Below, one piece after another: positions 1-64,000 of a stretch of 64,000 bases of DNA (the first letter of the stretch is position 1; every line of letters begins with the position of its first letter). Source of the DNA: Anaerolineaceae bacterium (lineage in GTDB: Bacteria > Chloroflexota > Anaerolineae > Aggregatilineales > Phototrophicaceae); NCBI GenBank assembly GCA_002699585.1, contig PABP01000004.1, forward strand, positions 1-64,000, given 5' to 3'. The notes below the pieces were generated by a model, which did not search any database, had not been told where the DNA came from, and saw nothing but the letters and a program-made list of their open reading frames with translations. The position numbers and the translations under genes are program-made.

Positions 1-2
1 CC

Positions 3-287
3 CGCAGCCAGAATCAGGCCAACAAAGGCGTGCCCATCAACAATACGAGCGATTACAAGGGCGTCAGCTGGCGCAAGGGCAAAGTAGTGGAAACGCGCAT
101 TCGCTACAAAGGCTCACGGCTGTATCTGGGGCGATTGGAACACGCTCAGGATGCCGCTCTAGACTATGATGTGGCATCACGTCATTTGTATGGTGCTTTC
201 GCAGGCTGCAACCTGCCTGAGCAGCTGATGACGGTTTCTATCTGCGAAATGACGCTGGCCCATCTTGCAAGACGGCGAGAAGAGTAG
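3..287 (+). CDS. HNH/AP2-type endonuclease, C-terminal part (cut by window edge)
   Basis: The reading frame is open from the left edge (R-S-Q-N-Q-A-N-K-G just before the internal GTG at 30), so this is the C-terminal end of a longer protein. What remains is an AP2 DNA-binding domain: YKGVSWRKGK, then R-I-R-Y-K-G, LYLGRLE, A-LDYDVASRHLYGAFAGCNLP. In bacteria and phages this domain commonly follows an HNH nuclease domain in free-standing homing endonucleases, and the preceding SQNQANKG stretch is typical of the linker. The HNH half lies outside the window, so nuclease activity is inferred. The following small genes may share a mobile or phage origin. Confidence 0.7.
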   Translation, partial: RSQNQANKGVPINNTSDYKGVSWRKGKVVETRIRYKGSRLYLGRLEHAQDAALDYDVASRHLYGAFAGCNLPEQLMTVSICEMTLAHLARRREE

Positions 288-395
288 GGTAGATTATTTT
301 GCAAGATGGCGAGTGTGTCACCTTGTATTGAAACCTCGCCTATGTCCCCTAAACACCGATCTCATCGGTCTCCCAATTCTAAAGGACAATCCCAT

Positions 396-800
396 ATGCA
401 ACCCTACTCCCGCAGCCAGTCGTCGCAACACGGCCTTGGCTCACGCTCCCAAGACGCCATCATCGCCGATGGCGAGACCGCATCCAGCATCGTGCCGTTC
501 GATCGCCAGATGTACGCCATCAGTGTTTCCTGTGCCGATATCTCTAACATTCCAGCTGGCGCAACGCTCTCTCTGAAGATAAACCGCGACGGCGATAGTG
601 TCATGTTCCCGGCCATGAAAGTGGATGCCGACGGCGCAATCGTACCGATCTCCTACACCTTGCCAACCCAGTCGTTCGACCTGCTGCTCCCCGACATCGC
701 GTTCGTCGAGAACATCCAGCTGGTTCTGAGCATTGCTGCCGATGGTGGCCCCGTTCTGTTTGAAGTCACCGGCTTCGACGAATGTATCAGGGTAGGGTAG
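396..800 (+). CDS. Hypothetical protein, 134 aa
   Basis: I do not recognise this protein. The frame is open further upstream (an ATG at 306), but the ATG at 396 is preceded by AAAGGA at good spacing and gives 134 residues. The N-terminal 30 residues are Ser/Gln/Arg-rich. The rest alternates short hydrophobic stretches with Asp and Gly, suggesting a beta-rich domain (for example PAGATLSLKINRDGD). There is no signal peptide or membrane segment. It sits 2 bases upstream of a damaged gene and downstream of an AP2-type endonuclease, so a phage structural or accessory protein is possible but unproven. Confidence 0.5.
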   Translation: MQPYSRSQSSQHGLGSRSQDAIIADGETASSIVPFDRQMYAISVSCADISNIPAGATLSLKINRDGDSVMFPAMKVDADGAIVPISYTLPTQSFDLLLPDIAFVENIQLVLSIAADGGPVLFEVTGFDECIRVG

Positions 801-802
801 CT

Positions 803-1065
803 ATGACCTTTCCACTCCGACGCAGGCGCTTTCCAGTGGCTCCCATCCTCCCGGTGGTCAGCGCTTCTGCGGCTGCGCATGTCTTCTCGCAAGCCTTACC
901 AGAGACCGGACGTACTTCGCTGAGTCAGCTGACGGCGACTACACCCTCGACCTGAATATGCCATACGTGGACCTACCTCTCACCGAAACAGGTCTCACCT
1001 ACCGCTATGTAGATGACGACAACTACCATCGCCTGCGGTTATCCAGGGTCGCGTGGCTGCTGTAG
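803..1065 (+). pseudogene. Frameshifted remnant of unknown gene
   Basis: An ATG at 803, two bases after the previous stop and preceded by AGGGTAG, starts a frame that ends after 50 codons with low-quality sequence. In another frame, positions 910-1065 give a coherent peptide (TYFAESADGDYTLDLN, then MPYVDLPLTETG, then YRYVDDDNYHRLRLS) ending at TAG 1063-1065. That frame has no start codon of its own. The simplest reading is one gene with a frameshift. The acidic, aromatic-rich repeats resemble phage tail or secreted beta-proteins, but I cannot name the family. Confidence 0.4.
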
Positions 1066-1346
1066 ATGGAGATGATGCTGCCTTCTTAGAAGCAATCGTT
1101 GCTCTGCTGAATGGCGATGAAAGAGAACTAGCATCAGACAACAAACATTATTCAGCCCGGTCGCAAATCAAAGTAGGCATCGCAGAAATCCGACAACCTA
1201 CTTTAGAGATCCCTGCGGAAGAATTGGATAATATTGTCGAGAGTGTTGTTGCTGACTTGACTGAAGTGCCCGACAAGAAAATGGAATCCAAAGCGTACAC
1301 CCATAGAGTGTATGATGCCCGTGGCTCCCGCAGAGAGCATCTCTGA
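1053..1346 (+). CDS. Hypothetical protein, 97 aa (possible remnant)
   Basis: This small frame starts at a GTG overlapping the end of the damaged gene. It encodes a mostly acidic, helical peptide (EELDNIVESVVADLTEV). I do not recognise it. Its last ten codons run into the terminator-linked repeat at 1318-1378, so the natural C-terminus may have been replaced when that repeat arrived. No clear ribosome-binding site is visible. It may be real, a fragment, or spurious. Confidence 0.3.
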   Translation: MAAVDGDDAAFLEAIVALLNGDERELASDNKHYSARSQIKVGIAEIRQPTLEIPAEELDNIVESVVADLTEVPDKKMESKAYTHRVYDARGSRREHL

Positions 1347-1378
1347 CAATAAGCTAGCTTCTAGCTGGTTTTTTGTTT
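1318..1378 (+). repeat. Repeat A: tRNA-3'-end-like core plus terminator
   Basis: The sequence CCCGTGGCTCCCGCAGAGAG leads into CATCTCTGACA and then a terminator. It matches repeat C at 16670-16732 along about 60 bases with only scattered differences. The core resembles the last part of a tRNA gene (T-stem 3' strand, acceptor 3' strand, discriminator G). The repeat lies at the edge between the degraded block and the protease/WD40/TIR block. Interpretation as an attachment-site scar is inference. Confidence 0.55.
1352..1374 (+). terminator. Intrinsic terminator inside repeat A
   Basis: A six-pair stem AGCTAG/CTAGCT with a CTT loop is followed by GG and a run of six T on the plus strand. Confidence 0.6.
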
Positions 1379-1552
1379 CCTAAGAACCTCCAAAGCGTCA
1401 TTATTTTAGCTTTCCAATGACAAGATGGATCAACACAGGCCTCCTACCATCTACTCAAGTAAAGAGGGTACCAGCTTCAGGCTTTTGCTTCATGTCAAAA
1501 GTGGTCTTAAATCAAAAGATGGGTAATTCGATAAGAACTACCCTTAGAAATG

Positions 1553-3508
1553 CTAATCGTTTGCTATTTCGCCATCCTGTGGAGCTTCCTCTTTTATATA
1601 TTGCCCGATATTGATGGAGATGTCGTCTACTGCGTATCGGAAGCCAGGTGCGGCGTCCGTTCCGAACATCAACTCGCTGCCATCAGCCGCAATTTCAGCA
1701 CCCTCTAAGCAGACTTCATTCCATATGTCATCTTCAATGTCGAATAGAATTTCGTTTGTCGTACCGCTAACGATGCGGAATATACCTGTTTGCTGACCTT
1801 CAGATCCGTCGACGCCGCGGACATAGAAGCATATATCTACCGTGTCATACGGAATAGGAACTAGATGAGTTACTAGGGAGAATTCAATTTCACCGTCACG
1901 CCGAACATCACGAACGATACCTGCCCAGTCGACACCTCGCCCGACAGTTCTGCCTTGAGGCCAAATGAACGCTGGCTCCAAGCCAGCCGGTGGTCCAGAA
2001 CGGCGTGACCAAATTCGCCGCTTATCCCCTGTGTCAAAGTCGAACACAGTATCAGGGGTGGAGACGATGACGTCCCAGATAAGAGCAGGCGCCTGTGAAT
2101 GGCTTGACAAGAGAATATCCCCACCTGCTGGAAATTCACTGAAGGACGTATCACGTAGGCTTGTTCCAAAGTCCTCGAGTTGGCACTCCTCCATACAGAC
2201 TCGTAACGAATTTTCTGCTGCTTCAGATCCTCTAGAATTTACCAGTACCGTGTATGGGCTTGTCGGATCAAGATTCAATCCGGTGTGGTGGAATAGCAAT
2301 CGTGGTGAGGCCAGACCCTCATCTTCTGACTGGTCGGGGCTGCGCAAATCGTCAATCATCAAAAAGCCGAGATGACCGAGCCAGTTGACTGAAGCTGAAG
2401 GTCCATATGCTCCCTGTACGTTAAGGCGCTGGGAATTAAAGTCGAAGTAATAGAAGTCTCTGCTGCCTTCGCCTGCTGCGCTTTCGAGATCCTCCTGAAT
2501 GTCCACTACGCCATTTCTGTTTTTGTCTAAGCTGCCAAGGTATTTTGTGAAGTTCGACCAATTTGTATCGAAGCGAATGTCGTCGTCCCAAAGGGTCTGT
2601 AGCGCACGGAGGTTGATGTACGGTCCCAATCGCCCCTTACACCCTGGGGGCGTGAGTGGATTTTCCACACGAGCGTCCCAGATGCGCGCATAATCCAGCA
2701 TGTCAACCAATGAAGATGTCGTTCTGGATGGGCCACCAGCGGCATCGGCAGAAGCTATACTAAGTGGAGCAAGTAGAGAGCGTCCTGTTATAGAGGAAAA
2801 CTGTAGAGACCCACTGGCGCCGCCTGCTCCCCACACATTGCTTGCTATGCCGATTTTGTCGTCGTCATCCTGGCTACAGGGGTCGCCTCCAGGATTGGCC
2901 CAAAGGCCGGCGAAGATATCTGTGATTTGTCCTTCAGAATAGAGTAGATGATCGCCGCCGATGTCTGTGAGCGGATTCCACCATATGCTGTAGATGTCGT
3001 CGTCCGGCTGGACAAAATCACGCGATCGATTGTGATTGAGCTGGCCATTAGGGAGTATATCGAACTCAAAGTCCACGTAGCCCCACTTGTCCCCTGGGTT
3101 TTCTCCTGAAGCGTTCGCGAAACACCAATGCACAGCAAAGTCGTTTTCTGGCCATGTATGCAGTAGATAATCGCAGTTGAAACTTTCCATCCGCTGATTA
3201 TTTTCAGAAACATATGCCCGGAACACGGCCGTTTTGCGATCGCCATGGCAATGCGCGGCAGTTAGCATCACATTTGGACCGACCATGGTTCCAGTGCAAC
3301 TGGTATCGGGCCAGGTTGATGTAGATTGCGATGTTACCTTTGCCACAGCGTAGGAGTTCAGCGTGACCTGGGCGTCGACATCGTACTGGAAGTAGACGCG
3401 CTCTGCCACACCGTTGGGTACCTCAGTAATAATCTGTGCGACAGATGTACCCGTGAGGAACAACCCAACAAGTGTGACCATCACTAGAGCATGGAATTTG
3501 GATCTCAT
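1553..3508 (-). CDS. Secreted trypsin-like serine protease with EF-hand-like loop, 651 aa
   Basis: An N-terminal signal peptide (residues 1-25, hydrophobic VMVTLVGLFLTG ending SVAQ) marks export. The protease domain shows the chymotrypsin-fold triad: CTGTMVGPNVMLTAAHC with His86, NDFAVHWC with Asp123, and GGASGS with Ser233. At about residues 328-340 lies DKNRNGVVDIQED, a calcium-binding loop of EF-hand/dockerin type. The last 250 residues look beta-rich and unassigned, possibly a cell-surface or substrate-binding module. The gene is 85 bases downstream of the WD40 gene and in the same direction, so the two may be co-transcribed. Its substrate is unknown. Confidence 0.75.
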   Translation of the reverse strand: MRSKFHALVMVTLVGLFLTGTSVAQIITEVPNGVAERVYFQYDVDAQVTLNSYAVAKVTSQSTSTWPDTSCTGTMVGPNVMLTAAHCHGDRKTAVFRAYVSENNQRMESFNCDYLLHTWPENDFAVHWCFANASGENPGDKWGYVDFEFDILPNGQLNHNRSRDFVQPDDDIYSIWWNPLTDIGGDHLLYSEGQITDIFAGLWANPGGDPCSQDDDDKIGIASNVWGAGGASGSLQFSSITGRSLLAPLSIASADAAGGPSRTTSSLVDMLDYARIWDARVENPLTPPGCKGRLGPYINLRALQTLWDDDIRFDTNWSNFTKYLGSLDKNRNGVVDIQEDLESAAGEGSRDFYYFDFNSQRLNVQGAYGPSASVNWLGHLGFLMIDDLRSPDQSEDEGLASPRLLFHHTGLNLDPTSPYTVLVNSRGSEAAENSLRVCMEECQLEDFGTSLRDTSFSEFPAGGDILLSSHSQAPALIWDVIVSTPDTVFDFDTGDKRRIWSRRSGPPAGLEPAFIWPQGRTVGRGVDWAGIVRDVRRDGEIEFSLVTHLVPIPYDTVDICFYVRGVDGSEGQQTGIFRIVSGTTNEILFDIEDDIWNEVCLEGAEIAADGSELMFGTDAAPGFRYAVDDISINIGQYIKEEAPQDGEIAND

Positions 3509-3593
3509 AATTATTTTCTTTCTTTATCATCTGTCTAGAAACGCTTTCGCTGCTGATATTCAAGTTGTATGTGACAATTCTGGAGATGGATGG

Positions 3594-5351
3594 TCACCGT
3601 ACACCCCAGACGCGCACGGTGCCGTCCATACTGGCAGATACAAGAAATGCACCGTCAGGACTAAAGGCTAATCCATCTATGCGGGCCGTATGGCCTCTTA
3701 GGACAGCAAGTGGATTGCTGTTATCGACGGACCAAAGCATGATGGTGTTATCTTGTGAGCTAGAGGCGAAAAAGCCGCCAATAGGGCTGAACGCCACATC
3801 TTCTACAGATGCTGAATGACCTCTGAATTGGCGTAGAAATTCGCCGCTGTGAGTATCCCACATGATAAGTGTCTGGTCGGCAGAGGCGGTTACAAGCCGA
3901 TTGCCACCAGGCGTAAAGTCCACAGCCTCTACCTCATCGGTATGGCGAGATAGCTCATGAAGAGAATTGCCGTTGCGTCTGTTCCAGATCACTGCTGTGT
4001 GATTCAGCGAGGCGGATACCACATAGTCTCCGGCCGGGCTATACGCAACGCCTTCCACATGACTGTTCATTGGAAATGTTCTGACGATATTGCCAGTTTG
4101 CGTTTCCCATAAAATCATGCGGCCATCGGATGATCCAGAGAGAATGCGTCTGCCATTCGGACTGAATGCAACACCCTCTACAATGCCTGAATGACCGACG
4201 AAGTCACGTATACGGTTCCCATTATTTGCGTTCCACAAGATTAATGTGGTGTCATTGCTGGCTGAAACGATGCGGTTGCCATTATGATTGAATGCGACCG
4301 ACTCGATATAATCGGAGTGTCCTGAAAAGCGCCGGAGCACGGCATACGTGGCGGCGTCCCATAGTATGAGTGTGCGATCGTCGGAACCAGATACAAAGCT
4401 TGTGCCATCGGGCGAATATGCGATACTTGTGACGCCTGCGCTATGTTCATTTAGTACGGCTAGTTGCTGCACTCGCCCTGCAGATGACGCATTGATAACG
4501 GGCCCCGATGGCACCGTAGGGCAGTCAGGTGTCTCATATGTAACGCGAACATTGCGAGCATCACGTGTGGTGTCCCAGTTGGTTACCCACAATTGCCACA
4601 GTGAAGAAGCCTGTAAGTCTGACTCTGTTACATCGTAACGAAGCGTGACAGGCGAGCTGCCGCTATTCTGCTCATAGAAAGTTCCTCGACCGTTGCCTTT
4701 CAGAAAGATGAGAACGGTTTGCGAATTCCCATCAAAAGTTGCTGTGGCCGTGACCTTACCTGGGCAATTCACACTAATCGGGATGCGATATTCATAATAA
4801 CGCTGCAAATTCACCACAAGTACCGTACCAGTAAGCGGGGGACTGCTCGACCCATAAGGGCTTGAGCTTCCACTTGGTGCTGGGGTTGGTGTGGGTTCAT
4901 TTGTTACAAATTCTGCAAAGCCAATATTTAGTGTGCCAGCAGTCGATGCATTGTAGCGAAACGCCACTTCAAGTGACGTTTGTCCAAATGTGAAGGGCAT
5001 AAAAATGAACGTATTACCCACACCATTGTTTGGTACATCAAGAGTTTCTAGTGACAAAGGCTGCCAATCAGAGTCGGGATTGCGTAGACGATAAAATGCA
5101 TCGAAGTTGCCATATGTCACTATTGTTTGAAGCTGCAACATATCGACATTGCTATCTACTTCATTAATTGTGAGGCAATAAGTACCAAGCGAGGTGCTGC
5201 TGTCGATATTCTTATCCGGTTGTCCGCGTAAAAAGATGGTGTCAGTTCGCGTACAGTTGACATTAACTTGGCTCAAGACTGACGTTGCAAGGCCTAATAA
5301 CGAAACAAAAACCATGCTCCCCAATAGCAATAGCCTCAATGACTTCCTCAT
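3594..5351 (-). CDS. Secreted WD40-repeat protein, 585 aa
   Basis: A signal peptide (residues 1-28, ending VLSQ) is followed by a beta-rich N-terminal region and a Pro/Ser/Gly linker (EPTPTPAPSGSSSPYGSSS). The C-terminal 290 residues hold seven WD40 repeats, each with the SPDG...SGS-D-T--LW pattern (SYSPDG-like turns, then ILWD, ILWN, ILWE, VIWN, IMWD, MLWS, RVWG), enough for one complete seven-bladed propeller. Such propellers are protein-protein platforms with no enzyme activity of their own. Unusually it is predicted to be exported. It is divergent from the TIR protein and upstream of the trypsin-like gene. The start ATG has a G-rich sequence (GGGGGC) upstream. Confidence 0.85.
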   Translation of the reverse strand: MRKSLRLLLLGSMVFVSLLGLATSVLSQVNVNCTRTDTIFLRGQPDKNIDSSTSLGTYCLTINEVDSNVDMLQLQTIVTYGNFDAFYRLRNPDSDWQPLSLETLDVPNNGVGNTFIFMPFTFGQTSLEVAFRYNASTAGTLNIGFAEFVTNEPTPTPAPSGSSSPYGSSSPPLTGTVLVVNLQRYYEYRIPISVNCPGKVTATATFDGNSQTVLIFLKGNGRGTFYEQNSGSSPVTLRYDVTESDLQASSLWQLWVTNWDTTRDARNVRVTYETPDCPTVPSGPVINASSAGRVQQLAVLNEHSAGVTSIAYSPDGTSFVSGSDDRTLILWDAATYAVLRRFSGHSDYIESVAFNHNGNRIVSASNDTTLILWNANNGNRIRDFVGHSGIVEGVAFSPNGRRILSGSSDGRMILWETQTGNIVRTFPMNSHVEGVAYSPAGDYVVSASLNHTAVIWNRRNGNSLHELSRHTDEVEAVDFTPGGNRLVTASADQTLIMWDTHSGEFLRQFRGHSASVEDVAFSPIGGFFASSSQDNTIMLWSVDNSNPLAVLRGHTARIDGLAFSPDGAFLVSASMDGTVRVWGVR

Positions 5352-5641
5352 TATTCGGTTTGCCCCCTAAGTAAAAATTCAGCGTGCCACCCTCTGGCAC
5401 ACACACATCTTTTTGCTTTGACTTAACTTAGATGAAATGCCGAACGACGCGAGATGCAAGAATACAGTAGCTATACTTATCAATGTCCAAATATGGAGTT
5501 TGTCACAGCGATGATGGACAATCGGGCGATATATGTGATTTTTTAGATAAAAATTCTGTAAAAACTTGCTAAATACGTAATAAAGCACTAGTAAAACACG
5601 TTCATGTTTAAAATAACATATAATATGGACAAATGTAAATT

Positions 5642-5688
5642 ATTTGACAGATTGTGTTTGGCATCAATTTCATTATGTGCTGTCAAAT
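5642..5688 (+). promoter_or_regulatory. Inverted-repeat pair upstream of the TIR gene, with -35-like box
   Basis: The 376-base AT-rich gap between the divergent WD40 and TIR genes contains a perfect 9-bp inverted repeat: ATTTGACAG at 5642-5650 and CTGTCAAAT at 5680-5688, 38 bases centre to centre. The left arm contains a consensus TTGACA (5644-5649), with an AT-rich but non-consensus -10 region downstream. It could be a two-site operator around the promoter of the TIR gene, whose ATG is 40 bases further on. I see no small gene in the rest of the gap. Confidence 0.4.
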
Positions 5689-5727
5689 CATACAAAAAGT
5701 GTCGACATTTAGATTCAGGAAACGGGC

Positions 5728-7989
5728 ATGAAGAAGATATTTATCTCTTACTCCCATCGCGATACTGAGCAAGTACAACGCATATACGACGCGCTCCGAA
5801 GTGAAGGGTTTGACGTATGGATGGATCATGCCAAGTTGATAGGCTCAGCGGATTGGTGGGATCGCATCTGTAAGGGGATTGAGGAGAGCGTGGTTGTCAT
5901 GTTCATGACCTCATCACGGTCTTTGGCTTCAGAAGTATGTACGATGGAAGCTCATTATGCGCTAGAACTGGACAAACGAATTATCCCTATTATTCTCGAA
6001 CAACCTGATGTCGAGGAGGCTATCAGCCAACTAAGTGTTTCTGATTTGCCGCCTCACATTATTGATGAACTCAATGGCGTCAGCCTGGATGAAATTGCCA
6101 GGAAGAATTGGCGTTTTCTATCCCGCTATCACTGGCTGGAGTTCATAAAGCCAGGTGAATTCGATACACAACTTGATGCGTTAGTGACCGCGCTGGAATA
6201 TGATGCTGAATACAGCGACAAACATACGGCTTATCTCAATCGCGCCATATCGTGGGACCTCAGAAAGCGGCATTCGGGTTTTCTTTTGTCGAGGGTAGAA
6301 GCGAAGGAAATGCGGCAGTGGTTGCTGTCCGGTGTCGATCGAACACAACAGCCCAATGATTTGCATCATGCGTATCTTATAGCAAGCGAGAAATGGCTCA
6401 AGCGACAAAGAGTCAGGCGAACGATAACTCTCATTGGGGCCGTTGGTGTCACTGTTGCGGTTGCAGCAGTCGGTATTCTGCTGTTCCGAGATCAGCTCTT
6501 TAATCCACCCCCGCGCGAGCTAACAGGCTCTTTTAATGTCGCTATTTCTGAGTTTGTCGAGATGGTTGATGGAGAAGAGGTCGTCACAGAAGAGGCTGAC
6601 AAAGTTTCAGATATAGTGAATCGGTCACTGGCGAATTTCGTTTCCAGGGAGGATTTGGTTCAGACTGTTGATTTTGTACATGAAGGGTTACCACCAGTAA
6701 AGGGGGCGGCCTCTGAAGAGCGCGAGCGATCCGCTATTGAAATTGCAAATCAGGTTAACGCGGATGTAGTGATCTACGCCACGATAAGTGCTAGTAATGA
6801 GTTACAGTTGCATTTCTACATCGACCCCCTATTTAGCGGTGGGGAAGAACTGTATGGCGAAACTCGCTTTGGCGCACCAATTCCCCTGGGTGGATTGAAT
6901 ATGAATACGCCTGTCGATGAAATAGTAGTGGAAGATGCGGTTCTGCCTCGTACGAGCGCTCTCATGCAGTTTCTATATGGTGTGTTGTTGACAAAAGCCC
7001 AGTCAGTTGATCGCGCGGTAGAGCAGTTCCAAAATGCTGCTTCTGTGCCGGATGCCTGGGTTGACGAAGACAGCGGCAAAGAAGTTGTCTATTTGTGGTT
7101 GGGCACGGCCTATAACGAAGATCCATTCACTCAGCGCGATTGCCAATACTTAAGTGAGGGCAGCAGCCAGACTCAGTATTCGCTGTTCTGCGCGCGTGCA
7201 GCCTATGAACAAGCCCTAACGATAAACAATCAGTTTGCTCGTGCCTACATTGGCCTGGGGAATGTGAACCTGCATCTGGCATCTCCCGATGTCGCGGGAA
7301 TTCCTCGTAATTGCCATGACTTTGATAATGCTATCGCCAACTACCAGCGTGCACTGGATCTTAATCCAGATGAGGAATATGCGAATTTGACCCTGCTGAA
7401 AGTCAAGACGTATGCAAATATTGGTCGGGCAAACACGCGCGCCTTTTTCTTCGGACTTTGCCCCGGTGAGTGGTATGACGCTGCCCTAGAAGCCTTTGAG
7501 AACGCCCTGGAAGCGATCCCAGTTGAGAACGATTCGATAACGGCTGAATGGGAAGCTGCGAATATTCAGTACTGGATTGGTCTAGCCTATCGGCGGGCAG
7601 GGCAAGCAGAAGCTTCTATAGTCAAATTTGAAGAGGCCATTGCTGATATAAATCCAGAAACGTGGCCCCAAAACTGGCAAGAATTGAAATATTGGGCCAC
7701 CTTGCAAATCGGGCATGCATATCAGGATCTTCACACGTATGGTGAAGGTGACTATGCAGACAACGCTTTAGAAACGTACCATATTATTATTGATGCAGCG
7801 CATAGTGAAAATCCAGAAACTCGGTATTCGAACATGAGAATCATCAGCGAGGCTTTATACAATGCGGGTCTCGTAACTGAAGGTCAGGCTGGATGTGATG
7901 CCGCCCGTATTTATTACAATGAGGTGTTAGAGATGGACAAAGCTGTGGCTGATATCGAGTCGTTTGAAAAAGCTGATGATGCATGTTGA
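5728..7989 (+). CDS. TIR domain - transmembrane - TPR protein, 753 aa
   Basis: Residues 1-140 form a bacterial TIR domain: KKIFISYSHRD at the start, a DVWMD strand, and FMTSSRSLASEVCTMEAHYA, in which Glu74 occupies the place of the catalytic glutamate of NAD-cleaving TIRs. A basic stretch (KRQRVRR) precedes one transmembrane helix at about 233-253. A mixed region follows at 260-360, then tetratricopeptide-like repeats to the end (AYIGLGNVNLHLA, AIANYQRALDLNPDEEY, NIQYWIGLAYRRAGQAE). With the TIR domain inside, the TPR part would lie outside. Membrane-anchored TIR-TPR proteins occur in Chloroflexota and cyanobacteria; the function is usually unknown, with signalling or antiviral conflict as candidates. 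Confidence 0.85.
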   Translation: MKKIFISYSHRDTEQVQRIYDALRSEGFDVWMDHAKLIGSADWWDRICKGIEESVVVMFMTSSRSLASEVCTMEAHYALELDKRIIPIILEQPDVEEAISQLSVSDLPPHIIDELNGVSLDEIARKNWRFLSRYHWLEFIKPGEFDTQLDALVTALEYDAEYSDKHTAYLNRAISWDLRKRHSGFLLSRVEAKEMRQWLLSGVDRTQQPNDLHHAYLIASEKWLKRQRVRRTITLIGAVGVTVAVAAVGILLFRDQLFNPPPRELTGSFNVAISEFVEMVDGEEVVTEEADKVSDIVNRSLANFVSREDLVQTVDFVHEGLPPVKGAASEERERSAIEIANQVNADVVIYATISASNELQLHFYIDPLFSGGEELYGETRFGAPIPLGGLNMNTPVDEIVVEDAVLPRTSALMQFLYGVLLTKAQSVDRAVEQFQNAASVPDAWVDEDSGKEVVYLWLGTAYNEDPFTQRDCQYLSEGSSQTQYSLFCARAAYEQALTINNQFARAYIGLGNVNLHLASPDVAGIPRNCHDFDNAIANYQRALDLNPDEEYANLTLLKVKTYANIGRANTRAFFFGLCPGEWYDAALEAFENALEAIPVENDSITAEWEAANIQYWIGLAYRRAGQAEASIVKFEEAIADINPETWPQNWQELKYWATLQIGHAYQDLHTYGEGDYADNALETYHIIIDAAHSENPETRYSNMRIISEALYNAGLVTEGQAGCDAARIYYNEVLEMDKAVADIESFEKADDAC

Positions 7990-8127
7990 GTAAGTAATGC
8001 TTTGTTCCCAAATAACGACTAAAGACCATATGCGAAAGCCAAACAACTACGTGGCTTCGTATACAGTAGTAGCGTTCAGCGTGTGGTTGTGGGCAAAACT
8101 CGCAAGGGCCTCATCTAGCATTTCTAG

Positions 8128-8697
8128 GGTTCTGGCAAATCTCTGCTGATGGTCTTTGCCGCAGAAAAGCTCCGTGCCAATCCATTGCTCGAGAATCCGA
8201 CTGTGGTCATTGGGGTAGATCGCATCGATCTTGATATACAGATTACCGGCACATTTATGGCAACGGAAGTCGCCAATGTCGTCACCACGGATAATCGTGA
8301 TGAGTTGCAAAGCTTGCTGTCATCCGGCGTGCGTAAGATCATCATTACGACGATTCACAAATTTGCTGAAGCTAATGGTGTGCTCAATGACGGCAGCAAT
8401 ATCATCGTCATGGTCGATGAAGCCCATCGTACTCAGAAAGGCGACCTGGGTCGGCAGATGCGCGAGGCATTACTGAACTTTTTAGGGAAGTCCAAAATAC
8501 TGAAACACCTAGGATGGTGGAACGAATAGTCACAGATATTGATGAGATCGTGCGCATAGTACGATTTCCGGGTTGGCAGAATACTCAGAATGGGGAGCGA
8601 GAAGTCAAAGTCGTACTCCGCAAGACACTGGCGAAGTATCAGCAAAGATAACGACTTGTTTGATCGAGCTTATGGTTACATTGCTGAATACTATTAG
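8128..8697 (+). pseudogene. hsdR: Type I restriction enzyme R subunit (hsdR), internally deleted
   Basis: The fragment opens at a Walker A remnant, GSGKS (8128-8142), right after a stop codon. It continues with MVFAAEKLRANPLLENPTVV and reaches the DEAH-box motif VDEAHRTQKGDLGRQMREAL, as in HsdR motor domains. It then jumps near 8480 to sequence typical of the HsdR C-terminus: DIDEIVRIVRFPGWQ in one frame and, after a frameshift near 8645, KDNDLFDRAYGYIAEYY ending at 8697. The nuclease half, most of the helicase and any hsdM/hsdS partners are missing. A complete HsdR is about 1000 residues; this is an inactive relic. Confidence 0.85.
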
Positions 8698-8744
8698 GCA
8701 GCTTGATCGCGACATGAAAGTCTCAAACAGTCGTAATCACTTGA

Positions 8745-8939
8745 GTAAGGCTCGAAGACCTCAGATATGCACCAAAGGTGGAATGCTGCATCTACAATCA
8801 CAATCGAGATGCCGTCTTGCAAGACGGAGATAGCATAGTCGACTGGCTTAAAAGTAGTACTTTGCTTGAATACAAAGACCAATATGGTCACATACTCTCT
8901 CCGGGTTCTAATCCCGCCGCTCCCGAAGCTATAGGATAG
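8745..8939 (+). pseudogene. 3' fragment of an unknown gene running into repeat B
   Basis: This 64-codon frame has no start; it follows a stop at 8742-8744. It reads as believable protein: YAPKVECCIYNHNRDAVLQD, then GDSIVDWLKSSTLLEYKDQY, then GHILSPGSNPAAPEAIG and a stop. The last codons coincide with the tRNA-like core and the start of the terminator of repeat B. It may be the tail of a gene that entered with an integrating element and whose end was formed by the attachment site. I do not recognise the family. Confidence 0.35.
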
Positions 8940-8994
8940 CCATTTCTCAAATTTACTTGGGAATGGCTATTTTTATAGGCCTACCAAAATCTAG
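8913..8994 (+). repeat. Repeat B: tRNA-3'-end-like core plus terminator
   Basis: CCCGCCGCTCCCGAAGCTAT leads into AGGATAGCCATTTCTCA and a terminator. It matches repeat D (28346-28428) over about 82 bases. Just upstream, CCGGGTTCTAATCCCGC (8901-8917) can fold as a T-arm with four of five stem pairs, a seven-base loop starting TTC, and A at position 58. So B is the copy that looks most like a tRNA 3' end: 61-65 CCCGC, 66-72 CGCTCCC, 73 G. No tRNA 5' half is present. Confidence 0.6.
8938..8974 (+). terminator. Intrinsic terminator inside repeat B
   Basis: A seven-pair stem AGCCATT/AATGGCT is followed by ATTTTT on the plus strand. It points away from the minus-strand operon that ends at 9038. Confidence 0.65.
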
Positions 8995-9037
8995 ATTGCG
9001 GATACGGTTCAATATTGAGGATACTGAGCAGTAAGCC

Positions 9038-9934
9038 TCAACCGACTTCCTTCATTCGCGGGTCGAGTGCGTCACGTAAGCCATCACCCAGGAAGTTGAG
9101 TGCAATCATCGTCAAGCCTAATATGATGCTCGGATAGATAGCCAGATGTGGAGACGTGCGTATAAATTCCCGGCCTTTGTTGATCATGGCGCCCCAGGTC
9201 GGGTTCGGTGGACGAATGCCGATACCTAAGAAGCTCAGTCCGGCTTCCGCCATGATGACGGTGGCAATCCCCAGCGTAAATTGGATGATGATCGGAGTAA
9301 TTGCATTGGGCAGCACATGCAGCATGATGATTCGACCATCGCGCATGCCTAGTGCTTTGGCGGCGATGATGTAGTCTGCGTTTTTGGTTGCCAAGACCTG
9401 CCCGCGCATCAACCGTGCGGAAAAAGGCCATGTCGATAGCGATAGCGTCAACAGCACACTGCCAATATCTGGTTTGAGCAGCGATACCATGAACACCGCG
9501 AAAAGGAAGTTTGGTAGTGCATACATAATATCGACAGCGCGCATGATGACGGTATCGAAGATGCCGCCGTAGTAGCCAGCCACCACGCCCAACAAGACCC
9601 CAAAACTGGTCGCAACGACCTGCACGAATACACCCACGAATAAGGAAATTCTCGCACCATAAATAATGCGGCTGAGCATATCACGCCCAATTTCATCTGT
9701 GCCCAGCAGATGCTCCAAACTCGGTGGTTGCCGTATGGCGGCGAAATCTGCTAGCGTCGGGTCGTAAGGGGCGGTGAATTCGGCAAATACCGCAACAATA
9801 ATCAGACAGAACAGAAATATTGCCGACACCAGGGCTGTCCGGTTGCGCCCCATACGGCGGAGGGCATCCAGCCAGGGGCTAGAAGGTCTTGATGATCCAA
9901 GAGTTTTTATTCTGGAAGAAGTTGCATCAGTCAT
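9038..9934 (-). CDS. Peptide/opine-type ABC transporter permease, DppC family, 298 aa
   Basis: This is the second inner-membrane permease of a SBP_bac_5-type importer. The N-terminal membrane segment (ALVSAIFLFCLIIVAVFAEF) is followed by the family signature HLLGTDEIGRDMLSRIIYGAR, further membrane helices, and the ATPase-contact loop around AAKALGMRDGRIIMLHVLPN. The C-terminus NFLGDGLRDALDPR is typical. The frame is open back to 10021, but the ATG at 9934 has GAGGGTG at the right distance and lies 10 bases after the upstream stop, so it is preferred. It is the last gene of the GntR-headed operon. Confidence 0.9.
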   Translation of the reverse strand: MTDATSSRIKTLGSSRPSSPWLDALRRMGRNRTALVSAIFLFCLIIVAVFAEFTAPYDPTLADFAAIRQPPSLEHLLGTDEIGRDMLSRIIYGARISLFVGVFVQVVATSFGVLLGVVAGYYGGIFDTVIMRAVDIMYALPNFLFAVFMVSLLKPDIGSVLLTLSLSTWPFSARLMRGQVLATKNADYIIAAKALGMRDGRIIMLHVLPNAITPIIIQFTLGIATVIMAEAGLSFLGIGIRPPNPTWGAMINKGREFIRTSPHLAIYPSIILGLTMIALNFLGDGLRDALDPRMKEVG

Positions 9935-9944
9935 GGGATCACCC

Positions 9945-10874
9945 TCAGCTAGTGGTGCGGATGCGCGGGTCAATGACACCGTACAATAGATCAATGACGA
10001 AAGTCGAGAGTAGGAAGGCAACCGCCAGCGCTAGTGTTGCCCCCAGGATGACCGGGTAATCGCGCTGTAACACGGCTGTCACGCCCAGGCGACCAATGCC
10101 TGGAATGTTGAAGATGGTCTCTACGATGAATGAACCGCTCAAGATGCGTCCAATCAAAATGCCGATCACCGTGAGTACCGGGAATAGAGCATTACGCAAG
10201 CCATGCCGGATGATAACGGTGCGGCTGCTCAGTCCCTTGGCGCGGGCGGTTGTCATGTAATCTTGATGCAAGACTTCCAGCATCGAGGCGCGTACCAACC
10301 GCGAGAGCAGGGCACAGGGCCGTGTGGCCAATGTGATTGCTGGCAAGACAAAATGAGCGGGTGTTTCGTACCCGGCGACGGGCAGCCAATCCAACTTCAG
10401 TGCGAATAGCAGGATCATGAATGTCGCCAGTGCGAAGTCCGGCAAGGAAATGCCGAGTAGGGCGACAGTCATCGCAGAGGTGTCGATCCAGGTATTATAG
10501 GCCAATGCCGATACTACCCCCAAAAACACAGCAACGACAATTGCAAAGACGATAGCCACACTTTCCCAAGTCAACGTGACGACAATCGCCGGACCCAACA
10601 ACTCGGTGACATCCGTCCCCACATAATGATACGACTTGCCCAGGTCACCTTGTAAAGCATTGGCCACATAATAGCCATATTGCACCAATATCGGCTGATC
10701 CAGGCCGTAGCGTGTTCGCCACTCGTCGAGGACTTCCTGAGGCAGATTTTGCTCGCCTGCCATCAGGCGCAGTGGATCGCCTGGGGCCAAACGGGATGCG
10801 GTAAAAGCCAGCAGTGTCGCACCAAACAGGCTGAATACAATGAAGAAGATGCGCTGAAGTAGGTATCGTTGCAT
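9945..10874 (-). CDS. Peptide/opine-type ABC transporter permease, DppB family, 309 aa
   Basis: This is the first permease of the importer. It shows the N-terminal helix YLLQRIFFIVFSLFGATLLAF, the RLAPGDP motif, RYGLDQPILVQYGYY, and the cytoplasmic loop ARAKGLSSRTVIIRHGLRNA that docks to the ATPase. It ends LLYGVIDPRIR, usual for DppB. It lies between the binding-protein gene and the DppC-type gene. No ATPase genes accompany this pair, so the importer must share ATPases encoded elsewhere, possibly the pair at 53241-55273. Confidence 0.9.
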   Translation of the reverse strand: MQRYLLQRIFFIVFSLFGATLLAFTASRLAPGDPLRLMAGEQNLPQEVLDEWRTRYGLDQPILVQYGYYVANALQGDLGKSYHYVGTDVTELLGPAIVVTLTWESVAIVFAIVVAVFLGVVSALAYNTWIDTSAMTVALLGISLPDFALATFMILLFALKLDWLPVAGYETPAHFVLPAITLATRPCALLSRLVRASMLEVLHQDYMTTARAKGLSSRTVIIRHGLRNALFPVLTVIGILIGRILSGSFIVETIFNIPGIGRLGVTAVLQRDYPVILGATLALAVAFLLSTFVIDLLYGVIDPRIRTTS

Positions 10875-10913
10875 GGGATCAAACGGTCTGTACTAAGGTG
10901 AATGGGGTTGAAA

Positions 10914-10940
10914 GAGAGTGGACCTCACAGGCCCACTCTC
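10914..10940 (-). terminator. Intercistronic stem-loop after the binding-protein gene
   Basis: An 8-bp perfect stem (GAGAGTGG at 10914-10921, CCACTCTC at 10933-10940) without a T-run lies between the solute-binding-protein gene and dppB-like gene. Such hairpins stabilise upstream message or attenuate downstream permease expression. Confidence 0.5.
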
Positions 10941-10963
10941 CGCGAATGACTCACTTGGCTATT

Positions 10964-12529
10964 TTAGCTCTTTACCACAGTCTCGAACCCAAGCGGACCG
11001 AACAGGTTCGCCCGGAAGCCTGTCACACTCGGGTCAACCAGATAGATATAGCGCGAGTAGCCCAACGGGATCATCGCAGCATCTTCCATTGCGATTGCTT
11101 CAGCGGCTTGCCAGTCGGCTTTGGCTTCTTCAAAGTCCGTCGAAGTCCGGGCTGAATCAACCAGGGCATCGACGTCTTCATTGCAGTACGTGGAGAAGTT
11201 GCTGTCCAACCCGCAGACCAGCATTTCGTAAGTCCACACAGAGGCACTTGGCGAGTCTGCTGTCCAGCCGAACAGGAAGAACTGCCAGCGATCATGTGAC
11301 CACAGGCCGTCGATCATGTCGCCGCGTTCCGGCTGGATGATCTCAACCGTGATACCCAGGTTGGCATTGAGCATAGCGGCAATCGCTTCTGCATTGGTGC
11401 TGTTGAGGGTGGCCAGTTCTAATGTCGGGAAGCCTTCACCACCTGGATAACCAGCGTCTGCCAGCAATTGTTGCGCCATTGCCGGGTCATAAGCATAGCC
11501 TTCGAGGTCGGGGTTGTACTCAGGAATATTCGGGGGAACCAGACCCGTAGCGACTGTCCAGGCACTGTTCAACACAGCCGAAATCAGGGTTTCACGGTCG
11601 ATGGCATAGTTGAATGCTTGTCGCACTCGTACATCCTGGAACGGCTCGAACATGCTTTGATTCATGCCTGCATACTGGATCTGGGCCCGTGTGAAGTATT
11701 GGATTTCTTCGCCGAGTACGGGATCATTGGAAACGCGCTCGAGTTCCGCGGGCGGCACCGCGACAATATCCAGTTCACCAGCTTCGTATTGGGCCAGGGC
11801 GGTCGTCGTATCGGGAACAACCACGAATTCGATGCGATCAACCTCAGGTGCGCCCAGGAAGAAATCGGGGTTAGCTTCCAACACGATGCTGACGTTCGGT
11901 GTCCATTCGACAAATTTGAATGGTCCTGCACCGACAGGTCCATCGACCCATTCCGGTTGGCCTTCAACAACGGACTCCATTGGAACGACCCAGGTTACAG
12001 GTGTCGCCAGGCTTTGCAAAAAGCTGAGCGAAGGCCGTGTCAGTGTGACCTGCAGTGTCTGATCGTTGATGACCTCAACGCCTGTCAGTTCTTCGGCTTC
12101 ACCTGCGAATAGCTCCGTACCGCCGACGACTACTTCCCAGGGTTCACCAGCAGTTTGCGCGCCCAGGCTTGGATCCAGGTAACGCTCCCAACCGAGCTTG
12201 AAGTCCTCGGCCACGACTGGGCGACCATTGTGCCACAGGGCATCGTCACGCAGTGTGAACGTATAAACAAGGCCATCATCGGAGACGGTGTAGTCGCTCA
12301 CCAGGTACGGCACAACGTTTGTGTCGATGTCATAGGTGAACAACCCGGCATGCAAATTCAGCGCTAATTGGCCGGAGACCAATTCTTTAACCAGTCCAGG
12401 CTCAAGGCTGGCCGGGTCACTTGTGATCGGGAATCTGAGAACCGTCGGCTCATCTTGCGCGAATGCCTGAGTGCTGAGTGCCAGCATCAGGACGACGAAT
12501 ACCACGACTTTCGTTGTTTTCTGCAACAT
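10964..12529 (-). CDS. SBP_bac_5 family solute-binding protein, 521 aa
   Basis: This exported protein would capture the substrate for the adjacent DppBC-type permeases. From the ATG at 12529, which has GGAGG upstream, the signal peptide is MLQKTTKVVVFVVLMLALST followed by QAFAQ. The frame is open to 12604 but without a good start there. Family landmarks include the early LRFPITSDPASLEPG, TFTLRDDALWHNGRPVVAEDFKLGWERY, and the DVRVRQAFNYAIDRETLI segment. No lipobox is evident, so surface anchoring is unclear. Given the catabolic genes upstream, the substrate may be a nitrogen compound rather than a peptide; this is inference. Confidence 0.9.
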   Translation of the reverse strand: MLQKTTKVVVFVVLMLALSTQAFAQDEPTVLRFPITSDPASLEPGLVKELVSGQLALNLHAGLFTYDIDTNVVPYLVSDYTVSDDGLVYTFTLRDDALWHNGRPVVAEDFKLGWERYLDPSLGAQTAGEPWEVVVGGTELFAGEAEELTGVEVINDQTLQVTLTRPSLSFLQSLATPVTWVVPMESVVEGQPEWVDGPVGAGPFKFVEWTPNVSIVLEANPDFFLGAPEVDRIEFVVVPDTTTALAQYEAGELDIVAVPPAELERVSNDPVLGEEIQYFTRAQIQYAGMNQSMFEPFQDVRVRQAFNYAIDRETLISAVLNSAWTVATGLVPPNIPEYNPDLEGYAYDPAMAQQLLADAGYPGGEGFPTLELATLNSTNAEAIAAMLNANLGITVEIIQPERGDMIDGLWSHDRWQFFLFGWTADSPSASVWTYEMLVCGLDSNFSTYCNEDVDALVDSARTSTDFEEAKADWQAAEAIAMEDAAMIPLGYSRYIYLVDPSVTGFRANLFGPLGFETVVKS

Positions 12530-12605
12530 CTTCGCCTCCTCAATTAATTGAATGCTTTCATACGAGAAACATGGCAAAGATTGCCATCCGCTCGTTATGG
12601 CCAAG

Positions 12606-13889
12606 TTAGTTGTTGAGGGCAGCTCTCAAAGCGGCCTCAATGACATCTGCGGCGTGTTCCGCTTGCGCTTGCGTGATGACCAGAGGTGGCCGTACATCCA
12701 AAATGTGACTCCGACTACCAAAATAGACCCCGTTTTCATAGCAAACGGATTGTATCTGCCGCACAATTTCAGGATAGGGTTCTTTTGTAACCGGGTCTTT
12801 GACAAACTCCATCGCGATGGATAGCCCCTTACCGCGGACATCCCCAATCACGTTGAATTCAGATTGCAATTGCTTAAACCGGGAGAGTAGATAAGTCCCG
12901 ATTTCTAGTGCGTGTTCCGGCAGCTTTTCTTCTTCCATGATGTCCAGTACCGCCAGTGCGGATGAGGCTGCGAAGAAATTGCCGCCATTACCGCCGCTCA
13001 ACTCACCAGGGTCAAGGGCATCAAACAGCCGCGATTCGCCAATCACGCCAGCGATAGCGATACCGCTGCCCAGCCCCTTGCCGATGCAGATCATGTCGGG
13101 GCGCAGGTTTTCCCATTCCAGCGCGAATATCTTACCCGTCCGCCCGAACGAGGACTGCACTTCATCTAAGATGAACAACACATCCCGTGCTTCACACCAT
13201 TCTTGCAGGCGTGTCAGATAGCCTTCTGGCGGGAAGACCATGCCGCCTACACCCTGATACGGCTCCACGATGACCGCTGCCAGATCGTCCGTGCTTTCGT
13301 ACTGCATGACCTGATCAAGAAAGTCGATACAGAACATGTCGCAGTCTTTTGGTTGCTTGCCGAACGGACAGCGATAGCAGTTGGGGTAGGGTGCGTGTAG
13401 TACACCGGGCATCACGGGGCCGAACTGCCGCTTGCGTCGCATCAAGCCGTTTAAACTTGATGCCGCATATGTTCGTCCATAGACGCCGCCCCAAAAGGCC
13501 AGGATTTCGTGCTTGCCGGTATAGCGCCGCGCGATCTTCACCGCCCAGTCAATCGCCTCACTGCCTTCTGACACCAGATACACTTTGTCCAGGTTATCTG
13601 GCGTGATGTCGACCAGGCGCTTCACCAATTGGGCACGGGCCGCATTGGTTTGGCCGCTCTTATTGGTGATCATCACATCCAGCGCCGCCTTTAGCGCGGC
13701 CACATGTCGCGGATGCCGATGGCCGACATTCATGATGATGTCGCTCAGGTCAATCGACGTGTGGCCGTTGGTGTCAGTAAGGGTCGCGCCTTCAGCCCGT
13801 TCGATCACAATCTCCGGCGAATTCGGGTTGAAATCCGCGTCGTATTGGGTTGCCAGGGCCAGGATGCGCTCTTTGGTCAGTTCTGGCAT
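12606..13889 (-). CDS. Class III PLP-dependent aminotransferase, 427 aa
   Basis: It matches the ornithine/4-aminobutyrate aminotransferase superfamily: GHRHPRHVAAL, LVSEGSEAIDWAVKIARRYTG, the cofactor-contact motif LFILDEVQSSFGRTGK, and the Schiff-base lysine in CIGKGLGSG. A cysteine cluster C-YRC-PFGKQPKDC-DMFC is present in the middle, as in some archaeal-type omega-aminotransferases. It would move an amino group from an amine or omega-amino acid to 2-oxoglutarate or pyruvate. The start codon directly abuts the stop of the creatininase-family gene (TAA then ATG), so translation is likely coupled. Confidence 0.9.
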   Translation of the reverse strand: MPELTKERILALATQYDADFNPNSPEIVIERAEGATLTDTNGHTSIDLSDIIMNVGHRHPRHVAALKAALDVMITNKSGQTNAARAQLVKRLVDITPDNLDKVYLVSEGSEAIDWAVKIARRYTGKHEILAFWGGVYGRTYAASSLNGLMRRKRQFGPVMPGVLHAPYPNCYRCPFGKQPKDCDMFCIDFLDQVMQYESTDDLAAVIVEPYQGVGGMVFPPEGYLTRLQEWCEARDVLFILDEVQSSFGRTGKIFALEWENLRPDMICIGKGLGSGIAIAGVIGESRLFDALDPGELSGGNGGNFFAASSALAVLDIMEEEKLPEHALEIGTYLLSRFKQLQSEFNVIGDVRGKGLSIAMEFVKDPVTKEPYPEIVRQIQSVCYENGVYFGSRSHILDVRPPLVITQAQAEHAADVIEAALRAALNN

Positions 13890-14651
13890 TTAGTTGTCCT
13901 CAGGGATTTCATAATCCACGAAGTTTTGCGCAAAATAGATGATGTCCTGGGCTTTGGCTGCCAGGGCTTTTTCGCCTTTTTCGACCGTTGCCAGCGTGGC
14001 ATTGCCATTGATGCCGCTCTTGGTGCGCATCTTGCCGCCAACATGCAGCTTCTTCACGCCGTCTTTGCCGAATGCGCCTACAACGCCTTTGCGAACCTCA
14101 TTGGGGGCCAGTTCCATCTTCACCAGATCAGGGCGCAGCGCTAGCATGCAGGATGTCTCCATTTCGTCTGCATGACCACCTTTTTCCTGCTCTTCGATCT
14201 CTGCATACACTTCTGATCCCAGGCCGAGGATATCTGTCACAGCGACGACAATACCCAACTCGTTATGCAAGTCAGACGACAGCGTCCGCAGTGGGGGATG
14301 TGTCGATACGCCGCCATCCAGAATAATGAACTTCTTGATGCCAAAGCGATGAATCGACTTGATGATGTCAGCAACAATCGCTTTGAAATGTTCAGCTTCG
14401 ATAGATACGCTGCCTTCCCAGTCAATAAAAGCCGGGTAATACGCATAAGGCAGCGTCGGCAATAAGATGATCGGTGCTTCTTCGACGACCCGGCTGGCCA
14501 GGTCATCGACCACCATCTGGTCGGTCCCCAGCGGCAAATGCGGCCCATGCTCTTTGGAGCCGCCGCCAATTGGCAGCATGGCTATCGAATATTCCTTGAA
14601 GGCTTCAATGGCTTCGGGCCATGTGATGTCGGATATGCGGACGCCTTTCAT
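13890..14651 (-). CDS. Creatininase-family amidohydrolase, 253 aa
   Basis: The family signature is clear: LPIGGGSKEHGPHLPLGTDQ near the N-terminus supplies metal ligands (Glu, His, Asp), and GGHADEMETSCML supplies the later His/Glu pair. Length is normal for creatininase. The usual N-G-H-G-N segment is replaced by DGGVSTHPP, so the substrate may differ from creatinine; relatives act on cyclic amides, formamides or peptide-derived lactams. It overlaps the amidohydrolase gene by four bases (ATGA) and abuts the aminotransferase gene, firmly inside one operon. Confidence 0.85.
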   Translation of the reverse strand: MKGVRISDITWPEAIEAFKEYSIAMLPIGGGSKEHGPHLPLGTDQMVVDDLASRVVEEAPIILLPTLPYAYYPAFIDWEGSVSIEAEHFKAIVADIIKSIHRFGIKKFIILDGGVSTHPPLRTLSSDLHNELGIVVAVTDILGLGSEVYAEIEEQEKGGHADEMETSCMLALRPDLVKMELAPNEVRKGVVGAFGKDGVKKLHVGGKMRTKSGINGNATLATVEKGEKALAAKAQDIIYFAQNFVDYEIPEDN

Positions 14652-15457
14652 TGTGCTTCCTTTCCTATAGTCAATCCCAGATAATCAATGATGTTTTGTC
14701 CCAAGATGCGCTCTTTCACAGGTTGGGGGAGTTTGCTTTGCTCAATGATATCCAGCTCATCCGCCAGGGGATCGCCACCCAGATAGCCATTGAACGGATA
14801 GTCTGAGCCAAATACCAATCGTTCCTCGCCGATAATCTCAATCGCCCGCGCGATGATGGCTGGATCTCTGACCGTCGATGTATCGAAAATGACCTGCGCT
14901 TCATCGGCTAAACCAAGCAGCGCTTCTTCGACCCGTGCGCTGGTGTTCGGCGTATGGCGCCCCATATGGGCGACCATTAGCTTCAAATTAGGCACCTGCC
15001 GTAAAATTGCTTTGGCTTGGTCTGGCACACTGTAGCCTTCACTTGCCCGGAAGTGAATCAACATCGGCACATCCGCCTCAGCCATCGTCTGATACGCGCG
15101 TATCAGGTCAAATCGCTCTGGCGCATACAGGATGTTCTGCTGCTTAAAGCCCATCATGCCTTTTTGCAGCCAGTACTCGGTATCATCACCCACCAGCCCA
15201 AACGGAATAATGCGGTCAGGGTAGGTATGGTAGGCATCCAGTACATAGCCATTCGCTTGAATGCGATCAACCTCTTTTAATGGGAAGCCAAATACAATCG
15301 CCCAGTCAACGCTACTGGCATCCATCGCCGCGATCTGTCTGGCGATACTGTTTTCCATGCGGTCCTGGAACGCCGGACGGCTCTTGCGCTCCTCAGAAAT
15401 CGGCTCACTGAGGAAGCCCTCTAGACCAATATGAACGTGGCTGTCAATCACGACCAT
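14648..15457 (-). CDS. Amidohydrolase-2 family metal-dependent hydrolase, 269 aa
   Basis: The N-terminal VVIDSHVHIG is the HxH metal-binding strand of the amidohydrolase TIM barrel. Later come LMVAHMGRHTPN (metal-ligand His) and RLVFGSDYPFNGYLGG (the conserved Asp at the end of the barrel). The family includes hydrolases and decarboxylases, so the exact reaction is open. It starts 2 bases after the GntR gene stop and overlaps the next gene by 4 bases. With the creatininase-family enzyme and the aminotransferase it suggests stepwise opening and deamination of an imported cyclic or acylated amine. Confidence 0.85.
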   Translation of the reverse strand: MVVIDSHVHIGLEGFLSEPISEERKSRPAFQDRMENSIARQIAAMDASSVDWAIVFGFPLKEVDRIQANGYVLDAYHTYPDRIIPFGLVGDDTEYWLQKGMMGFKQQNILYAPERFDLIRAYQTMAEADVPMLIHFRASEGYSVPDQAKAILRQVPNLKLMVAHMGRHTPNTSARVEEALLGLADEAQVIFDTSTVRDPAIIARAIEIIGEERLVFGSDYPFNGYLGGDPLADELDIIEQSKLPQPVKERILGQNIIDYLGLTIGKEAQ

Positions 15458-15459
15458 GC

Positions 15460-16242
15460 TCAGGACTCCATATGGGCGACCTGGCCCATAGTCTGCACGG
15501 TATTTCCCGTATCATCGCGATAAATTTCCATCGTCAATTCATGCTGGCCGCCAGGGTAATAAAGCTGGATGAACTCTACCGGGCGTTCTTCGTTGGTGTA
15601 CGTCACTCTGTTGACCATCAACACGGGCGAATGCGTCGATATGCCGAGTGCCTGGGCGATTTCTTCATCCGCCGCAATCGCTGTGATGCGTTGTGTCGCT
15701 CGCTTTAGGGTGATGCCCGCTTTGCTGGTCAGCAGTGAATAAATCGGTGTCGTCTCGACTTCTTCCGGGCTGACGATGCGCCCAATTTCATACGGCAAAT
15801 AGATGACCGCATAGGCGACGGGAACGTCGTCTACTGTGTGGCGGCGCTTAATTTGCAACACTCTCTCTGAATGATCGAGTTCTAATAGGGAGGCTAGACG
15901 ACCCGATGCCTGTAACGTCTCAAAGCTGAGGCTTTCCATCACCTGGGTGGGGTAGGCGGTGGTCATCATCTCGGCGAAGCCTTGCAGCGTTTGCAGGTTT
16001 TCTTCGATCTTCCGCGGATAGACGAACGTCCCCTTGCCCGCTTGCCGCATGATCAAATGGTCATCGACCAACAATTGCAGGGCTTTGCGGACCGTTACTC
16101 GGCTTAGCCCATGCATTTCCGCGAGCTGTTCCTCAGTTGGCAGCACATCATGCGTATGATATTCGCCCATCTCGATTTGCTTGCGCAGCAAGCTATACAG
16201 TTGTTGGTAAAGTGGAATGGGACTGTCTCGCCGCATTGTCAT
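15460..16242 (-). CDS. GntR/HutC-family transcriptional regulator, 260 aa
   Basis: An N-terminal winged helix (SPIPLYQQLYSLLRKQIEMG, LPTEEQLAEMHGLSRVTVRKALQLLVDDHLI, GKGTFVYP) is followed by a UTRA ligand-binding domain (RVLQIKRRHTVDDVPVAYAVIYLP to the C-terminus). The ATG at 16242 is chosen because GGGGTGA lies at good distance; the frame is open to 16278. It heads the operon and probably represses it through the promoter at 16302-16338, where TTGTAT hexamers recur every ten bases. The effector is probably the imported substrate or a breakdown product. Confidence 0.9.
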   Translation of the reverse strand: MTMRRDSPIPLYQQLYSLLRKQIEMGEYHTHDVLPTEEQLAEMHGLSRVTVRKALQLLVDDHLIMRQAGKGTFVYPRKIEENLQTLQGFAEMMTTAYPTQVMESLSFETLQASGRLASLLELDHSERVLQIKRRHTVDDVPVAYAVIYLPYEIGRIVSPEEVETTPIYSLLTSKAGITLKRATQRITAIAADEEIAQALGISTHSPVLMVNRVTYTNEERPVEFIQLYYPGGQHELTMEIYRDDTGNTVQTMGQVAHMES

Positions 16243-16301
16243 GAATTCACCCCATCTGACTGACAATCCTGTTGGCACAGAGTAGGCTAAATCTGTGCTA
16301 T

Positions 16302-16338
16302 TTGTATGGTATTGTATCTAATTGTATGTGTTTGTCAA
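16302..16338 (-). promoter_or_regulatory. Promoter and probable GntR operator of the catabolic operon
   Basis: On the minus strand TTGACA (16338-16333), a 16-base spacer and TACAAT (16316-16311) form a strong sigma-70-type promoter. On the plus strand TTGTAT occurs at 16302, 16312 and 16322, and TTGTCA at 16332, exactly ten bases apart, so all lie on one face of the helix and cover the promoter. This fits autoregulation by the GntR-type protein. Confidence 0.6.
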
Positions 16339-16669
16339 AAATCCAACTAATGTATCAGTAGAGTTCCGAAGTGAGAAAACCCGTATCATTAGGACGGTGA
16401 CAGCGCACATTTCAACTGCGCAACAAAAGAGCCACTGAGTCCAGCGTCCGATAATTATTAGGATACTGGTTCAACCTGACTCGAATTTCGTAAACTGGTT
16501 GCCGATTTATCAGTGGGGCAAGGGCTAGGCTTGAAATACGGGCATTGTCACATAAACGAATCATGATCCTTGCTTTTGCAAGGTGCGATGTAATTTCAAA
16601 CTTACTTTGAATTGCGCCTGTAGATCGAATGGTGGAATTATCATGATTGTAAGGCGCGCGTGCCCGATC

Positions 16670-16732
16670 CCCGTCGCTCCTGCAGAGAGTATCTCTGACA
16701 AAAAGCCAGCCTTGAGCTGGTTTTTTTGTTTT
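16670..16732 (+). repeat. Repeat C: tRNA-3'-end-like core plus terminator
   Basis: CCCGTCGCTCCTGCAGAGAG leads into TATCTCTGACA and a terminator; the whole matches repeat A at 1318-1378. Three differences in the first 31 bases are GTG/GTC, CCC/CCT and AGC/AGT. The surrounding gap (16339-16845) holds no convincing gene on either strand. Confidence 0.55.
16704..16727 (+). terminator. Intrinsic terminator inside repeat C
   Basis: The stem CCAGC/GCTGG with loop CTTGA is followed by seven T on the plus strand. Confidence 0.6.
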
Positions 16733-16845
16733 CTTGTATACCACTTGCGTAGTACATAGGGATTGCATATCTCTCATTTAAGTTGTGTTGATGTGGCTAA
16801 GGTACCATTTCCGCATAATATTCAAATCACAAGCGAGAAAATCGT

Positions 16846-17841
16846 ATGTTAAAAGCCTTGCGGAAAGTGGCAGTGTTGGTTACAGGTCTCGTTGGTGGAT
16901 CGGTTGGTGCCTGGATACTGTATAGTCGCACAAAGATCGACCATGCGCTGCCTTTGCCCAAAGCGATTGATGCTACTCAAAGTGAATATATTGGACGCCT
17001 CACATCTCGTCGCATAAGCTACTATGCTGATGCTAGTGGTGTTGGCTCACCATTAGTTCTGATACACAGCATTAATGCAGCTGGGTCGGCTTATGAGATG
17101 AAACCGATCTTTGAACAATACCGTGGACAACGTCCTGTGTATGCGCTTGAACTACCGGGCTTTGGCTTTTCGGAACGGAGTGATAAGGTTTATTCATGGC
17201 AACTCTATACAGACAGTATTGTTGAGTTTTTGACCGATGTGGTAGGCGAACCGGCCGATGTGATTGCACTCTCACTCAGTAACGAATTTGCTGCCCGTGC
17301 TGCACACAACCATCCAGACCTGTTTCGATCTTTGACGATGATCTCACCGAGTGGTTTTACAGCGCGTGAGAATAAGGTGGCTTCGCAGCGTGCAAGTGAC
17401 GATGGCAATAGCAATAGCGCATATAGTGTCTTGGCGAATCCCCTGTGGAGTCAAGCGTTTTTTGATTTGCTTGCGACCCGCTTTAGTATAAAGTATTTTC
17501 TCCAGCAGAGTTTTGAAGGTGAACCGGACGAGGGGTTGATGGCATATGGTTTTGCGACAACACATCAGCCTGGTGCGCGCTATGCCCCACTATATTTTGT
17601 AAGTGGTCAGCTTTTTAGCCCCGATATTCTCCAATCTGTCTACAAATACCTCTCTATTCCTGTCCTCGTTATCTATGATCGTGATAACTTTGTGCGCTTC
17701 GATGCGTTATCTGAGGTAGTCGGCAAGTATGACAATTGGCAGTCTGCTCGTATCGTACCGACAATGGGCTTACCGCATTTTGAAAAGTTAAGTGAGGTAC
17801 GTAGAGTGCTAGACAGTTTCTGGGAGAAGCTGTCAATATAG
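16846..17841 (+). CDS. Membrane-anchored alpha/beta-hydrolase, 331 aa
   Basis: An N-terminal hydrophobic helix (about residues 7-26) would anchor the protein in the membrane. The hydrolase core shows the oxyanion strand PLVLIHSINAAGS, LELPGFGFSER, a nucleophile elbow at VIALSLSNEF (Ser143), the acid in VIYDRDNF (Asp278 or Asp280) and the base in GLPHFEK (His311). The elbow reads A-L-S-L-S instead of G-x-S-x-G, so both glycines are replaced, which is unusual but tolerated in some members. Substrate unknown. It is the only intact plus-strand gene between repeats C and D. Confidence 0.8.
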   Translation: MLKALRKVAVLVTGLVGGSVGAWILYSRTKIDHALPLPKAIDATQSEYIGRLTSRRISYYADASGVGSPLVLIHSINAAGSAYEMKPIFEQYRGQRPVYALELPGFGFSERSDKVYSWQLYTDSIVEFLTDVVGEPADVIALSLSNEFAARAAHNHPDLFRSLTMISPSGFTARENKVASQRASDDGNSNSAYSVLANPLWSQAFFDLLATRFSIKYFLQQSFEGEPDEGLMAYGFATTHQPGARYAPLYFVSGQLFSPDILQSVYKYLSIPVLVIYDRDNFVRFDALSEVVGKYDNWQSARIVPTMGLPHFEKLSEVRRVLDSFWEKLSI

Positions 17842-17900
17842 TTATCTTCCTGAAACAAGGCTTAATGCTCGTCTTTCAAGACGGGTCTGTGTACGGCAAG

Positions 17901-17928
17901 AAAGGACACCCGAACTTGGATGTCCTTT
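17901..17928. terminator. Hairpin between convergent genes
   Basis: The 8-bp stem AAAGGACA/TGTCCTTT has a 12-base loop. It lies downstream of the alpha/beta-hydrolase gene (plus) and of the truncated PAP2 gene (minus). Without a long T-run its terminator role is uncertain. Confidence 0.4.
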
Positions 17929-17979
17929 GCCAGGAGGACGTAACGAAGGGCAACAACGTCACGTCACAAGGGGGATTGC

Positions 17980-18280
17980 CTAGAAGTCAGCGATAATGTC
18001 TGCGAAGGGTTCTAATATACTGTCTGAGATGGCTTTCCCCATGTCGTTAACCACCTCAATATCACTGCGGAAATGAATGCCACCCCACATGCGAGATAAG
18101 CCAACCGTATCGGCTAAATTCAGCAAATCGTCGGTTTCAGATGGGAAGAATGCGGCCATCGTCGCTAGCGTTGCGGTCGTTCCAACGGAATGTGCTGCTG
18201 GGTAACTCGGATGATTGGGTGCTGGGAATAACGCGACAAACTCTGGGTCATATTGGAAGGGCCGGATGCCGTTCTCGCGT
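17980..18280 (-). pseudogene. PAP2/vanadium-haloperoxidase-type phosphatase, C-terminal fragment
   Basis: Read on the minus strand, the frame gives NGIRPFQYDPEFVALFPAPN, then HPSYPAAHSVGTTATLATMA, then SRMWGGIHFRSDIEVVNDMG, and stops at 17982-17980. PxxNHPSYPAAHS and the GGIHFRSD histidine motif are the active-site signatures of bacterial vanadium-dependent haloperoxidases and PAP2 phosphatases. The N-terminal two thirds are missing: the frame runs at about 18270-18285 into a histidine-kinase fragment on the opposite strand. It looks like a recombination or deletion junction. Confidence 0.8.
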
Positions 18281-18424
18281 TTGATGGAGAGAAAAGTAGA
18301 AGGTCATGGTTTAGGGCTTGCAATTGTTCGTCAAGTAGCCAGAAAGCTTGGTGGTGACGCGTTTGTGAGTAGCCGTCCGGGCCAGGGTAGTACGTTTAGT
18401 TTTACCTTGTTGCTAACACCTTAA
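18269..18424 (+). pseudogene. Histidine kinase, C-terminal ATPase fragment
   Basis: The frame gives RLMERKVEGHGLGLAIVRQV, then ARKLGGDAFVSSRPGQGSTF and SFTLLL before the stop. This is the G2 box and last strand of a HATPase_c domain. Everything upstream of the G2 box is missing and is replaced by the PAP2 fragment on the other strand. It cannot be a functional kinase. The stretch 18425-18623 that follows has no supported gene. Confidence 0.8.
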
Positions 18425-18623
18425 TAAGCAAATTATATTGCATATGAAGGACTCATTACCTGTTTACGTTTTTGACGGCTCTATATTCGAGTACTGATGA
18501 AAGGGTATGGCGTGACTAAGGTGACGGTTTATCGTTATCTGGGTAACTGAGAGTGATATGCTTTGTGTTATCCAACTCTTTGGGCTCGAATGACCCTTAA
18601 AAGGGTTACCTAACCTCTTAATG

Positions 18624-19754
18624 TCAGCCTGATGCTCCAACTTTGCTTACTGGGAAATTGACTCTTACTGTTGTGCCTGCACCAACTTGACTTTCCAAAT
18701 CTAATGAACCTCCCAGCAGATCAAGCGCTTGCTGGACGATTGATAATCCCAACCCTGTACCAGAGACTTTTGTGACGTTCGAACCTCGCTGAAAAGAACT
18801 AACAACACGCTGCTGGTCTTCTTCAAGAATACCTATACCCTGATCCTGAATGGTAAGCATGTATTGGCTGTCTACATTATCCAATGTTATGTGTACTCGG
18901 CTGCCCGGTGGTGAGTACTTAATGGCATTTGAGATAAGATTAGCTGAAATTTGACGTAGTAAGCGGGGATCTGTCATGACACGATCAGTAAGACAGCTTT
19001 CATAAAGTAATTCGTGTGCCTCACTGTCAGCCGCTCGAAATTCTTCCACGATGCGCCCCACAAACTGTCCAATCTCCAGTGGCTCAGGTTTGACTGTAAG
19101 TCTGTCAGCGTCTGCCTGAGCAAGAAAGAGCATGTCATCTAGCATCTGAATAAGCTGGCGTGCTGATGATTCGACATTATCTAAATGTTGTAGGCGGCGC
19201 TGCTCATCCATCCGGTCAGCGTAATTACGAAGCAGTTCAATAGACGAGATAATGGTCGCCATTGGGTTCCGAAAGTCATGTACAAACATAGCAACCATCT
19301 GGGCTTTTAGGGTACGCTGCTCATGTTCGTGCTCTAATCTCTGCCGCAAGGACTCTAATTCGATATCCTTTTCGCGTTTTTCGGCAGCTCTCTTGTCGAG
19401 GCGTGCCTCTACAGCCTGAATAAGTTCGTGGTTGGTGTACGGCTTGGTAATATAGTCATCTGCACCCAGGTTCATTCCCTGCCGGATATCATCATGAGTG
19501 ACCCTGGCAGTTGTGAAGATGAATGGCGTCCCCTGCGTCAGTGAATTGGCCCGAATATCTTGTAGCACACCATAGCCATCCAGACCTGGCATCATGATAT
19601 CGCATATGATTAGATCGGGAAGGTGACGAACAGCAGCGTTGACGCCCTCCAGGCCATCAGCGGCAGTTACAACTTCGTATCCTTCAAGAGTTAGCCATTC
19701 AGAGACCTCGTTGAGAAGTGCTTGTTCATCTTCTATAACTAGTATCTTGGCCAT
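18624..19754 (-). CDS. REC domain - histidine kinase fusion, 376 aa
   Basis: Residues 1-120 are a receiver domain (ILVIEDE, phospho-acceptor Asp52 in CDIMMPGLDGYG, and Lys104 in ITKPY). A coiled coil (about 125-155) leads to a dimerisation/phospho-acceptor domain with His159 in FVHDFRNP, then a HATPase_c domain (NLISNAIKYS, DQGIGI, GTGLGLSIV). The ATG at 19754 has AAGGAA upstream and follows the giant kinase by 4 bases; the frame is open to 19778. Input arrives at the receiver, so this protein can relay phosphate from the two upstream kinases. There is no DNA-binding output domain. Confidence 0.9.
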   Translation of the reverse strand: MAKILVIEDEQALLNEVSEWLTLEGYEVVTAADGLEGVNAAVRHLPDLIICDIMMPGLDGYGVLQDIRANSLTQGTPFIFTTARVTHDDIRQGMNLGADDYITKPYTNHELIQAVEARLDKRAAEKREKDIELESLRQRLEHEHEQRTLKAQMVAMFVHDFRNPMATIISSIELLRNYADRMDEQRRLQHLDNVESSARQLIQMLDDMLFLAQADADRLTVKPEPLEIGQFVGRIVEEFRAADSEAHELLYESCLTDRVMTDPRLLRQISANLISNAIKYSPPGSRVHITLDNVDSQYMLTIQDQGIGILEEDQQRVVSSFQRGSNVTKVSGTGLGLSIVQQALDLLGGSLDLESQVGAGTTVRVNFPVSKVGASG

Positions 19755-19758
19755 AGTC

Positions 19759-22700
19759 TTAATTTCCTTGTTGGGCAAGCGGTATTCGCACCGTAACTTT
19801 GGTGCCTACATCTATCTCGCTGTCGACATGAATCGTACCACCATGCAGATCCACTGATTCCTTAACAATAGTCATGCCCAGACCCGTTCCGTGAATGGTT
19901 CCCACGTTGGCTGCCCGGTGGAATGGTTCAAACAAATGCTTCAGGTCACTTTCCGGTATGCCCATCCCTTGATCCTGCACACGGAGGACAAAGGCTCCAT
20001 CGTCATATTCCAGGCGGACGGTGATGCTCTGGTCTTCCAACGAGTACTTGATAGCATTTGAAAGCAGATTGCTTATGAGTTGTCGGATTAATTTCTGATC
20101 CACCTGCGCTATGGGCAGACGTCCTTCACATACATATTGTATGTTGTGAGTGAAATTTGGTTGATTAATGTACTCGTCGATAACATCATGGCACAATATA
20201 TCCAGATTAACTGATTCTGGGTTGAACAGCGTACGTCGCGCTTGCAACTGCGCGAGTTTAAGCACGTCATCCATGATGTCTTTGAGATAGTCTACCTGGA
20301 TGCCAATACTGTCCAATTTTTGCTCTATTTGGTCGTCCGTAAGCCGTTGCCGATAAATGCTCAATGTGTCCGTGATTGCCCTGATAGTTGCTAGCGGTGT
20401 ACGAAATTCATGTGAGGCCATTGAGACAAAACTCGACTTGAGTTCGTTGAGTTCCCTCTCTTTTTCTACGGCAGCACGCAGCGATTCTTCGATCTGTTTG
20501 CGCTGGGTGATGTCATGAATAATGCACACATAGCTCCCATCTTCGATGAACCCAATCGTCAACTCTATTGGAAAAGATGTGCCATCTTTATTCTGCGCTT
20601 CGACATCCATAGACAGGCTGCCCACAGTTGCTCTGGCTTCAGAAATTGTCTGAATAACATCATTACTGTCAGCAAGAAGCGAAACAGGTGAAATATCGAC
20701 AAATTCACCCTGTTCGTAACCAAACATCACCTCAAAAGCTGGATTGGCTTGTTCAATGTTCAAATCAGCATCGAGCAGCAAAATAGGATCCACACTGTTG
20801 TTTAGGATGGCTTCAACACGTTCCTTGGCTTCCTGCAACTGCTGAGTGCGCTCAGCCACCCTCCGTTCGAGAGTATCGTGGGCCGCCTGAAGTGCGGAAG
20901 TCGCCTCCATAGATTCCATCCTATGGCCAAGCCTGCGCGACAACTCGTTAACGAGCAAAACTTCCTCTTTCAGGAAAGGTCCTTCAAACTGCTGTGGTCG
21001 CTCTTCTAAATAGTAGACTTCGAGCAGGCCAAGCTGAACGTCGTAAACAATTATGGGGCTAGTTAGGTGCCAGCTTGTCTCTCGGAAATGCTCGGAGCTA
21101 TAGCTCTTGTCGTCAACAGTCAGGCGAGCGCAAGCAATATCAGGATATTGCATACCCGTTGGGATCAGGTTCGCCGTTTCCTGGAACAGGGCCTCCCGCG
21201 TAATGCTGCGCTGTTCTAGGAGCTTGGAATGCTCATACAAGCAACCCAATTCTTTCACGCGTTCGTTAAGTTGATTCTTCTGCTCCTCCAACCGCTGAGC
21301 TGCCAAGACCTTATCTGTAATATTCATGTGTGCCAACACCACACGCCTGGGCGCAGATTCCGGGAAGGGTGTTACGTGCATGCTAAACCAACGCTCTTCA
21401 TCAGGGCTATGGCAAGGGTAGTCTAAATAGAATGCGTCTCGCGATCCATCAATTACTGCACGAATGCCATCGGCTGCAGGCGTCGCTTCTTCAGAATTAG
21501 CACTTATCGCAGTATCACAGATCGTAAGATAGTTTGTGCCAACGTAGTGTGCCGATGCCGGAGAGCCATTCTCTTCTGCAAATTTCACCCAGGATTCATT
21601 GACATTGATAATCGTGCCATCCGAAGCCAATACCGCTGTGTGGGCGGAGAAGGCATCCAGCGTTGTTTGAAGAAAGACACGCATGTCTTCTACAATATTC
21701 ACTTGAGCACGTAGCGCTTGTTCGGCCTGCTGACGCTGATCTTGCTCTTCTGCAAATGCCATTGCAAAAGAAATATCGCCAGCCATTTCATCCAATAGCA
21801 TGACTTCTTGTTGATTGAAGAACTTCGGCTGGTCCGAGTAGAGACCAAACAAGCCGCGCGTCTCGCCTGCTACCACGAGCGGAAAGGCTGCCAATGAGCG
21901 ATAGCCCAAGGCTAAAGCTTTCTTGGCCCATGGGACATCGAGCATATCCCGCTCAATATCGTTTACAACAACGCGGTCGCCATCTATAAGCGCCTGGTTG
22001 CACGGATTTGTATTCTCGGATTCGCTCGAAATCAGTCGTTGTAACATTTCAAGATAGTCACCAAAATGCCCGGCTTTGGCGATTGGTTTTACGTCTCCCG
22101 TTTCGACATTGAGCATACCAATCCACGCCATGCGAAAGCCGCCATCGTCGATTGCAATCCGACAGGCTTCATCAAATAAATTCGACGTATCGCGAACGCG
22201 GACAATCGTCTGGTTAACATTGCTCAGCAGGGTCAACGTTCTGTTTAGCTTGCGTAGATCCTCTTCAGCCTGCTTGCGTTCAGTGATGTCCTGTACAATC
22301 CCTGTTAGCATTATTGGATTGTCTGCTTTGTCTCTGATGACCTCACCTGCCTCAGCCCAGATCCAGCGCTCTGTTCCATCTGACAGGACAATACGATATT
22401 CCAGCGGAATGATGGGTTTATTTTTTGCAACCGAAGCGTTCGAATGTTCAACTGCGGCCCGATCATCAGGATGAATGACTCTTTCAATTAAATCATTTAA
22501 ATCACCACTGAAGGCTTCCTTTTCGATGCCAAAGATACGATACATCTCATCGGACGCTTCCAGACGATTGGTTACAATATGCCATGTCCAATTGCCTACA
22601 CGGGCAACTCGCTGTGCCTTTTTCAGTGCGGATTCCGAACGTCGAATGGTTTCCTCTGCTTTTTTACGCTCAGTGATGTCCATAGAGACACCGATAATCC

Positions 22701-24240
22701 CTATCTGCGTTCCCTCAGCATCCACAACGGGGCTGTTAGAGATCAGTGCGGGAAAGGTCGTACCGTCTTTGCGCTGAACCGTGAACTCGCCATTCCATGT
22801 TTTGCCGGACTGCAAGCTTTCTACGATCTCATTGGCCTGCTGGCGGGATGTATTGGATGGTGTTAATTCCAGGATACTACGGCCTATGGCTTCCTCTGTG
22901 GACCAGCCATAGAGATTTTCAGCAAATCTATTCCAGTAGGTAACATTAGCATTCATATCGGTGGCAATGACCGCCTGCCCGACCATGTCCAGCAACTGCG
23001 CCTGAAAACGATTCATGTCTTCAGCATGTCGACGCTCAGTAATGTCCATCCCATAAATGTTGGTGTAGCCCATGTCTGATATGGGGACGAACTGAAGGGA
23101 CCAGAACCTATCACCGTACTGAAAATCCATTTGCTCAATTGATCCACTAGCAGAGGTATCTGCCAGGAAAGTGAGCCATTCTGCTGGCGCAAGGTCACCG
23201 ACCGAGACATCTAATTCCATCAAAAGCGCTTGACCAGACGAGTTGGCGTAGAGGATTGTCCCATCACCAGACAATCGCAAGATGGGCTGTGGGTTTTCCA
23301 AAGGGAACTTCGCTAGACTATTGATCTCTGCCTGAGCCTTTTTGCGCTCAGTAATATCCGTAAATGATGCAACGACGCCCAACAGATCGTCGTTTTCCGC
23401 GTCGTGCAGGGGTTGTGAGTTGATAATCAACCACCTTATTGTTTTGTCGGGCGTGTTCACGCCCATGACAACATCGGATACGGGGTCACCCGTCTTTAAT
23501 GTCACCGATACAGGGTGCGTATCGCTAGGGAACGGGGAGCCATCTTCGTGTATCGCCTGCCAGTTAGGATCATATGCAGTCCGACCCATGATTTGATCAG
23601 CCGGCAGTCCCAGAATACGCTCTGCAGCCGGGTTGCAAGTCTGAAAAACACCTTTGCTGTCTAGAAGAATAATGCCCTCATGCAAAGCCGTAACGACTGT
23701 ACGGTAACGTGCTTCACTTTGTCTTAGTTCGTTTTCCTTGCGATTTTTCTCAGTAAGATCCGTCAAGATTAAGCAGATCAACTGGGACTCATCTACGCTG
23801 AATGGACTAGCAGATATATACAGTGGAATGACACGACCGTCTCGATTTTGACACTCAAATTCTCCATGACAACCATTTTCAGAAAGTGCCCTGTGGAGCA
23901 AGCTAAGAAACTGTTTACGCTGGTCGGGAACGATATATTTGTCGATTTCCTGCGAAGCAAGTTGATCTAGAGGTTCTTCTAGAATTCTAGCAAGATAGGG
24001 ATTGCTATAGAGGATTGTGCCATCAGGGGTGATAGTAGCAGCGCCCTCCTGCATCTTTTCGACCAACAATCGATATGGATGGTCAGCACTCTCTAGTGTG
24101 TAGATTTGATTTCCCTGAGAGGTAGCGACAACTAAAGCATCCACTGCGCCGCTACGAATCGCATGCAGGGTATCCTCAGCCTCACTCAGCCGCTGCCGTA
24201 GCTCTTGGTTTTCCTGTAGAAGTTGATCGTACGAGGACAT
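19759..24240 (-). CDS. Multi-PAS/GAF sensor histidine kinase, 1493 aa
   Basis: No transmembrane segment is seen, so the kinase is probably cytoplasmic. From the N-terminus: coiled coil 1-40, PAS 55-165, PAS 177-303, PAS 310-405, PAS 413-530, PAS 535-660 (RVGNWTWHI type), GAF 668-835, PAS 856-985, a GAF-like region 1000-1110, coiled coil, PAS 1141-1250, HisKA with His1277 in MASHEFRTPLATIRA, and HATPase_c (NLLSNAIKYS, DQGMGI, GTGLGMTIV). D-I-T-E-R-K linkers end most PAS units. The ATG at 24240 is preferred to a TTG three bases earlier. The first 175 residues closely resemble those of the next kinase upstream. Confidence 0.9.
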   Translation of the reverse strand: MSSYDQLLQENQELRQRLSEAEDTLHAIRSGAVDALVVATSQGNQIYTLESADHPYRLLVEKMQEGAATITPDGTILYSNPYLARILEEPLDQLASQEIDKYIVPDQRKQFLSLLHRALSENGCHGEFECQNRDGRVIPLYISASPFSVDESQLICLILTDLTEKNRKENELRQSEARYRTVVTALHEGIILLDSKGVFQTCNPAAERILGLPADQIMGRTAYDPNWQAIHEDGSPFPSDTHPVSVTLKTGDPVSDVVMGVNTPDKTIRWLIINSQPLHDAENDDLLGVVASFTDITERKKAQAEINSLAKFPLENPQPILRLSGDGTILYANSSGQALLMELDVSVGDLAPAEWLTFLADTSASGSIEQMDFQYGDRFWSLQFVPISDMGYTNIYGMDITERRHAEDMNRFQAQLLDMVGQAVIATDMNANVTYWNRFAENLYGWSTEEAIGRSILELTPSNTSRQQANEIVESLQSGKTWNGEFTVQRKDGTTFPALISNSPVVDAEGTQIGIIGVSMDITERKKAEETIRRSESALKKAQRVARVGNWTWHIVTNRLEASDEMYRIFGIEKEAFSGDLNDLIERVIHPDDRAAVEHSNASVAKNKPIIPLEYRIVLSDGTERWIWAEAGEVIRDKADNPIMLTGIVQDITERKQAEEDLRKLNRTLTLLSNVNQTIVRVRDTSNLFDEACRIAIDDGGFRMAWIGMLNVETGDVKPIAKAGHFGDYLEMLQRLISSESENTNPCNQALIDGDRVVVNDIERDMLDVPWAKKALALGYRSLAAFPLVVAGETRGLFGLYSDQPKFFNQQEVMLLDEMAGDISFAMAFAEEQDQRQQAEQALRAQVNIVEDMRVFLQTTLDAFSAHTAVLASDGTIINVNESWVKFAEENGSPASAHYVGTNYLTICDTAISANSEEATPAADGIRAVIDGSRDAFYLDYPCHSPDEERWFSMHVTPFPESAPRRVVLAHMNITDKVLAAQRLEEQKNQLNERVKELGCLYEHSKLLEQRSITREALFQETANLIPTGMQYPDIACARLTVDDKSYSSEHFRETSWHLTSPIIVYDVQLGLLEVYYLEERPQQFEGPFLKEEVLLVNELSRRLGHRMESMEATSALQAAHDTLERRVAERTQQLQEAKERVEAILNNSVDPILLLDADLNIEQANPAFEVMFGYEQGEFVDISPVSLLADSNDVIQTISEARATVGSLSMDVEAQNKDGTSFPIELTIGFIEDGSYVCIIHDITQRKQIEESLRAAVEKERELNELKSSFVSMASHEFRTPLATIRAITDTLSIYRQRLTDDQIEQKLDSIGIQVDYLKDIMDDVLKLAQLQARRTLFNPESVNLDILCHDVIDEYINQPNFTHNIQYVCEGRLPIAQVDQKLIRQLISNLLSNAIKYSLEDQSITVRLEYDDGAFVLRVQDQGMGIPESDLKHLFEPFHRAANVGTIHGTGLGMTIVKESVDLHGGTIHVDSEIDVGTKVTVRIPLAQQGN

Positions 24241-24308
24241 CAATCTAGCCTGTTTTTAATTTACATTATATTATTTTTAGTTTGTTAATATTCTAAAATT
24301 TTATTGTA

Positions 24309-25538
24309 TTAACTTTCGATAGGGAGGCGAATCCTAAGAATTGTTTCTACATTTGGCACACTATCAATTTCGATTGAACCATGATGTAGTTCAACAATAC
24401 GCTTCACAATTGCTAATCCCAGCCCTGCGCCACCTGTCATACTGCGCGCCTCATCCACTTTGAAAAATCGTTCAAAAACGTGTTGCAACTTTTCCGAGCT
24501 GATACCAGGACCGCTATTCGCGACTTCAATCAGGATGTGGTGGTCTTCCATAATTGCCGAGCGAACTTGAACTTCTCCGTCAGGGGGCGTAAAGCGAATG
24601 GCATTCTGAATTAACTCTACCAGCGCGCGAAAGAGCATTTCCGCATCAAATGAAATAAGTGGTGTATCTAATAATAAATCACTACCAACGGCAATACCCT
24701 TTAGCTGCGCTTCTCGTTCAACAGACAATGTAGCCTGTTGGATTACAGCATTGATCTTACCTGGGCCCAGGATCAGCTCTTTAGTACTGTCCAGTGCCGC
24801 CATCTCCTGGAACTGCTCAAGGACACGATTCAAATACAGAACTTGGCTCTCAACCTGTCGAACTTTCTCTTGTCTACGTTGCTCGTCTTCAATGTGGCCA
24901 AGATTGACAAGGCCACTGAGGATGATTGAGATGGGTGTTCTCAAATCATGTGAGGTGTTACTTACAAAATTGGCTAACAATCGGGTGCGTTGCCGCTCGA
25001 TTTCTAGTTCGATGGCCTGCTGCTCGGCCTGCTTCTGCTGGCGCAAATCAGTAATAATCAAACAGATGATGTTACTTTCATCCAGTGGAAGCAAATTGGC
25101 GCTAATAAGGACCGGGACATCTTGAGCAGATTGCTGCCGTAAATTGAACTCGCGCTCACCGCCTCTAGCAGCTAATGCTGCCTGTCGAAATGTAAGGAAC
25201 GATTCACGTTGGTCATGAACAATATATTGGTCAATGTGTTGTGAAATAAGCTGATCAGAGGGATAACCAACAGTCTCTGCAAAACGTCGATTGCAATAGA
25301 GGATAACTCCATCAGCAGATATTGTTACCGCACCCTCGAGCATTTCTTCAACCAGCAAACGATAGGGATGGTCGGCACTTTGCAGCGTGAATACCTGGGG
25401 ACCCGAAACTGATGAAACAACAAAAGCATCGACTTCACCTGCACTAATTGCCCGCAGGGTTTCCTCAGCTTCCAATAAACGAGCATGAAGTTCAGCATTC
25501 TGCTCTTCTAGTTCGGTATTTTTGTGCTGGCCTACCAT
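24309..25538 (-). CDS. PAS-domain histidine kinase, 409 aa
   Basis: A coiled coil with LLEAEETLRAISAGEVDAFV precedes one PAS domain (about 55-165). HisKA follows, with His197 in NTSHDLRTPISIIL, then HATPase_c (LIQNAIRFT, NSGPGI, GAGLGLAIV). There are no membrane helices. The N-terminal module is paralogous to that of the giant kinase downstream, suggesting that the two sense the same partner. The close linkage to two KaiB-family genes and kaiC suggests a SasA-like role reading KaiC or KaiB state, although it lacks SasA's own KaiB-like domain. Confidence 0.9.
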   Translation of the reverse strand: MVGQHKNTELEEQNAELHARLLEAEETLRAISAGEVDAFVVSSVSGPQVFTLQSADHPYRLLVEEMLEGAVTISADGVILYCNRRFAETVGYPSDQLISQHIDQYIVHDQRESFLTFRQAALAARGGEREFNLRQQSAQDVPVLISANLLPLDESNIICLIITDLRQQKQAEQQAIELEIERQRTRLLANFVSNTSHDLRTPISIILSGLVNLGHIEDEQRRQEKVRQVESQVLYLNRVLEQFQEMAALDSTKELILGPGKINAVIQQATLSVEREAQLKGIAVGSDLLLDTPLISFDAEMLFRALVELIQNAIRFTPPDGEVQVRSAIMEDHHILIEVANSGPGISSEKLQHVFERFFKVDEARSMTGGAGLGLAIVKRIVELHHGSIEIDSVPNVETILRIRLPIES

Positions 25539-25559
25539 GTATTTTACCCAAGATTAAAT

Positions 25560-25907
25560 CTAGTCAGTTGATGCTATCAGATCCAATCCCGACAGCATTT
25601 TCCCCTGATCAGTTAAATCACCTACCATTCGTCGTTGTGGCAAGGGGCGTTTTTTGATGAGAGCTGGCACGGCAACCACATGTTCGTGCTCAGCGAGCTT
25701 TGTCTGTTGATAAATGTCAATGATCTGTAGTTCGTAGCGCCCCAATAAATATTCCTCACAAATGGACCGAACTGAAGCAATCGCTTGTATGGAGCGAAGG
25801 CTGTGTCCAGCTATGTAAAGCTGCAATACATAATAATTCTCGTCGAGCTGCCCCAGGGCGTTTGCAGGTAGCCCGTTTGTGTTGTCGGTTTCCTTCTCCA
25901 CCAGCAC
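25560..25907 (-). CDS. kaiB: KaiB-family protein (second copy), 115 aa
   Basis: The core YVLQLYIAGHSLRSIQAIAS, ICEEYLLGRYELQIIDI, the cis-proline segment VVAVPALIKKRP and the final RRMVGDLT match the KaiB thioredoxin-like fold. The GTG start at 25907 lies 4 bases after the previous kaiB stop. About 20 extra N-terminal residues are polar. It follows another kaiB copy and shares the same helix and GDLS/T landmarks but is clearly divergent, so it is a paralogue rather than a recent duplicate. It probably binds the KaiC ring or a kinase. Confidence 0.9.
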   Translation of the reverse strand: MLVEKETDNTNGLPANALGQLDENYYVLQLYIAGHSLRSIQAIASVRSICEEYLLGRYELQIIDIYQQTKLAEHEHVVAVPALIKKRPLPQRRMVGDLTDQGKMLSGLDLIASTD

Positions 25908-25911
25908 CCTC

Positions 25912-26256
25912 TCACTCCACGTCTTGTTGATTGGGGCGGATCTGCAAACCGACCAGTGTCCGCTCGGTATTCGATAAATCTCCGATGATTTTCTTAATTG
26001 GCTCTGGCAGTGACCTCACAAGCGTAGGAATAGCGACAATCTGCTCTCCCTCGGCCAATTGTGGATTCTCCAGCAAGTCTATCACCTGGATTTCATAACG
26101 TTTGCCTTCAAGATACCGCTCACATATCTTTTTTAAGTTGGCAATTGCCATCAGTGATTTGGGGCTTTGTCCTGCTACATATAGACGAAGTTCCCATTTT
26201 CTCTCACTCGCACCACCTATCATCATATCTTCGTATTCATCCATAATTCTCAACAT
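25912..26256 (-). CDS. kaiB: KaiB-family protein (first copy), 114 aa
   Basis: The sequence [60 protein letters not shown] and DLS matches KaiB over its whole length. KaiB is a fold-switching partner that binds the KaiC CI ring. The gene lies 118 bases downstream of kaiC. An alternative in-frame ATG at 26244 would remove four residues; the ribosome site does not clearly decide. No kaiA is present in the window. Confidence 0.92.
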
Positions 26257-26374
26257 TCTTTAACTTATTGATCAATGATTCTCGGTCAGCATGCGGTCCC
26301 TGCCGCTCCGATACTCTCGCAACAGAGTCAGTTTGTGCTGATACGGTCAAAATGTTGCGATTACCTCTCTAAGC

Positions 26375-27793
26375 TTATACCAATTGTATTCCCTGAGACG
26401 TAATGTTGAACTCACTTACCTGACTGGAGTGGGCCATTCCCCGTGACTTGACGATATATATGGCACGGTTTCGTTCCCCGTTTGATTCAATATTACGCAC
26501 CAGTAACCAGGTGTCCATCATCGAGGAAACATTGACTTCCGATATTTCAGCGGTTTCTCCCCCATGCGTCAAACTGGTCAATAGGGCGGTGGTTTCACGC
26601 ATTTTTAGAAAATCAATCAACCGCGTGAGCAACGCACGACTGGCTGATGCAGTACCGATGATATCGAAACTCGTTATTGGGTCCATGACCACAATCTGTG
26701 GGTCAAAGTCTGCGATGTCATTGTGCAACTTCGCCAGATGCATCTCAAGACTATACATCGTAGGACGAACAGTCTTGAAGCGCAGTGAATCTGCGTCCAC
26801 CCAGGGTCTCAGATCAATCCCCACCGAGCGCATGTTACGAATAATCTGTCCGGCTGGTTCTTCAAATGAAAAATACAGACAGCGTTCGCCTCTCAGGCAG
26901 GCCGCATGCACAAACTGGGCCGCGATAGTGGACTTGCCAGTTCCTGTCGGCCCAGAGACTAAGATCGTGCTACCACGGAAGAATCCCCGGCCTCCTAACA
27001 TATCGTCCAGGCGTGATATACCACTAGAAACGCGCTCCTCAGAGACCTTGTAATCCAAGCCGATGGAGGAAATCGGCAACACCGAAAATCCGCTTTCATC
27101 AATGAGAAAAGGGTATTCATCGCTGCCGTGGGGCGTTCCACGATATTTGACAATACGCATCCGTCGTGTAGAAAGTTGATTTTCAATACGATGATCCAAC
27201 AAAATCACGCAGTCGGAAACGTATTCCTCAATGCCATGCCGTGTAAGTGTTCCATCTCCACGTTCAGCAGTGATAATTGCGGTAACACCTTTATCTTTCA
27301 GCCACCGGAACAAGCGGCGTAGTTCACCACGCAAGATCTGTGTATCATCTAGCACGGCGAACAACACCTCTAGGGTGTCCAGGACAACACGTTTCGCGTT
27401 TACTTTTTGAATAGCATAGTCTAGCCGAATAAAAAGCCCGTCCAGATCGTAATCACCTGACTGTTCAATATCCACACGATCAATGCTGATGTGGTCAACC
27501 ACCAGTTTGTTCTGGTCTATCAGATTTTGAAGTGGAAAGCCTAGTGAGGCAGAGTTTTGTGAAAGTTCTTCGCGAGTTTCTTCAAAGGCCAAAAATACAC
27601 CGGGCTCATCAAATTCCGTGATGCCTCGAACCAAAAACTCCAATGCAAACAACGTCTTGCCACTGCCTGCACTACCACAAACCAGGGTGGGGCGCCCTTT
27701 CGGCAACCCGCCACCGCTAATCTCATTAAATCCAGCGATGCCTGTGGGTGCCTTGGGAAGTGCAATATGCTTTGGACCAATTGAATCTATCAT
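26375..27793 (-). CDS. kaiC: KaiC, double-domain circadian-type ATPase, 472 aa
   Basis: Two RecA-like domains are present. CI has Walker A GSAGSGKT (40-47) and the catalytic pair Glu71-Glu72 (FLAFEETREE). CII has GPTGTGKS (281-288) and FSFEEPAGQ. In CII the segment EISEVNVSSMMDT places Ser423-Ser424 where the cyanobacterial clock protein has its Ser431/Thr432 autophosphorylation pair. The C-terminus stops at NITSQGIQLV, so the tail that binds KaiA is absent, consistent with no kaiA. The ATG at 27793 has AGGGG upstream (a TTG lies one codon earlier). It heads a six-gene operon with two kaiB and three kinase genes. Confidence 0.95.
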   Translation of the reverse strand: MIDSIGPKHIALPKAPTGIAGFNEISGGGLPKGRPTLVCGSAGSGKTLFALEFLVRGITEFDEPGVFLAFEETREELSQNSASLGFPLQNLIDQNKLVVDHISIDRVDIEQSGDYDLDGLFIRLDYAIQKVNAKRVVLDTLEVLFAVLDDTQILRGELRRLFRWLKDKGVTAIITAERGDGTLTRHGIEEYVSDCVILLDHRIENQLSTRRMRIVKYRGTPHGSDEYPFLIDESGFSVLPISSIGLDYKVSEERVSSGISRLDDMLGGRGFFRGSTILVSGPTGTGKSTIAAQFVHAACLRGERCLYFSFEEPAGQIIRNMRSVGIDLRPWVDADSLRFKTVRPTMYSLEMHLAKLHNDIADFDPQIVVMDPITSFDIIGTASASRALLTRLIDFLKMRETTALLTSLTHGGETAEISEVNVSSMMDTWLLVRNIESNGERNRAIYIVKSRGMAHSSQVSEFNITSQGIQLV

Positions 27794-27802
27794 CAATAAT
27801 CC

Positions 27803-27816
27803 CCTAATTAATTAGG
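27803..27816 (-). promoter_or_regulatory. Palindrome at the kaiC ribosome-binding site
   Basis: CCTAATTAATTAGG is a perfect 14-bp palindrome immediately upstream of kaiC and touching its AGGGG ribosome-binding sequence. It could be an operator or an RNA hairpin that hides the start. No strong -35/-10 pair was identified for this operon. Confidence 0.35.
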
Positions 27817-27886
27817 TGCGATAATGTCAGATTTAGTTACTACATAATAACTAGAAAGGCAGAGAGAGACAAAAGGAGTAAGGTTA

Positions 27887-28039
27887 ATGCGATATTTCGA
27901 GATGCTAGCTACCTATTCAAACTCCACATTCATCAACTATCTGTATGAGTCTTTTGAATGTGCTGACAATCCCGATAGACTTTTTTCCGTAGAAAATCTG
28001 ATTATTCAGCAAAAGCTGATGCAGATTCTATGGATATAA
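27887..28039 (+). CDS. Small hypothetical protein, 50 aa
   Basis: A strong AGGAG lies 8 bases before ATG 27887. The product begins MRYFEMLATYSNSTFINYLY and ends in a Gln/Leu-rich helix (IIQQKLMQILWI). It is divergent from kaiC. Its end overlaps the start of the next frame (ATGGATATAA), so the two may be translationally coupled or be one frameshifted gene. I do not recognise it. Confidence 0.4.
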   Translation: MRYFEMLATYSNSTFINYLYESFECADNPDRLFSVENLIIQQKLMQILWI

Positions 28040-28323
28040 ATCATATGCGTTCTCGCTTTTGCAATCCAATATATGTTGGGCTTGGTCCTTTTCCAGCCCT
28101 AGTTGTCGATGAAACTTGGGTGCGTGCTGTTGCCAGGATGATTGAAAAAGAAGGTTTAGAACAATTCCTCATGAATATGTTGCACGTATTACGCGAGTCA
28201 TTCGCTGCAGTTGATACTGTTGATGAGCACACTACTAGGATTGGCGATGTTTTTACGCGGCCCGTTATTCTACCATTTGTAATAATAGTATGTGATATAA
28301 TGTGCCTTCAGCAATCCAAATGA
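28030..28323 (+). CDS. Hypothetical protein, 97 aa (possibly frameshifted continuation)
   Basis: It starts inside the last codons of the preceding small frame. It contains a helical segment (VRAVARMIEKEGLEQFLMNM) and a hydrophobic C-terminus (VILPFVIIVCDIM). There is no family assignment. It stops 23 bases before repeat D, so its end may be a product of the junction. Together with the preceding frame it could be the remains of a protein of about 145 residues. Confidence 0.35.
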   Translation: MDINHMRSRFCNPIYVGLGPFPALVVDETWVRAVARMIEKEGLEQFLMNMLHVLRESFAAVDTVDEHTTRIGDVFTRPVILPFVIIVCDIMCLQQSK

Positions 28324-28345
28324 TGCACCCGCCGTTTGACCAACG

Positions 28346-28428
28346 CCCGTCGCTCCCGAAACTATAGGATAGCCATTTCTCATTTTTACCTGAGAAGTGG
28401 CTATTTTTATGGGCCTAACAATATTTAG
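28346..28428 (+). repeat. Repeat D: tRNA-3'-end-like core plus terminator
   Basis: CCCGTCGCTCCCGAAACTAT leads into AGGATAGCCATTTCTCA and then ATGGGCCTAACAATATTTAG; repeat B is its partner 19.4 kb away. It marks the boundary between the kai block and the sugar-transport block. Confidence 0.6.
28371..28408 (+). terminator. Intrinsic terminator inside repeat D
   Basis: A 12-bp stem, AGCCATTTCTCA with TGAGAAGTGGCT (one T-G pair), is followed by ATTTTT. Confidence 0.7.
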
Positions 28429-28494
28429 ACCGCTTGCTCGACTGATAACTCACTGAAGCTTTTGCTGACCGAGATAAATATAACAAACCACGCA

Positions 28495-29352
28495 TTAGCT
28501 TTTGACACTTCCGCTTAGCATGCCAGTGACGATGCGTTCCTGAAAAGTAATGAACAAGATATACAAGGGGATAACCGTAATGACGACACCCGCCGCTACT
28601 AAGCCGTAATCTATCAAGCGTTCGCTGCGCAGCAACGGCAGGGCGAGTTGTAGGGTTCGTTCATCAGATGGAAGGAGAATCAAAGCGAATAAATACTCAT
28701 TCCAGAAATGAATGAAGTTGAGAATGATGATGGTCACCATACCGGAACGTGTAAGCGGTAGGATGATGTGATAAATAATCCGCAACCGATTAGCCCCATC
28801 AATCATAGCGGCCTCTTCTAGCTCAATCGGAATATCCCGCATATTGCTTGCGAGTAATACAATGCTCAACGATAATCGAGAAGCGGCATAGAAGATAACC
28901 AAGTAAGTTGGATCATAGAGCATATTTAGTTGTACTGATAACAAAAAGACTGGCAGAATGAGTGCAAAAATGGGGACGAGCAGCCCCATAGCAAATAGCA
29001 ATTCGATCCATCTGGCGACCCATATTGGAATACGTGCGATGGCATAGGCTGCCGGGTAGCTCAGAACAAGCGTCAGTAATTCTGCCCCCACGACCAGGCG
29101 CAATGAACTCCACATGGCATTGAGCATATCAGCACGCTCAAACGCCAGCGCAAACTTATCGAAGTTGAGTTGACTGGGCAATGCTAAGGGCATACTGCCA
29201 AAGATTTCTGGATTGTCCTTAAATCCAGAGATAAAGACGAAGTAAAACGGAATTAGGATGGCTAGCGCATAGATAGCTGCGATCACATAGCCGCCAATTA
29301 CGAATCGAGGAACGCCACGTCGAGAAGTTGAAAAAGCTTCTTGTCTACTCAT
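28495..29352 (-). CDS. CUT1 sugar ABC permease, MalG type, 285 aa
   Basis: Second inner-membrane permease of a carbohydrate importer. It has an N-terminal helix (VIAAIYALAILIPFYFVFIS), the early GFKDNPEIFG segment, and the ATPase-docking EAA loop EEAAMIDGANRLRIIYHIIL. It ends with IVTGMLSGSVKS, typical for MalG homologues. The start is 16 bases downstream of the MalF-type gene stop. It is the last gene of the operon; no hydrolase follows, so the sugar cannot be guessed from this operon. Confidence 0.92.
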   Translation of the reverse strand: MSRQEAFSTSRRGVPRFVIGGYVIAAIYALAILIPFYFVFISGFKDNPEIFGSMPLALPSQLNFDKFALAFERADMLNAMWSSLRLVVGAELLTLVLSYPAAYAIARIPIWVARWIELLFAMGLLVPIFALILPVFLLSVQLNMLYDPTYLVIFYAASRLSLSIVLLASNMRDIPIELEEAAMIDGANRLRIIYHIILPLTRSGMVTIIILNFIHFWNEYLFALILLPSDERTLQLALPLLRSERLIDYGLVAAGVVITVIPLYILFITFQERIVTGMLSGSVKS

Positions 29353-29368
29353 ATGTCAATCTATTCCG

Positions 29369-30304
29369 TTAATACTTACGATGTGTTGCTAGCCGGATAA
29401 CCAACATGCCCGCCAGCCCAACAAAGAAGATAAATACGCCAATGGCCTGGCTATAACCCAGGTCCCTGATCTGGAAAGCTTGCTTATACAGGTAGAACCC
29501 TAGCGTCAATGAAGAATCGCCTGGTCCGCCCTGCGTTAACAACAGAACATTTTGAGCTGCACCCAATAACAACCACATGTAATGCAGCATCAACACAACC
29601 CCGAAGAAATCCAAGGTCATTGGGAACACGATCTTCCACAAAATCTCCCAGAGGTTCGCACCTTCCATGAGGGCGGCTTCGTAGATTTCACGCGGGATGT
29701 TTGACAAGACCCCAAAAAACAGAACGGTATAAAAGCCAATGCCAGCCCATATTTCGACGGCGGTGACGGCCAATAAAGAGGTGTTGACATCGGCTAACCA
29801 GACATGGGTTAAGCTCTCTAGTCCAAACTGACGCAGTAAGAAGTTGATGATGCCGTCTGGTAAATAGAGGCCGAGGAATAGCATCGATACACCTGGCGCG
29901 GCCAACATCACAGGCGAAAAATAGACTGTCCGCAAAATACGGTATCCAGGCCAGCGCAAGCTGAGGAAAAATCCAAGGATAAATGCTGGGAAGATTGTCC
30001 CTGGTAAAGCGATAGCGATTTGTATGGCCGTATTGAGTAATGCCGTAGAAAAATGACGGTCATGAGTGAATAGTTTTTCGTAATTAGCCAAGCCAATGTT
30101 TACGCTTGGCTTAATGAGTCCTTCCCAATCCAAGGTACTGACATGAAACATGTTAGCTAACGGATACAACATGAATATGGCAAATACGATTAGGGCAGGT
30201 CCAGAGAATACGAAGAAAGAGAGCCAGTTCGTTAAAACGCGCTTATTCAAATGTTTTATTGGCCGGGTTGTTTCGGTAGTTTGTGTTCTAGGCATGACGC
30301 CCAT
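29369..30304 (-). CDS. CUT1 sugar ABC permease, MalF type, 311 aa
   Basis: First permease of the importer. Helix 1 is FFVFSGPALIVFAIFMLYPL, followed by SWEG-like TLDWEGLIKPSVNIGLANYE. The EAA loop is EAALMEGANLWEILWKIVFP, and LLTQGGPGDSSLTLGFYLYK is the usual late signature. ATG 30304 has AAGGA upstream. The gap to the binding-protein gene holds a hairpin (30404-30432). No ATPase gene is present; CUT1 systems often share one MsmX/UgpC-type ATPase encoded elsewhere. Confidence 0.92.
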   Translation of the reverse strand: MGVMPRTQTTETTRPIKHLNKRVLTNWLSFFVFSGPALIVFAIFMLYPLANMFHVSTLDWEGLIKPSVNIGLANYEKLFTHDRHFSTALLNTAIQIAIALPGTIFPAFILGFFLSLRWPGYRILRTVYFSPVMLAAPGVSMLFLGLYLPDGIINFLLRQFGLESLTHVWLADVNTSLLAVTAVEIWAGIGFYTVLFFGVLSNIPREIYEAALMEGANLWEILWKIVFPMTLDFFGVVLMLHYMWLLLGAAQNVLLLTQGGPGDSSLTLGFYLYKQAFQIRDLGYSQAIGVFIFFVGLAGMLVIRLATHRKY

Positions 30305-30403
30305 TGCGGATCCTTCGTAAATTGGTGATTAGCAGATGCAACGCTCACCCAGCAAGTGCCTAGTCTCAAATTTGTTATTGTGAGGAAGGCAAAATAGTGG
30401 GGA

Positions 30404-30432
30404 GGGCGTGTCTGTAGCCATCAGGCACACCC
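30404..30432 (-). terminator. Intercistronic stem-loop after the binding-protein gene
   Basis: GGGCGTGTCTG (30404-30414) pairs with CAGGCACACCC (30422-30432), 11 positions with one mismatch. It may limit permease expression relative to the binding protein. Confidence 0.45.
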
Positions 30433-30472
30433 TTATGGTTGTTAGCTAAATACGATTAGCTTGGTAAACAGA

Positions 30473-31744
30473 CTAGTCTTGGTAATCTGCATATATACTA
30501 TCCATTTCGGCCAGGAAGTCCTCGGCTGTTGTGCCGGGGATGTATATGTCGGTAGAAATGCTGTCGAGTGAAGGTAGTACCTGTCCTGGAATATACAGCT
30601 CAGTCAGTGGCACAAAGGTTGCTGCGTCGGATTCAGCCAATGACAGGGATTGAACGAAGAGCGGATTGAGCAAGTCGGCATCTACTTCCACGCCTGCAAT
30701 CGGTGGTACCATACCCGCTTGTTCGACAAATCGGCCAACCATGTCAGGCTGGTAGATGAAGGTGATAAGCTGCTCAATCGCATCCAATTTCTCTAAGCCA
30801 TTGCGTGTAATCCAGATACCTTTAGCACCGAACCCGCTCCACCATGCCGGGGCTGCGCTGGGTGAATCTGGCAGCATTGGGAAACCACCCAGCACGACGG
30901 AATCCATCACTTCTTCCGGTATTTCGCCATAGCTCCATGCGCCACCGTGCATCATGGCTGCTTCACCAGAGAAGAACAACTCATTCATAGTATTGAATTC
31001 CAGACCTTCAACGCTATCAGCAAAAACACCTGCATCGCGTAGTTCAACGAAAGTCTCTACAGCCGCCTTCGCATGGTCATTCTCTGAAAATCCACCTTCA
31101 CCAAATAGGCTAGCAACTTCATCCTGAGTTAGGCCGCTTGCCAATACCATCTGGAAGAGACGTACACCCGTCCAGTCAGAGCCGCCAATGGCGAAAGGTT
31201 GATAACCGGCTGCTCGGATCGCTTCGGCAGCGACCAACAGTTCATCTGTTGTTGTAGGAATATCTACGCCCGCTTCTTCGAAGATCGTCGTGTTGTACCA
31301 GACTGGCCAGTTAAAACCCTCAAGTGGGAAGGCTGCTATTTCGCCATCCAGCGTCCATTGATCAAGGGCAACGGGCAAGAAACTGTCTGACAAGCCCCAT
31401 GCCTCAACATACTCAGTTACAGGCATGGCGAGGCCATCCTCGACCCATGACAATGAAGGGCCTAAGAGGTTAAACATCACGATGTCAGACTCTGCACCAC
31501 CGAGATATGACGTTTCTAGTTTTGTGGGGATATCGTCATTCGAGATGACATCTACATCGATTGTAATGTCTGGATTAGCTGCCATAAAATCATCAAATAT
31601 CGACTGCAAAACAGGGCCTTTAGGGTCATCTGGCCCCCAGTTTGTCACGACGCTGATGGTTGTACTATCTTGAGCTAGGGCTGGCACCGCTCCAATGACC
31701 AAAAGTAGTGTCGCTAATAATGAGGCTAGGACTTTGTTTTTCAT
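30473..31744 (-). CDS. CUT1 sugar-binding protein, 423 aa
   Basis: An exported extracellular solute-binding protein of family 1. The signal peptide is MKNKVLASLLATLLLVIGAV ending PALAQ. The body has typical features: LQSIFDDFMAANPDITIDVD, the hinge region YNTTIFEEAGVDIPTTTDEL, and GEAAMMHGGAWSYGEI. A GGAGG lies 13 bases upstream of ATG 31744; a TTG earlier would overlap the ribosome site and is rejected. It follows a LacI-type regulator in the same direction and precedes MalF/MalG-type permeases. The sugar is unknown. Confidence 0.92.
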   Translation of the reverse strand: MKNKVLASLLATLLLVIGAVPALAQDSTTISVVTNWGPDDPKGPVLQSIFDDFMAANPDITIDVDVISNDDIPTKLETSYLGGAESDIVMFNLLGPSLSWVEDGLAMPVTEYVEAWGLSDSFLPVALDQWTLDGEIAAFPLEGFNWPVWYNTTIFEEAGVDIPTTTDELLVAAEAIRAAGYQPFAIGGSDWTGVRLFQMVLASGLTQDEVASLFGEGGFSENDHAKAAVETFVELRDAGVFADSVEGLEFNTMNELFFSGEAAMMHGGAWSYGEIPEEVMDSVVLGGFPMLPDSPSAAPAWWSGFGAKGIWITRNGLEKLDAIEQLITFIYQPDMVGRFVEQAGMVPPIAGVEVDADLLNPLFVQSLSLAESDAATFVPLTELYIPGQVLPSLDSISTDIYIPGTTAEDFLAEMDSIYADYQD

Positions 31745-31772
31745 ATGTATTCTATTATCCTCCAATAGGATA

Positions 31773-31861
31773 AGGTTCGCGCCGAACCTGATTTTGAGCT
31801 CGGCGATTCTGCAAAATCGTCGAGTTCAGTCTATAAAAATGCTTTTTTGATACGATCAAAA
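31773..31861 (-). promoter_or_regulatory. Leader with dyads upstream of the sugar-binding-protein gene
   Basis: The 175-base gap between the LacI-type gene and the binding-protein gene holds a perfect hairpin AGGTTCG-CGC-CGAACCT (31773-31789), a second imperfect stem (about 31797-31828) and a perfect dyad TTTTGAT-ACG-ATCAAAA (31845-31861). The last could be an operator; the hairpins could shape the leader RNA. Confidence 0.35.
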
Positions 31862-31919
31862 TAGGGTTCTCAACGTCCTTTTGCCATACAAACTCCTTTC
31901 GACACTTACTGGCTTAGTT

Positions 31920-32945
31920 TTACCCACTGCACCCACAGGATTGCCGTACAATAAATTCAATCGGTAATATCTTCGATGGGGTAGGTTTGCCTTCCATTAA
32001 GCTCAGGAGCTGAGCCACAGCTTCCTTGCCTAATTGCTCAATTGGGGAACGAACTGTCGTTAGTTTGGGGGTTAAACGTGATGCCAAATGGTCATCATCG
32101 AAGCCCACTACTGCGACATCCTCCGGCACGCGTAGACCATGCTCATATAAAGCATTCAGAACACCCGGTGCGGCCTCATCATTGCCAGTAAAAATGGCAT
32201 CAAATGACATCCCACTCTCGAGCCATTCCGAGACCATGGTGTAGGAAATATGCTCATCAAAGCCACCATAGCCAATAAGAGAAGGATCGATAGGTAAGCC
32301 GTGTGCTTGTAAAGCCTCCCGGTAGCCTAATTCACGCCAATAGGAATCTTCTTCGGATTCCGGCCCGCGCAAAAATGCAATGCGCTGATGACCATGTACT
32401 GTCACCAAGTGGTCGATGATAGCTTTTATGCCGGCTTGGTTGTCGACATTAAGAGAAGGGATGGACAATCCGTTTGGAGAGGTTCGATGAAGCAAGACAA
32501 GTGGCAGCCCAAGTTCATGTAGGCGTTGGAGTTCTTCATCAGGTAGGCTGCCTGACGAAACGATGATGCCATCTGTGTTGTGTTCACCTAAAAAGGGCCG
32601 AGTTTTTTCTTGCTGATTCTCGCTCATGCCGACTGAGTTGATCAATAAACCCAATCCAGCCTCGCGTACGGCCATCTCGATGCCGCGTAGCAGGTATAAA
32701 TAGTACGGTGCTGCGATCTCCGATACCAATAACCCGAACGCGTTTGTACGTCTGTCAGAAAGCGCCCTGGCCGCCGTGCTCGGTTTATAGTTGAGTTCCT
32801 CAATGGCACGTTGTACGCGGGTAGCCGTATCTTCGTTGACCGGTGCATTACCAGAAACCACACGGCTTACCGTTGATATAGAGACGCCTGCTAGCTTTGC
32901 TACATCATCTATTGTTGTGCGACGTACACTTTTTCTACGGGTCAT
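31920..32945 (-). CDS. LacI-family transcriptional regulator, 341 aa
   Basis: The N-terminal helix-turn-helix and hinge (TTIDDVAKLAGVSISTVSRV, PVNEDTATRVQRAIEELNYK, PSTAARALS) are followed by a periplasmic-binding-protein-like effector domain ending QLLSLMEGKPTPS-KILP-EFIVRQSCG. Such regulators release their operator on binding a sugar. A 38-bp perfect palindrome (32983-33020) lies directly upstream and is the obvious operator. The gene heads the operon regulator, binding protein, MalF, MalG. Confidence 0.93.
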   Translation of the reverse strand: MTRRKSVRRTTIDDVAKLAGVSISTVSRVVSGNAPVNEDTATRVQRAIEELNYKPSTAARALSDRRTNAFGLLVSEIAAPYYLYLLRGIEMAVREAGLGLLINSVGMSENQQEKTRPFLGEHNTDGIIVSSGSLPDEELQRLHELGLPLVLLHRTSPNGLSIPSLNVDNQAGIKAIIDHLVTVHGHQRIAFLRGPESEEDSYWRELGYREALQAHGLPIDPSLIGYGGFDEHISYTMVSEWLESGMSFDAIFTGNDEAAPGVLNALYEHGLRVPEDVAVVGFDDDHLASRLTPKLTTVRSPIEQLGKEAVAQLLSLMEGKPTPSKILPIEFIVRQSCGCSG

Positions 32946-32982
32946 GAGTATCGCTTGTTCTAATTCTAAAATGAGATAAACT

Positions 32983-33020
32983 AATTTATGAAAGCGCTTT
33001 CGAAAGCGCTTTCATAAATT
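32983..33020. promoter_or_regulatory. 38-bp perfect palindrome, double LacI-type operator
   Basis: The palindrome contains two copies of AAAGCGCTTT (32991-33000 and 33004-33013) around a central TCGA, flanked by AATTTATG and CATAAATT. AAAGCGCTTT is itself a LacI/CcpA-like half-site pair with central CG. It lies 38 bases upstream of the regulator start. Confidence 0.75.
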
Positions 33021-33073
33021 GTAACACCTCTCAGGATGTTGTCAAGGTATCCGATCCAGTTTCTGTTTATTGA

Positions 33074-33226
33074 AATTCATCTGTTCTGACAAGAAGTGAG
33101 GATGGAGGGAGCGGCAATAGGGGGACCAGCAACCATAACGCCAACGGAAGTAGCAACGTAAACTTCAACTCTAGTGATATTGACGATGACGACAGGTCAG
33201 GTCGTGATGACGATGATGATGACTAG
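33074..33226 (+). pseudogene. C-terminal remnant of an Asn/Ser/Asp-rich protein
   Basis: A 50-codon frame without start codon gives SEDGGSGNRGTSNHNANGSS, then NVNFNSSDIDDDDRSGRDDD and more Asp before TAG 33224-33226. Such low-complexity acidic tails occur on secreted proteins of this group. The rest of the gene is absent. It may also be chance, but the composition is strongly skewed. Confidence 0.3.
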
Positions 33227-33300
33227 CTCTGATGTCTGTGTAGGCTGTCTAGCACTCCCGTAGCGTCACTAGACAGAATCCGAAACCTAATATATCTCAA

Positions 33301-33324
33301 AAGGGCAACCACTTGGGTGCCCTT
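33301..33324 (-). terminator. Probable terminator of the arabinofuranosidase operon
   Basis: The stem AAGGGCA/TGCCCTT (33301-33307 and 33318-33324) is followed on the minus strand by TTTTGAG. It lies 87 bases beyond the end of the GH51 gene. A second 8-bp stem, CTGTCTAG/CTAGACAG, lies at 33245-33276. Confidence 0.5.
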
Positions 33325-33410
33325 CTGGTTACGCATATAGATCCCTACGTCATATCCTTGCCTTGCTGTATGAGCTTAGACAAGCGTCATAAATACGATT
33401 TCCTAATCTA

Positions 33411-35663
33411 TCATACAGATGGTTTTTCGATTTTGACCCAGGTGACAGAAAAGGGCGGTAATTCTAGACTCAATGTAGTGTTGTTGAGCGCTTTTTGGCA
33501 TTTTTGAATACAGAAACGCTCAGGATCCGCTGGTGTGACATAGGCCTCAATTTGAGAATAGGCCAGTTGGTCTATCTCAGCTTCTGTGTTTTTGAAAGTA
33601 TCAGGCAGACGGACTTGAAGGGGCAGTGCCTTGTGAAGGTGTTTATTGGCAACAGCGATGAGCAGCCGATCATTTTCTGGGTTGTCAGCGAGGCAAGCAA
33701 CGACATCGAGGTAGGGTAGGTCAGTTTCGTTATGGCCGATATCCGATGGGACTGTTACATCGAAGGACGGGCCTTGTAGATGGCATGCTAATGGTGTCGT
33801 CCCGATGAAATCTTGATACTTCTGAATCACCATATACTGTGGATCATAGTAGGGGATGCCGAACGCCCGCCGCAGGCATCCACCATGCATGTAGCCGGTT
33901 GTGTTGGCAATTGGAATGCGTTCTGCGTTACGGATCATCATGTTCAAGAAGGCACCGCCATAAACTACACTGCCAAAGTTCTCAATATGTATAGCACGTA
34001 GGTTTTCCCCAACGGGTGCCCATTCTGTAATCGCCAGCTTGATCGGCTCTCGTGAGAGTTTGGCTGTGGCTTCGTCGCATGCTTGGAGCAATTCTGGCAA
34101 AAACCGATTTTCCCATGTGCTGACTTGGCCGAGCATGGCGTAGCTGATGACGTCATCCGGTTGCCCTTTCAGGAAGAATGTATTCGAGGGCATCGAATGC
34201 AGGGAGATATAGTCGATTTCATCAGGTGCTTGTTTGAGCAGTTGTTCATGCCAGCGACCGTCAGCCGTGGCGTAATCATAACCCTTGCCACCCTCAGCAA
34301 AATCAAATCCATTGCCACAGGCAATCAGTTTAATGGGGATGGGGCTGGCCGCTCGCATGGTTTTTGCAAAAGTGGCAAATCGGCGCGCATTCTCATCAGA
34401 GCCATGGACGCCCCCTTGCCAGAAACCGAAATTCTCGTTGCCCACTTCCCAGTAAACGACATTATACGGCTCTGGATGGCCATTTTCGGCGCGAAGTCTG
34501 CCCATTGGCGTCGTTACATCGCCATTACAGTATTCGACCCAATTGGCAGCTTCTTGGGCATCGCCTGTGCCGCTATTCACGGTGATATGCGGTTCAGCAC
34601 CGATCAGGCGACAAAATCGGATAAACTCGTCGGTGCCGAAGAGATTGTATTCCAGGCCACCCCAGGCATGGTTTTTGATGGTAGGCCGCAAATCTGCTGG
34701 GCCAATACCATCGCGCCACCGAAAGAAGCTCACGAAGTTGCCACCCGGCCAGCGGAACAGCGGTATCGGCCAGTCGCGCGAGAGTTGCACAATTTCGGGA
34801 TCGAACCCGTCAATGGCATCATCGGGGTATAGTTCTGCTCGATCAATCAACAGGTTGAGGTCGCTGTTAGAGCGGGGCAGCCACCGAATATAAAAATCAA
34901 CGGGTTCACCGAAGGCCACATTCTTGCCCTCTAAAGAGAGTTGAAAGTCGCATGTGAGCCAGTCTTTCCCGGCGACATCCATACGCACCGAATCTAGGAT
35001 TTCTCCGGCACATTTAGCATTATTCTGGGTACTAATACGCCGCCGAAACCCGATTTCGACTTCTCCTTGGCTGGCTTCATCTGTGCTGGCGATGCGCAGC
35101 CACACTTTGCCATGATACGTCTGACAGCGCCGGATCGGAACGAAAACGCCCTGGCGGATGCCTGCCGGCCCTTCGTCCAATCCTGCCCATCGGATTGATG
35201 GATCTTCGGGCCAGTCGCCACCCTGTAACCGGACGGATTCACCTAATCGACCGAGAGATGAAGATGCTGCTCCCTCATAGCCCAACGGACTCCACCCCAG
35301 TGGAAGGCCCTCGTCGCTGGCATCATCCAATAAGCTGAGGCCAAATCCGGTGGACATAATTTGCGGGTACCAGTCGGCATCCAGTCCGTCTTTTGGGATG
35401 CCATCGAGATACAATTGAACCAGTGCTTTGCCGTTCTGACGAAGACGCTCAAGTTGGACTGGCGGCAGGTAGTGATCCCTTGTGAAGGTCGGATTGACGA
35501 GCAATTCTGCTACAACGCCGAGCGTACCATGCCCCAATGGCTCGTAAAAGCTGCCGATCATTTCCTTGCTAGGGGGTGTTCCTCGCTGGGTTGGGTCGAT
35601 GGTAACGATGCTGTGTTCTGATTCATCATCGCGTGTAAACTGGAATAAGGGATGTTGTGCCAC
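33411..35663 (-). CDS. GH51 alpha-L-arabinofuranosidase-like enzyme, 750 aa
   Basis: The catalytic barrel shows FRWPGGNFVSFFRWRDGIGP, NSGTGDAQEAANWVEYCNGD, the acid/base in YWEVGNENFG (Glu410) and the nucleophile in LAITEWAP (Glu547), the pattern of GH51 arabinofuranosidases. A preceding carbohydrate-binding-like region (about 170-290) makes it longer than the 500-residue core enzymes. The GTG at 35663 is chosen because AAAGGAG lies upstream; the frame runs to 35846, but that part overlaps the permease gene. No signal peptide is present, so it likely acts on imported arabino-oligosaccharides. It is the last gene of a LacI-controlled CUT1 operon. Confidence 0.88.
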   Translation of the reverse strand: MAQHPLFQFTRDDESEHSIVTIDPTQRGTPPSKEMIGSFYEPLGHGTLGVVAELLVNPTFTRDHYLPPVQLERLRQNGKALVQLYLDGIPKDGLDADWYPQIMSTGFGLSLLDDASDEGLPLGWSPLGYEGAASSSLGRLGESVRLQGGDWPEDPSIRWAGLDEGPAGIRQGVFVPIRRCQTYHGKVWLRIASTDEASQGEVEIGFRRRISTQNNAKCAGEILDSVRMDVAGKDWLTCDFQLSLEGKNVAFGEPVDFYIRWLPRSNSDLNLLIDRAELYPDDAIDGFDPEIVQLSRDWPIPLFRWPGGNFVSFFRWRDGIGPADLRPTIKNHAWGGLEYNLFGTDEFIRFCRLIGAEPHITVNSGTGDAQEAANWVEYCNGDVTTPMGRLRAENGHPEPYNVVYWEVGNENFGFWQGGVHGSDENARRFATFAKTMRAASPIPIKLIACGNGFDFAEGGKGYDYATADGRWHEQLLKQAPDEIDYISLHSMPSNTFFLKGQPDDVISYAMLGQVSTWENRFLPELLQACDEATAKLSREPIKLAITEWAPVGENLRAIHIENFGSVVYGGAFLNMMIRNAERIPIANTTGYMHGGCLRRAFGIPYYDPQYMVIQKYQDFIGTTPLACHLQGPSFDVTVPSDIGHNETDLPYLDVVACLADNPENDRLLIAVANKHLHKALPLQVRLPDTFKNTEAEIDQLAYSQIEAYVTPADPERFCIQKCQKALNNTTLSLELPPFSVTWVKIEKPSV

Positions 35664-35700
35664 GATGTGTTTCTCCTTTAGCGTTGCGGTCAGCCTATGG

Positions 35701-36612
35701 CTAACCTTTGAGCGCGCCCGCCATAATGCCCTTGATAAATTGTCGTTGTAAGACGATGAACACAATAAGCAGCGGTAGTGTCGCCAGCGAACTGGCTGCC
35801 ATGACCTGGCCCCAGGCGTTGGCCCCGGCAGTACCCACTGATGCATTGTTGATCTGTGTATACAAATAGGACAGCATCACTTGCAGCGTCTGCATGTCAA
35901 TCGAATGGATGGCCAGCGTCGGCCAGACGAAGTCATTGTAGATGTCCAGGAAAACCAGAATCGCCAAGGCTGCCAGTGCAGGCCGCACGATGGGGATCAC
36001 AATTTGCCAATACGTCTGGAATGAATTGCAGCCGTCGATTCGGGCCGCTTCCATCAATTCATCAGGTATATCAGCGATCTGCTGGCGCATCAGGAAGATA
36101 TAGAACGCGCCAATGGCTCCTGGCAGCACCAACGCCTGGAAAGTATCGATCCATTTGAGTGCGCCCATTTGCAGCAGCAGTGGGATCAGCATGACAATAG
36201 GCGGCAGCATCAAGGTGGCTAACAAAATGTTGAACAGGAGGTCGCGTCCTCTAAAGCGCATCTTGGCAAAGGCATATGCCGCCAACGGTGCGAAGAAAAG
36301 GGTAATCCCGCCCTTCAGCAAGATCACGATAAAGGTATTCTTGAAGCCAACCCATAATGGGACATTCGCCAGCATATCTTCGTAGTTCTGTAAGGAAAAT
36401 GTCGACACATCGAAGTAGAGTGGTGCCGACGCAATCTGTTGCCCCGGCTTAAAGGATGACAGCATCATCCAGGCCAATGGGAACAGGAAAAACAGTGCCA
36501 ATACAAGCAGGGCAGCATACGTGACGAGATCACCTATCCGGACGCGAGGTCGATTAATCCGTGTCTGTGGCGCGATGGATGTACTTAGAGGTTGCTTCAC
36601 TTCTAGTGCCAT
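35701..36612 (-). CDS. CUT1 sugar ABC permease, MalG type, 303 aa
   Basis: The N-terminal membrane segment LVTYAALLVLALFFLFPLAW is followed by MMLSSFKPGQQI, the EAA loop MEAARIDGCNSFQTYWQIVI, and the late motif QRQFIKGIMAGALKG. ATG 36612 has GGGAG upstream. It lies 12 bases after the MalF-type gene and 37 bases before the GH51 start, so the transporter and the arabinofuranosidase are co-transcribed and probably share a substrate, arabino-oligosaccharides. Confidence 0.93.
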   Translation of the reverse strand: MALEVKQPLSTSIAPQTRINRPRVRIGDLVTYAALLVLALFFLFPLAWMMLSSFKPGQQIASAPLYFDVSTFSLQNYEDMLANVPLWVGFKNTFIVILLKGGITLFFAPLAAYAFAKMRFRGRDLLFNILLATLMLPPIVMLIPLLLQMGALKWIDTFQALVLPGAIGAFYIFLMRQQIADIPDELMEAARIDGCNSFQTYWQIVIPIVRPALAALAILVFLDIYNDFVWPTLAIHSIDMQTLQVMLSYLYTQINNASVGTAGANAWGQVMAASSLATLPLLIVFIVLQRQFIKGIMAGALKG

Positions 36613-36624
36613 GATGTTCTCCCG

Positions 36625-37542
36625 TTAGTCCTCATCGTTACCGCTCATCATTTTGAGCATAACAGCCGATAAGATGACCACAATAATCATCAATAAGAAG
36701 GAATTGGCCGCGCCCGTGCCCAGGTCCAGGTTTTGCGTATAGCGATATAGGGCATATCCGGCTGTCATGGTCGAGTTATACGGACCGCCTTCAGTCAACA
36801 CGTAAGGTTCAGCGTACATCTGCAACACGCCCAGCGTTGCGATAATCACGTAGAAACTGATTGACCGTCTTAATAGTGGCACAGTAATCCTGAAGAATTT
36901 CTGGAAGCCATTTGCCCCGTCGAGCGCTGCCGCTTCATACACATCCAGCGGAATATTCTGAATAGCAGCCAGCATAATCAGGATCGCAAAGCCGCTGTTC
37001 TTCCAGAATACCAGCAGTGCCATCGTCGGTTTGGCCCATGCACCTGTCGTCAGCCAGCCAATCGGCTCAATGCCGATGGCTCCTAATAGCGTATTGATTG
37101 CACCAAAATCACTATCGAAGAGAATTAACCACACCTGGGCAATCGCCACCAGAGGGACCAGATAGGGGATCAGGAACGTCACGCGGAAGAACGACCGGAA
37201 CCACAATGGCCGTGAGAGCATGGACGCAATAAAAATAGCCATCAGCGTCTGCACAGGGACAATCAATACCCATAGCACCGCTGAGTTAAAAATCGAGTTC
37301 CAGAAAAAATCGTTTTGTAGCAAAAACGTGTAATTTTCCAGGCCGATAAACTCAGGGATGCCAGCCCCGCGCCATGATGTAAAACTTAGTTGGAAAGCAT
37401 AAGCCAGCGGATAAAAGCCAAAGGCCAGGAATACGATGAAAAAGGGGGCGATATACAAATAGGGTGCATAGCTACCGCCCAGCCAGAGACGCAGCCGATC
37501 AATGGGGCCGCTGGCAGTGGCATTTGTAGGTTTTAAGCTCAT
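36625..37542 (-). CDS. CUT1 sugar ABC permease, MalF type, 305 aa
   Basis: First permease of the same importer: YLYIAPFFIVFLAFGFYPLA at helix 1, SFTSWRGAGIPEFIGLENY, the EAA loop YEAAALDGANGFQKFFRITV, and VLTEGGPYNSTMTAGYALYR. The protein ends in a polar KMMSGNDED tail. It follows the binding-protein gene after a GC-rich hairpin. Confidence 0.93.
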   Translation of the reverse strand: MSLKPTNATASGPIDRLRLWLGGSYAPYLYIAPFFIVFLAFGFYPLAYAFQLSFTSWRGAGIPEFIGLENYTFLLQNDFFWNSIFNSAVLWVLIVPVQTLMAIFIASMLSRPLWFRSFFRVTFLIPYLVPLVAIAQVWLILFDSDFGAINTLLGAIGIEPIGWLTTGAWAKPTMALLVFWKNSGFAILIMLAAIQNIPLDVYEAAALDGANGFQKFFRITVPLLRRSISFYVIIATLGVLQMYAEPYVLTEGGPYNSTMTAGYALYRYTQNLDLGTGAANSFLLMIIVVILSAVMLKMMSGNDED

Positions 37543-37595
37543 GTCTATGTTCCCATTTCGTCATCTGCATTGGATTCATTGCAGATATATTGGGT

Positions 37596-37619
37596 GGGGC
37601 CTGCGTTACCACAGGCCCC
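37596..37619 (-). terminator. Intercistronic stem-loop after the binding-protein gene
   Basis: The perfect 8-bp GC-rich stem GGGGCCTG/CAGGCCCC has an 8-base loop and no T-run. It is comparable to hairpins after the other three binding-protein genes in the window. Confidence 0.5.
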
Positions 37620-37632
37620 GGAGCAAGATGTT

Positions 37633-38949
37633 TTAACGCATCAAGTTTGAACGGATTTCACTGGCACTGCGCGAGAGCACTTCTTCTGGCGTAATTTCAC
37701 CTGCTTGCAAGCGTTGAACGTTCGCCCCAAGGAAGTCTGCCAATTGAGAGTACCAGGTCGGGAAGTAATAATTGGACGGAATTTCGTTAACCAATTCGGT
37801 TGCGAATGTGTACAGGTCCTGGCCGCCCAGGCTTTCAGGATTTTCCATGAGGTGCACATCAAAAGCAGGCTTATAGGCCGGAATAACAGTCGTGATGCCA
37901 CCTGGATAAATCTCATTCGGGCCGAAAGCGGCTGAAATACCCTCAACCGTCAGCATCATATATTCATAGAATAGCCACGCTAATTCAGGATTCGCGCCGC
38001 CTGCTGGGATCACAAATGAGGAACCACCCATAGACGCGGTCCGTGCGCCATTTTCTGACCAGACGGGCAGTGGGGCCACGCGCCACTTCCCACGAGACTC
38101 ATTCAGCAGGGCATCGACCTGATAGTTAAACCAGATCGCCCACGGGTAAAAGACCTGGATGTCTTGGTCACACGCAGCAATGTCACCCGGCTGCACAAAC
38201 GAACTCATATTGGCGACATCTGCATCAATGGCTTTCTTGATGAAGTTCATGATGTTGAGGAATTCATCGGTCTCAATGCTGAGTTCGCCGTTAGCATCAA
38301 TGATGCTGGCGTCTTGTTGGTTTGCCAACATGGAAACCCACAGCACAATGAGGCCCGGCGTGGTTTCCATATGGATCGGATACATTTCAGGGTTAGCTTC
38401 TTTAAGCTTTACCGCAGCGTCAATCAGGTCATCGTATGTCACGATGTCGTCAATATTGATGCCATTTTCTTCCAGGATGTCAGCGCGGTAAAATAGCATG
38501 GCCGGGTCGACATCGTAAGGGATGCCCTTGATCTGGCCATCATATGTGTTGACGGCGACTTTGTAGTTAACGAGGTCATCGACATACGGCTGCATCCACT
38601 CCGTGATGTCGAGCAAATGCTGCGAGATAGTTCCCTGGAATTCATCTTCGATGAATGCACCATCAGGCACATTGACGCCGGATACCAGCGTCGGGGCTAG
38701 TTCGGATGTTTCAAAAGCCTGATGATTGACGATGATGTCAGGGTATTTCTCGTTAAATGCCGGTATCGCTGCATCAATAACCTGGAACAGGTCGCCAGCG
38801 CGATCCCATATCGTTATTTCGCCAACAGGCTCAATTCCCTGGGCCAAAATCCGCGATCCGAGCGAGGGCATCATAGCACCAGCGGCACCGATGCCCAGCA
38901 GTTTCAGCATATCGCGTCTGGATAATTTTTTGAGTGGTTGAGATGACAT
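37633..38949 (-). CDS. CUT1 sugar-binding protein with Tat-type signal, 438 aa
   Basis: Family 1 extracellular solute-binding protein. The N-terminus LKKLSRRDMLKLLGIGAAGA carries a twin-arginine S-R-R-D-M-L-K motif followed by a moderately hydrophobic stretch and LAQ, so export in folded form by the Tat pathway is likely, unlike the Sec-type signals of the other binding proteins here. The body includes EITIWDRAGDLFQVIDAAIP and LAWLFYEYMMLTVEGISAAF. ATG 38949 has AAGGA upstream; the frame is open to 38991. It probably binds arabinose-containing oligosaccharides. Confidence 0.9.
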   Translation of the reverse strand: MSSQPLKKLSRRDMLKLLGIGAAGAMMPSLGSRILAQGIEPVGEITIWDRAGDLFQVIDAAIPAFNEKYPDIIVNHQAFETSELAPTLVSGVNVPDGAFIEDEFQGTISQHLLDITEWMQPYVDDLVNYKVAVNTYDGQIKGIPYDVDPAMLFYRADILEENGINIDDIVTYDDLIDAAVKLKEANPEMYPIHMETTPGLIVLWVSMLANQQDASIIDANGELSIETDEFLNIMNFIKKAIDADVANMSSFVQPGDIAACDQDIQVFYPWAIWFNYQVDALLNESRGKWRVAPLPVWSENGARTASMGGSSFVIPAGGANPELAWLFYEYMMLTVEGISAAFGPNEIYPGGITTVIPAYKPAFDVHLMENPESLGGQDLYTFATELVNEIPSNYYFPTWYSQLADFLGANVQRLQAGEITPEEVLSRSASEIRSNLMR

Positions 38950-39038
38950 CTTCTTATCCTTGTTGGGGCTATTTATCAATAAACTTGGCAATCTTCAGTT
39001 GTAGCGAAATGGATAGTGCGGTCATAAATTGTTTGGCG

Positions 39039-40052
39039 CTAGACACTTCCTTTCATTGTGCTTTGGCGGGCGACGATACGAGTCGGCAGCAAAATGGCTG
39101 GGCTAGGGCGCATACTTTCTTCTTCAATTTTGCCCAGTAAGACCTGTACGGCTCTCTGGCCAGTTTCGTAAACAGGGATCCGAATGGTTGATAAGGGCGG
39201 GATGGCGTGTGAGGATGTAGGCAAATCATCGCAGCCAATCACACCACAGTCATCGGGAACACGATAATTCATATCATTTAGTGCGTGCAGAACGCCCATT
39301 GCCATCAAGTCATTCTGGGCGAAGATAGCATCGATATTTGGATCATCACGCAGGAGGCGGATGGTTGCCTGATAACCGGAATCAGCATCCCAATTGCCTT
39401 CTGCAATCAAATGGTCGGGCAGGGGGATCCGGTTCGACTCCAGCACATGGCGCATACCCTTCAGGCGAAGTTGGGCTGCACGGCTTTTTAATGTGCCAGT
39501 GATTGTCGCAATATGGGAATAACCTTTTTCGATGAGATGGCGTCCGGCTTGTGCGCCGATCTCTTCCTGGTCGGAGTCCACAATTGAGGTGAAATCACCC
39601 GACACGGGATGAATGCTTACAACAGGTAATTTGCCTGCTAGGATGGTTTCGACTTCGCTGGAGCTTTCAAGCTGTGGGGCCGCCAGGAGGACACCATCGA
39701 CGTGTTGTTCCATCAGCAGAGACAGATCGCTCTTAGGGTCGGACGCATCGTTTTGCAGACTGATAACGATGAACGAATGATCTTGCTGTCGAGCTTCTTG
39801 TTCCGCGCCGACGATAAACTGGGTGATGAAATAGTTGGAGAGATCGCCGGCGACGAAGCCAAGTGTTTTGGTACGTTTGCTGACCAGGCTGCGTGCAATT
39901 CGGCTGGGGACATAACCCAGTTCGTCAGCAATGCCGAGGATGCGTTCACGCGTCTCTTCTGAGACACGCCCCTGATTATTCAGCACTTTAGAGACGATCT
40001 GGTAGCTGACACCGGCTTCTTGGGCAATTTGTTTAATCGTAACCCGTTTCAT
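39039..40052 (-). CDS. LacI-family transcriptional regulator, 337 aa
   Basis: The helix-turn-helix and hinge (VTIKQIAQEAGVSYQIVSKV, LNNQGRVSEETRERILGIAD, VPSRIARSLVSKRT) precede the sugar-binding core, which ends IVARQSTMKGSV. The ATG at 40052 has AGAGGA upstream and is preferred; the frame is open to 40211 only through non-coding leader sequence that contains operators. It heads the operon regulator, binding protein, MalF, MalG, GH51. Two GAACGTTC-centred operators upstream suggest autoregulation by looping. Confidence 0.93.
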   Translation of the reverse strand: MKRVTIKQIAQEAGVSYQIVSKVLNNQGRVSEETRERILGIADELGYVPSRIARSLVSKRTKTLGFVAGDLSNYFITQFIVGAEQEARQQDHSFIVISLQNDASDPKSDLSLLMEQHVDGVLLAAPQLESSSEVETILAGKLPVVSIHPVSGDFTSIVDSDQEEIGAQAGRHLIEKGYSHIATITGTLKSRAAQLRLKGMRHVLESNRIPLPDHLIAEGNWDADSGYQATIRLLRDDPNIDAIFAQNDLMAMGVLHALNDMNYRVPDDCGVIGCDDLPTSSHAIPPLSTIRIPVYETGQRAVQVLLGKIEEESMRPSPAILLPTRIVARQSTMKGSV

Positions 40053-40066
40053 CAATAAATCCTCTT

Positions 40067-40084
40067 TGGGCGAACGTTCTACCA
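40067..40084. promoter_or_regulatory. LacI-type operator O1 (proximal)
   Basis: TGGGCGAACGTTCTACCA differs from the distal site in two left-arm bases. It lies 14 bases upstream of the regulator's start codon. Confidence 0.6.
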
Positions 40085-40183
40085 AGAATAACATAGTAAA
40101 TTCAATATAAGCGATACTAAATATGACTGTTCGTGCCCGCAAAATCCGCGTAAACGATACAGCCGCACCACAACCAGAGTATG

Positions 40184-40201
40184 TGGTAGAACGTTCTACC
40201 A
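40184..40201. promoter_or_regulatory. LacI-type operator O2 (distal)
   Basis: TGGTAGAACGTTCTACCA is a perfect 18-bp palindrome with the central CG of LacI-family operators. It is 117 bp centre to centre from the proximal site, about eleven helical turns, so one tetramer could bridge both. Confidence 0.75.
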
Positions 40202-40526
40202 AATGTATCATCTTTTTGAAATTCTGTCAATTATTTGGCGATTAGGCTGTCGGCTTTTATACGGAGATTTTGACGTAGGTATTGTGATTTCTACTGAGAT
40301 AATGCTGACAGGTATTATGTCTGATTCGCTCACGAACTACTTGGGAGGGATGAACCTATTGGTGACGTCCTGCTAATTTGCAAATCCAAGTCCGATCCGC
40401 GCAATTATGGGTCAACGTACCACTAAGCGTGTGATCATATAGACGTGAAGTGTGGTGCTCTCCCGAAGTTGACGCTATCAAGAAACAAGCGTAAAGCTGG
40501 ACTTGAATTCTACCATATTTGCCCTA

Positions 40527-40586
40527 AACGCCGCTCCTGAAAATAAAAAGGCCATTTCTCAACTGCACACAGGAAATGGCCTTTTT
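40527..40586. repeat. Repeat E: diverged tRNA-3'-end-like core plus bidirectional terminator
   Basis: AAACGCCGCTCCTGAAAAT precedes a 14-bp perfect stem AAAAAGGCCATTTC/GAAATGGCCTTTTT (40545-40558, 40573-40586). The core matches repeats A-D in CGCYGCTCCY-G-A. The A-rich and T-rich flanks make it a terminator in both directions, so it also ends the minus-strand GH4 transcript. The rest of the gap 40202-40628 shows no gene. Confidence 0.55.
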
Positions 40587-40628
40587 GCACGAAATCAGCA
40601 CTAGCTAAAGTGATATTGCGGTTTGTCT

Positions 40629-42011
40629 TTAGGCGTACCATGTCTCTGGCAAAATATCGCGTTCGACATCCAATAGTTCTTTCAGTATGGCGTCTGCATC
40701 TGCGATAGACGTTACCAAGGGGTCAGTCATCATCGCGCGACGCAGCAGACCATAATCCCCTTTGACGATGGCCTCTGCCGTAAGTTCATGTGTATCCAGT
40801 ATGATCTCTTGCATACCGCGTATACCGCGTGGCATCTCACCAACGGGCCGGGGCTTTGGGCCGTTCATGTCAATGTCACATAACAACTCCAGGAACGCAT
40901 CATCGTTCATATTAGTGACGGCACCGTTGTTAGGCACGTTCACATAAAATGGCTTGTTAAGATTGCCGACCATATTCTCAATGATGTCCGTTGCATGGTC
41001 AGGTCCCATCACATCCTTGTAGGTGCTGATCGCGATGTCACCATTAATGAAGGAATCAACTTGTTCCCACATGGCCGCATGTCGATCATATCGGTCTTCG
41101 GTTTCCCAGATGGACAGCGGCGGAATATCTTCTTCTAGTCTGCCTTTGCCCTGCCAGAAGCGCACATATTCTTTGGTATGGGCTACACAGACCGGGATGT
41201 AACCGAATATCTCATACAGCTTGTGGGCAATGCGATTGTTGTACAACGCTTTTGCCCCACGGTCGCCGCCAGTATCTTCTGTCGCGGCAATCTTCCGAAT
41301 TTCTTCTGCGATGGCAGGCATCACGTTTTCGCCGTCGTACTCCGCCTTGAGCATCCATGTGAAGTGATTGACACCTGCAATACGCATGTCGAAGCGAGCA
41401 TCTTGGTCGGCGTTGAGCGTTTCACCTTCGCCGATAATGCCGGCGCGCCGCGCATAGCGCCGCTTGATATGCGGCATGTGCAAGCTATCACACAGGGCGA
41501 AGCTCTTAATCTGTGGAGCATAGCGCTTGAGTGCCATGCCATTCACAGTCGATGGATTGATATAGTTGATGACCCACGCATCCGGGCACATGCGCTCGAT
41601 GTCATTGACACATTCCATAATCACAGGCAATTCCCGCATGGCGCGGAAGATGCCGCCGGGTCCAATCGTGTCGCCGGAGCACATGCGAATCCCATATTTC
41701 TCAGAAATCGTGCAATCAATCCCGCGATAATAAACGGTCTTTTCAGCAAAGCTCAGGACGACAAAATCCGCCCCTGGCAGCACGTCTTTCCAATCATTGG
41801 CAGATTCAATGTTCAGCGAGACGCCGGCCTCAGCTACGACCATCTCTGCTAATTGGGTCATGCGCTCAAGCCGTTCAGGGTCGGTATCGACCAGTGCCAA
41901 TGTCCCCGTGTTTAAATACGGGGAAAAGACCATCTGCCAGACGGCCTGTCGTCCAAAGAAGAGGCTGCCTGCGCCGATCACAACCACTTTCGGATGTTGA
42001 GTATTTGTCAT
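40629..42011 (-). CDS. GH4-family NAD/metal-dependent glycosidase, 460 aa
   Basis: The N-terminal Rossmann motif KVVVIGAGSLFFG binds NAD. CDSLH (174-178) holds the Cys metal ligand and IAGVNHFTW (His216) the second, as in GH4 alpha-galactosidases and alpha-galacturonidases, which work by oxidation and elimination at C3. Length is normal. There is no signal peptide, so it acts on imported oligosaccharides. It lies 22 bases downstream of the DUF2264 gene. Given the uronic-acid-type neighbours, an alpha-galacturonidase or alpha-glucuronidase is as likely as an alpha-galactosidase. Confidence 0.88.
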   Translation of the reverse strand: MTNTQHPKVVVIGAGSLFFGRQAVWQMVFSPYLNTGTLALVDTDPERLERMTQLAEMVVAEAGVSLNIESANDWKDVLPGADFVVLSFAEKTVYYRGIDCTISEKYGIRMCSGDTIGPGGIFRAMRELPVIMECVNDIERMCPDAWVINYINPSTVNGMALKRYAPQIKSFALCDSLHMPHIKRRYARRAGIIGEGETLNADQDARFDMRIAGVNHFTWMLKAEYDGENVMPAIAEEIRKIAATEDTGGDRGAKALYNNRIAHKLYEIFGYIPVCVAHTKEYVRFWQGKGRLEEDIPPLSIWETEDRYDRHAAMWEQVDSFINGDIAISTYKDVMGPDHATDIIENMVGNLNKPFYVNVPNNGAVTNMNDDAFLELLCDIDMNGPKPRPVGEMPRGIRGMQEIILDTHELTAEAIVKGDYGLLRRAMMTDPLVTSIADADAILKELLDVERDILPETWYA

Positions 42012-42033
42012 GTTGCGCCCTCATTTCAAAAAG

Positions 42034-43932
42034 TTATTTTGGTCTGGGAATAATCAGGTCTAGTGTGTCGTAAACCAGATGAAAGTTGCCATCATCCTGC
42101 CATATGCCCCGTGCATTGTCAGGTATGTTGTATTCTACAAATGGCTCGCCACCGTGAACCAGACAGAGCAATTCATGCCCATCCGATATGGCGTCGACGG
42201 TCAAAATAGGCAAGACATCATATGGGTAAACGCTGTTGATATGTGGAGTCCCTTGCCACAAGGTCGCGCCATCATAACCAGATATATTGTAGATCCCGCT
42301 TGTGCGGTTCATCGCTAGAGTAGCGGTACAAAATGTCTCGTCCTGACGAATGCTTGGGACTTCGCCAGCACTGTAGCCGAGCGGCCAGCCGCCTTCGATC
42401 AATTTGAGCGGTGATTTGTGTTCCGGTGAAAGCTGTATCCGGTGTGCGCGAATGTGGTGTTCACCGCGCACGACGATCACTGTATCAATCGTATGCGTCA
42501 AGCCATTGACATACTGCTCCCAGATGACCCGCATCCAGCCAGCATCATCGACTGCAAAGGCCAGGTTTCCTGTGCGTTGGCCGCGAACGACGCCATCCAT
42601 CAGGCAAAGCATACTATCTGGCGAAGGCATACCATTGCTGGTCCCGACGTTAAACGGAAACTGCGTACTGTAGGCCAACTTGGCGTACTTGGCATCAATG
42701 CCCTTCATACTGCCAGCATTGTAGCGTTGCACCTCACCCTTGTTCGATTGCAATATCCAGCCCGGTTGAGCATACGTTTTCCGAAAATCCTCTTTTTCCG
42801 CAGGGAGGGGGTCTTCGTCTGTCGTCCAGAATGGGTCGTCATCAGGCAGGCTCCACAAGCCACCAAATGCTTGCATCGCCCAGTAGGTCGCACCTGTCGA
42901 GATGTAGCGCTCGACAATTTCGGGGCTTCCAGTTGCAGTCAAAGATTGGCGCAGTGTGCTATCGGGGCGGATGGCGCCACGATCCACATACCAGCGCAGA
43001 TGTCGCCCGACCAACCGCCGCAATAACCCTGTTGAATGCGGCCACGCACCGAGTTTGTAGGCCCATAGCGGCGCCCCCAAACGCGCGAATTTATAGGCTA
43101 GGCTCCTCCCAAATTCGGAATAGGCACCCTCACTTGTAAAGAAGTAGGGTAGCTTATCCATCAGCAAACCGATGCGCGCCAGCAAAGCATCGCGGCGTTC
43201 TGGTTTGGTGTGGCCATCAACCTGTGCCCATGCCAGCACATGCGAACCGAATACCCACAGATTGTAATCGTCAAAGTAGCCGACATTAGCTCGATGGGCA
43301 TCATCGTACCAGCCATCCCCGCAATAGACATGATCCAGATAGTCATCAATCACGGTATCGATGATCGTCTGGTCGTAGGGGAGTCCGAGTGCTTTACGGC
43401 AGGCGTGGTTCAATACCCAGAACAGCGACCAATTGCTTCGGGTTGCCACGGGGGGGCGCGCAAATCGCTCTAGAAAATCGTAAATATTGCTCTTGTCATT
43501 GTCGCCGAGGGTATCCCAGATACGATCTTTTGACTGCCACAGCGCAAATGCGATTTGCCCGGTTTCGACGGTGCGTTGGTCATGTGGCCGAGACGGATCG
43601 TATTCAATGCCCCAATAGGCAGGGGAGGTCGGATCGCAACCGTTGACGAGTGCGCGCCGGGTCAGGGCTTCGATGTCATATGTGACCCCACGCCAACTGA
43701 CAGTCGCAGGACGATCTGGTTGAGAGAGCCAGCCACCCAGGCCCCACAACATTCGCGTTACCCCTTCATAGGAGCCACCGATGTCCGCGTGGTTCGGATA
43801 GCCATCAAATAAGTTACGTGCACCCTGGCTATCGAGGCTGTTTGCCCAGCCAGCGACCAACCGTGCCCATAAATCAATAGCTTCTTGATGTGTAAAGGCG
43901 AGAGGATAAATCGACAAAATGAATGCTTTCAA
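42034..43932 (-). CDS. DUF2264-family protein (GH154-type glucuronidase candidate), 632 aa
   Basis: It matches the DUF2264 family in the segment GVTYDIEALTRRALVNGCDP, VETGQIAFALWQSKDRIWDT, NWSLFWVLNHACRKALGLPY, CGDGWYDD and EGAYSEFGRSLAYKF, an alpha/alpha-barrel followed by a beta-rich C-terminal domain (QPGWILQSNKGEVQRYNAGS). DUF2264 proteins have been linked to beta-glucuronidase activity (family GH154); I give that from memory. The frame starts at TTG 43932 without a clear ribosome site, so the start is uncertain. It is divergent from the lyase gene and shares the intergenic operator at 44086-44101. Confidence 0.8.
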   Translation of the reverse strand: MKAFILSIYPLAFTHQEAIDLWARLVAGWANSLDSQGARNLFDGYPNHADIGGSYEGVTRMLWGLGGWLSQPDRPATVSWRGVTYDIEALTRRALVNGCDPTSPAYWGIEYDPSRPHDQRTVETGQIAFALWQSKDRIWDTLGDNDKSNIYDFLERFARPPVATRSNWSLFWVLNHACRKALGLPYDQTIIDTVIDDYLDHVYCGDGWYDDAHRANVGYFDDYNLWVFGSHVLAWAQVDGHTKPERRDALLARIGLLMDKLPYFFTSEGAYSEFGRSLAYKFARLGAPLWAYKLGAWPHSTGLLRRLVGRHLRWYVDRGAIRPDSTLRQSLTATGSPEIVERYISTGATYWAMQAFGGLWSLPDDDPFWTTDEDPLPAEKEDFRKTYAQPGWILQSNKGEVQRYNAGSMKGIDAKYAKLAYSTQFPFNVGTSNGMPSPDSMLCLMDGVVRGQRTGNLAFAVDDAGWMRVIWEQYVNGLTHTIDTVIVVRGEHHIRAHRIQLSPEHKSPLKLIEGGWPLGYSAGEVPSIRQDETFCTATLAMNRTSGIYNISGYDGATLWQGTPHINSVYPYDVLPILTVDAISDGHELLCLVHGGEPFVEYNIPDNARGIWQDDGNFHLVYDTLDLIIPRPK

Positions 43933-44048
43933 TAAAATTTACTAGTTTGATACGTATTATATTTGTCGTAGCTACATCTGTTGCTTGTAGGCTGCAGACT
44001 ACTGACTTTATCATGATCAGAAGGCAATATCAAAAATCAACAAATTTC

Positions 44049-44101
44049 TTGACATCAGTCGTAAAACGCGATACGCTCACCTCGGCTGTTAGCGTTAACA
44101 G
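44049..44101 (+). promoter_or_regulatory. Promoter and LacI-type operator of the lyase gene
   Basis: TTGACA (44049-44054), a 17-base spacer and TACGCT (44072-44077) form a promoter. CTGTTAGCGTTAACAG (44086-44101) follows at the expected start of transcription. The same operator type occurs upstream of the LacI gene at 47970, indicating one regulon. Confidence 0.6.
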
Positions 44102-44190
44102 TCTTATGCACAAAACTATACAATAAGTCGATGTGCATCGCAAATATTCTGGTTTTTTGATATCTAAACTTATCTTTTAAGAGACTAAAT

Positions 44191-46038
44191 ATGCTCTCCA
44201 AATATAACTATATTGACATTCAGTCTATTCTTGAACAAGAAGATCCGCAGCCTCCGTTCCCACCTGCAAACGATCGGCAAGCATGGAGCAAAGTCCGTGC
44301 TGAACTCGGCGAAGAAAAAATTGCCAGGTATATCGCCAAGGGCGAGGCCTGTGCTGCGATGGATATTCCGCCGTTACCTGCCACCCTCTACCTAGATTTT
44401 AAACGCACCGGTGAGCGCCTCAACTACGAGAATCCCGTCGCCAAACGCCGAAGCATGTTGATGTCGCTTACGCTAGCCGAGTGCCTGGAATACGAAGGCC
44501 GCTTCCTTGATCCGCTGTTGGATCTGGTATGGGCCATGTGTGAGGAAAGTAGCTGGTCCTATCCCGCGCATCAAACGGACCTGACCGATATGACGCGTCC
44601 GGTCATTGACCTGTTTGCCACCATGACAGGTCGGCAACTGGCAGAATTTGACTTGCTGCTGGGTGCGGATATGGACGAATGGCTTGGCAAGCGCATTCGT
44701 TATGAGGTCAATCGCCGCCTATTTGAGCCATATCTTGTCCCGCATCGCCCCTGGTGGTGGATGTACAACACGCTAGATCGTCGCACAAACAACTGGAATG
44801 CTGTCTGCAACGGCAATATTGTTAGCGCAGCCATCCTGCTGGAAGATAACAACGCCAGACTGGCGGAAATCATTGCCAGGGCGGCGCGTTCGCTTGATGA
44901 TTATCTGGAAACATTTGATGCGGATGGCGGGTCTACAGAAGGCCCTGGCTATTGGGGCTATGGCTACGGCAACTATGTCCTCATGGCGCATCTGGTCGAG
45001 CAGCGCACGAACGCCCAGCTCGATTTCCTGGGTTCGGATCAGATTCGCAAGGTAAGTCTGTTCCCCGCTCGGACAGTCCTGAGCCACAACTTGTTTGTCA
45101 ATTTCTCTGACTGCGATATGCACGTCAGTCTGCAACCGTCATTGCTGGCATTTTTGTCTCGCCGCTGCCAATTGCCACAACTCATGGCCTTGGCGCGCCA
45201 GCAGCCCATCGATGAATCCGACCGGGTTGTACACGAAATCTTGCCTTGGGGCATCCGCGATCTGTTCTGGACGATAGAGCAGGGTGATGCGCCCTTTGTG
45301 CCCAATCCGCACGATTGGTACCAGGAAATGATGTGGATGATCGCTCGCTACGATCCGCAAAATCCTGATGCGCTGGTGCTGGCCGCGAAGGGCGGTCACA
45401 ACGAGGAAATGCACAACCAGAACGATGTCGGCAATATCATCGTTCACCTCAATGGCGAGTCGATCATTGCCGATTTGGGCCGTGGCCGCTACACAAAAGC
45501 GTATTTCAGCCCACATCGCTATGAGCATTTTGTTTGCCAGTCCCTCAGTCATTCGGTGCCAGTCCCCAATGGGCAGCAGCAAGGCGCAGGCCTGGACTAT
45601 GCCGCGTCCCTGCTAGACCATCAGGCTTGTGACACGCATGACATGATGTCAATCGAACTCAAACATGCCTATCCGCCCGAAGCCAATTTGACCTCCCTGA
45701 TAAGGACTGTCACGTTGCATCGTGATGCTCCTGATGGCTGGGTCGAGTTGGTGGATGAATTTGCTTTCAAAGACGGAGCACATCCCTTTGAGAGCGTGTT
45801 GACAACCTTTGGTGATGTCAACGTTGATGTCGGTTCTGTTCACGTTCAGGGCGAAAAAGGTGCATTGCAGATCAAGTACGATGCTGGCGTCGTCAATGTT
45901 CGCGTTCAAAAAGTTGAAAATGTCGATCTGGCTGAAGGCCCAAGAGATGCGAACCTCATCGTGTTCTCACCGTCGCATGACCAGCAAGATGGTCAGGTTC
46001 ACCTGAGTTTGTATCCGATTCATGCAATTGAAGGCTAG
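44191..46038 (+). CDS. Heparinase II/III-family polysaccharide lyase, 615 aa
   Basis: The alpha/alpha-barrel has WWWMYNTLDRRTNNWNAVCN and FDADGGSTEGPGYWGYGYGN. The C-terminal beta-sandwich has the family signature KGGHNEEMHNQNDVGNIIVH, then GESIIADLGRGRYTKAYFSP. These carry the Asn, His and Tyr residues typical of lyases that cleave uronic-acid-containing chains by beta-elimination. I see no signal peptide (MLSKYNYIDIQ), so it may work on imported fragments. It heads a plus-strand operon with the GH2 gene 8 bases downstream. The exact polymer (glycosaminoglycan-like, alginate, other) cannot be told from sequence alone. Confidence 0.85.
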   Translation: MLSKYNYIDIQSILEQEDPQPPFPPANDRQAWSKVRAELGEEKIARYIAKGEACAAMDIPPLPATLYLDFKRTGERLNYENPVAKRRSMLMSLTLAECLEYEGRFLDPLLDLVWAMCEESSWSYPAHQTDLTDMTRPVIDLFATMTGRQLAEFDLLLGADMDEWLGKRIRYEVNRRLFEPYLVPHRPWWWMYNTLDRRTNNWNAVCNGNIVSAAILLEDNNARLAEIIARAARSLDDYLETFDADGGSTEGPGYWGYGYGNYVLMAHLVEQRTNAQLDFLGSDQIRKVSLFPARTVLSHNLFVNFSDCDMHVSLQPSLLAFLSRRCQLPQLMALARQQPIDESDRVVHEILPWGIRDLFWTIEQGDAPFVPNPHDWYQEMMWMIARYDPQNPDALVLAAKGGHNEEMHNQNDVGNIIVHLNGESIIADLGRGRYTKAYFSPHRYEHFVCQSLSHSVPVPNGQQQGAGLDYAASLLDHQACDTHDMMSIELKHAYPPEANLTSLIRTVTLHRDAPDGWVELVDEFAFKDGAHPFESVLTTFGDVNVDVGSVHVQGEKGALQIKYDAGVVNVRVQKVENVDLAEGPRDANLIVFSPSHDQQDGQVHLSLYPIHAIEG

Positions 46039-46046
46039 GTGAAGCC

Positions 46047-47843
46047 ATGCTATACCCACAACAAAATGACAAGCGAAACCGCATTAATTTATCCGGCTTC
46101 TGGGATTTTCAGCTCGACCCTGAAGAAGTGGGCGCGGCTCAAGGTTGGTCGCAGGGCTTGGATGCCCCCCGCACGATTGCTGTTCCTGGTAGTTGGAACG
46201 AGCAACTTGACGATGCCTATCACTATCTGGGCATGGCCTGGTATTTGCGGGATGATGTCTACGTGCCGGATTCCTGGCAGGGCCAACAGGTGATGCTGCG
46301 GGTTGGCTCCGCCAATTATTACGCGCAGGTCTGGGTGAATGGCCAGGCTGTTGGTGAACATATCGGTGGGCATCTACCGTTTGCGTTTGACGTCAGCGAG
46401 TACGTCAAATGGGGCGAACCGAATACCATTGCTGTACAAATCGAAAATCATCTGCAACCGAACCGTATTCCTGCCGGGAATTTGCCCAGTACAGGCGGCA
46501 TGGGTGGCTCGGTCTTAGGCGGCGGTTATCCTGCTTCAACCTTCGATTTCTACCCATTTGCGGGTATTCACCGTCCGGTGATTCTTTACAGCGTGCCACA
46601 AGCACACATTGACGATGTCACTGTCGTCACCGAGATTGAAGGTACGACAGGCATCGTATCAGTGACAGTGCAACAGATCGGCGATGTCTCAACCGGAACG
46701 CTCAGCCTGGTAGGGGAGAGCGTGATTGCGACCGCAGACTTGTCTTTTGCTGATGGAGTGGCCCAGGTCCGCTTACAAGTGCCGGACGCCAAATTATGGT
46801 CTATCGATTCACCCTATCTATATGATCTCGTCATCACATTGCAAGACGGCGAAACGGTAGTTGATCGCTACAGCCTGGAAATCGGTATTCGCACGGTTGA
46901 AGTCAAAGGCACGCAACTGCTTTTAAATGGTGAACCGGTTTACCTCAAAGGGTTTGGCCGCCATGAGGACTTTTACGCAAGTGGGCGCGGCCTGAACGAA
47001 CCCCTGATTGTCAAAGATTACTCGCTGATGAAGTGGATCGGTGCCAACTCATATCGAACATCACACTATCCGTATTCTGAAGAAGAGATGCGGATGGCAG
47101 ACCGCGAAGGCATGCTAATCATCGACGAAATCCCGGCAGTAAGTCTCAATTTCTTTGGGAGCGAGGATGATATAGCCACTCGTCTGGACATGTGTAAACA
47201 GCAAGTCGAAGAGTTGGTCGCGCGTGATAAGAATCACCCCAGTGTCATCATGTGGAGTGTTGCCAACGAACCCTTTGGCGGCCCCATCGCCCAGATGATT
47301 AACCCCAACATGCCCGCAAACTACGATGAAATTGGCCGCGACTTCCTTGGTCAGCTCATTGATCTAGCGCATACCCTGGATGATACACGCCCCGCGACCC
47401 TGGTCGGCATCATGGGCGCCTCTGTCGAGTGGATTGACCTTGCTGATGTGTTGCTCATCAATCGCTATTATGGCTGGTACATGCAGACTGGGCGCATATC
47501 CGAAGGCAAAAAGGGACTTGAACAAGAGCTGGATAGCCTTGCGGAACTCAATAAACCTTTGTTATTCAGCGAATTCGGTGCCGATGCGATGGCGGGCATG
47601 CATAGTATTCCGGCCCAGGTCTTCACCGAGGACTATCAGCGCGACTTAATCGAAATGTACCTTGATGTGACTGCCAAACATCCGTTTGTGATAGGCATGC
47701 ATATCTGGAATTTCGCTGATTTCCAGGCGACACAGTCGATTTCTCGTGTTGGCGGTATGAATCTTAAAGGCGTTTTTACACGGGCGCGCCAGCCGAAGAT
47801 GGCTGCACATTTACTGCGCGACCGCTGGAAAAACAAAGATTAG
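46047..47843 (+). CDS. GH2-family beta-glucuronidase-like enzyme, 598 aa
   Basis: The sugar-binding domain (LSGFWDFQLDPEEVGAAQGW, GSANYYAQVWVNGQAVGEHI, GGHLPFAFD) is followed by an immunoglobulin-like domain and a TIM barrel with KGFGRHEDFYASGRGL, NSYRTSHYPYSEEEM, the acid/base MWSVANEP (Glu408) and the nucleophile FSEFGAD (Glu509). NRYYGWYMQTG and MHIWNFADF are characteristic of beta-glucuronidases. Length is right for that subfamily. No signal peptide. Directly after the lyase gene, it probably removes terminal glucuronic (or related) residues. Confidence 0.88.
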   Translation: MLYPQQNDKRNRINLSGFWDFQLDPEEVGAAQGWSQGLDAPRTIAVPGSWNEQLDDAYHYLGMAWYLRDDVYVPDSWQGQQVMLRVGSANYYAQVWVNGQAVGEHIGGHLPFAFDVSEYVKWGEPNTIAVQIENHLQPNRIPAGNLPSTGGMGGSVLGGGYPASTFDFYPFAGIHRPVILYSVPQAHIDDVTVVTEIEGTTGIVSVTVQQIGDVSTGTLSLVGESVIATADLSFADGVAQVRLQVPDAKLWSIDSPYLYDLVITLQDGETVVDRYSLEIGIRTVEVKGTQLLLNGEPVYLKGFGRHEDFYASGRGLNEPLIVKDYSLMKWIGANSYRTSHYPYSEEEMRMADREGMLIIDEIPAVSLNFFGSEDDIATRLDMCKQQVEELVARDKNHPSVIMWSVANEPFGGPIAQMINPNMPANYDEIGRDFLGQLIDLAHTLDDTRPATLVGIMGASVEWIDLADVLLINRYYGWYMQTGRISEGKKGLEQELDSLAELNKPLLFSEFGADAMAGMHSIPAQVFTEDYQRDLIEMYLDVTAKHPFVIGMHIWNFADFQATQSISRVGGMNLKGVFTRARQPKMAAHLLRDRWKNKD

Positions 47844-47869
47844 ACACAAGCCGAGAACAGTGCAGCTTG

Positions 47870-47929
47870 TTGACAAATGTCTTTTTAATGTTATTTTGTA
47901 GATAAAAGAGCACTGTTAACGTTAACAGT
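47870..47929 (+). promoter_or_regulatory. Promoter and perfect operator upstream of the LacI gene
   Basis: TTGACA (47870-47875), a 16-base spacer and TATTTT (47892-47897) precede ACTGTTAACGTTAACAGT (47912-47929), an 18-bp perfect palindrome. The regulator starts 41 bases further on, so it likely controls itself and the lyase/GH2 and DUF2264/GH4 genes. Confidence 0.65.
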
Positions 47930-47969
47930 CGGCATTATTTTAACGATATTGTTCTTAATAGGTCTTTGG

Positions 47970-48977
47970 ATGTCCAAAAAGAAAAGTCGCGTCACCATTG
48001 CGCAAGTAGCTGAATACGCACAGGTTTCGACTATGACTGTTTCCCGTGTTGTCAACAATCAGGGGCAGGTCAGCGAGTCGATGCGTCAGTTGGTGCAAGA
48101 CGCGATGGACGCCCTGGAGTATAAACCTAACCGTATTGCACGCAGCCTCGTTAGCAGCAAAACATTCAAAATCGGTGTCATCGTCCCCGATATGTCGAGC
48201 ATGTTTTTCGCGACGGTTCTTTCCAGCATAGAGCATGTTCTCTGGAAGCATGATTACTACATGGTGGTTAGCAATACTGGTGCAAGTGATCGCCGCGAAC
48301 AAGACATCCTCGATGTGTTTGAGCAAGATCAAGTCGATGGCATTCTTGTTTTTGGTTCGCATCTGGACAGTAAGCAATTAACCAGCCTCTTGCGCAACCA
48401 GAGGGCGGCGGTTGTCTTCAATGGGGAAGTGGATCCAAAGGTCGCAGGACAAATCCTGATGGACATACAGGGCGCAATCGCGTCTGCGGTACATCACCTC
48501 GTTGATAAAGGCCGCCGGAAAATCGTTTACGCTGGCTCTGATTATAGGACCTACGCCATGCGGGAACGAGAACGGGCTTTCACAAAAGTCATTGAGGAAA
48601 TAGGGGATTCTGTCGAGGGTCGGATTATGCCCTCAATAAATCAAAACCTGGATAGCGATCTTGAGAAATTCCTCAACGACTACCCTGAAACCAACGGTAT
48701 CGTCTGCTTCAATGACGAACTAGCCGCTGATGTCTTGTTGATACTCTCTCGCTTGGGCAAATCCGTCCCCGATGACATAGCCGTCATTGGGTTTGATGAT
48801 GTCCGGCTTGCACAATGGGTTTCTCCACGCTTGACGACCATTCGTCTCAAAAAGAGCGTGAGTGAACTAGGCGAACTGGCAGCACATATGCTGCTGGAAC
48901 GGATTGAGGGCAACAATGACGATTCACCCGTCATCCTCAATCATGATTTGGTTATCCGCGAAAGCACACCTCAATAG
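47970..48977 (+). CDS. LacI-family transcriptional regulator, 335 aa
   Basis: The helix-turn-helix and hinge (VTIAQVAEYAQVSTMTVSRV, VNNQGQVSESMRQLVQDAMD, KPNRIARSLVSS) precede the effector domain (IGVIVPDMSSMFFATVLSSI, NGIVCFNDELAADVLLILSR, VIGFDDVRLAQWVSPRLTTI). ATG 47970 is preferred to the ATG at 47949, which lacks a ribosome site and is further from the conserved start. It sits between the lyase/GH2 pair and the oligopeptide-type importer, all on the plus strand, and shares operator sequences with the lyase promoter. Confidence 0.93.
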   Translation: MSKKKSRVTIAQVAEYAQVSTMTVSRVVNNQGQVSESMRQLVQDAMDALEYKPNRIARSLVSSKTFKIGVIVPDMSSMFFATVLSSIEHVLWKHDYYMVVSNTGASDRREQDILDVFEQDQVDGILVFGSHLDSKQLTSLLRNQRAAVVFNGEVDPKVAGQILMDIQGAIASAVHHLVDKGRRKIVYAGSDYRTYAMRERERAFTKVIEEIGDSVEGRIMPSINQNLDSDLEKFLNDYPETNGIVCFNDELAADVLLILSRLGKSVPDDIAVIGFDDVRLAQWVSPRLTTIRLKKSVSELGELAAHMLLERIEGNNDDSPVILNHDLVIRESTPQ

Positions 48978-49057
48978 GGGGTAAGGAGGCAGATATCGAG
49001 TAGGCCATGAGCAATTGACTGCAAAAGATATCTAGAAAATTACGGAGGCATTCTATT

Positions 49058-50995
49058 ATGAAACACATGCGTTATTCGCTTTTTCTTGTTTTAGTACTAG
49101 TTCTGTTAGCTGTTGTGCCTGTCTTGACTGCACAAGACATGATGTACAACGAAGCCCCCATGTTGGCCGAGCAGGTAGAAGCTGGTGAACTCCCCCCGGT
49201 AGAAGAACGCGTTCCGGCTGAACCGCTTGTCGTTGAACCAATCGACGAGATTGGTATCTATTCTGATCCCGCATGGTCCCTCGCTGACCGTACATGGAAC
49301 CTTGGCTTGCGCGGTACGGGCGATGGTGCAAACCTGACCCGTCACATCGCTTACGAAGGCCTCGTACGTTGGGACCCTGAATGGACAGAAGTTATTCCGA
49401 ATGTGGCCAAGAGCTGGGAAGCCAACGAAGATGGTACCGAATATACCTTCTTCCTGCGTGAAGGCATGAAATGGTCCGATGGTGAACCCTTCACGGCTAA
49501 TGACATCCTGTTCTGGTACGAAGCCCATGCGACCAATACCGAAGCCAGCCCAGCACCGCCGAACTGGATGGTTACGGGTGGCGAAGTCGGTACCGTAGAA
49601 GCTATTGATGACTATACGGTGAAGTTCACCTTTGCGGCGCCAAATGGTCTATTCCTACAGCGCCTTGCGACACCCGATGGCCTGGCTATCCTGCAATACC
49701 CGCAGCACTATGCTGAGCAGTTCCATCCCGACTACAATCCTGATGGCATTGATGCCCTCATGGAAGAAGCTGGCGTAGAAACTTGGGTTGACCTGTGGGA
49801 ACTGAAGGTATCCGGTGATGGCAACTGGTCAACACCGCAGCCGCAACTGTGGGCATGGGTGCTGGAAAATGGTTACACGGCTGATGCTGTGCAACTGACC
49901 GCTGTCCGCAACCCGTACTACTTCAAAGTCGATCCTGAAGGCAATCAATATCCGTATATCGACTACGTTCAGTGGGACGTTGGCGCCGATACCGAGACAC
50001 TGGTCTTAAAAGCGCTCAACGGCGAAATCGACTTCCAGGATCGTCATATCTCCGCGTTGTCCAATAAGGCTGTCTTCTTCGACAATCAGGAAGCCGGTGA
50101 CTACACCTTCGCAGAAACCATTCCTTCTAGCATGAACACGGCAACGATCTCCTTTAATCTGACACATGAAGATCCAGTTATGCGCGAAGTCTTCCAGAAT
50201 CAGGATTTCCGTATTGCTATGTCGCATGCCATCAATCGGCAGGAAATCATTGATCTGATCTATGTGGGTCAGGGCGAACCCTACCAACTGGCACCGCGTC
50301 CGTCATCACCGTTCTACAACGAGCAGTTGGCTAAGCAGTACACTGAATACGATCCTGAACTAGCCAATCAACTACTGGATGATGCTGGATATGGTGAACG
50401 TGATGCTGATGGGTATCGTTTGGGGCCTGACGGCGAACGCATTAGCTTTGCCGTTGATGTTATCCCAACCCTCATGCCAGAGCAGGTTGATGTCATTGAA
50501 CTGGTTGTTGGTTACTGGCAAGCTGTCGGCATCGATGCCCAGATGAACGTGATTGAACGTACCCTGTTCTATGAACGTAAAGAATCCAACGCGCATGATG
50601 TTGGCGTATGGGGCGGTGACGGTGGTCTGGACGTCGTACTAGAACCACGCTGGTACTTCCCATACAGCAACGAGTCGATCTTCGGTGAACTGTGGCAATA
50701 CTGGTACAACGGTGATCCACGCGGTGAAGAACCGATTGAACCCATCCAGCAGCAGATGGACCTTTACAATGAACTCAAAGCAACGGCTGACCCCGCAGCA
50801 CAGGCTGATTTGATGAATGAAATTCTCCAGATCGCCGCAGATAACTTCTGGGCGATGGGTATCACCTTGCCAGCACCGGGTTATACCATCAGGAAGAATA
50901 ACTTCATGAATACACCTGCTAGCTACCCGAATGCATGGTTGTACCCACATCCGGGCCCGACAAACACATTCCAGTATTACATCGTTGGTTCGTAA
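49058..50995 (+). CDS. SBP_bac_5 family binding protein, probably for oligosaccharides, 645 aa
   Basis: The signal peptide MKHMRYSLFLVLVLVLLAVV-PVLTAQ is followed by a long mature protein (typical peptide binders are about 530 residues; oligosaccharide-type members are longer). Landmarks are EYTFFLREGMKWSDGEPFTA, NDILFWYEA, and VFQNQDFRIAMSHAINRQEI. GGAGG lies upstream of the ATG. Members of this family in Thermotoga and others carry beta-linked oligosaccharides rather than peptides, and the neighbours here are glycan enzymes, so an oligosaccharide ligand is inferred. Confidence 0.9.
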   Translation: MKHMRYSLFLVLVLVLLAVVPVLTAQDMMYNEAPMLAEQVEAGELPPVEERVPAEPLVVEPIDEIGIYSDPAWSLADRTWNLGLRGTGDGANLTRHIAYEGLVRWDPEWTEVIPNVAKSWEANEDGTEYTFFLREGMKWSDGEPFTANDILFWYEAHATNTEASPAPPNWMVTGGEVGTVEAIDDYTVKFTFAAPNGLFLQRLATPDGLAILQYPQHYAEQFHPDYNPDGIDALMEEAGVETWVDLWELKVSGDGNWSTPQPQLWAWVLENGYTADAVQLTAVRNPYYFKVDPEGNQYPYIDYVQWDVGADTETLVLKALNGEIDFQDRHISALSNKAVFFDNQEAGDYTFAETIPSSMNTATISFNLTHEDPVMREVFQNQDFRIAMSHAINRQEIIDLIYVGQGEPYQLAPRPSSPFYNEQLAKQYTEYDPELANQLLDDAGYGERDADGYRLGPDGERISFAVDVIPTLMPEQVDVIELVVGYWQAVGIDAQMNVIERTLFYERKESNAHDVGVWGGDGGLDVVLEPRWYFPYSNESIFGELWQYWYNGDPRGEEPIEPIQQQMDLYNELKATADPAAQADLMNEILQIAADNFWAMGITLPAPGYTIRKNNFMNTPASYPNAWLYPHPGPTNTFQYYIVGS

Positions 50996-51009
50996 GTTGT
51001 AGATAATGT

Positions 51010-51042
51010 TAAGGGGCTATGACGATCTGATGTAGCCCCTTA
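51010..51042 (+). terminator. Intercistronic stem-loop after the binding-protein gene
   Basis: A perfect 10-bp stem, TAAGGGGCTA/TAGCCCCTTA with a 13-base loop, lies between the binding-protein gene and the first permease gene. It probably causes partial termination or protects the upstream message. Confidence 0.55.
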
Positions 51043-51060
51043 CCTTAAAGGAATACTTTT

Positions 51061-52047
51061 ATGGCACAGTTTATTATTCGCCGTATATTGATCATGATTC
51101 CAACAGTGTTCGTGACGTCTATGGTCGCGTTTATCATCATTCAACTACCTCCTGGTGATTACTTGACCTCCTATGTTGCGAACTTGTCGGCATCAGGTGA
51201 ACAGGTTGAGGAACATGTGATTGAAGCACTAAACGAGCGTTTTGGGCTGGACCAACCCATATATGTGCAATATCTCAAGTGGATCTCCAATATCATTACC
51301 AAGGGTGACTTTGGCCAGTCGTTTGCGTGGCGTACACCTGTAGAAAATCTCATATGGGGGCGGCTGGGCTTAACCGTACTTATTTCTGTTGCAACATTGA
51401 TTTTTACCTGGATTATTGCATTCCCGGTTGGCATCTATTCGGCTGTCAATAAATATTCCCTCGGCGATTATATCGCCACCTTCTTTGGCTTTTTGGGGTT
51501 AGCGATACCCAACTTCTTGCTTGCACTTGTGCTCATGTATATTGCTTTCAAATATTTTAATCAGAGTGTCGGCGGCTTATTTTCCCCGGAATATGTGGAA
51601 GCTCCCTGGAGCTTTGAAAAAGTCCTCGACTTGATGAGCCACCTCTGGATTCCGATGATCATTCTTGGGACAGCCGGTGCGGCCAGCCTGATCCGTATCA
51701 TGCGCGCCAATCTGCTCGATGAATTGGGCAAACCTTACGTCCGTACAGCACGCGCCAAAGGCTTGCCAGAGTGGAAAGTGATCTTAAAATATCCGGTTCG
51801 TGTGGCTCTGAATCCATTTGTCAGTACCGCCGGGTGGCTACTACCCACGCTGGTATCCGGCTCGATCATTGTGGCGACGGTGCTGAGTTTGCCAACCACA
51901 GGCCCGATGCTGCTTTCAGCATTGACGACCCAGGATATGTACCTTGCGGGCGCATTTATCTTGCTATTGAGTATCTTAACGATGGTTGGGACCTTGGTAT
52001 CGGACATTCTGTTGGCTGCGCTCGATCCGCGGATTCGGTTTGATTAG
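51061..52047 (+). CDS. ABC permease, DppB family, 328 aa
   Basis: Helix 1 is FIIRRILIMIPTVFVTSMVA, followed by FIIIQLPPGDYLTSYVANL and RFGLDQPIYVQYLKWI. The ATPase-contact loop is ARAKGLPEWKVILKYPVRVA, and the end is LLAALDPRIRFD. AAAGGA lies upstream of the ATG. First permease of the complete importer formed with the next three genes. Confidence 0.93.
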   Translation: MAQFIIRRILIMIPTVFVTSMVAFIIIQLPPGDYLTSYVANLSASGEQVEEHVIEALNERFGLDQPIYVQYLKWISNIITKGDFGQSFAWRTPVENLIWGRLGLTVLISVATLIFTWIIAFPVGIYSAVNKYSLGDYIATFFGFLGLAIPNFLLALVLMYIAFKYFNQSVGGLFSPEYVEAPWSFEKVLDLMSHLWIPMIILGTAGAASLIRIMRANLLDELGKPYVRTARAKGLPEWKVILKYPVRVALNPFVSTAGWLLPTLVSGSIIVATVLSLPTTGPMLLSALTTQDMYLAGAFILLLSILTMVGTLVSDILLAALDPRIRFD

Positions 52048-52059
52048 GAGATTTGATGT

Positions 52060-53229
52060 ATGACCACAGAACAGATGAAAGCCAACTTGGACGGAACAAA
52101 TTCTCCTTCTTCAATGCCAAATCCGCCAGCGGTTACAGAGCGCGAGACCGATAGCAAAGCCTACGTTGCATCCCAGTGGACTTTGATGTGGTGGCGGTTT
52201 CGTAAGCACAAGCTGGCTATGGTGGGGGGTATTGTCACCATCCTGATGTATTTAATCGCGATTTTTGCGGAGTTCCTTGCGCCATTCCCACCCGATATGA
52301 CCAACACTCAGGCTACTTATGCGCCACCCCAAACGCTGATTCTATTCGATGAACAGGGGTTTAATCCGCATGTGCTAGGCTACACCGTGGAAGTTGACCC
52401 GGTTGCCCTACGCCGCACATTTGTTGTTGATCCTGAAGTAAAGATTCCTGTGCGGTTATTCACGCATGGGTATACCTACAAAATCCTGGGCCTATTCGAA
52501 AGTGATTTCCACTTGATTGGTCCGGCGGACGCCAGCGATACGATGTATCTAATGGGCGCGGATCGCTTGGGCCGTGATGTCTTGAGCCGCCTCGTATATG
52601 GGACGCGCATTTCGATGTCTATTGGTTTGGTGGGTGTAACCATCAGCCTCGTGTTAGGGATCGTCCTGGGTGGCATCTCCGGCTATTACGGTGGCATTAT
52701 CGATAACGTGATTCAGCGTGTGATTGAGTTCATTCGTTCAATCCCGACAATCCCATTATGGTTGGGCCTTGTTGCTGCATTGCCAACAGAGTGGGGGCCT
52801 TTGCAAATCTACTTTGCGATTACGATTATCCTCTCATTCATTGGCTGGACGAATTTGGCGCGGGTGGTTCGCGGACGATTCTTGAGTTTAAGAGAAGAAG
52901 ACTTCGTGATGGCTGCCCGATTAGATGGCGCCAGTCAGGCCAAGATCATGTTCCAGCACATGTTACCTGCGTTCTATAGCCATATTATCGCCTCCATCAC
53001 CTTGGCCATCCCTGGCATGATCATTGCCGAAACTTCCCTGAGTTTCTTAGGGTTGGGTTTGCGCCCTCCGGTTGTTAGTTGGGGCGTACTCCTTCAAGAA
53101 GCACAAAATGTCCGTACTGTTGCAACAGCGCCCTGGCTTTTGGTACCCGCTTTAGCGGTCGTCGTCGCTGTTCTTGCGTTGAATTTCTTGGGCGATGGGT
53201 TGCGCGATGCCGCTGACCCCTACGCATAG
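52060..53229 (+). CDS. ABC permease, DppC family, 389 aa
   Basis: A 40-residue polar N-terminus precedes the first helix (MVGGIVTILMYLIAIFAEFL). An insertion of about 80 residues (HVLGYTVEVDPVALRRTFVV and beyond) lies before the family signature LMGADRLGRDVLSRLVYGTR, making the protein longer than the usual 290-300. This extended form is common in oligosaccharide-type systems. The contact loop is AARLDGASQAKIMFQHMLPA and the end NFLGDGLRDAADPYA. Twelve bases separate it from the DppB gene. Confidence 0.92.
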   Translation: MTTEQMKANLDGTNSPSSMPNPPAVTERETDSKAYVASQWTLMWWRFRKHKLAMVGGIVTILMYLIAIFAEFLAPFPPDMTNTQATYAPPQTLILFDEQGFNPHVLGYTVEVDPVALRRTFVVDPEVKIPVRLFTHGYTYKILGLFESDFHLIGPADASDTMYLMGADRLGRDVLSRLVYGTRISMSIGLVGVTISLVLGIVLGGISGYYGGIIDNVIQRVIEFIRSIPTIPLWLGLVAALPTEWGPLQIYFAITIILSFIGWTNLARVVRGRFLSLREEDFVMAARLDGASQAKIMFQHMLPAFYSHIIASITLAIPGMIIAETSLSFLGLGLRPPVVSWGVLLQEAQNVRTVATAPWLLVPALAVVVAVLALNFLGDGLRDAADPYA

Positions 53230-53240
53230 GTGAGGTCACT

Positions 53241-54236
53241 ATGGAAGATATTATTCTCGAAGTAAAAAATCTGCGTACTTATTTTGAATTGGACGAAGGC
53301 ACCGTTCGGGCGGTTGATGGAGTAGACTTCACAGTCAAACGTGGGATTACATTGGGGATCGTTGGCGAAAGCGGTTGTGGCAAGAGCGTGACGGCAATGT
53401 CCATTCTCAAGATCGTTGACGACCCTGGGAAAATCGTCGATGGCGAGGTGATCTTACGCAATAACGGTTACACAATTGATCTCGTTGCCCTACCGGAACA
53501 CAGTCAAGAAATGCGTAGTATACGCGGCAACGCGATTGCGATGGTCTTTCAAGAACCGATGAATTCGCTGAGTCCCGTGCATACCATCGGCAATCAGATT
53601 ATGGAAGCGGTTATGCTCCATAACGATGTCACCAAAGCCCAGGCCCGTGAGCGTGCTGTTGAGTTGTTGGGGTTGGTCGGTATTCCCAATCCAGATCATC
53701 GGGTTGATAACTATACCTTCCAGTTGAGTGGCGGGATGCGCCAACGTGCGATGATCGCGATGGCCTTGTCCTGTAATCCGGCGCTCTTGATCGCCGATGA
53801 GCCGACCACAGCGCTGGATGTCACTACCCAGGCGCAAATCCTCGAACTGATGAAAGGCCTACAAGATCAGTTTGGCATGGCAGTCATGCTCATCACACAC
53901 GATTTAGGTGTCGTTGCCGAAACCTGTGACGAAGTGGTCGTGATGTACCTGGGCGAAGTGGTCGAGCAAGCGGACATTGATTCGCTGTTTTATGACCCCA
54001 AGCATCCTTATACTCAGGCTTTGATGCGCTCAATCCCCCGGCTGGGTGCTGGACGGACACAAGAACTGAACCCGATTGAGGGAACTGTTCCCGATCCTTT
54101 TAATCGTCCCACGGGGTGTCCATTTCACTCGCGTTGCGATCAGTTCATGGCAGGTAAATGTGATGTGATTCATCCTCAACTGACGACATTGGAGGGTGGC
54201 CGTACCGTTCGTTGTTTACTATATGAAGATGTATAA
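53241..54236 (+). CDS. Oligopeptide/oligosaccharide ABC ATPase, DppD/OppD type, 331 aa
   Basis: Walker A is [10 protein letters not shown], the signature motif is [20 protein letters not shown], Walker B is [12 protein letters not shown], and the switch histidine is in [11 protein letters not shown]. The C-terminal extension has [17 protein letters not shown], a cysteine cluster of the oligopeptide subfamily that can hold an iron-sulfur cluster in some members. It starts 11 bases after the DppC gene. It and its partner could also serve the ATPase-less importer at 9038-12529. Confidence 0.94.
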
Positions 54237-54247
54237 GGCGAGTCTTG

Positions 54248-55273
54248 ATGTCAGAAAATAATGTTCTTTTGCAAATAAAAGACTTGAAGATGTATTTCCC
54301 CATTAAGAGCGGCTTTTTCCAGAGGACGGTCGCCCATGTAAAAGCCGTTGATGGTGTGAGTTTTGAAATCAAACGCGGGGAAACGCTGGGGTTAGTCGGC
54401 GAGAGTGGTTGCGGCAAGACAACAATCGGACGTTGTATCGTGCGCGCCTACCAACCGACGGATGGCGAAATCCTCTACGGTGAAAACAGCCATGCGGTTG
54501 ATCTAGCCCATCAATCTGAGACCCAACTCAAGGACTTCCGCCGCGTGATTCGCATGATTTTTCAGGATCCTTATGCGTCGTTAAATCCTCGAATGACCGT
54601 GTTTAATATCGTGGCCGATCCACTGCGCATCCACAATATTGCGTCCGGCAAGGACCTGGAAAAAATGGTCGGCAGTTTGCTAGAGCGTGTGGGGCTGCAT
54701 GCTGAACACATGCGGCGCTATCCGCATGCCTTTAGCGGCGGGCAACGTCAGCGAGTTGGTATCGCGCGGGCACTGGCTCTCGATCCTGAACTCGTTGTTG
54801 CCGACGAGGCCGTGTCCGCGCTGGATGTATCGGTGCGTGCCCAGATTCTAAACCTGATGATTGAACTCCAGCGTGAGCTGAATCTGACATATTTGTTCAT
54901 CTCCCATGACCTGAGCGTCGTTGAATACATTGCGGATCGCGTGGCGGTGATGTACGTCGGCAAATTAGCCGAGATGGCCCCGACCGATGAGCTGTACCGC
55001 AATCCCAAACATCCCTATACGGAAGCCTTGTTATCCTCGATCCCGATAGCAGACCCCCGCCGACGGGCGGATCGCATCGTATTGGAGGGCGATGTTGCTG
55101 ACCCAGCTAATCCACCGAGCGGATGTTACTTCCATCCCCGCTGCCGTTATGCCAAGGACCGTTGCAAAGCAGAAACGCCTGAGCTGCGTACTGTCAGTGA
55201 GGGGCATACAGTCGCCTGCCATTTTGCCGAGGAACTGGACCTAAAAGGTATCCCGCCGATAGAAGCAAAATAG
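54248..55273 (+). CDS. Oligopeptide/oligosaccharide ABC ATPase, DppF/OppF type, 341 aa
   Basis: Walker A is [10 protein letters not shown], the signature is [20 protein letters not shown], Walker B is [12 protein letters not shown] and the switch is [15 protein letters not shown]. The C-terminal cysteine motif is [16 protein letters not shown]. Walker B carries Ala where Pro is more usual ([10 protein letters not shown]), a common OppF variant. The ATG at 54248 follows a TTG in the same frame and has AAGGCGAG upstream. Last gene of the importer operon. Confidence 0.94.
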
Positions 55274-55298
55274 ACTGATTTAGTAGTGGCGTTTGTAT

Positions 55299-55327
55299 GT
55301 CAACTAGTATGGCAAAACTTGTATAAT
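55299..55327 (+). promoter_or_regulatory. Probable promoter of the dehydrogenase gene
   Basis: A perfect -10 box TATAAT (55322-55327) is present; the -35 region (GTCAAC at 55299-55304) is poor. The dehydrogenase can thus be expressed apart from the importer. Confidence 0.45.
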
Positions 55328-55368
55328 GCGGTGATTGATAGACAACCTATACTGATTAAAGTGTAACA

Positions 55369-56364
55369 ATGCCCAAAGCGCTATTTGTTCTCGATGACAC
55401 GATCCGTGAGTGGGTCTATCCTGACCCGGTGTACGAATCGATTGGTGGTTTGGTGGATGTATTTGCACCACCACAAACGCCCTTTGCCATCCAACAGACT
55501 CCAGAGGTGCTGCACGACGCGGAAATCTTGTTTTCGTCGTGGTCGTGTCCGACCCTCGATGCTGATCTGTTGGCACACGCGCCGAATCTCAAGATGGTAT
55601 TTTATGGCGCGGGGTCAATCAAACGGGTCGTGTCGGACGAATTCTGGAATCGTGGCATTCGTATTACGCATGCTGCCAATGCCAATGGGGTGATTGTTGC
55701 CCAGTTCACCCTGGGGCAAATTATCTTGTCGTTAAAAGGCATGTGGGCGCATATCCATAACACCACAACCCAGCGAACCTTCTCCCAAAGAAGAGGCCAT
55801 CCGGGGTTAAGCCATACGCGGGTCGGTATCATCGGCCTGGGACTCATTGGCCGCCATGTTTATGACCTCCTGAAGCCCTTTGATGTTGACATCCTGGTCT
55901 ATGACCCGTATGTGGATGAGGAAACAGCGGCTGAACTCGATGTATGTTTGGTGGATTTAGACACTTTGTTTGCAGAGTGCCATGTCGTGTCTCTCCATGC
56001 GCCGTGGACCCCGGACACAGAAGGGATGATTTGCGGATCACATTTCGAGTCGATGTTACCAAATGCGACCTTCATTAATACGGCGCGTGGGGCACTGGTG
56101 CGTGAAGGCGAAATGATTTCCGTCCTACAACAGCGCTCAGACATCTCTGCACTGCTGGATGTGACATACCCCGAACCGCCTCCAACTGATTCGCCTCTGT
56201 TTGACTTGCCCAACGTCATCCTGACACCGCATATTGCCGGTGCCATCGAAAAGAACGAAACACGCACAATGGGCGAGGCGATGATGAGTGAGCTTAGGCG
56301 TTATCTCAACAATGAACCCCTGCAATGGGAAGTCACTGAAGCACAACTCGCGACAATGGCTTAG
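55369..56364 (+). CDS. D-isomer-specific 2-hydroxyacid dehydrogenase, 331 aa
   Basis: The NAD-binding motif VGIIGLGLIG (glycines at 156-161) and the active-site set Arg240 (FINTARGALV), Glu269 (DVTYPEPPP) and His288 (LTPHIAGAIE) are all present. The protein would reduce a 2-keto acid or oxidise a D-2-hydroxyacid in the cytoplasm. Beside uronate-type glycan genes, a role in glyoxylate, hydroxypyruvate or tartronate-semialdehyde metabolism is possible but not shown. The last codons form one arm of a 17-bp inverted repeat. Confidence 0.9.
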   Translation: MPKALFVLDDTIREWVYPDPVYESIGGLVDVFAPPQTPFAIQQTPEVLHDAEILFSSWSCPTLDADLLAHAPNLKMVFYGAGSIKRVVSDEFWNRGIRITHAANANGVIVAQFTLGQIILSLKGMWAHIHNTTTQRTFSQRRGHPGLSHTRVGIIGLGLIGRHVYDLLKPFDVDILVYDPYVDEETAAELDVCLVDLDTLFAECHVVSLHAPWTPDTEGMICGSHFESMLPNATFINTARGALVREGEMISVLQQRSDISALLDVTYPEPPPTDSPLFDLPNVILTPHIAGAIEKNETRTMGEAMMSELRRYLNNEPLQWEVTEAQLATMA

Positions 56365-56392
56365 TGATTGCAGCACCATTGTCGCGAGTTGT
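56343..56392. terminator. 17-bp perfect inverted repeat across a stop codon
   Basis: ACAACTCGCGACAATGG (56343-56359) pairs with CCATTGTCGCGAGTTGT (56376-56392) around a 16-base loop that contains the TAG of the dehydrogenase gene. It lies between convergent genes and probably stops transcription from both sides, although there is no long T-run. Confidence 0.6.
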
Positions 56393-56460
56393 CAGAGTAT
56401 TTTCGGTTTTCTGGACTTAGCCTAAGCGAGCTTAATCATCCAACCCGTCCATCACAGGTC

Positions 56461-57564
56461 TTATTCAGGACGCGGCAAGCGATCTTCCACGGCGGGTAGC
56501 TCTGGGAAGGGCTTGTGTGGCTCCAGTTGATACCAGTAGGCTGTACTCGAATAATCGTCAGAACGACGGTTGGCATGCCCATGTTCGATAGTGACGCGAA
56601 TCGACTTCTGGAAGCAAACCGGGTCTTCGATATGAAAGCGATACAGTGAAATCTTGCCGGACCAGTTCGGACCACCGGGTAGGGTAATGCCATGATAGGG
56701 CGCGTTATAAGCCACAGCAGGGCACCACGCCGTATTGAAGTAATCCTCGGTCCCCGTGCCATGTAAACTGGGTGGCCAAACTTCACCATCAATGAAGATC
56801 ATATCGTCGCCTTCCCCGTACCAATTGAAGATTTCTCTCGGTACACTTTCGCCCGGTAGGGTTGGCCATTGCAGGTCCTCCGGCCATTCTTTTGGCCGCA
56901 GGTTGTGGATGTTCAGATTACAGCCAACGTAGTGGCCCGCGCCTTCCGCATCCAGAATAGTATAGTTACCAGTGCCGTCCGGGTTTTCCCCACCGAACGA
57001 CCACTCATGATTTTCCATACCCGTATCAGAAATACCATCCGTCGGGTTTTGACGCCGCCATTGGGCATGGAAGCGTCCCATATCGTCATCGATCCGATCA
57101 TGCATTTCGTAGTCGATATAGTAGTAAAAGATGAGTTCAACATCGCACTCGCTGGTGACTTCGATTAAGGCGCGTTCAGAAAACGGCATCGGGAAGAAGC
57201 AGTTGAAGGCGCGACCATCACCAGGACTCATCTGCAAAGGCATAGAGACAAAATCCGTTGTTTGTGCATGGCCAACGCCGAAGAAATCACCAATCGGTAC
57301 TTCTACAGAATAATCTTCTTCGTTATCCCAGCGCATTTTGAGCACGACGCGCCGCAAGAAATCCGGCTGTTCACAAACCATCGTACACCAAATGTGATTG
57401 ATGCACCCGGCCCCGGCGACATCTGCTAGAAGGGCCGTTGTCCCTGGGGCAATATGCAGCCGATCATCATTGCCACCGGTGCGGTCATAGCTAGATACTC
57501 GTTTGGTCGTGACCTGGCGGACGCGTGCCAGTTCACCCATTGGGCTTCCCTTGAATACGGTCAT
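56461..57564 (-). CDS. DUF2961 / GH172-family glycosidase, 367 aa
   Basis: The sequence GAGCINHIWCTMVCEQPDFL, LKMRWDNEEDYSVEVPIGDF, FGVGHAQ, CFFPMPFSERALIEV, and GEGDDMIFIDGEVWPPSLHG, TGTEDYFNTAWCP is the DUF2961 pattern. Family GH172 enzymes of this type act on alpha-fructofuranosides or arabinofuranosides and often assemble as trimers or hexamers. No signal peptide is seen. AAAGGA lies upstream of ATG 57564. An arabinofuranosidase role would fit the GH51 system nearby; that is inference. Confidence 0.88.
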   Translation of the reverse strand: MTVFKGSPMGELARVRQVTTKRVSSYDRTGGNDDRLHIAPGTTALLADVAGAGCINHIWCTMVCEQPDFLRRVVLKMRWDNEEDYSVEVPIGDFFGVGHAQTTDFVSMPLQMSPGDGRAFNCFFPMPFSERALIEVTSECDVELIFYYYIDYEMHDRIDDDMGRFHAQWRRQNPTDGISDTGMENHEWSFGGENPDGTGNYTILDAEGAGHYVGCNLNIHNLRPKEWPEDLQWPTLPGESVPREIFNWYGEGDDMIFIDGEVWPPSLHGTGTEDYFNTAWCPAVAYNAPYHGITLPGGPNWSGKISLYRFHIEDPVCFQKSIRVTIEHGHANRRSDDYSSTAYWYQLEPHKPFPELPAVEDRLPRPE

Positions 57565-57636
57565 AATAGTTTTCCTTTGGTAGATACGAATCTGATTTCT
57601 TGTTGTGATTGTGCTGCTTGGTGGCGTTTACGCCAC

Positions 57637-58701
57637 TCACATACGAAAAATCGGTTCTGGCGCTGACGGACTGAAGCACTCCACATGCTGGAAGGTGAGT
57701 GAAGCCTGATATTTTTCGGCAACCTCTTGTGCAGCCAATCGTACGATGCTTTCTAAGACGTCAGGTTCACAGCGGACACGCGCATTGACAAGCACAGTGG
57801 CTTCGCTCACGGATCGGTCTTCCACGATGTCCCAGCCGATTTGACTGGCGTTGCCAGTCAGGCTTGCTTTCAGACGGGTGTCCCCTGATTGAAGGTGTGT
57901 TTTTACGTGGGCGATATCAGCGTTTGCAGTTGCTATATGCTGTGCCAACGACTCTAAGAAATCGTCCACCCAGCCTTTTGCAGAAAATGCCGAATCGCTT
58001 TGTAGGGTCAGGCTCGCATTCAGCCATCCAAGCACAGCTTCCGCTTCTGCATAGACGATGTAATCGATAGGCACGACATTATGCGGTTGCCTGGACTGCG
58101 CCAGTATTTGAGTCAGCCAGCCATCAACGCCTTCGCCACTGCGCGCGGACAAGCTGACGAAAGGCGTATTCGGGAATGCTGTTTGCAACTGATTCAGGTG
58201 CAGTTCGCGCGCCTCCGTGCTCAGGACATCAATCTTATTGATGATGACCTGGTCCGCTTCCTCGATCTGCCAGCGGAAGAGCTGTAACATGGACTCTGGG
58301 AATGTGGACAAGTCGCGTGTGGGGTCAACGACAACAGAAAACGGCGCGACCTCATACCGATCAGGATATTTGCTCTCTAGCGGCTTGATGACCGTAGAGA
58401 TAATATCCGTGCAGCTACCCACCGGCTCAGCCAGGATAATGTCCGGCTGGCGCGTAGCGGATAGCTGCTCAATGACGGCGACAAGGTCATGAAAGCGGCA
58501 GCAGAAACATCCGCCGACGACCTCACCAGCGGCAGTCCATTGATCGAGCATCATCAAAGTATCGACCAGTTCCTGACCTTGATCGTTTGTCACAACCGCC
58601 ACGCGGTATCCCTGCTGTTCTAGTGCTTTGGCGCAATAAGTAAGCAGGGTGGTCTTCCCCGCACCGAGGAAGCCCCCCACAAAAATCAAGCGTGTTTTCA
58701 T
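57637..58701 (-). CDS. CobW/COG0523-family GTPase (putative metal chaperone), 354 aa
   Basis: Walker A is GGFLGAGKTT (residues 9-18). GGCFCC (Cys65, Cys67, Cys68) is the metal-binding CxCC motif of the G3E GTPases, and INKIDVL supplies the guanine-specificity motif. The C-terminal domain is about 150 residues. Such proteins load Zn, Co or Ni onto client enzymes. It lies 30 bases downstream of a fucose-isomerase-like gene, a family that needs a divalent metal, and is inside a sugar operon, which is unusual. Confidence 0.88.
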   Translation of the reverse strand: MKTRLIFVGGFLGAGKTTLLTYCAKALEQQGYRVAVVTNDQGQELVDTLMMLDQWTAAGEVVGGCFCCRFHDLVAVIEQLSATRQPDIILAEPVGSCTDIISTVIKPLESKYPDRYEVAPFSVVVDPTRDLSTFPESMLQLFRWQIEEADQVIINKIDVLSTEARELHLNQLQTAFPNTPFVSLSARSGEGVDGWLTQILAQSRQPHNVVPIDYIVYAEAEAVLGWLNASLTLQSDSAFSAKGWVDDFLESLAQHIATANADIAHVKTHLQSGDTRLKASLTGNASQIGWDIVEDRSVSEATVLVNARVRCEPDVLESIVRLAAQEVAEKYQASLTFQHVECFSPSAPEPIFRM

Positions 58702-58731
58702 GAAGCTTGCTTTGCCTTTAACGTTCAGCGT

Positions 58732-60345
58732 CTACAGGTTCACATCGCCGCATAAATGCACCTGGATGCCCATAGCGTTGAACATGGCTGCTTTGGTCGC
58801 CAGTGCTTTGTCAGCTTCCTCTGCGGATGGCGCATAAGCCACATTCAGGTGATTTGCTTTGTGCCGTGCCATCATCTGATCGCGGGATATGCCATGCAAT
58901 ATGCCATGCATGATGGGCCATTCCGGTGTAGTCGCTTGCCAACGCCTTTCGGTTTCTTCTTCTGGCAGTTCGACGACCGTTGCCCGTCCCAAATCTGCAT
59001 GGAGCAGACCGTTCATTACAAACACGCGGCTCCAGACAATTTCACCCGGTTTGCTGACACCTTTAAGCGTGCCGCCACCTTTGGGGAAGTACATCGGTCC
59101 CTGGCGCTCACTGCTAGCACCAGCGTAGCCGCCGATCAAATGCGAGGCGGGCACAGCGCCACTGATGAGGAAGACCCACACGAAGTCGTCAATCCCATCA
59201 CCAGAATAGTGCTCACCCCAGCGAATATCATGCAGCGTGGTCGCCGGGTCAAAACCCAGTTCACGCCAGATGCGATTCGTGACCAAACTGTCTACAGCTG
59301 CGCCTTCATCGACCTCATTGAAGTGGGGCAGGGCTTGCCCTGCATACAGTTCCTGGCCGTTCTCATCGTAAACGGGCGGGCGCTCGACATTGTTCAGCAG
59401 GCCCTCAACCAGGTCAGATGCGGGAGCCATGTCTTTAAGGCCCTGTTGATACTGAATGCCAATGGCATCGCAGCCAAATTCGTCCGCAATCCGTACTGCC
59501 GCAACATACATCTTCATCTGTTCGTGGATCTGGTCGTCAGTTAAGTCGACAGCTGGATCATCACCAGTGACAAACGTAAACCCGCGTTCTTCCAACCAAC
59601 TACGCACAGCATTGGCTTCTTCATCGCTGACTTCGCGCATCTTGGCGACTAAGGCTGATTGGCTGAGACGTTCCTTGAAAATACCCATCGGGTTCAACAG
59701 CTCGTCTTCAATGATGGCGTTGTACATGCCCATGCAACCTTCATCGAACACACCCAGAATGGCTTTGTCATCTTGCAAGCTCTGCGCCAAGCGACGACCC
59801 AATTCAGCCGCAGTATCTGGAAGTTGGGCAGGCACCAGTGAACGAACATGGGATATGTCATGACTGACACGCTGATCATCCAACCACTGGCGCAGCCGAT
59901 CCAGGAAATAGGAATCGGTGAAGTCCTGGCTCCAGAGGGTGCTGTAAGGAACGCCTGCTTTGGTCAGGGAGCCATTGAGGTTGAGCATGCCAACCAGTCC
60001 CGGCCATTGTCCACTCCAATTGGCGACGGTCAGGATGGGGCCACGATGGAAGCGCAACCCGGCCAACACATGATGGCTGTATTGCCAGACAGACTCCGCA
60101 ACCACGATGGGCGCAGTTTTTGGAATGCTTTTGAAAACATCCATACCCATGCGCTGATTGCTGATGAAGCCGTGCTTCAAGTCTGGGTCATAATCATGCG
60201 CACGTTTGACAGTCCAACCGAGGTCTGCAAACGCACTTGTCAGGCGCTTTTCCATATCTTCCTGCGCAGCCCAGCACGTCTGATTGGCTGACAAACGCAG
60301 ATCACCGCTTGCTACTAAATAAACGACTTTATTATCGGAAACCAT
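58732..60345 (-). CDS. L-fucose/L-arabinose isomerase-like protein, 537 aa
   Basis: The overall pattern is that of the fucose-isomerase-like family: an N-terminal Rossmann-type region ([40 protein letters not shown]), a middle domain with [15 protein letters not shown], and the C-terminal [10 protein letters not shown] segment, where the last metal or substrate histidine normally sits. These enzymes convert aldose to ketose using Mn or a similar metal. The ATG at 60345 has GGAG upstream; the frame is open to 60411. The substrate is unknown. Confidence 0.8.
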
Positions 60346-60490
60346 AAGGTTACTCCAGCATTTTGACTCACACGAACCATGTGTGATTTTTTGAGAATAA
60401 TCTGTAAACAACCGACTTTAACTGTGCCAGATCATAATCTAGCATCATGATCTGACACTAGCAAAGCATATCACGCCTCGAAGTTGACAG

Positions 60491-62905
60491 CTAGCTTCCA
60501 GAGGCCTGTCCCAAAACGTCGATTGTGGCTTCGTCACTATCTTTGGATTGGGTGAAGGTGCCCCATTCGCGCCCATTCGACCAGAAGGCCCGGAAAATCT
60601 GCTCATCTGTAGATGCATCCATCACTGGGGCGAACGTGGCTTGGTCCGCGTCGGGTCGCGTTTGTTGGCCGGTGAGAGCGAGCAAAACCGCCCAACTGGC
60701 CATCGAGCGTGCATAATGATGGCCACACTCGACTTCGTTCCAGGGGTTGCGACGGTAGCCGTCATGCCGTTCGCGCGCGGCTTTGACAATTGTTAGCCCT
60801 TCATCGAGCCAGCCTTCATAAATCAGATGCGCCGCTACCTGATATTCAATGCCTGTCCATACCTCGTCGGAATAGACAAATGGCAGTTTGGGTCGGCCCC
60901 CATTGGGCCAACTGCAAAGCAGCAAACCCGCCTCATCATTCAGGACATAGGTGCGCTGGCAGTTGACATGATCCACGAAGCTTTCGCGGAAGTTGTAATC
61001 GTAAATGGACTTGGTCGCTGTCCGAATGTGATCTACTGGTAGCAAATCACCCAACCCCAGGATGCGTGCATGCAGTTGCCCCAGAAGTTGGTCCGACAGG
61101 CAGCCGAGGCCATGTTGATACTTATACGCATCAACATCGTCTAACTTCTGAATGAAGAATTCGCCATTCCAGGTAAGTTCATCCAGCTTCTGGCTGCCTT
61201 GCTCAAAGGCGACTTTACAGCGCTGGGCCAGTTCCGGCTCGCCCATATCATTGGCCATTTGCTCAACTGCCCGGACTGCCGCCAGATAGTAAATGCTGGA
61301 TAGCGGGTTCGGCCCATAGAATTCGATGTCATAGGTATTATGCTGCCGACCATCAAGCACATGGTCATTATCATGGTCCCAATGCACTCCCGCAAAGCCA
61401 ATTGCCTTTTTGATGCCAGCCCAGATGCTGCTCAACCAGTCCTTATCACCAGAAAGTTGGTATTCACGGTAGGCTCTCAGGATGCTGCCCATCTGGCCAT
61501 CAACAGCGGCTTCTGCCTTTTGATCGCCCCAGGCCCATATGAATTCTTCGCCAAAGGCATGATGGTTACGGAAGTTCATGAAGCCATCATCTTCAGTTTC
61601 AATGAGGAACTCAATATCGCGCATGGTGCGCTCTAATGAGGGGAATAGGAATGCGGATGTCTGGGCATAGCTCCACACATGGGTACAGGACCCGGCGCAA
61701 CAGCCGCCTTCGTCGAAGCAGCCTTCCCACCCATAGAAGCGCCCATCTTCTAACCAGAAGCATGTCTGGCTGCGAACAGGCACGATATTCGCCGCTAAGG
61801 CATCAATCACCATTTGCGGCAATGTGCTCCCAAACAGGGCGTCACGGAATTTGCGCGTCGTTTTGTCCAGGCGCTCAAATTGCTCATAGACATAAGCGGC
61901 TACCGACCATGAATCCTCAAAGCGCGTCGCATAGTGCGCTTTCGTAACACGATCTGACTTTCGATCCCAACCATTGATGCGGTTGGGCATGTACCAGGAC
62001 AGAATGAAACGGTATGTTTTGCTTTCACCAGCGGCGAGAGTATCCACTAGACCCAATGACGCCGTATCAGGCCGCCCATCTGGCGACGCATCTTCATAGT
62101 TGAGGTCCGTCAAACGGCCATCTTCAGTGAAGTCTGTCCACCATTCTTCTAGGAAGTCGAACCATGCTCCGCGCACCCAGTAAGGCTTGACTGTCACATT
62201 GGGATGATCTGTCACCAGGCTGACGTTGCCTGCGAAAAGATTGTCGTCTGCAATATCAACGGCATCCAGGTACAAGCCGCGATAGTTATCGCTTTCGCGG
62301 TATTGGTTGCGCGTACGACCTGTCTTGTTGGACTCAAAAAAGCCAAACACATTGACGTTCATCTCGCCTGTGGGGTTCATCATGGAACCGGCTAGGGTCA
62401 GCTCTGCTTTTTCGTCGGTGGGGTTGGTAACGGTATAAGTCAGGATCGCGCAAGGAATACCAGAATCTTCTGCATTTAAAGGAATAAGTGGCGTATAAGC
62501 CTCTAATTTCACATCGAGTGGGAATTCATCGTCTTCAAATTCGATAGACGCAATCGGATATTCGCCGACCATCGTGGCCTTGCTTAAGCGTGGCAGGCCA
62601 GCACTCGTCGATGGGTGATACCCATGTGACAAATCGTGAGGCTCTTGTACCGGGCCTTCCAGCACCCGTGTGATGGGCGCACCATCACCAACCTGTGTCC
62701 TTAGCGCAAAAAACGTATTGGGCAGGTCATTCCCTTTATTCGATTGATGCCCAATTTCCCAGTCGCGCAGGTTGCCGCGCGCACCGAGTGAGACGTTCCC
62801 TGTTCCGATACCACCTAATGGGAAGGCAACTACCGCTGCGTCATCCGTGTAAGTGCGCGTTTCTGGCGTTGTAACGGACGGCTTCTTTTCTATTTGTTGT
62901 GTCAT
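60491..62905 (-). CDS. GH116-family glycosidase (beta-glucosidase/glucosylceramidase type), 804 aa
   Basis: An N-terminal beta-domain (AAVVAFPLGGIGTGNVSLGA, RGNLRDWEIGHQ) and a C-terminal alpha/alpha-barrel (FWLEDGRFYGWEGCFDEGGC, CAGSCTHVWSYAQ, LFPSLERTMRDIEF) match GH116. Asp526 in HNTYDIEFYGPN is the candidate acid/base; I do not assign the nucleophile with certainty. Relatives cleave beta-glucosides or beta-xylosides. No signal peptide. The start overlaps the stop of the DUF624 gene by 4 bases, so it belongs to the operon that begins beyond the right edge with CUT1 permeases. Confidence 0.87.
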   Translation of the reverse strand: MTQQIEKKPSVTTPETRTYTDDAAVVAFPLGGIGTGNVSLGARGNLRDWEIGHQSNKGNDLPNTFFALRTQVGDGAPITRVLEGPVQEPHDLSHGYHPSTSAGLPRLSKATMVGEYPIASIEFEDDEFPLDVKLEAYTPLIPLNAEDSGIPCAILTYTVTNPTDEKAELTLAGSMMNPTGEMNVNVFGFFESNKTGRTRNQYRESDNYRGLYLDAVDIADDNLFAGNVSLVTDHPNVTVKPYWVRGAWFDFLEEWWTDFTEDGRLTDLNYEDASPDGRPDTASLGLVDTLAAGESKTYRFILSWYMPNRINGWDRKSDRVTKAHYATRFEDSWSVAAYVYEQFERLDKTTRKFRDALFGSTLPQMVIDALAANIVPVRSQTCFWLEDGRFYGWEGCFDEGGCCAGSCTHVWSYAQTSAFLFPSLERTMRDIEFLIETEDDGFMNFRNHHAFGEEFIWAWGDQKAEAAVDGQMGSILRAYREYQLSGDKDWLSSIWAGIKKAIGFAGVHWDHDNDHVLDGRQHNTYDIEFYGPNPLSSIYYLAAVRAVEQMANDMGEPELAQRCKVAFEQGSQKLDELTWNGEFFIQKLDDVDAYKYQHGLGCLSDQLLGQLHARILGLGDLLPVDHIRTATKSIYDYNFRESFVDHVNCQRTYVLNDEAGLLLCSWPNGGRPKLPFVYSDEVWTGIEYQVAAHLIYEGWLDEGLTIVKAARERHDGYRRNPWNEVECGHHYARSMASWAVLLALTGQQTRPDADQATFAPVMDASTDEQIFRAFWSNGREWGTFTQSKDSDEATIDVLGQASGS

Positions 62906-63534
62906 TGTGTATTTCCCTGTTTCGTAAGAGAGTGTATGAGATCATGAACCGTATAAACGGTAATCGAGGCCCACAAAGCGGGCAGCGCAACCAGCAGCGC
63001 CCCACCACTGACTGAAATTCCCCAGGCTATCAGTCCGCCAAAGAGGACGACACCTAAAGCCACAATGGGGTAGTGAACAGCCATGACAAAGGCATTGCGC
63101 CATGCTTCCCAAAATGTGACTGGCAAGCATTCGGCATTGGAGATCGCCATAGGTGCCAGCATCAACACCAGGATCAGCGGAATAACCGCAACCACGTAGA
63201 AGGGTGTTAGCAGGCAAAGCCCTGCGATGACCAGACATAGCCATGCGCTGAGGACAACTTTGTAATCACCGATGTTTGTCCACAATAAGGACCATCGCGG
63301 CTTGCGCTCATCTGTGGTCTTGGCGAAGAACCGGATCATCACAGCCAGTACCCACGCTGCCGGGAAGCTAAGGCATAGTGCCAGCGCGACATGCCCCAGG
63401 ATAAGGGCAAACGCGCTTGGCAACAGCGTGACAGAAAAGGCGATATTCAGCAGTACCCAGCGCGGCAGGTCAACAAAGTAGGCAATCAGAGCTCGCCCAA
63501 TGGTTGTTTCCTGTAAATAACGCAGTATCCGCAT
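62902..63534 (-). CDS. DUF624 (YesL-like) membrane protein, 210 aa
   Basis: Several membrane helices are visible (VLLNIAFSVTLLPSAFALIL, ALCLSFPAAWVLAVMIRFFA, VVLSAWLCLVIAGLCLLTPF, IVALGVVLFGGLIAWGISVS, ALLVALPALWASITVYTV). DUF624 proteins are regularly encoded next to CUT1 transporters for plant-wall oligosaccharides; their role is unknown. ATG 63534 is one base after the permease stop (TGA-T-ATG) with AAAGG upstream; the frame is open to 63561. Confidence 0.85.
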   Translation of the reverse strand: MRILRYLQETTIGRALIAYFVDLPRWVLLNIAFSVTLLPSAFALILGHVALALCLSFPAAWVLAVMIRFFAKTTDERKPRWSLLWTNIGDYKVVLSAWLCLVIAGLCLLTPFYVVAVIPLILVLMLAPMAISNAECLPVTFWEAWRNAFVMAVHYPIVALGVVLFGGLIAWGISVSGGALLVALPALWASITVYTVHDLIHSLTKQGNTQ

Positions 63535-63535
63535 A

Positions 63536-64000
63536 TCAACCTTTGATCCCGGTCGATACAATGCTTTTGATGATGTATTTTTGCAGCATCAAGAAGACGA
63601 CGAGCACCGGTACGATGGCCATCGCCAGTGCCGCAGCAATCGGTCCTAAAGCCCCAGCGCCATATTGGCCGCGTAACAGCGTTAACCCGACTGTCAAAAC
63701 CTGTAGCTCAGGATCATTAATCATGATCAATGGCAGGAAGTAGCTGTTCCACATCGTTACAAAAGTGAGGATGGCCAGCGTCGTCAGGATCGGGCCAGAA
63801 AGCGGCAAGATGATTCGCCAATAGATCGTAAAGACATTGGCGCCATCCACCCGTGCCGCATCTTCCAGGTCTTTAGGGATCGTCATGAAGAACTGGCGGA
63901 GCAAAAACACCCCGAACGGGTTGATGAGTGCTGGTAAGATCAGTGCTGCGTGCGTGTTATAGAGGCCCAACTGGCGCATCACGATGAACAACGGAACGAG
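63536..64000 (-). CDS. CUT1 sugar ABC permease, MalG type, C-terminal part (cut by window edge)
   Basis: The frame is open to the right edge. It contains LPALINPFGVFLLRQFFMTI, the EAA loop EDAARVDGANVFTIYWRIIL, and the end LQKYIIKSIVSTGIKG, typical of the second permease of a carbohydrate importer. The binding protein and first permease presumably lie beyond 64000. It is co-transcribed with DUF624 and GH116. Confidence 0.9.
   Translation of the reverse strand, partial: LVPLFIVMRQLGLYNTHAALILPALINPFGVFLLRQFFMTIPKDLEDAARVDGANVFTIYWRIILPLSGPILTTLAILTFVTMWNSYFLPLIMINDPELQVLTVGLTLLRGQYGAGALGPIAAALAMAIVPVLVVFLMLQKYIIKSIVSTGIKG

Follow-up and report, generated by a model that had tools for sequence, protein, structure and literature searches.

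A KaiA-less, KaiC2-type kai operon with two kinases that share an N-terminal module in a Chloroflexota bacterium

The operon described here lies on the minus strand of a 64,000-nucleotide stretch of Anaerolineaceae DNA (the window, to which all coordinates refer) and consists of six intact, co-directional open reading frames in the order kaiC, kaiB-1, kaiB-2, kinase A, kinase B and REC-kinase. Overall, it is a variant of the known KaiA-less KaiC2 system. Kinases A and B both start with a module of ~56 residues that falls outside Pfam families and is named NMOD here. Sequence surveys suggest that NMOD mostly travels with Rhodobacter sphaeroides-like KaiC, which hints at a route by which such clocks may relay their output. 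The reading that we favor, with a probability of roughly 55%, is a KaiA-independent KaiC2 timer that would be read out by the NMOD kinases and would have a dedicated phosphorelay as its output.

Gene Content and Layout of the Operon

The first-pass annotation of this DNA had proposed a KaiA-less system of six same-direction genes with gaps of 4-118 bases and no SasA-like kinase, and that description is borne out. The genome, which is 96% complete, contains no match to the KaiA family PF07688, and the S. elongatus control was detected. The two KaiB proteins of the operon are the only ones in the genome at E ≤ 0.001. A single protein resembles the window KaiC at E ≤ 1e-60, and PF06745 has five further matches of 27-58 bits.

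The kaiC gene (26375..27793) encodes 472 residues from its ATG, and a TTG 3 bases upstream is also open. Pfam recognizes KaiC in two ATPase stretches (372 bits), and both Walker A motifs and Glu pairs are present. The adjoining kaiB-1 (25912..26256) and kaiB-2 (25560..25907) products match Pfam KaiB at 95 and 81 bits. Kinase A (24309..25538, 409 aa, His197) has the architecture NMOD-PAS-HisKA-HATPase, with its NMOD at 25359..25526. Kinase B (19759..24240, 1493 aa, His1277) combines an NMOD (24070..24237) with several PAS domains, GAF and HisKA-HATPase. It had been credited with seven PAS and two GAF-like domains; its multi-PAS/GAF character stands, whereas the numbers were not reproduced by Pfam, in which the most frequent PAS models give four stretches and GAF_2 gives one. 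The last gene (18624..19754) encodes a REC-HisKA-HATPase protein of 376 aa with Asp52, Lys104 and His159, a candidate phosphate acceptor. His197, His1277 and Asp52 are at the positions assigned previously. As also proposed earlier, a KaiB domain is absent from all three kinases according to Pfam, and among the operon genes there is no RpaA-type response regulator.

The gene order read from the sequence places kaiC, kaiB and a PAS kinase in the same order and direction as in published KaiA-less operons. Promoter-like sites (21, versus 17.0 ± 4.2 in shuffles) and terminator-like sites (9, versus 9.9 ± 3.0) are not in excess, and the sole terminator-like site on the minus strand lies within kaiC. 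The kai genes had been called fused to a kinase relay, a wording that is justified for the adjacency of the genes and for nothing beyond it.

The operon was compared with other kaiC loci in a survey of 109 loci, window included, which is a biased sample made up mostly of nearest relatives. Locus counts are from a second gene caller, which missed kaiC only in L143, a locus that was dropped; the first had overlooked the gene in 13 of 116 sources, as well as some kaiB genes under antisense ORFs. The combination of kaiC, at least two kaiB genes and an NMOD protein is found at 61 of the 109 loci, in bacteria and in records named as archaea. The same arrangement occurs beyond Chloroflexota, and the idea of a Chloroflexota-specific operon was discarded. 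The complete six-gene order occurs at none of the 108 other loci, contrary to the expectation that it would be conserved in relatives; kinase B and the REC-kinase therefore look like lineage-specific additions.

KaiC Type and the Absent C-Terminal Tail

Among PDB sequences, R. sphaeroides KaiC is the best match to the window KaiC, at 604 bits versus at most 388 for other KaiC proteins. Filed by sequence, the window KaiC is of the KaiC2 type, an R. sphaeroides-like, tailless variant. The Ser-Ser pair noted previously at the phosphosite is confirmed at residues 423-424 in ATG numbering (424-425 if the protein starts at the TTG). Two serines constitute the reported phosphosite pair of KaiC2 (PMC5520375, PMC10076222), and they are found in 98 of the 109 surveyed KaiC proteins.

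The first-pass annotation was also right that KaiC lacks a KaiA-type C-terminal tail, as the protein stops at the core domain. More telling than the absence of a KaiA-binding tail is that of the KaiC2 coiled-coil tail. The window KaiC has a tail of 0 aa, whereas 97 of the 109 have at least 60 residues; these counts and those for the phosphosite supersede an earlier set of 91 KaiC proteins and bring the short-tailed cases to 12, up from 8, with a linked NMOD in the majority of the new ones. A C-terminal extension is described as "predominantly" present in KaiC2 (PMC10076222), and the coiled-coil tail is typical of KaiC2 without being universal. The tail of L049 resembles a frame artefact and was left out of the tail profile.

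The gap between kaiC and kaiB-1 (26257..26374, minus strand) shows an in-frame likeness to the tail past the kaiC stop, interrupted by stops. In a test run after this likeness was spotted by eye, only 7, 2, 3 and 14 of 5000 dinucleotide shuffles matched the in-register score at 17, 20, 25 and 30 residues, respectively. Gap bases are identical to the tail of G441, a genome of the same family, at 22 of 51 positions. Across the whole window, 110 of 127,876 positions of 20 residues score as high, and a free six-frame search with the tail HMM recovered no vestige. The gap sequence is possibly a vestige of the start of a KaiC2 tail.

Two KaiB Classes and the Question of Decay

In a FastTree analysis with canonical KaiB proteins, the best split (support 0.79) groups 64 of the 65 first copies with a single one of the 65 second copies; without canonical KaiB, the support is 0.99. 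By this sequence measure, KaiB-1 and KaiB-2 are old paralogues with a fixed order, KaiB-1 being the kaiC-proximal class, to which R. sphaeroides KaiB belongs, and KaiB-2 the kinase-proximal class. Positions 57, 88 and 90, fold-switch positions in PDB-chain numbering (PMC5520375), did not separate the classes cleanly when tried as markers; L052, with copies on the wrong sides, was omitted from this residue comparison. The structure model of KaiB-2 is poor (mean pLDDT 60.9) and carries no firm fold information.

On an alignment of 76 KaiB rows, the KaiB-2 end branch is 1.15 in the window versus 0.36 in G441. Taken with the tailless KaiC, this long branch means that the system could be drifting. 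The locus might then be decaying or repurposed, with a KaiC that is no longer a timer and with kinases A and B and the REC-kinase forming an ordinary multi-input sensory relay that merely has kai genes as neighbors. The possible tail vestige, the lack of any KaiC at E ≤ 1e-60 in the same-genus genome G677 and the six-gene order shared with no other surveyed locus would fit such decay. However, the KaiC core has a normal end branch (0.38 versus 0.34 in G441) and retains its motifs and Ser-Ser pair, KaiB-1 is 83% identical to that of G441 over 92 columns, both kinases retain NMOD, and the window KaiC is one of 12 short-tailed proteins among the 109. Moreover, truncation of R. sphaeroides KaiC at Glu490 is reported to leave a hexamer with a similar kinase rate (PMC10076222), although the window KaiC ends ~27 residues earlier in the PDB-match alignment. 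A decaying or repurposed locus appears improbable.

NMOD and Its Association with KaiC

The first-pass annotation had pointed to the shared N-terminus of the kinases, which is upheld as the key feature. The NMOD model has an N-terminal helix of ~30 residues and a β-hairpin, predicted to lie ahead of the PAS domain. Pfam gives nothing above cut-offs, the best PDB sequence match has an E value of 0.06, and PHROGs matches are weak and to uncharacterized families (best E 0.003). The 50 Foldseek matches listed for the model are all PAS or LOV proteins. The model is not KaiB-like, so binding cannot be argued from the fold. Word searches of the open-licence literature, whose scope leaves out most subscription papers, returned no description of NMOD.

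An NMOD gene lies within five genes downstream of kaiC at 96 of the 109 loci, and 6 of the 13 misses are cut by a contig end. The domains that follow NMOD-PAS are a HisKA or HWE kinase, GGDEF-EAL, or nothing recognized. Among 400 Chloroflexota genomes, NMOD is found in 22, all within the 40 that have KaiC at E ≤ 1e-60, and in 0 of the 360 others (Fisher 1.3e-25, relatedness ignored). It occurs in 19 of the 20 Chloroflexota genomes with R. sphaeroides-like KaiC, the exception being G012, where the profile did not find it; three genomes with NMOD (G118, G134 and G380) have only another KaiC type. In the class of G744, 6 of 274 genomes have NMOD. Five of these are the five with R. sphaeroides-like KaiC, G744 itself having been chosen for its NMOD; the sixth has a 267-aa kaiC fragment followed by kaiB and NMOD, and 14 genomes with only other KaiC have none. 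Eighteen genomes chosen for a linked NMOD yielded 20 NMODs, 18 of them at the kaiC locus. Divergent NMODs may have escaped detection, since the profile derives from NMODs linked to kaiC and since scoring in many genomes covered only part of the first-look candidates (16 of up to 57 in Chloroflexota).

This co-occurrence might reflect nothing but transfer of the whole cassette, with no physical link between NMOD and the Kai proteins, as could be suspected from its spread over numerous phyla and over records labelled archaeal. We consider this unlikely, and broken operons speak against it. In G118 and G134, a locus resembling L056-L060 but devoid of kaiC2 and kaiB-1 has KaiB-2 next to an NMOD kinase. 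In G222, G260 and G267, a PAS3-KaiB-2 fusion stands beside an NMOD protein, and kaiC2-kaiB-1 is on a different contig. These five operons, probably representing two lineages, are split by KaiB class, and NMOD is kept while the output domain changes.

A second alternative is that NMOD contacts KaiC directly without KaiB-2, for example by pairing its N-terminal helix with the KaiC2 tail, which in the R. sphaeroides protein forms a coiled coil (PMC10076222); KaiB-2 would then be a decoy or a second resetting factor. NMOD occurs without a KaiB-2 call at 26 of 109 loci (19 with KaiB-1 only and 7 with no KaiB called; a short kaiB may have escaped the caller), indicating that KaiB-2 is not generally required. 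Tail length also points this way: 5 of the 12 short-tailed KaiC proteins lack a linked NMOD (L046, L047, L048, L051 and L055, of which L046-L048 are close relatives and not independent) and one more is contig-cut, whereas among the 97 long-tailed proteins only L054 and L104 lack it, besides 5 cut loci. However, the other 6 short-tailed proteins (the window, L146, L150, L152, L172 and L178) keep a linked NMOD, as does L213 outside that set, and G118 and G134 pair KaiB-2 with an NMOD kinase in the absence of kaiC2. We regard direct contact as rather unlikely.

Proposed Mechanism

The favored reading, a KaiC2 timer with NMOD kinases as its readout, can be laid out as follows. KaiC would autophosphorylate at Ser423/Ser424 according to ATP/ADP, and KaiB-1 would bind it and contribute to its resetting, as has been reported for the R. 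sphaeroides proteins. NMOD, a predicted helix-plus-hairpin extension of the PAS domain, would receive the KaiC/KaiB state. KaiB-2 might serve as the adaptor, playing the part of a SasA-type KaiB domain in trans. On receiving the signal, both kinases would transfer phosphate to Asp52 of the REC-kinase, and the REC-kinase would pass it on to an unlinked regulator. The sequences themselves establish the gene content, the catalytic residues, the KaiC clade, the lack of a tail, the KaiB paralogy and the association of NMOD proteins with KaiC and with KaiB-2, whereas each contact and phosphotransfer, along with the timing and any influence of the absent tail, is inferred.

Tentatively, and with the odds somewhat against it, NMOD-PAS might be a general receiver of KaiA-less KaiC2 clocks in bacteria and archaea, placed on kinases, c-di-GMP enzymes or nothing recognized, with KaiB-2 as a SasA-like trans adaptor. 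The window would then represent a form without the tail, its single clock driving both NMOD kinases, which converge on a REC-kinase. The tracking of KaiC type by NMOD, together with a KaiB paralogue that stays with NMOD in broken operons, gives experiments a specific interface to probe, also in R. sphaeroides, whose KaiC and KaiB were purified and solved.

Comparison with Known Systems

The general arrangement is not new: kaiC-kaiB-PAS/HK operons were published for R. sphaeroides and R. palustris (PMC4794148), and kaiC-kaiB adjoining a histidine kinase or GGDEF/EAL had already been described (PMC3164672). By its published description (PMC4794148), the R. palustris operon is of the same type, to which the window adds a kinase and the REC-kinase. 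Cyanobacterial SasA-RpaA likewise uses a histidine kinase as the output of a KaiC timer. However, SasA carries a KaiB-like sensor domain, whereas in the window KaiB is separate, the kinase bears NMOD and the operon is without an RpaA-type regulator. In Ramlibacter, a kinase (Nt_HK) follows KaiC, and its conserved N-terminal region has been suggested to contact KaiC. Members of this KaiC family are reported to lack kaiB and to differ in their phosphosite residues, and the N-terminal region is said to resemble SasA and KaiB (PMC3164672); it is set beside NMOD here by that description.

R. sphaeroides KaiBC shares with the window the KaiC clade, the absence of KaiA, the kaiC-kaiB-PAS kinase order and, in strain 2.4.1, an NMOD on the operon kinase. 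It has one kaiB and one HWE kinase, in contrast to the two KaiB classes, two HisKA-type NMOD kinases and REC-kinase of the window. Its KaiC is reported to be dodecameric (PMC10076222) and has a tail of 104 aa, whereas the window KaiC, a natural case of an absent KaiC2 tail, has none. The Glu490-cut R. sphaeroides protein, which keeps its rate, is reported to fall apart on KaiB binding (PMC10076222), and operons like that of the window would be natural examples of such tailless clocks.

Results

The six open reading frames of the operon (window 18624-27816, minus strand) have the order, direction and gaps (4-118 bases) described in the first-pass annotation, and domain searches of the products again return KaiC, two KaiB proteins, a PAS kinase (kinase A), a long multi-PAS/GAF kinase (kinase B) and a REC-HisKA-HATPase protein (REC-kinase). 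His197, His1277 and Asp52 lie where that annotation placed them; the motif residues of the REC-kinase are His159, Asp52 and Lys104. KaiC retains two Walker A motifs and two Glu pairs, and counting from the ATG confirms Ser423-Ser424 as its phosphosite pair. The system is KaiA-less, as had been claimed: the KaiA profile has no match in the genome (96% complete), in which neither a KaiB beyond the operon's two nor a second KaiC at E<=1e-60 was found. The window operon contains no REC-LuxR regulator; regulators of this kind lie close by at surveyed loci L094, L123, L139 and L172. A promoter and terminator scan of the window gave no excess over chance, and its sole minus-strand terminator-like site falls within kaiC. 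On the plus strand at 18270-18425, a short open stretch with in-frame stops upstream ends like the C-terminus of a histidine-kinase ATPase (GLGLAIV...); it has the appearance of what is left of a decayed kinase gene, convergent with the operon end.

Kinases A and B have a common N-terminal module of 56-58 residues, here termed NMOD, which gave nothing above cut-off against Pfam and no convincing match among PDB sequences. An AlphaFold2 model (73-row alignment; mean pLDDT 92.6, pTM 0.72) predicts a helix at residues 2-31 and a hairpin at 37-50, followed by a PAS domain; the Foldseek matches listed for the NMOD-PAS model are PAS or LOV proteins. The domains that follow vary, comprising HisKA kinase, HWE kinase, kinase-REC and GGDEF-EAL (loci L109, L113 and L136), and no recognised domain follows NMOD-PAS in the four Bacteroidota proteins tested.

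Gene order was surveyed in 110 annotated sources, with kaiC called in 109. Besides the window, they comprise 21 loci from Chloroflexota, the 80 top-scoring hits when genomes were scanned at species level, and another 8 class loci. Because the 80 scan loci are nearest relatives, the survey is biased toward the window's clade. A kaiB gene follows kaiC at 100 of the 109 loci, and 65 have at least two; an NMOD gene lies no more than five genes downstream of kaiC at 96, and kaiC, at least two kaiB and NMOD occur together at 61. Among the 13 loci lacking a linked NMOD, six are truncated where their contig ends, and in three (L046-L048) it is found on another contig. The window alone among the 109 loci has the full six-gene order; two NMOD genes within one operon occur in the window and L044. 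NMOD is present at none of the 12 displayed loci whose KaiC is of the other type, less similar to the window's. Three kaiC-kaiB-kaiB-NMOD cassettes (L081, L119, L131) come from records named as archaea (Methanoperedens, Bathyarchaeota), which suggests inter-domain transfer, provided the bins are clean.

Against solved structures, the window's KaiC (KaiC2 type) matches R. sphaeroides KaiC best (604 bits; other KaiC at most 388). KaiC was found at E<=1e-60 in 40 of 400 Chloroflexota genomes. Half of these, 20, have a KaiC resembling that of R. sphaeroides (identity 50-62%, not counting the window), and the remainder have only a 37-42% type. An NMOD profile built from 37 sequences and scored on part of the first-look candidates matched 22 of the 400 genomes, all with KaiC, and none of the 360 KaiC-less ones. 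Three of these 22 (G118, G134, G380) carry the other KaiC type only, and one of the 20 genomes with R. sphaeroides-like KaiC (G012) has no detected NMOD. In the class that includes G744, from which the Halochromatium locus comes, NMOD occurs in 6 of 274 genomes: all five with R. sphaeroides-like KaiC and a sixth with a kaiC fragment, kaiB and NMOD; it occurs in none of the 14 with other KaiC only. Across 18 genomes picked for linked NMOD, 18 of 20 NMODs are at the kaiC locus by position. The operon kinase of R. sphaeroides 2.4.1 also carries NMOD (E 9e-16). In G380 (L209:5785-8559), an NMOD kinase adjoins a REC-GGDEF protein, and a REC-kinase lies close to them.

When 168 KaiB proteins were placed in a tree, a branch with support 0.99 split off 63 of 65 second-position and 0 of 65 first-position copies; once canonical KaiB were included, support for the best split dropped to 0.79. 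A smaller tree (76 rows) took canonical KaiB as its root: the 26 kaiC-proximal copies (KaiB-1) all belong to a starred clade (97), 24 of 26 kinase-proximal copies (KaiB-2) cluster at 85, and the canonical proteins stand apart at 96. Because the trees separate the copies by position, the KaiB-1/KaiB-2 pair is, on this sequence evidence, old and ordered. The upstream REC-PAS gene of L056-L060 is also present in G134 and G118, where it is followed by KaiB-2 and an NMOD kinase while kaiC2 and kaiB-1 are absent, an arrangement that we read as their loss; such pairs, in genomes with the other KaiC type, lie at L206:7922-9503 and L207:6452-7928. In G222, G260 and G267, kaiC2-kaiB-1 is on a different contig from a PAS3-KaiB-2 fusion that neighbours an NMOD protein. 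PAS-PAS-PAS-KaiB fusions (557-563 aa) adjoining a 1246-aa NMOD multi-GAF protein, on contigs other than that of kaiC2, lie at L208:4626-10058, L210:4703-10153 and L217:4232-9664. NMOD loci with KaiB-1 only (19), KaiB-2 only (9) or no KaiB called (7) count against a strict rule.

Ser-Ser occupies the phosphosite in 98 of the 109 surveyed KaiC, and 97 extend at least 60 residues past the core, one of which (L049) resembles a frame artefact. KaiC2-type proteins of L042-L044, L097, L103, L116 and L124 have one or both serines swapped (AG, AS, SA). The window's KaiC is tailless and stops at the core; 11 other surveyed KaiC are also short beyond it (3-36 residues). The long tail is absent from the KaiC2-type proteins of L046-L048, L051, L055, L146, L150, L152, L172, L177 and L178, and likewise of L213, outside the 109. 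Given these further cases, tail loss recurs. The KaiC of G441, a same-family relative (69% identical), retains its tail. Downstream of the window's kaiC stop, two stops in the same frame precede a stretch resembling the tail start. Over 17, 20, 25 and 30 residues, 7, 2, 3 and 14 shuffles out of 5000 attained at least its in-register score. This stretch shares 22 of 51 bases with G441, was not recovered by a free HMM search for the tail, and is a possible to probable tail vestige. Judged by its end branch, 0.38 versus 0.34 in G441, the KaiC core is not decaying.

Discussion

According to PMC10076222, R. sphaeroides KaiC autophosphorylates without KaiA, its state is set by ATP/ADP, its tail is a coiled coil linking two hexamers, and KaiB promotes the night state; cut at Glu490, this KaiC keeps its kinase rate, but KaiB takes it apart. 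KaiB fold switching is treated in PMC11551320. In S. elongatus, an exposed A-loop (including residues 487-495) favours autophosphorylation (PMC8538168). In the alignment with solved KaiC, the window's KaiC ends near S. elongatus residue 480, ahead of the A-loop, and about 27 residues short of the R. sphaeroides Glu490 cut. We infer that it would be expected to act as a constantly active kinase. The NMOD kinases may read the KaiC/KaiB state through a proposed contact, with KaiB-2 as candidate adaptor, and the REC-kinase would serve, through a second proposed contact, as their acceptor.

Word searches of the open-licence literature found no description of the NMOD module or of the ordered KaiB-1/KaiB-2 pair. 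The operon type itself is already known; what is specific to the window is a tailless KaiC together with two NMOD kinases and the REC-kinase.
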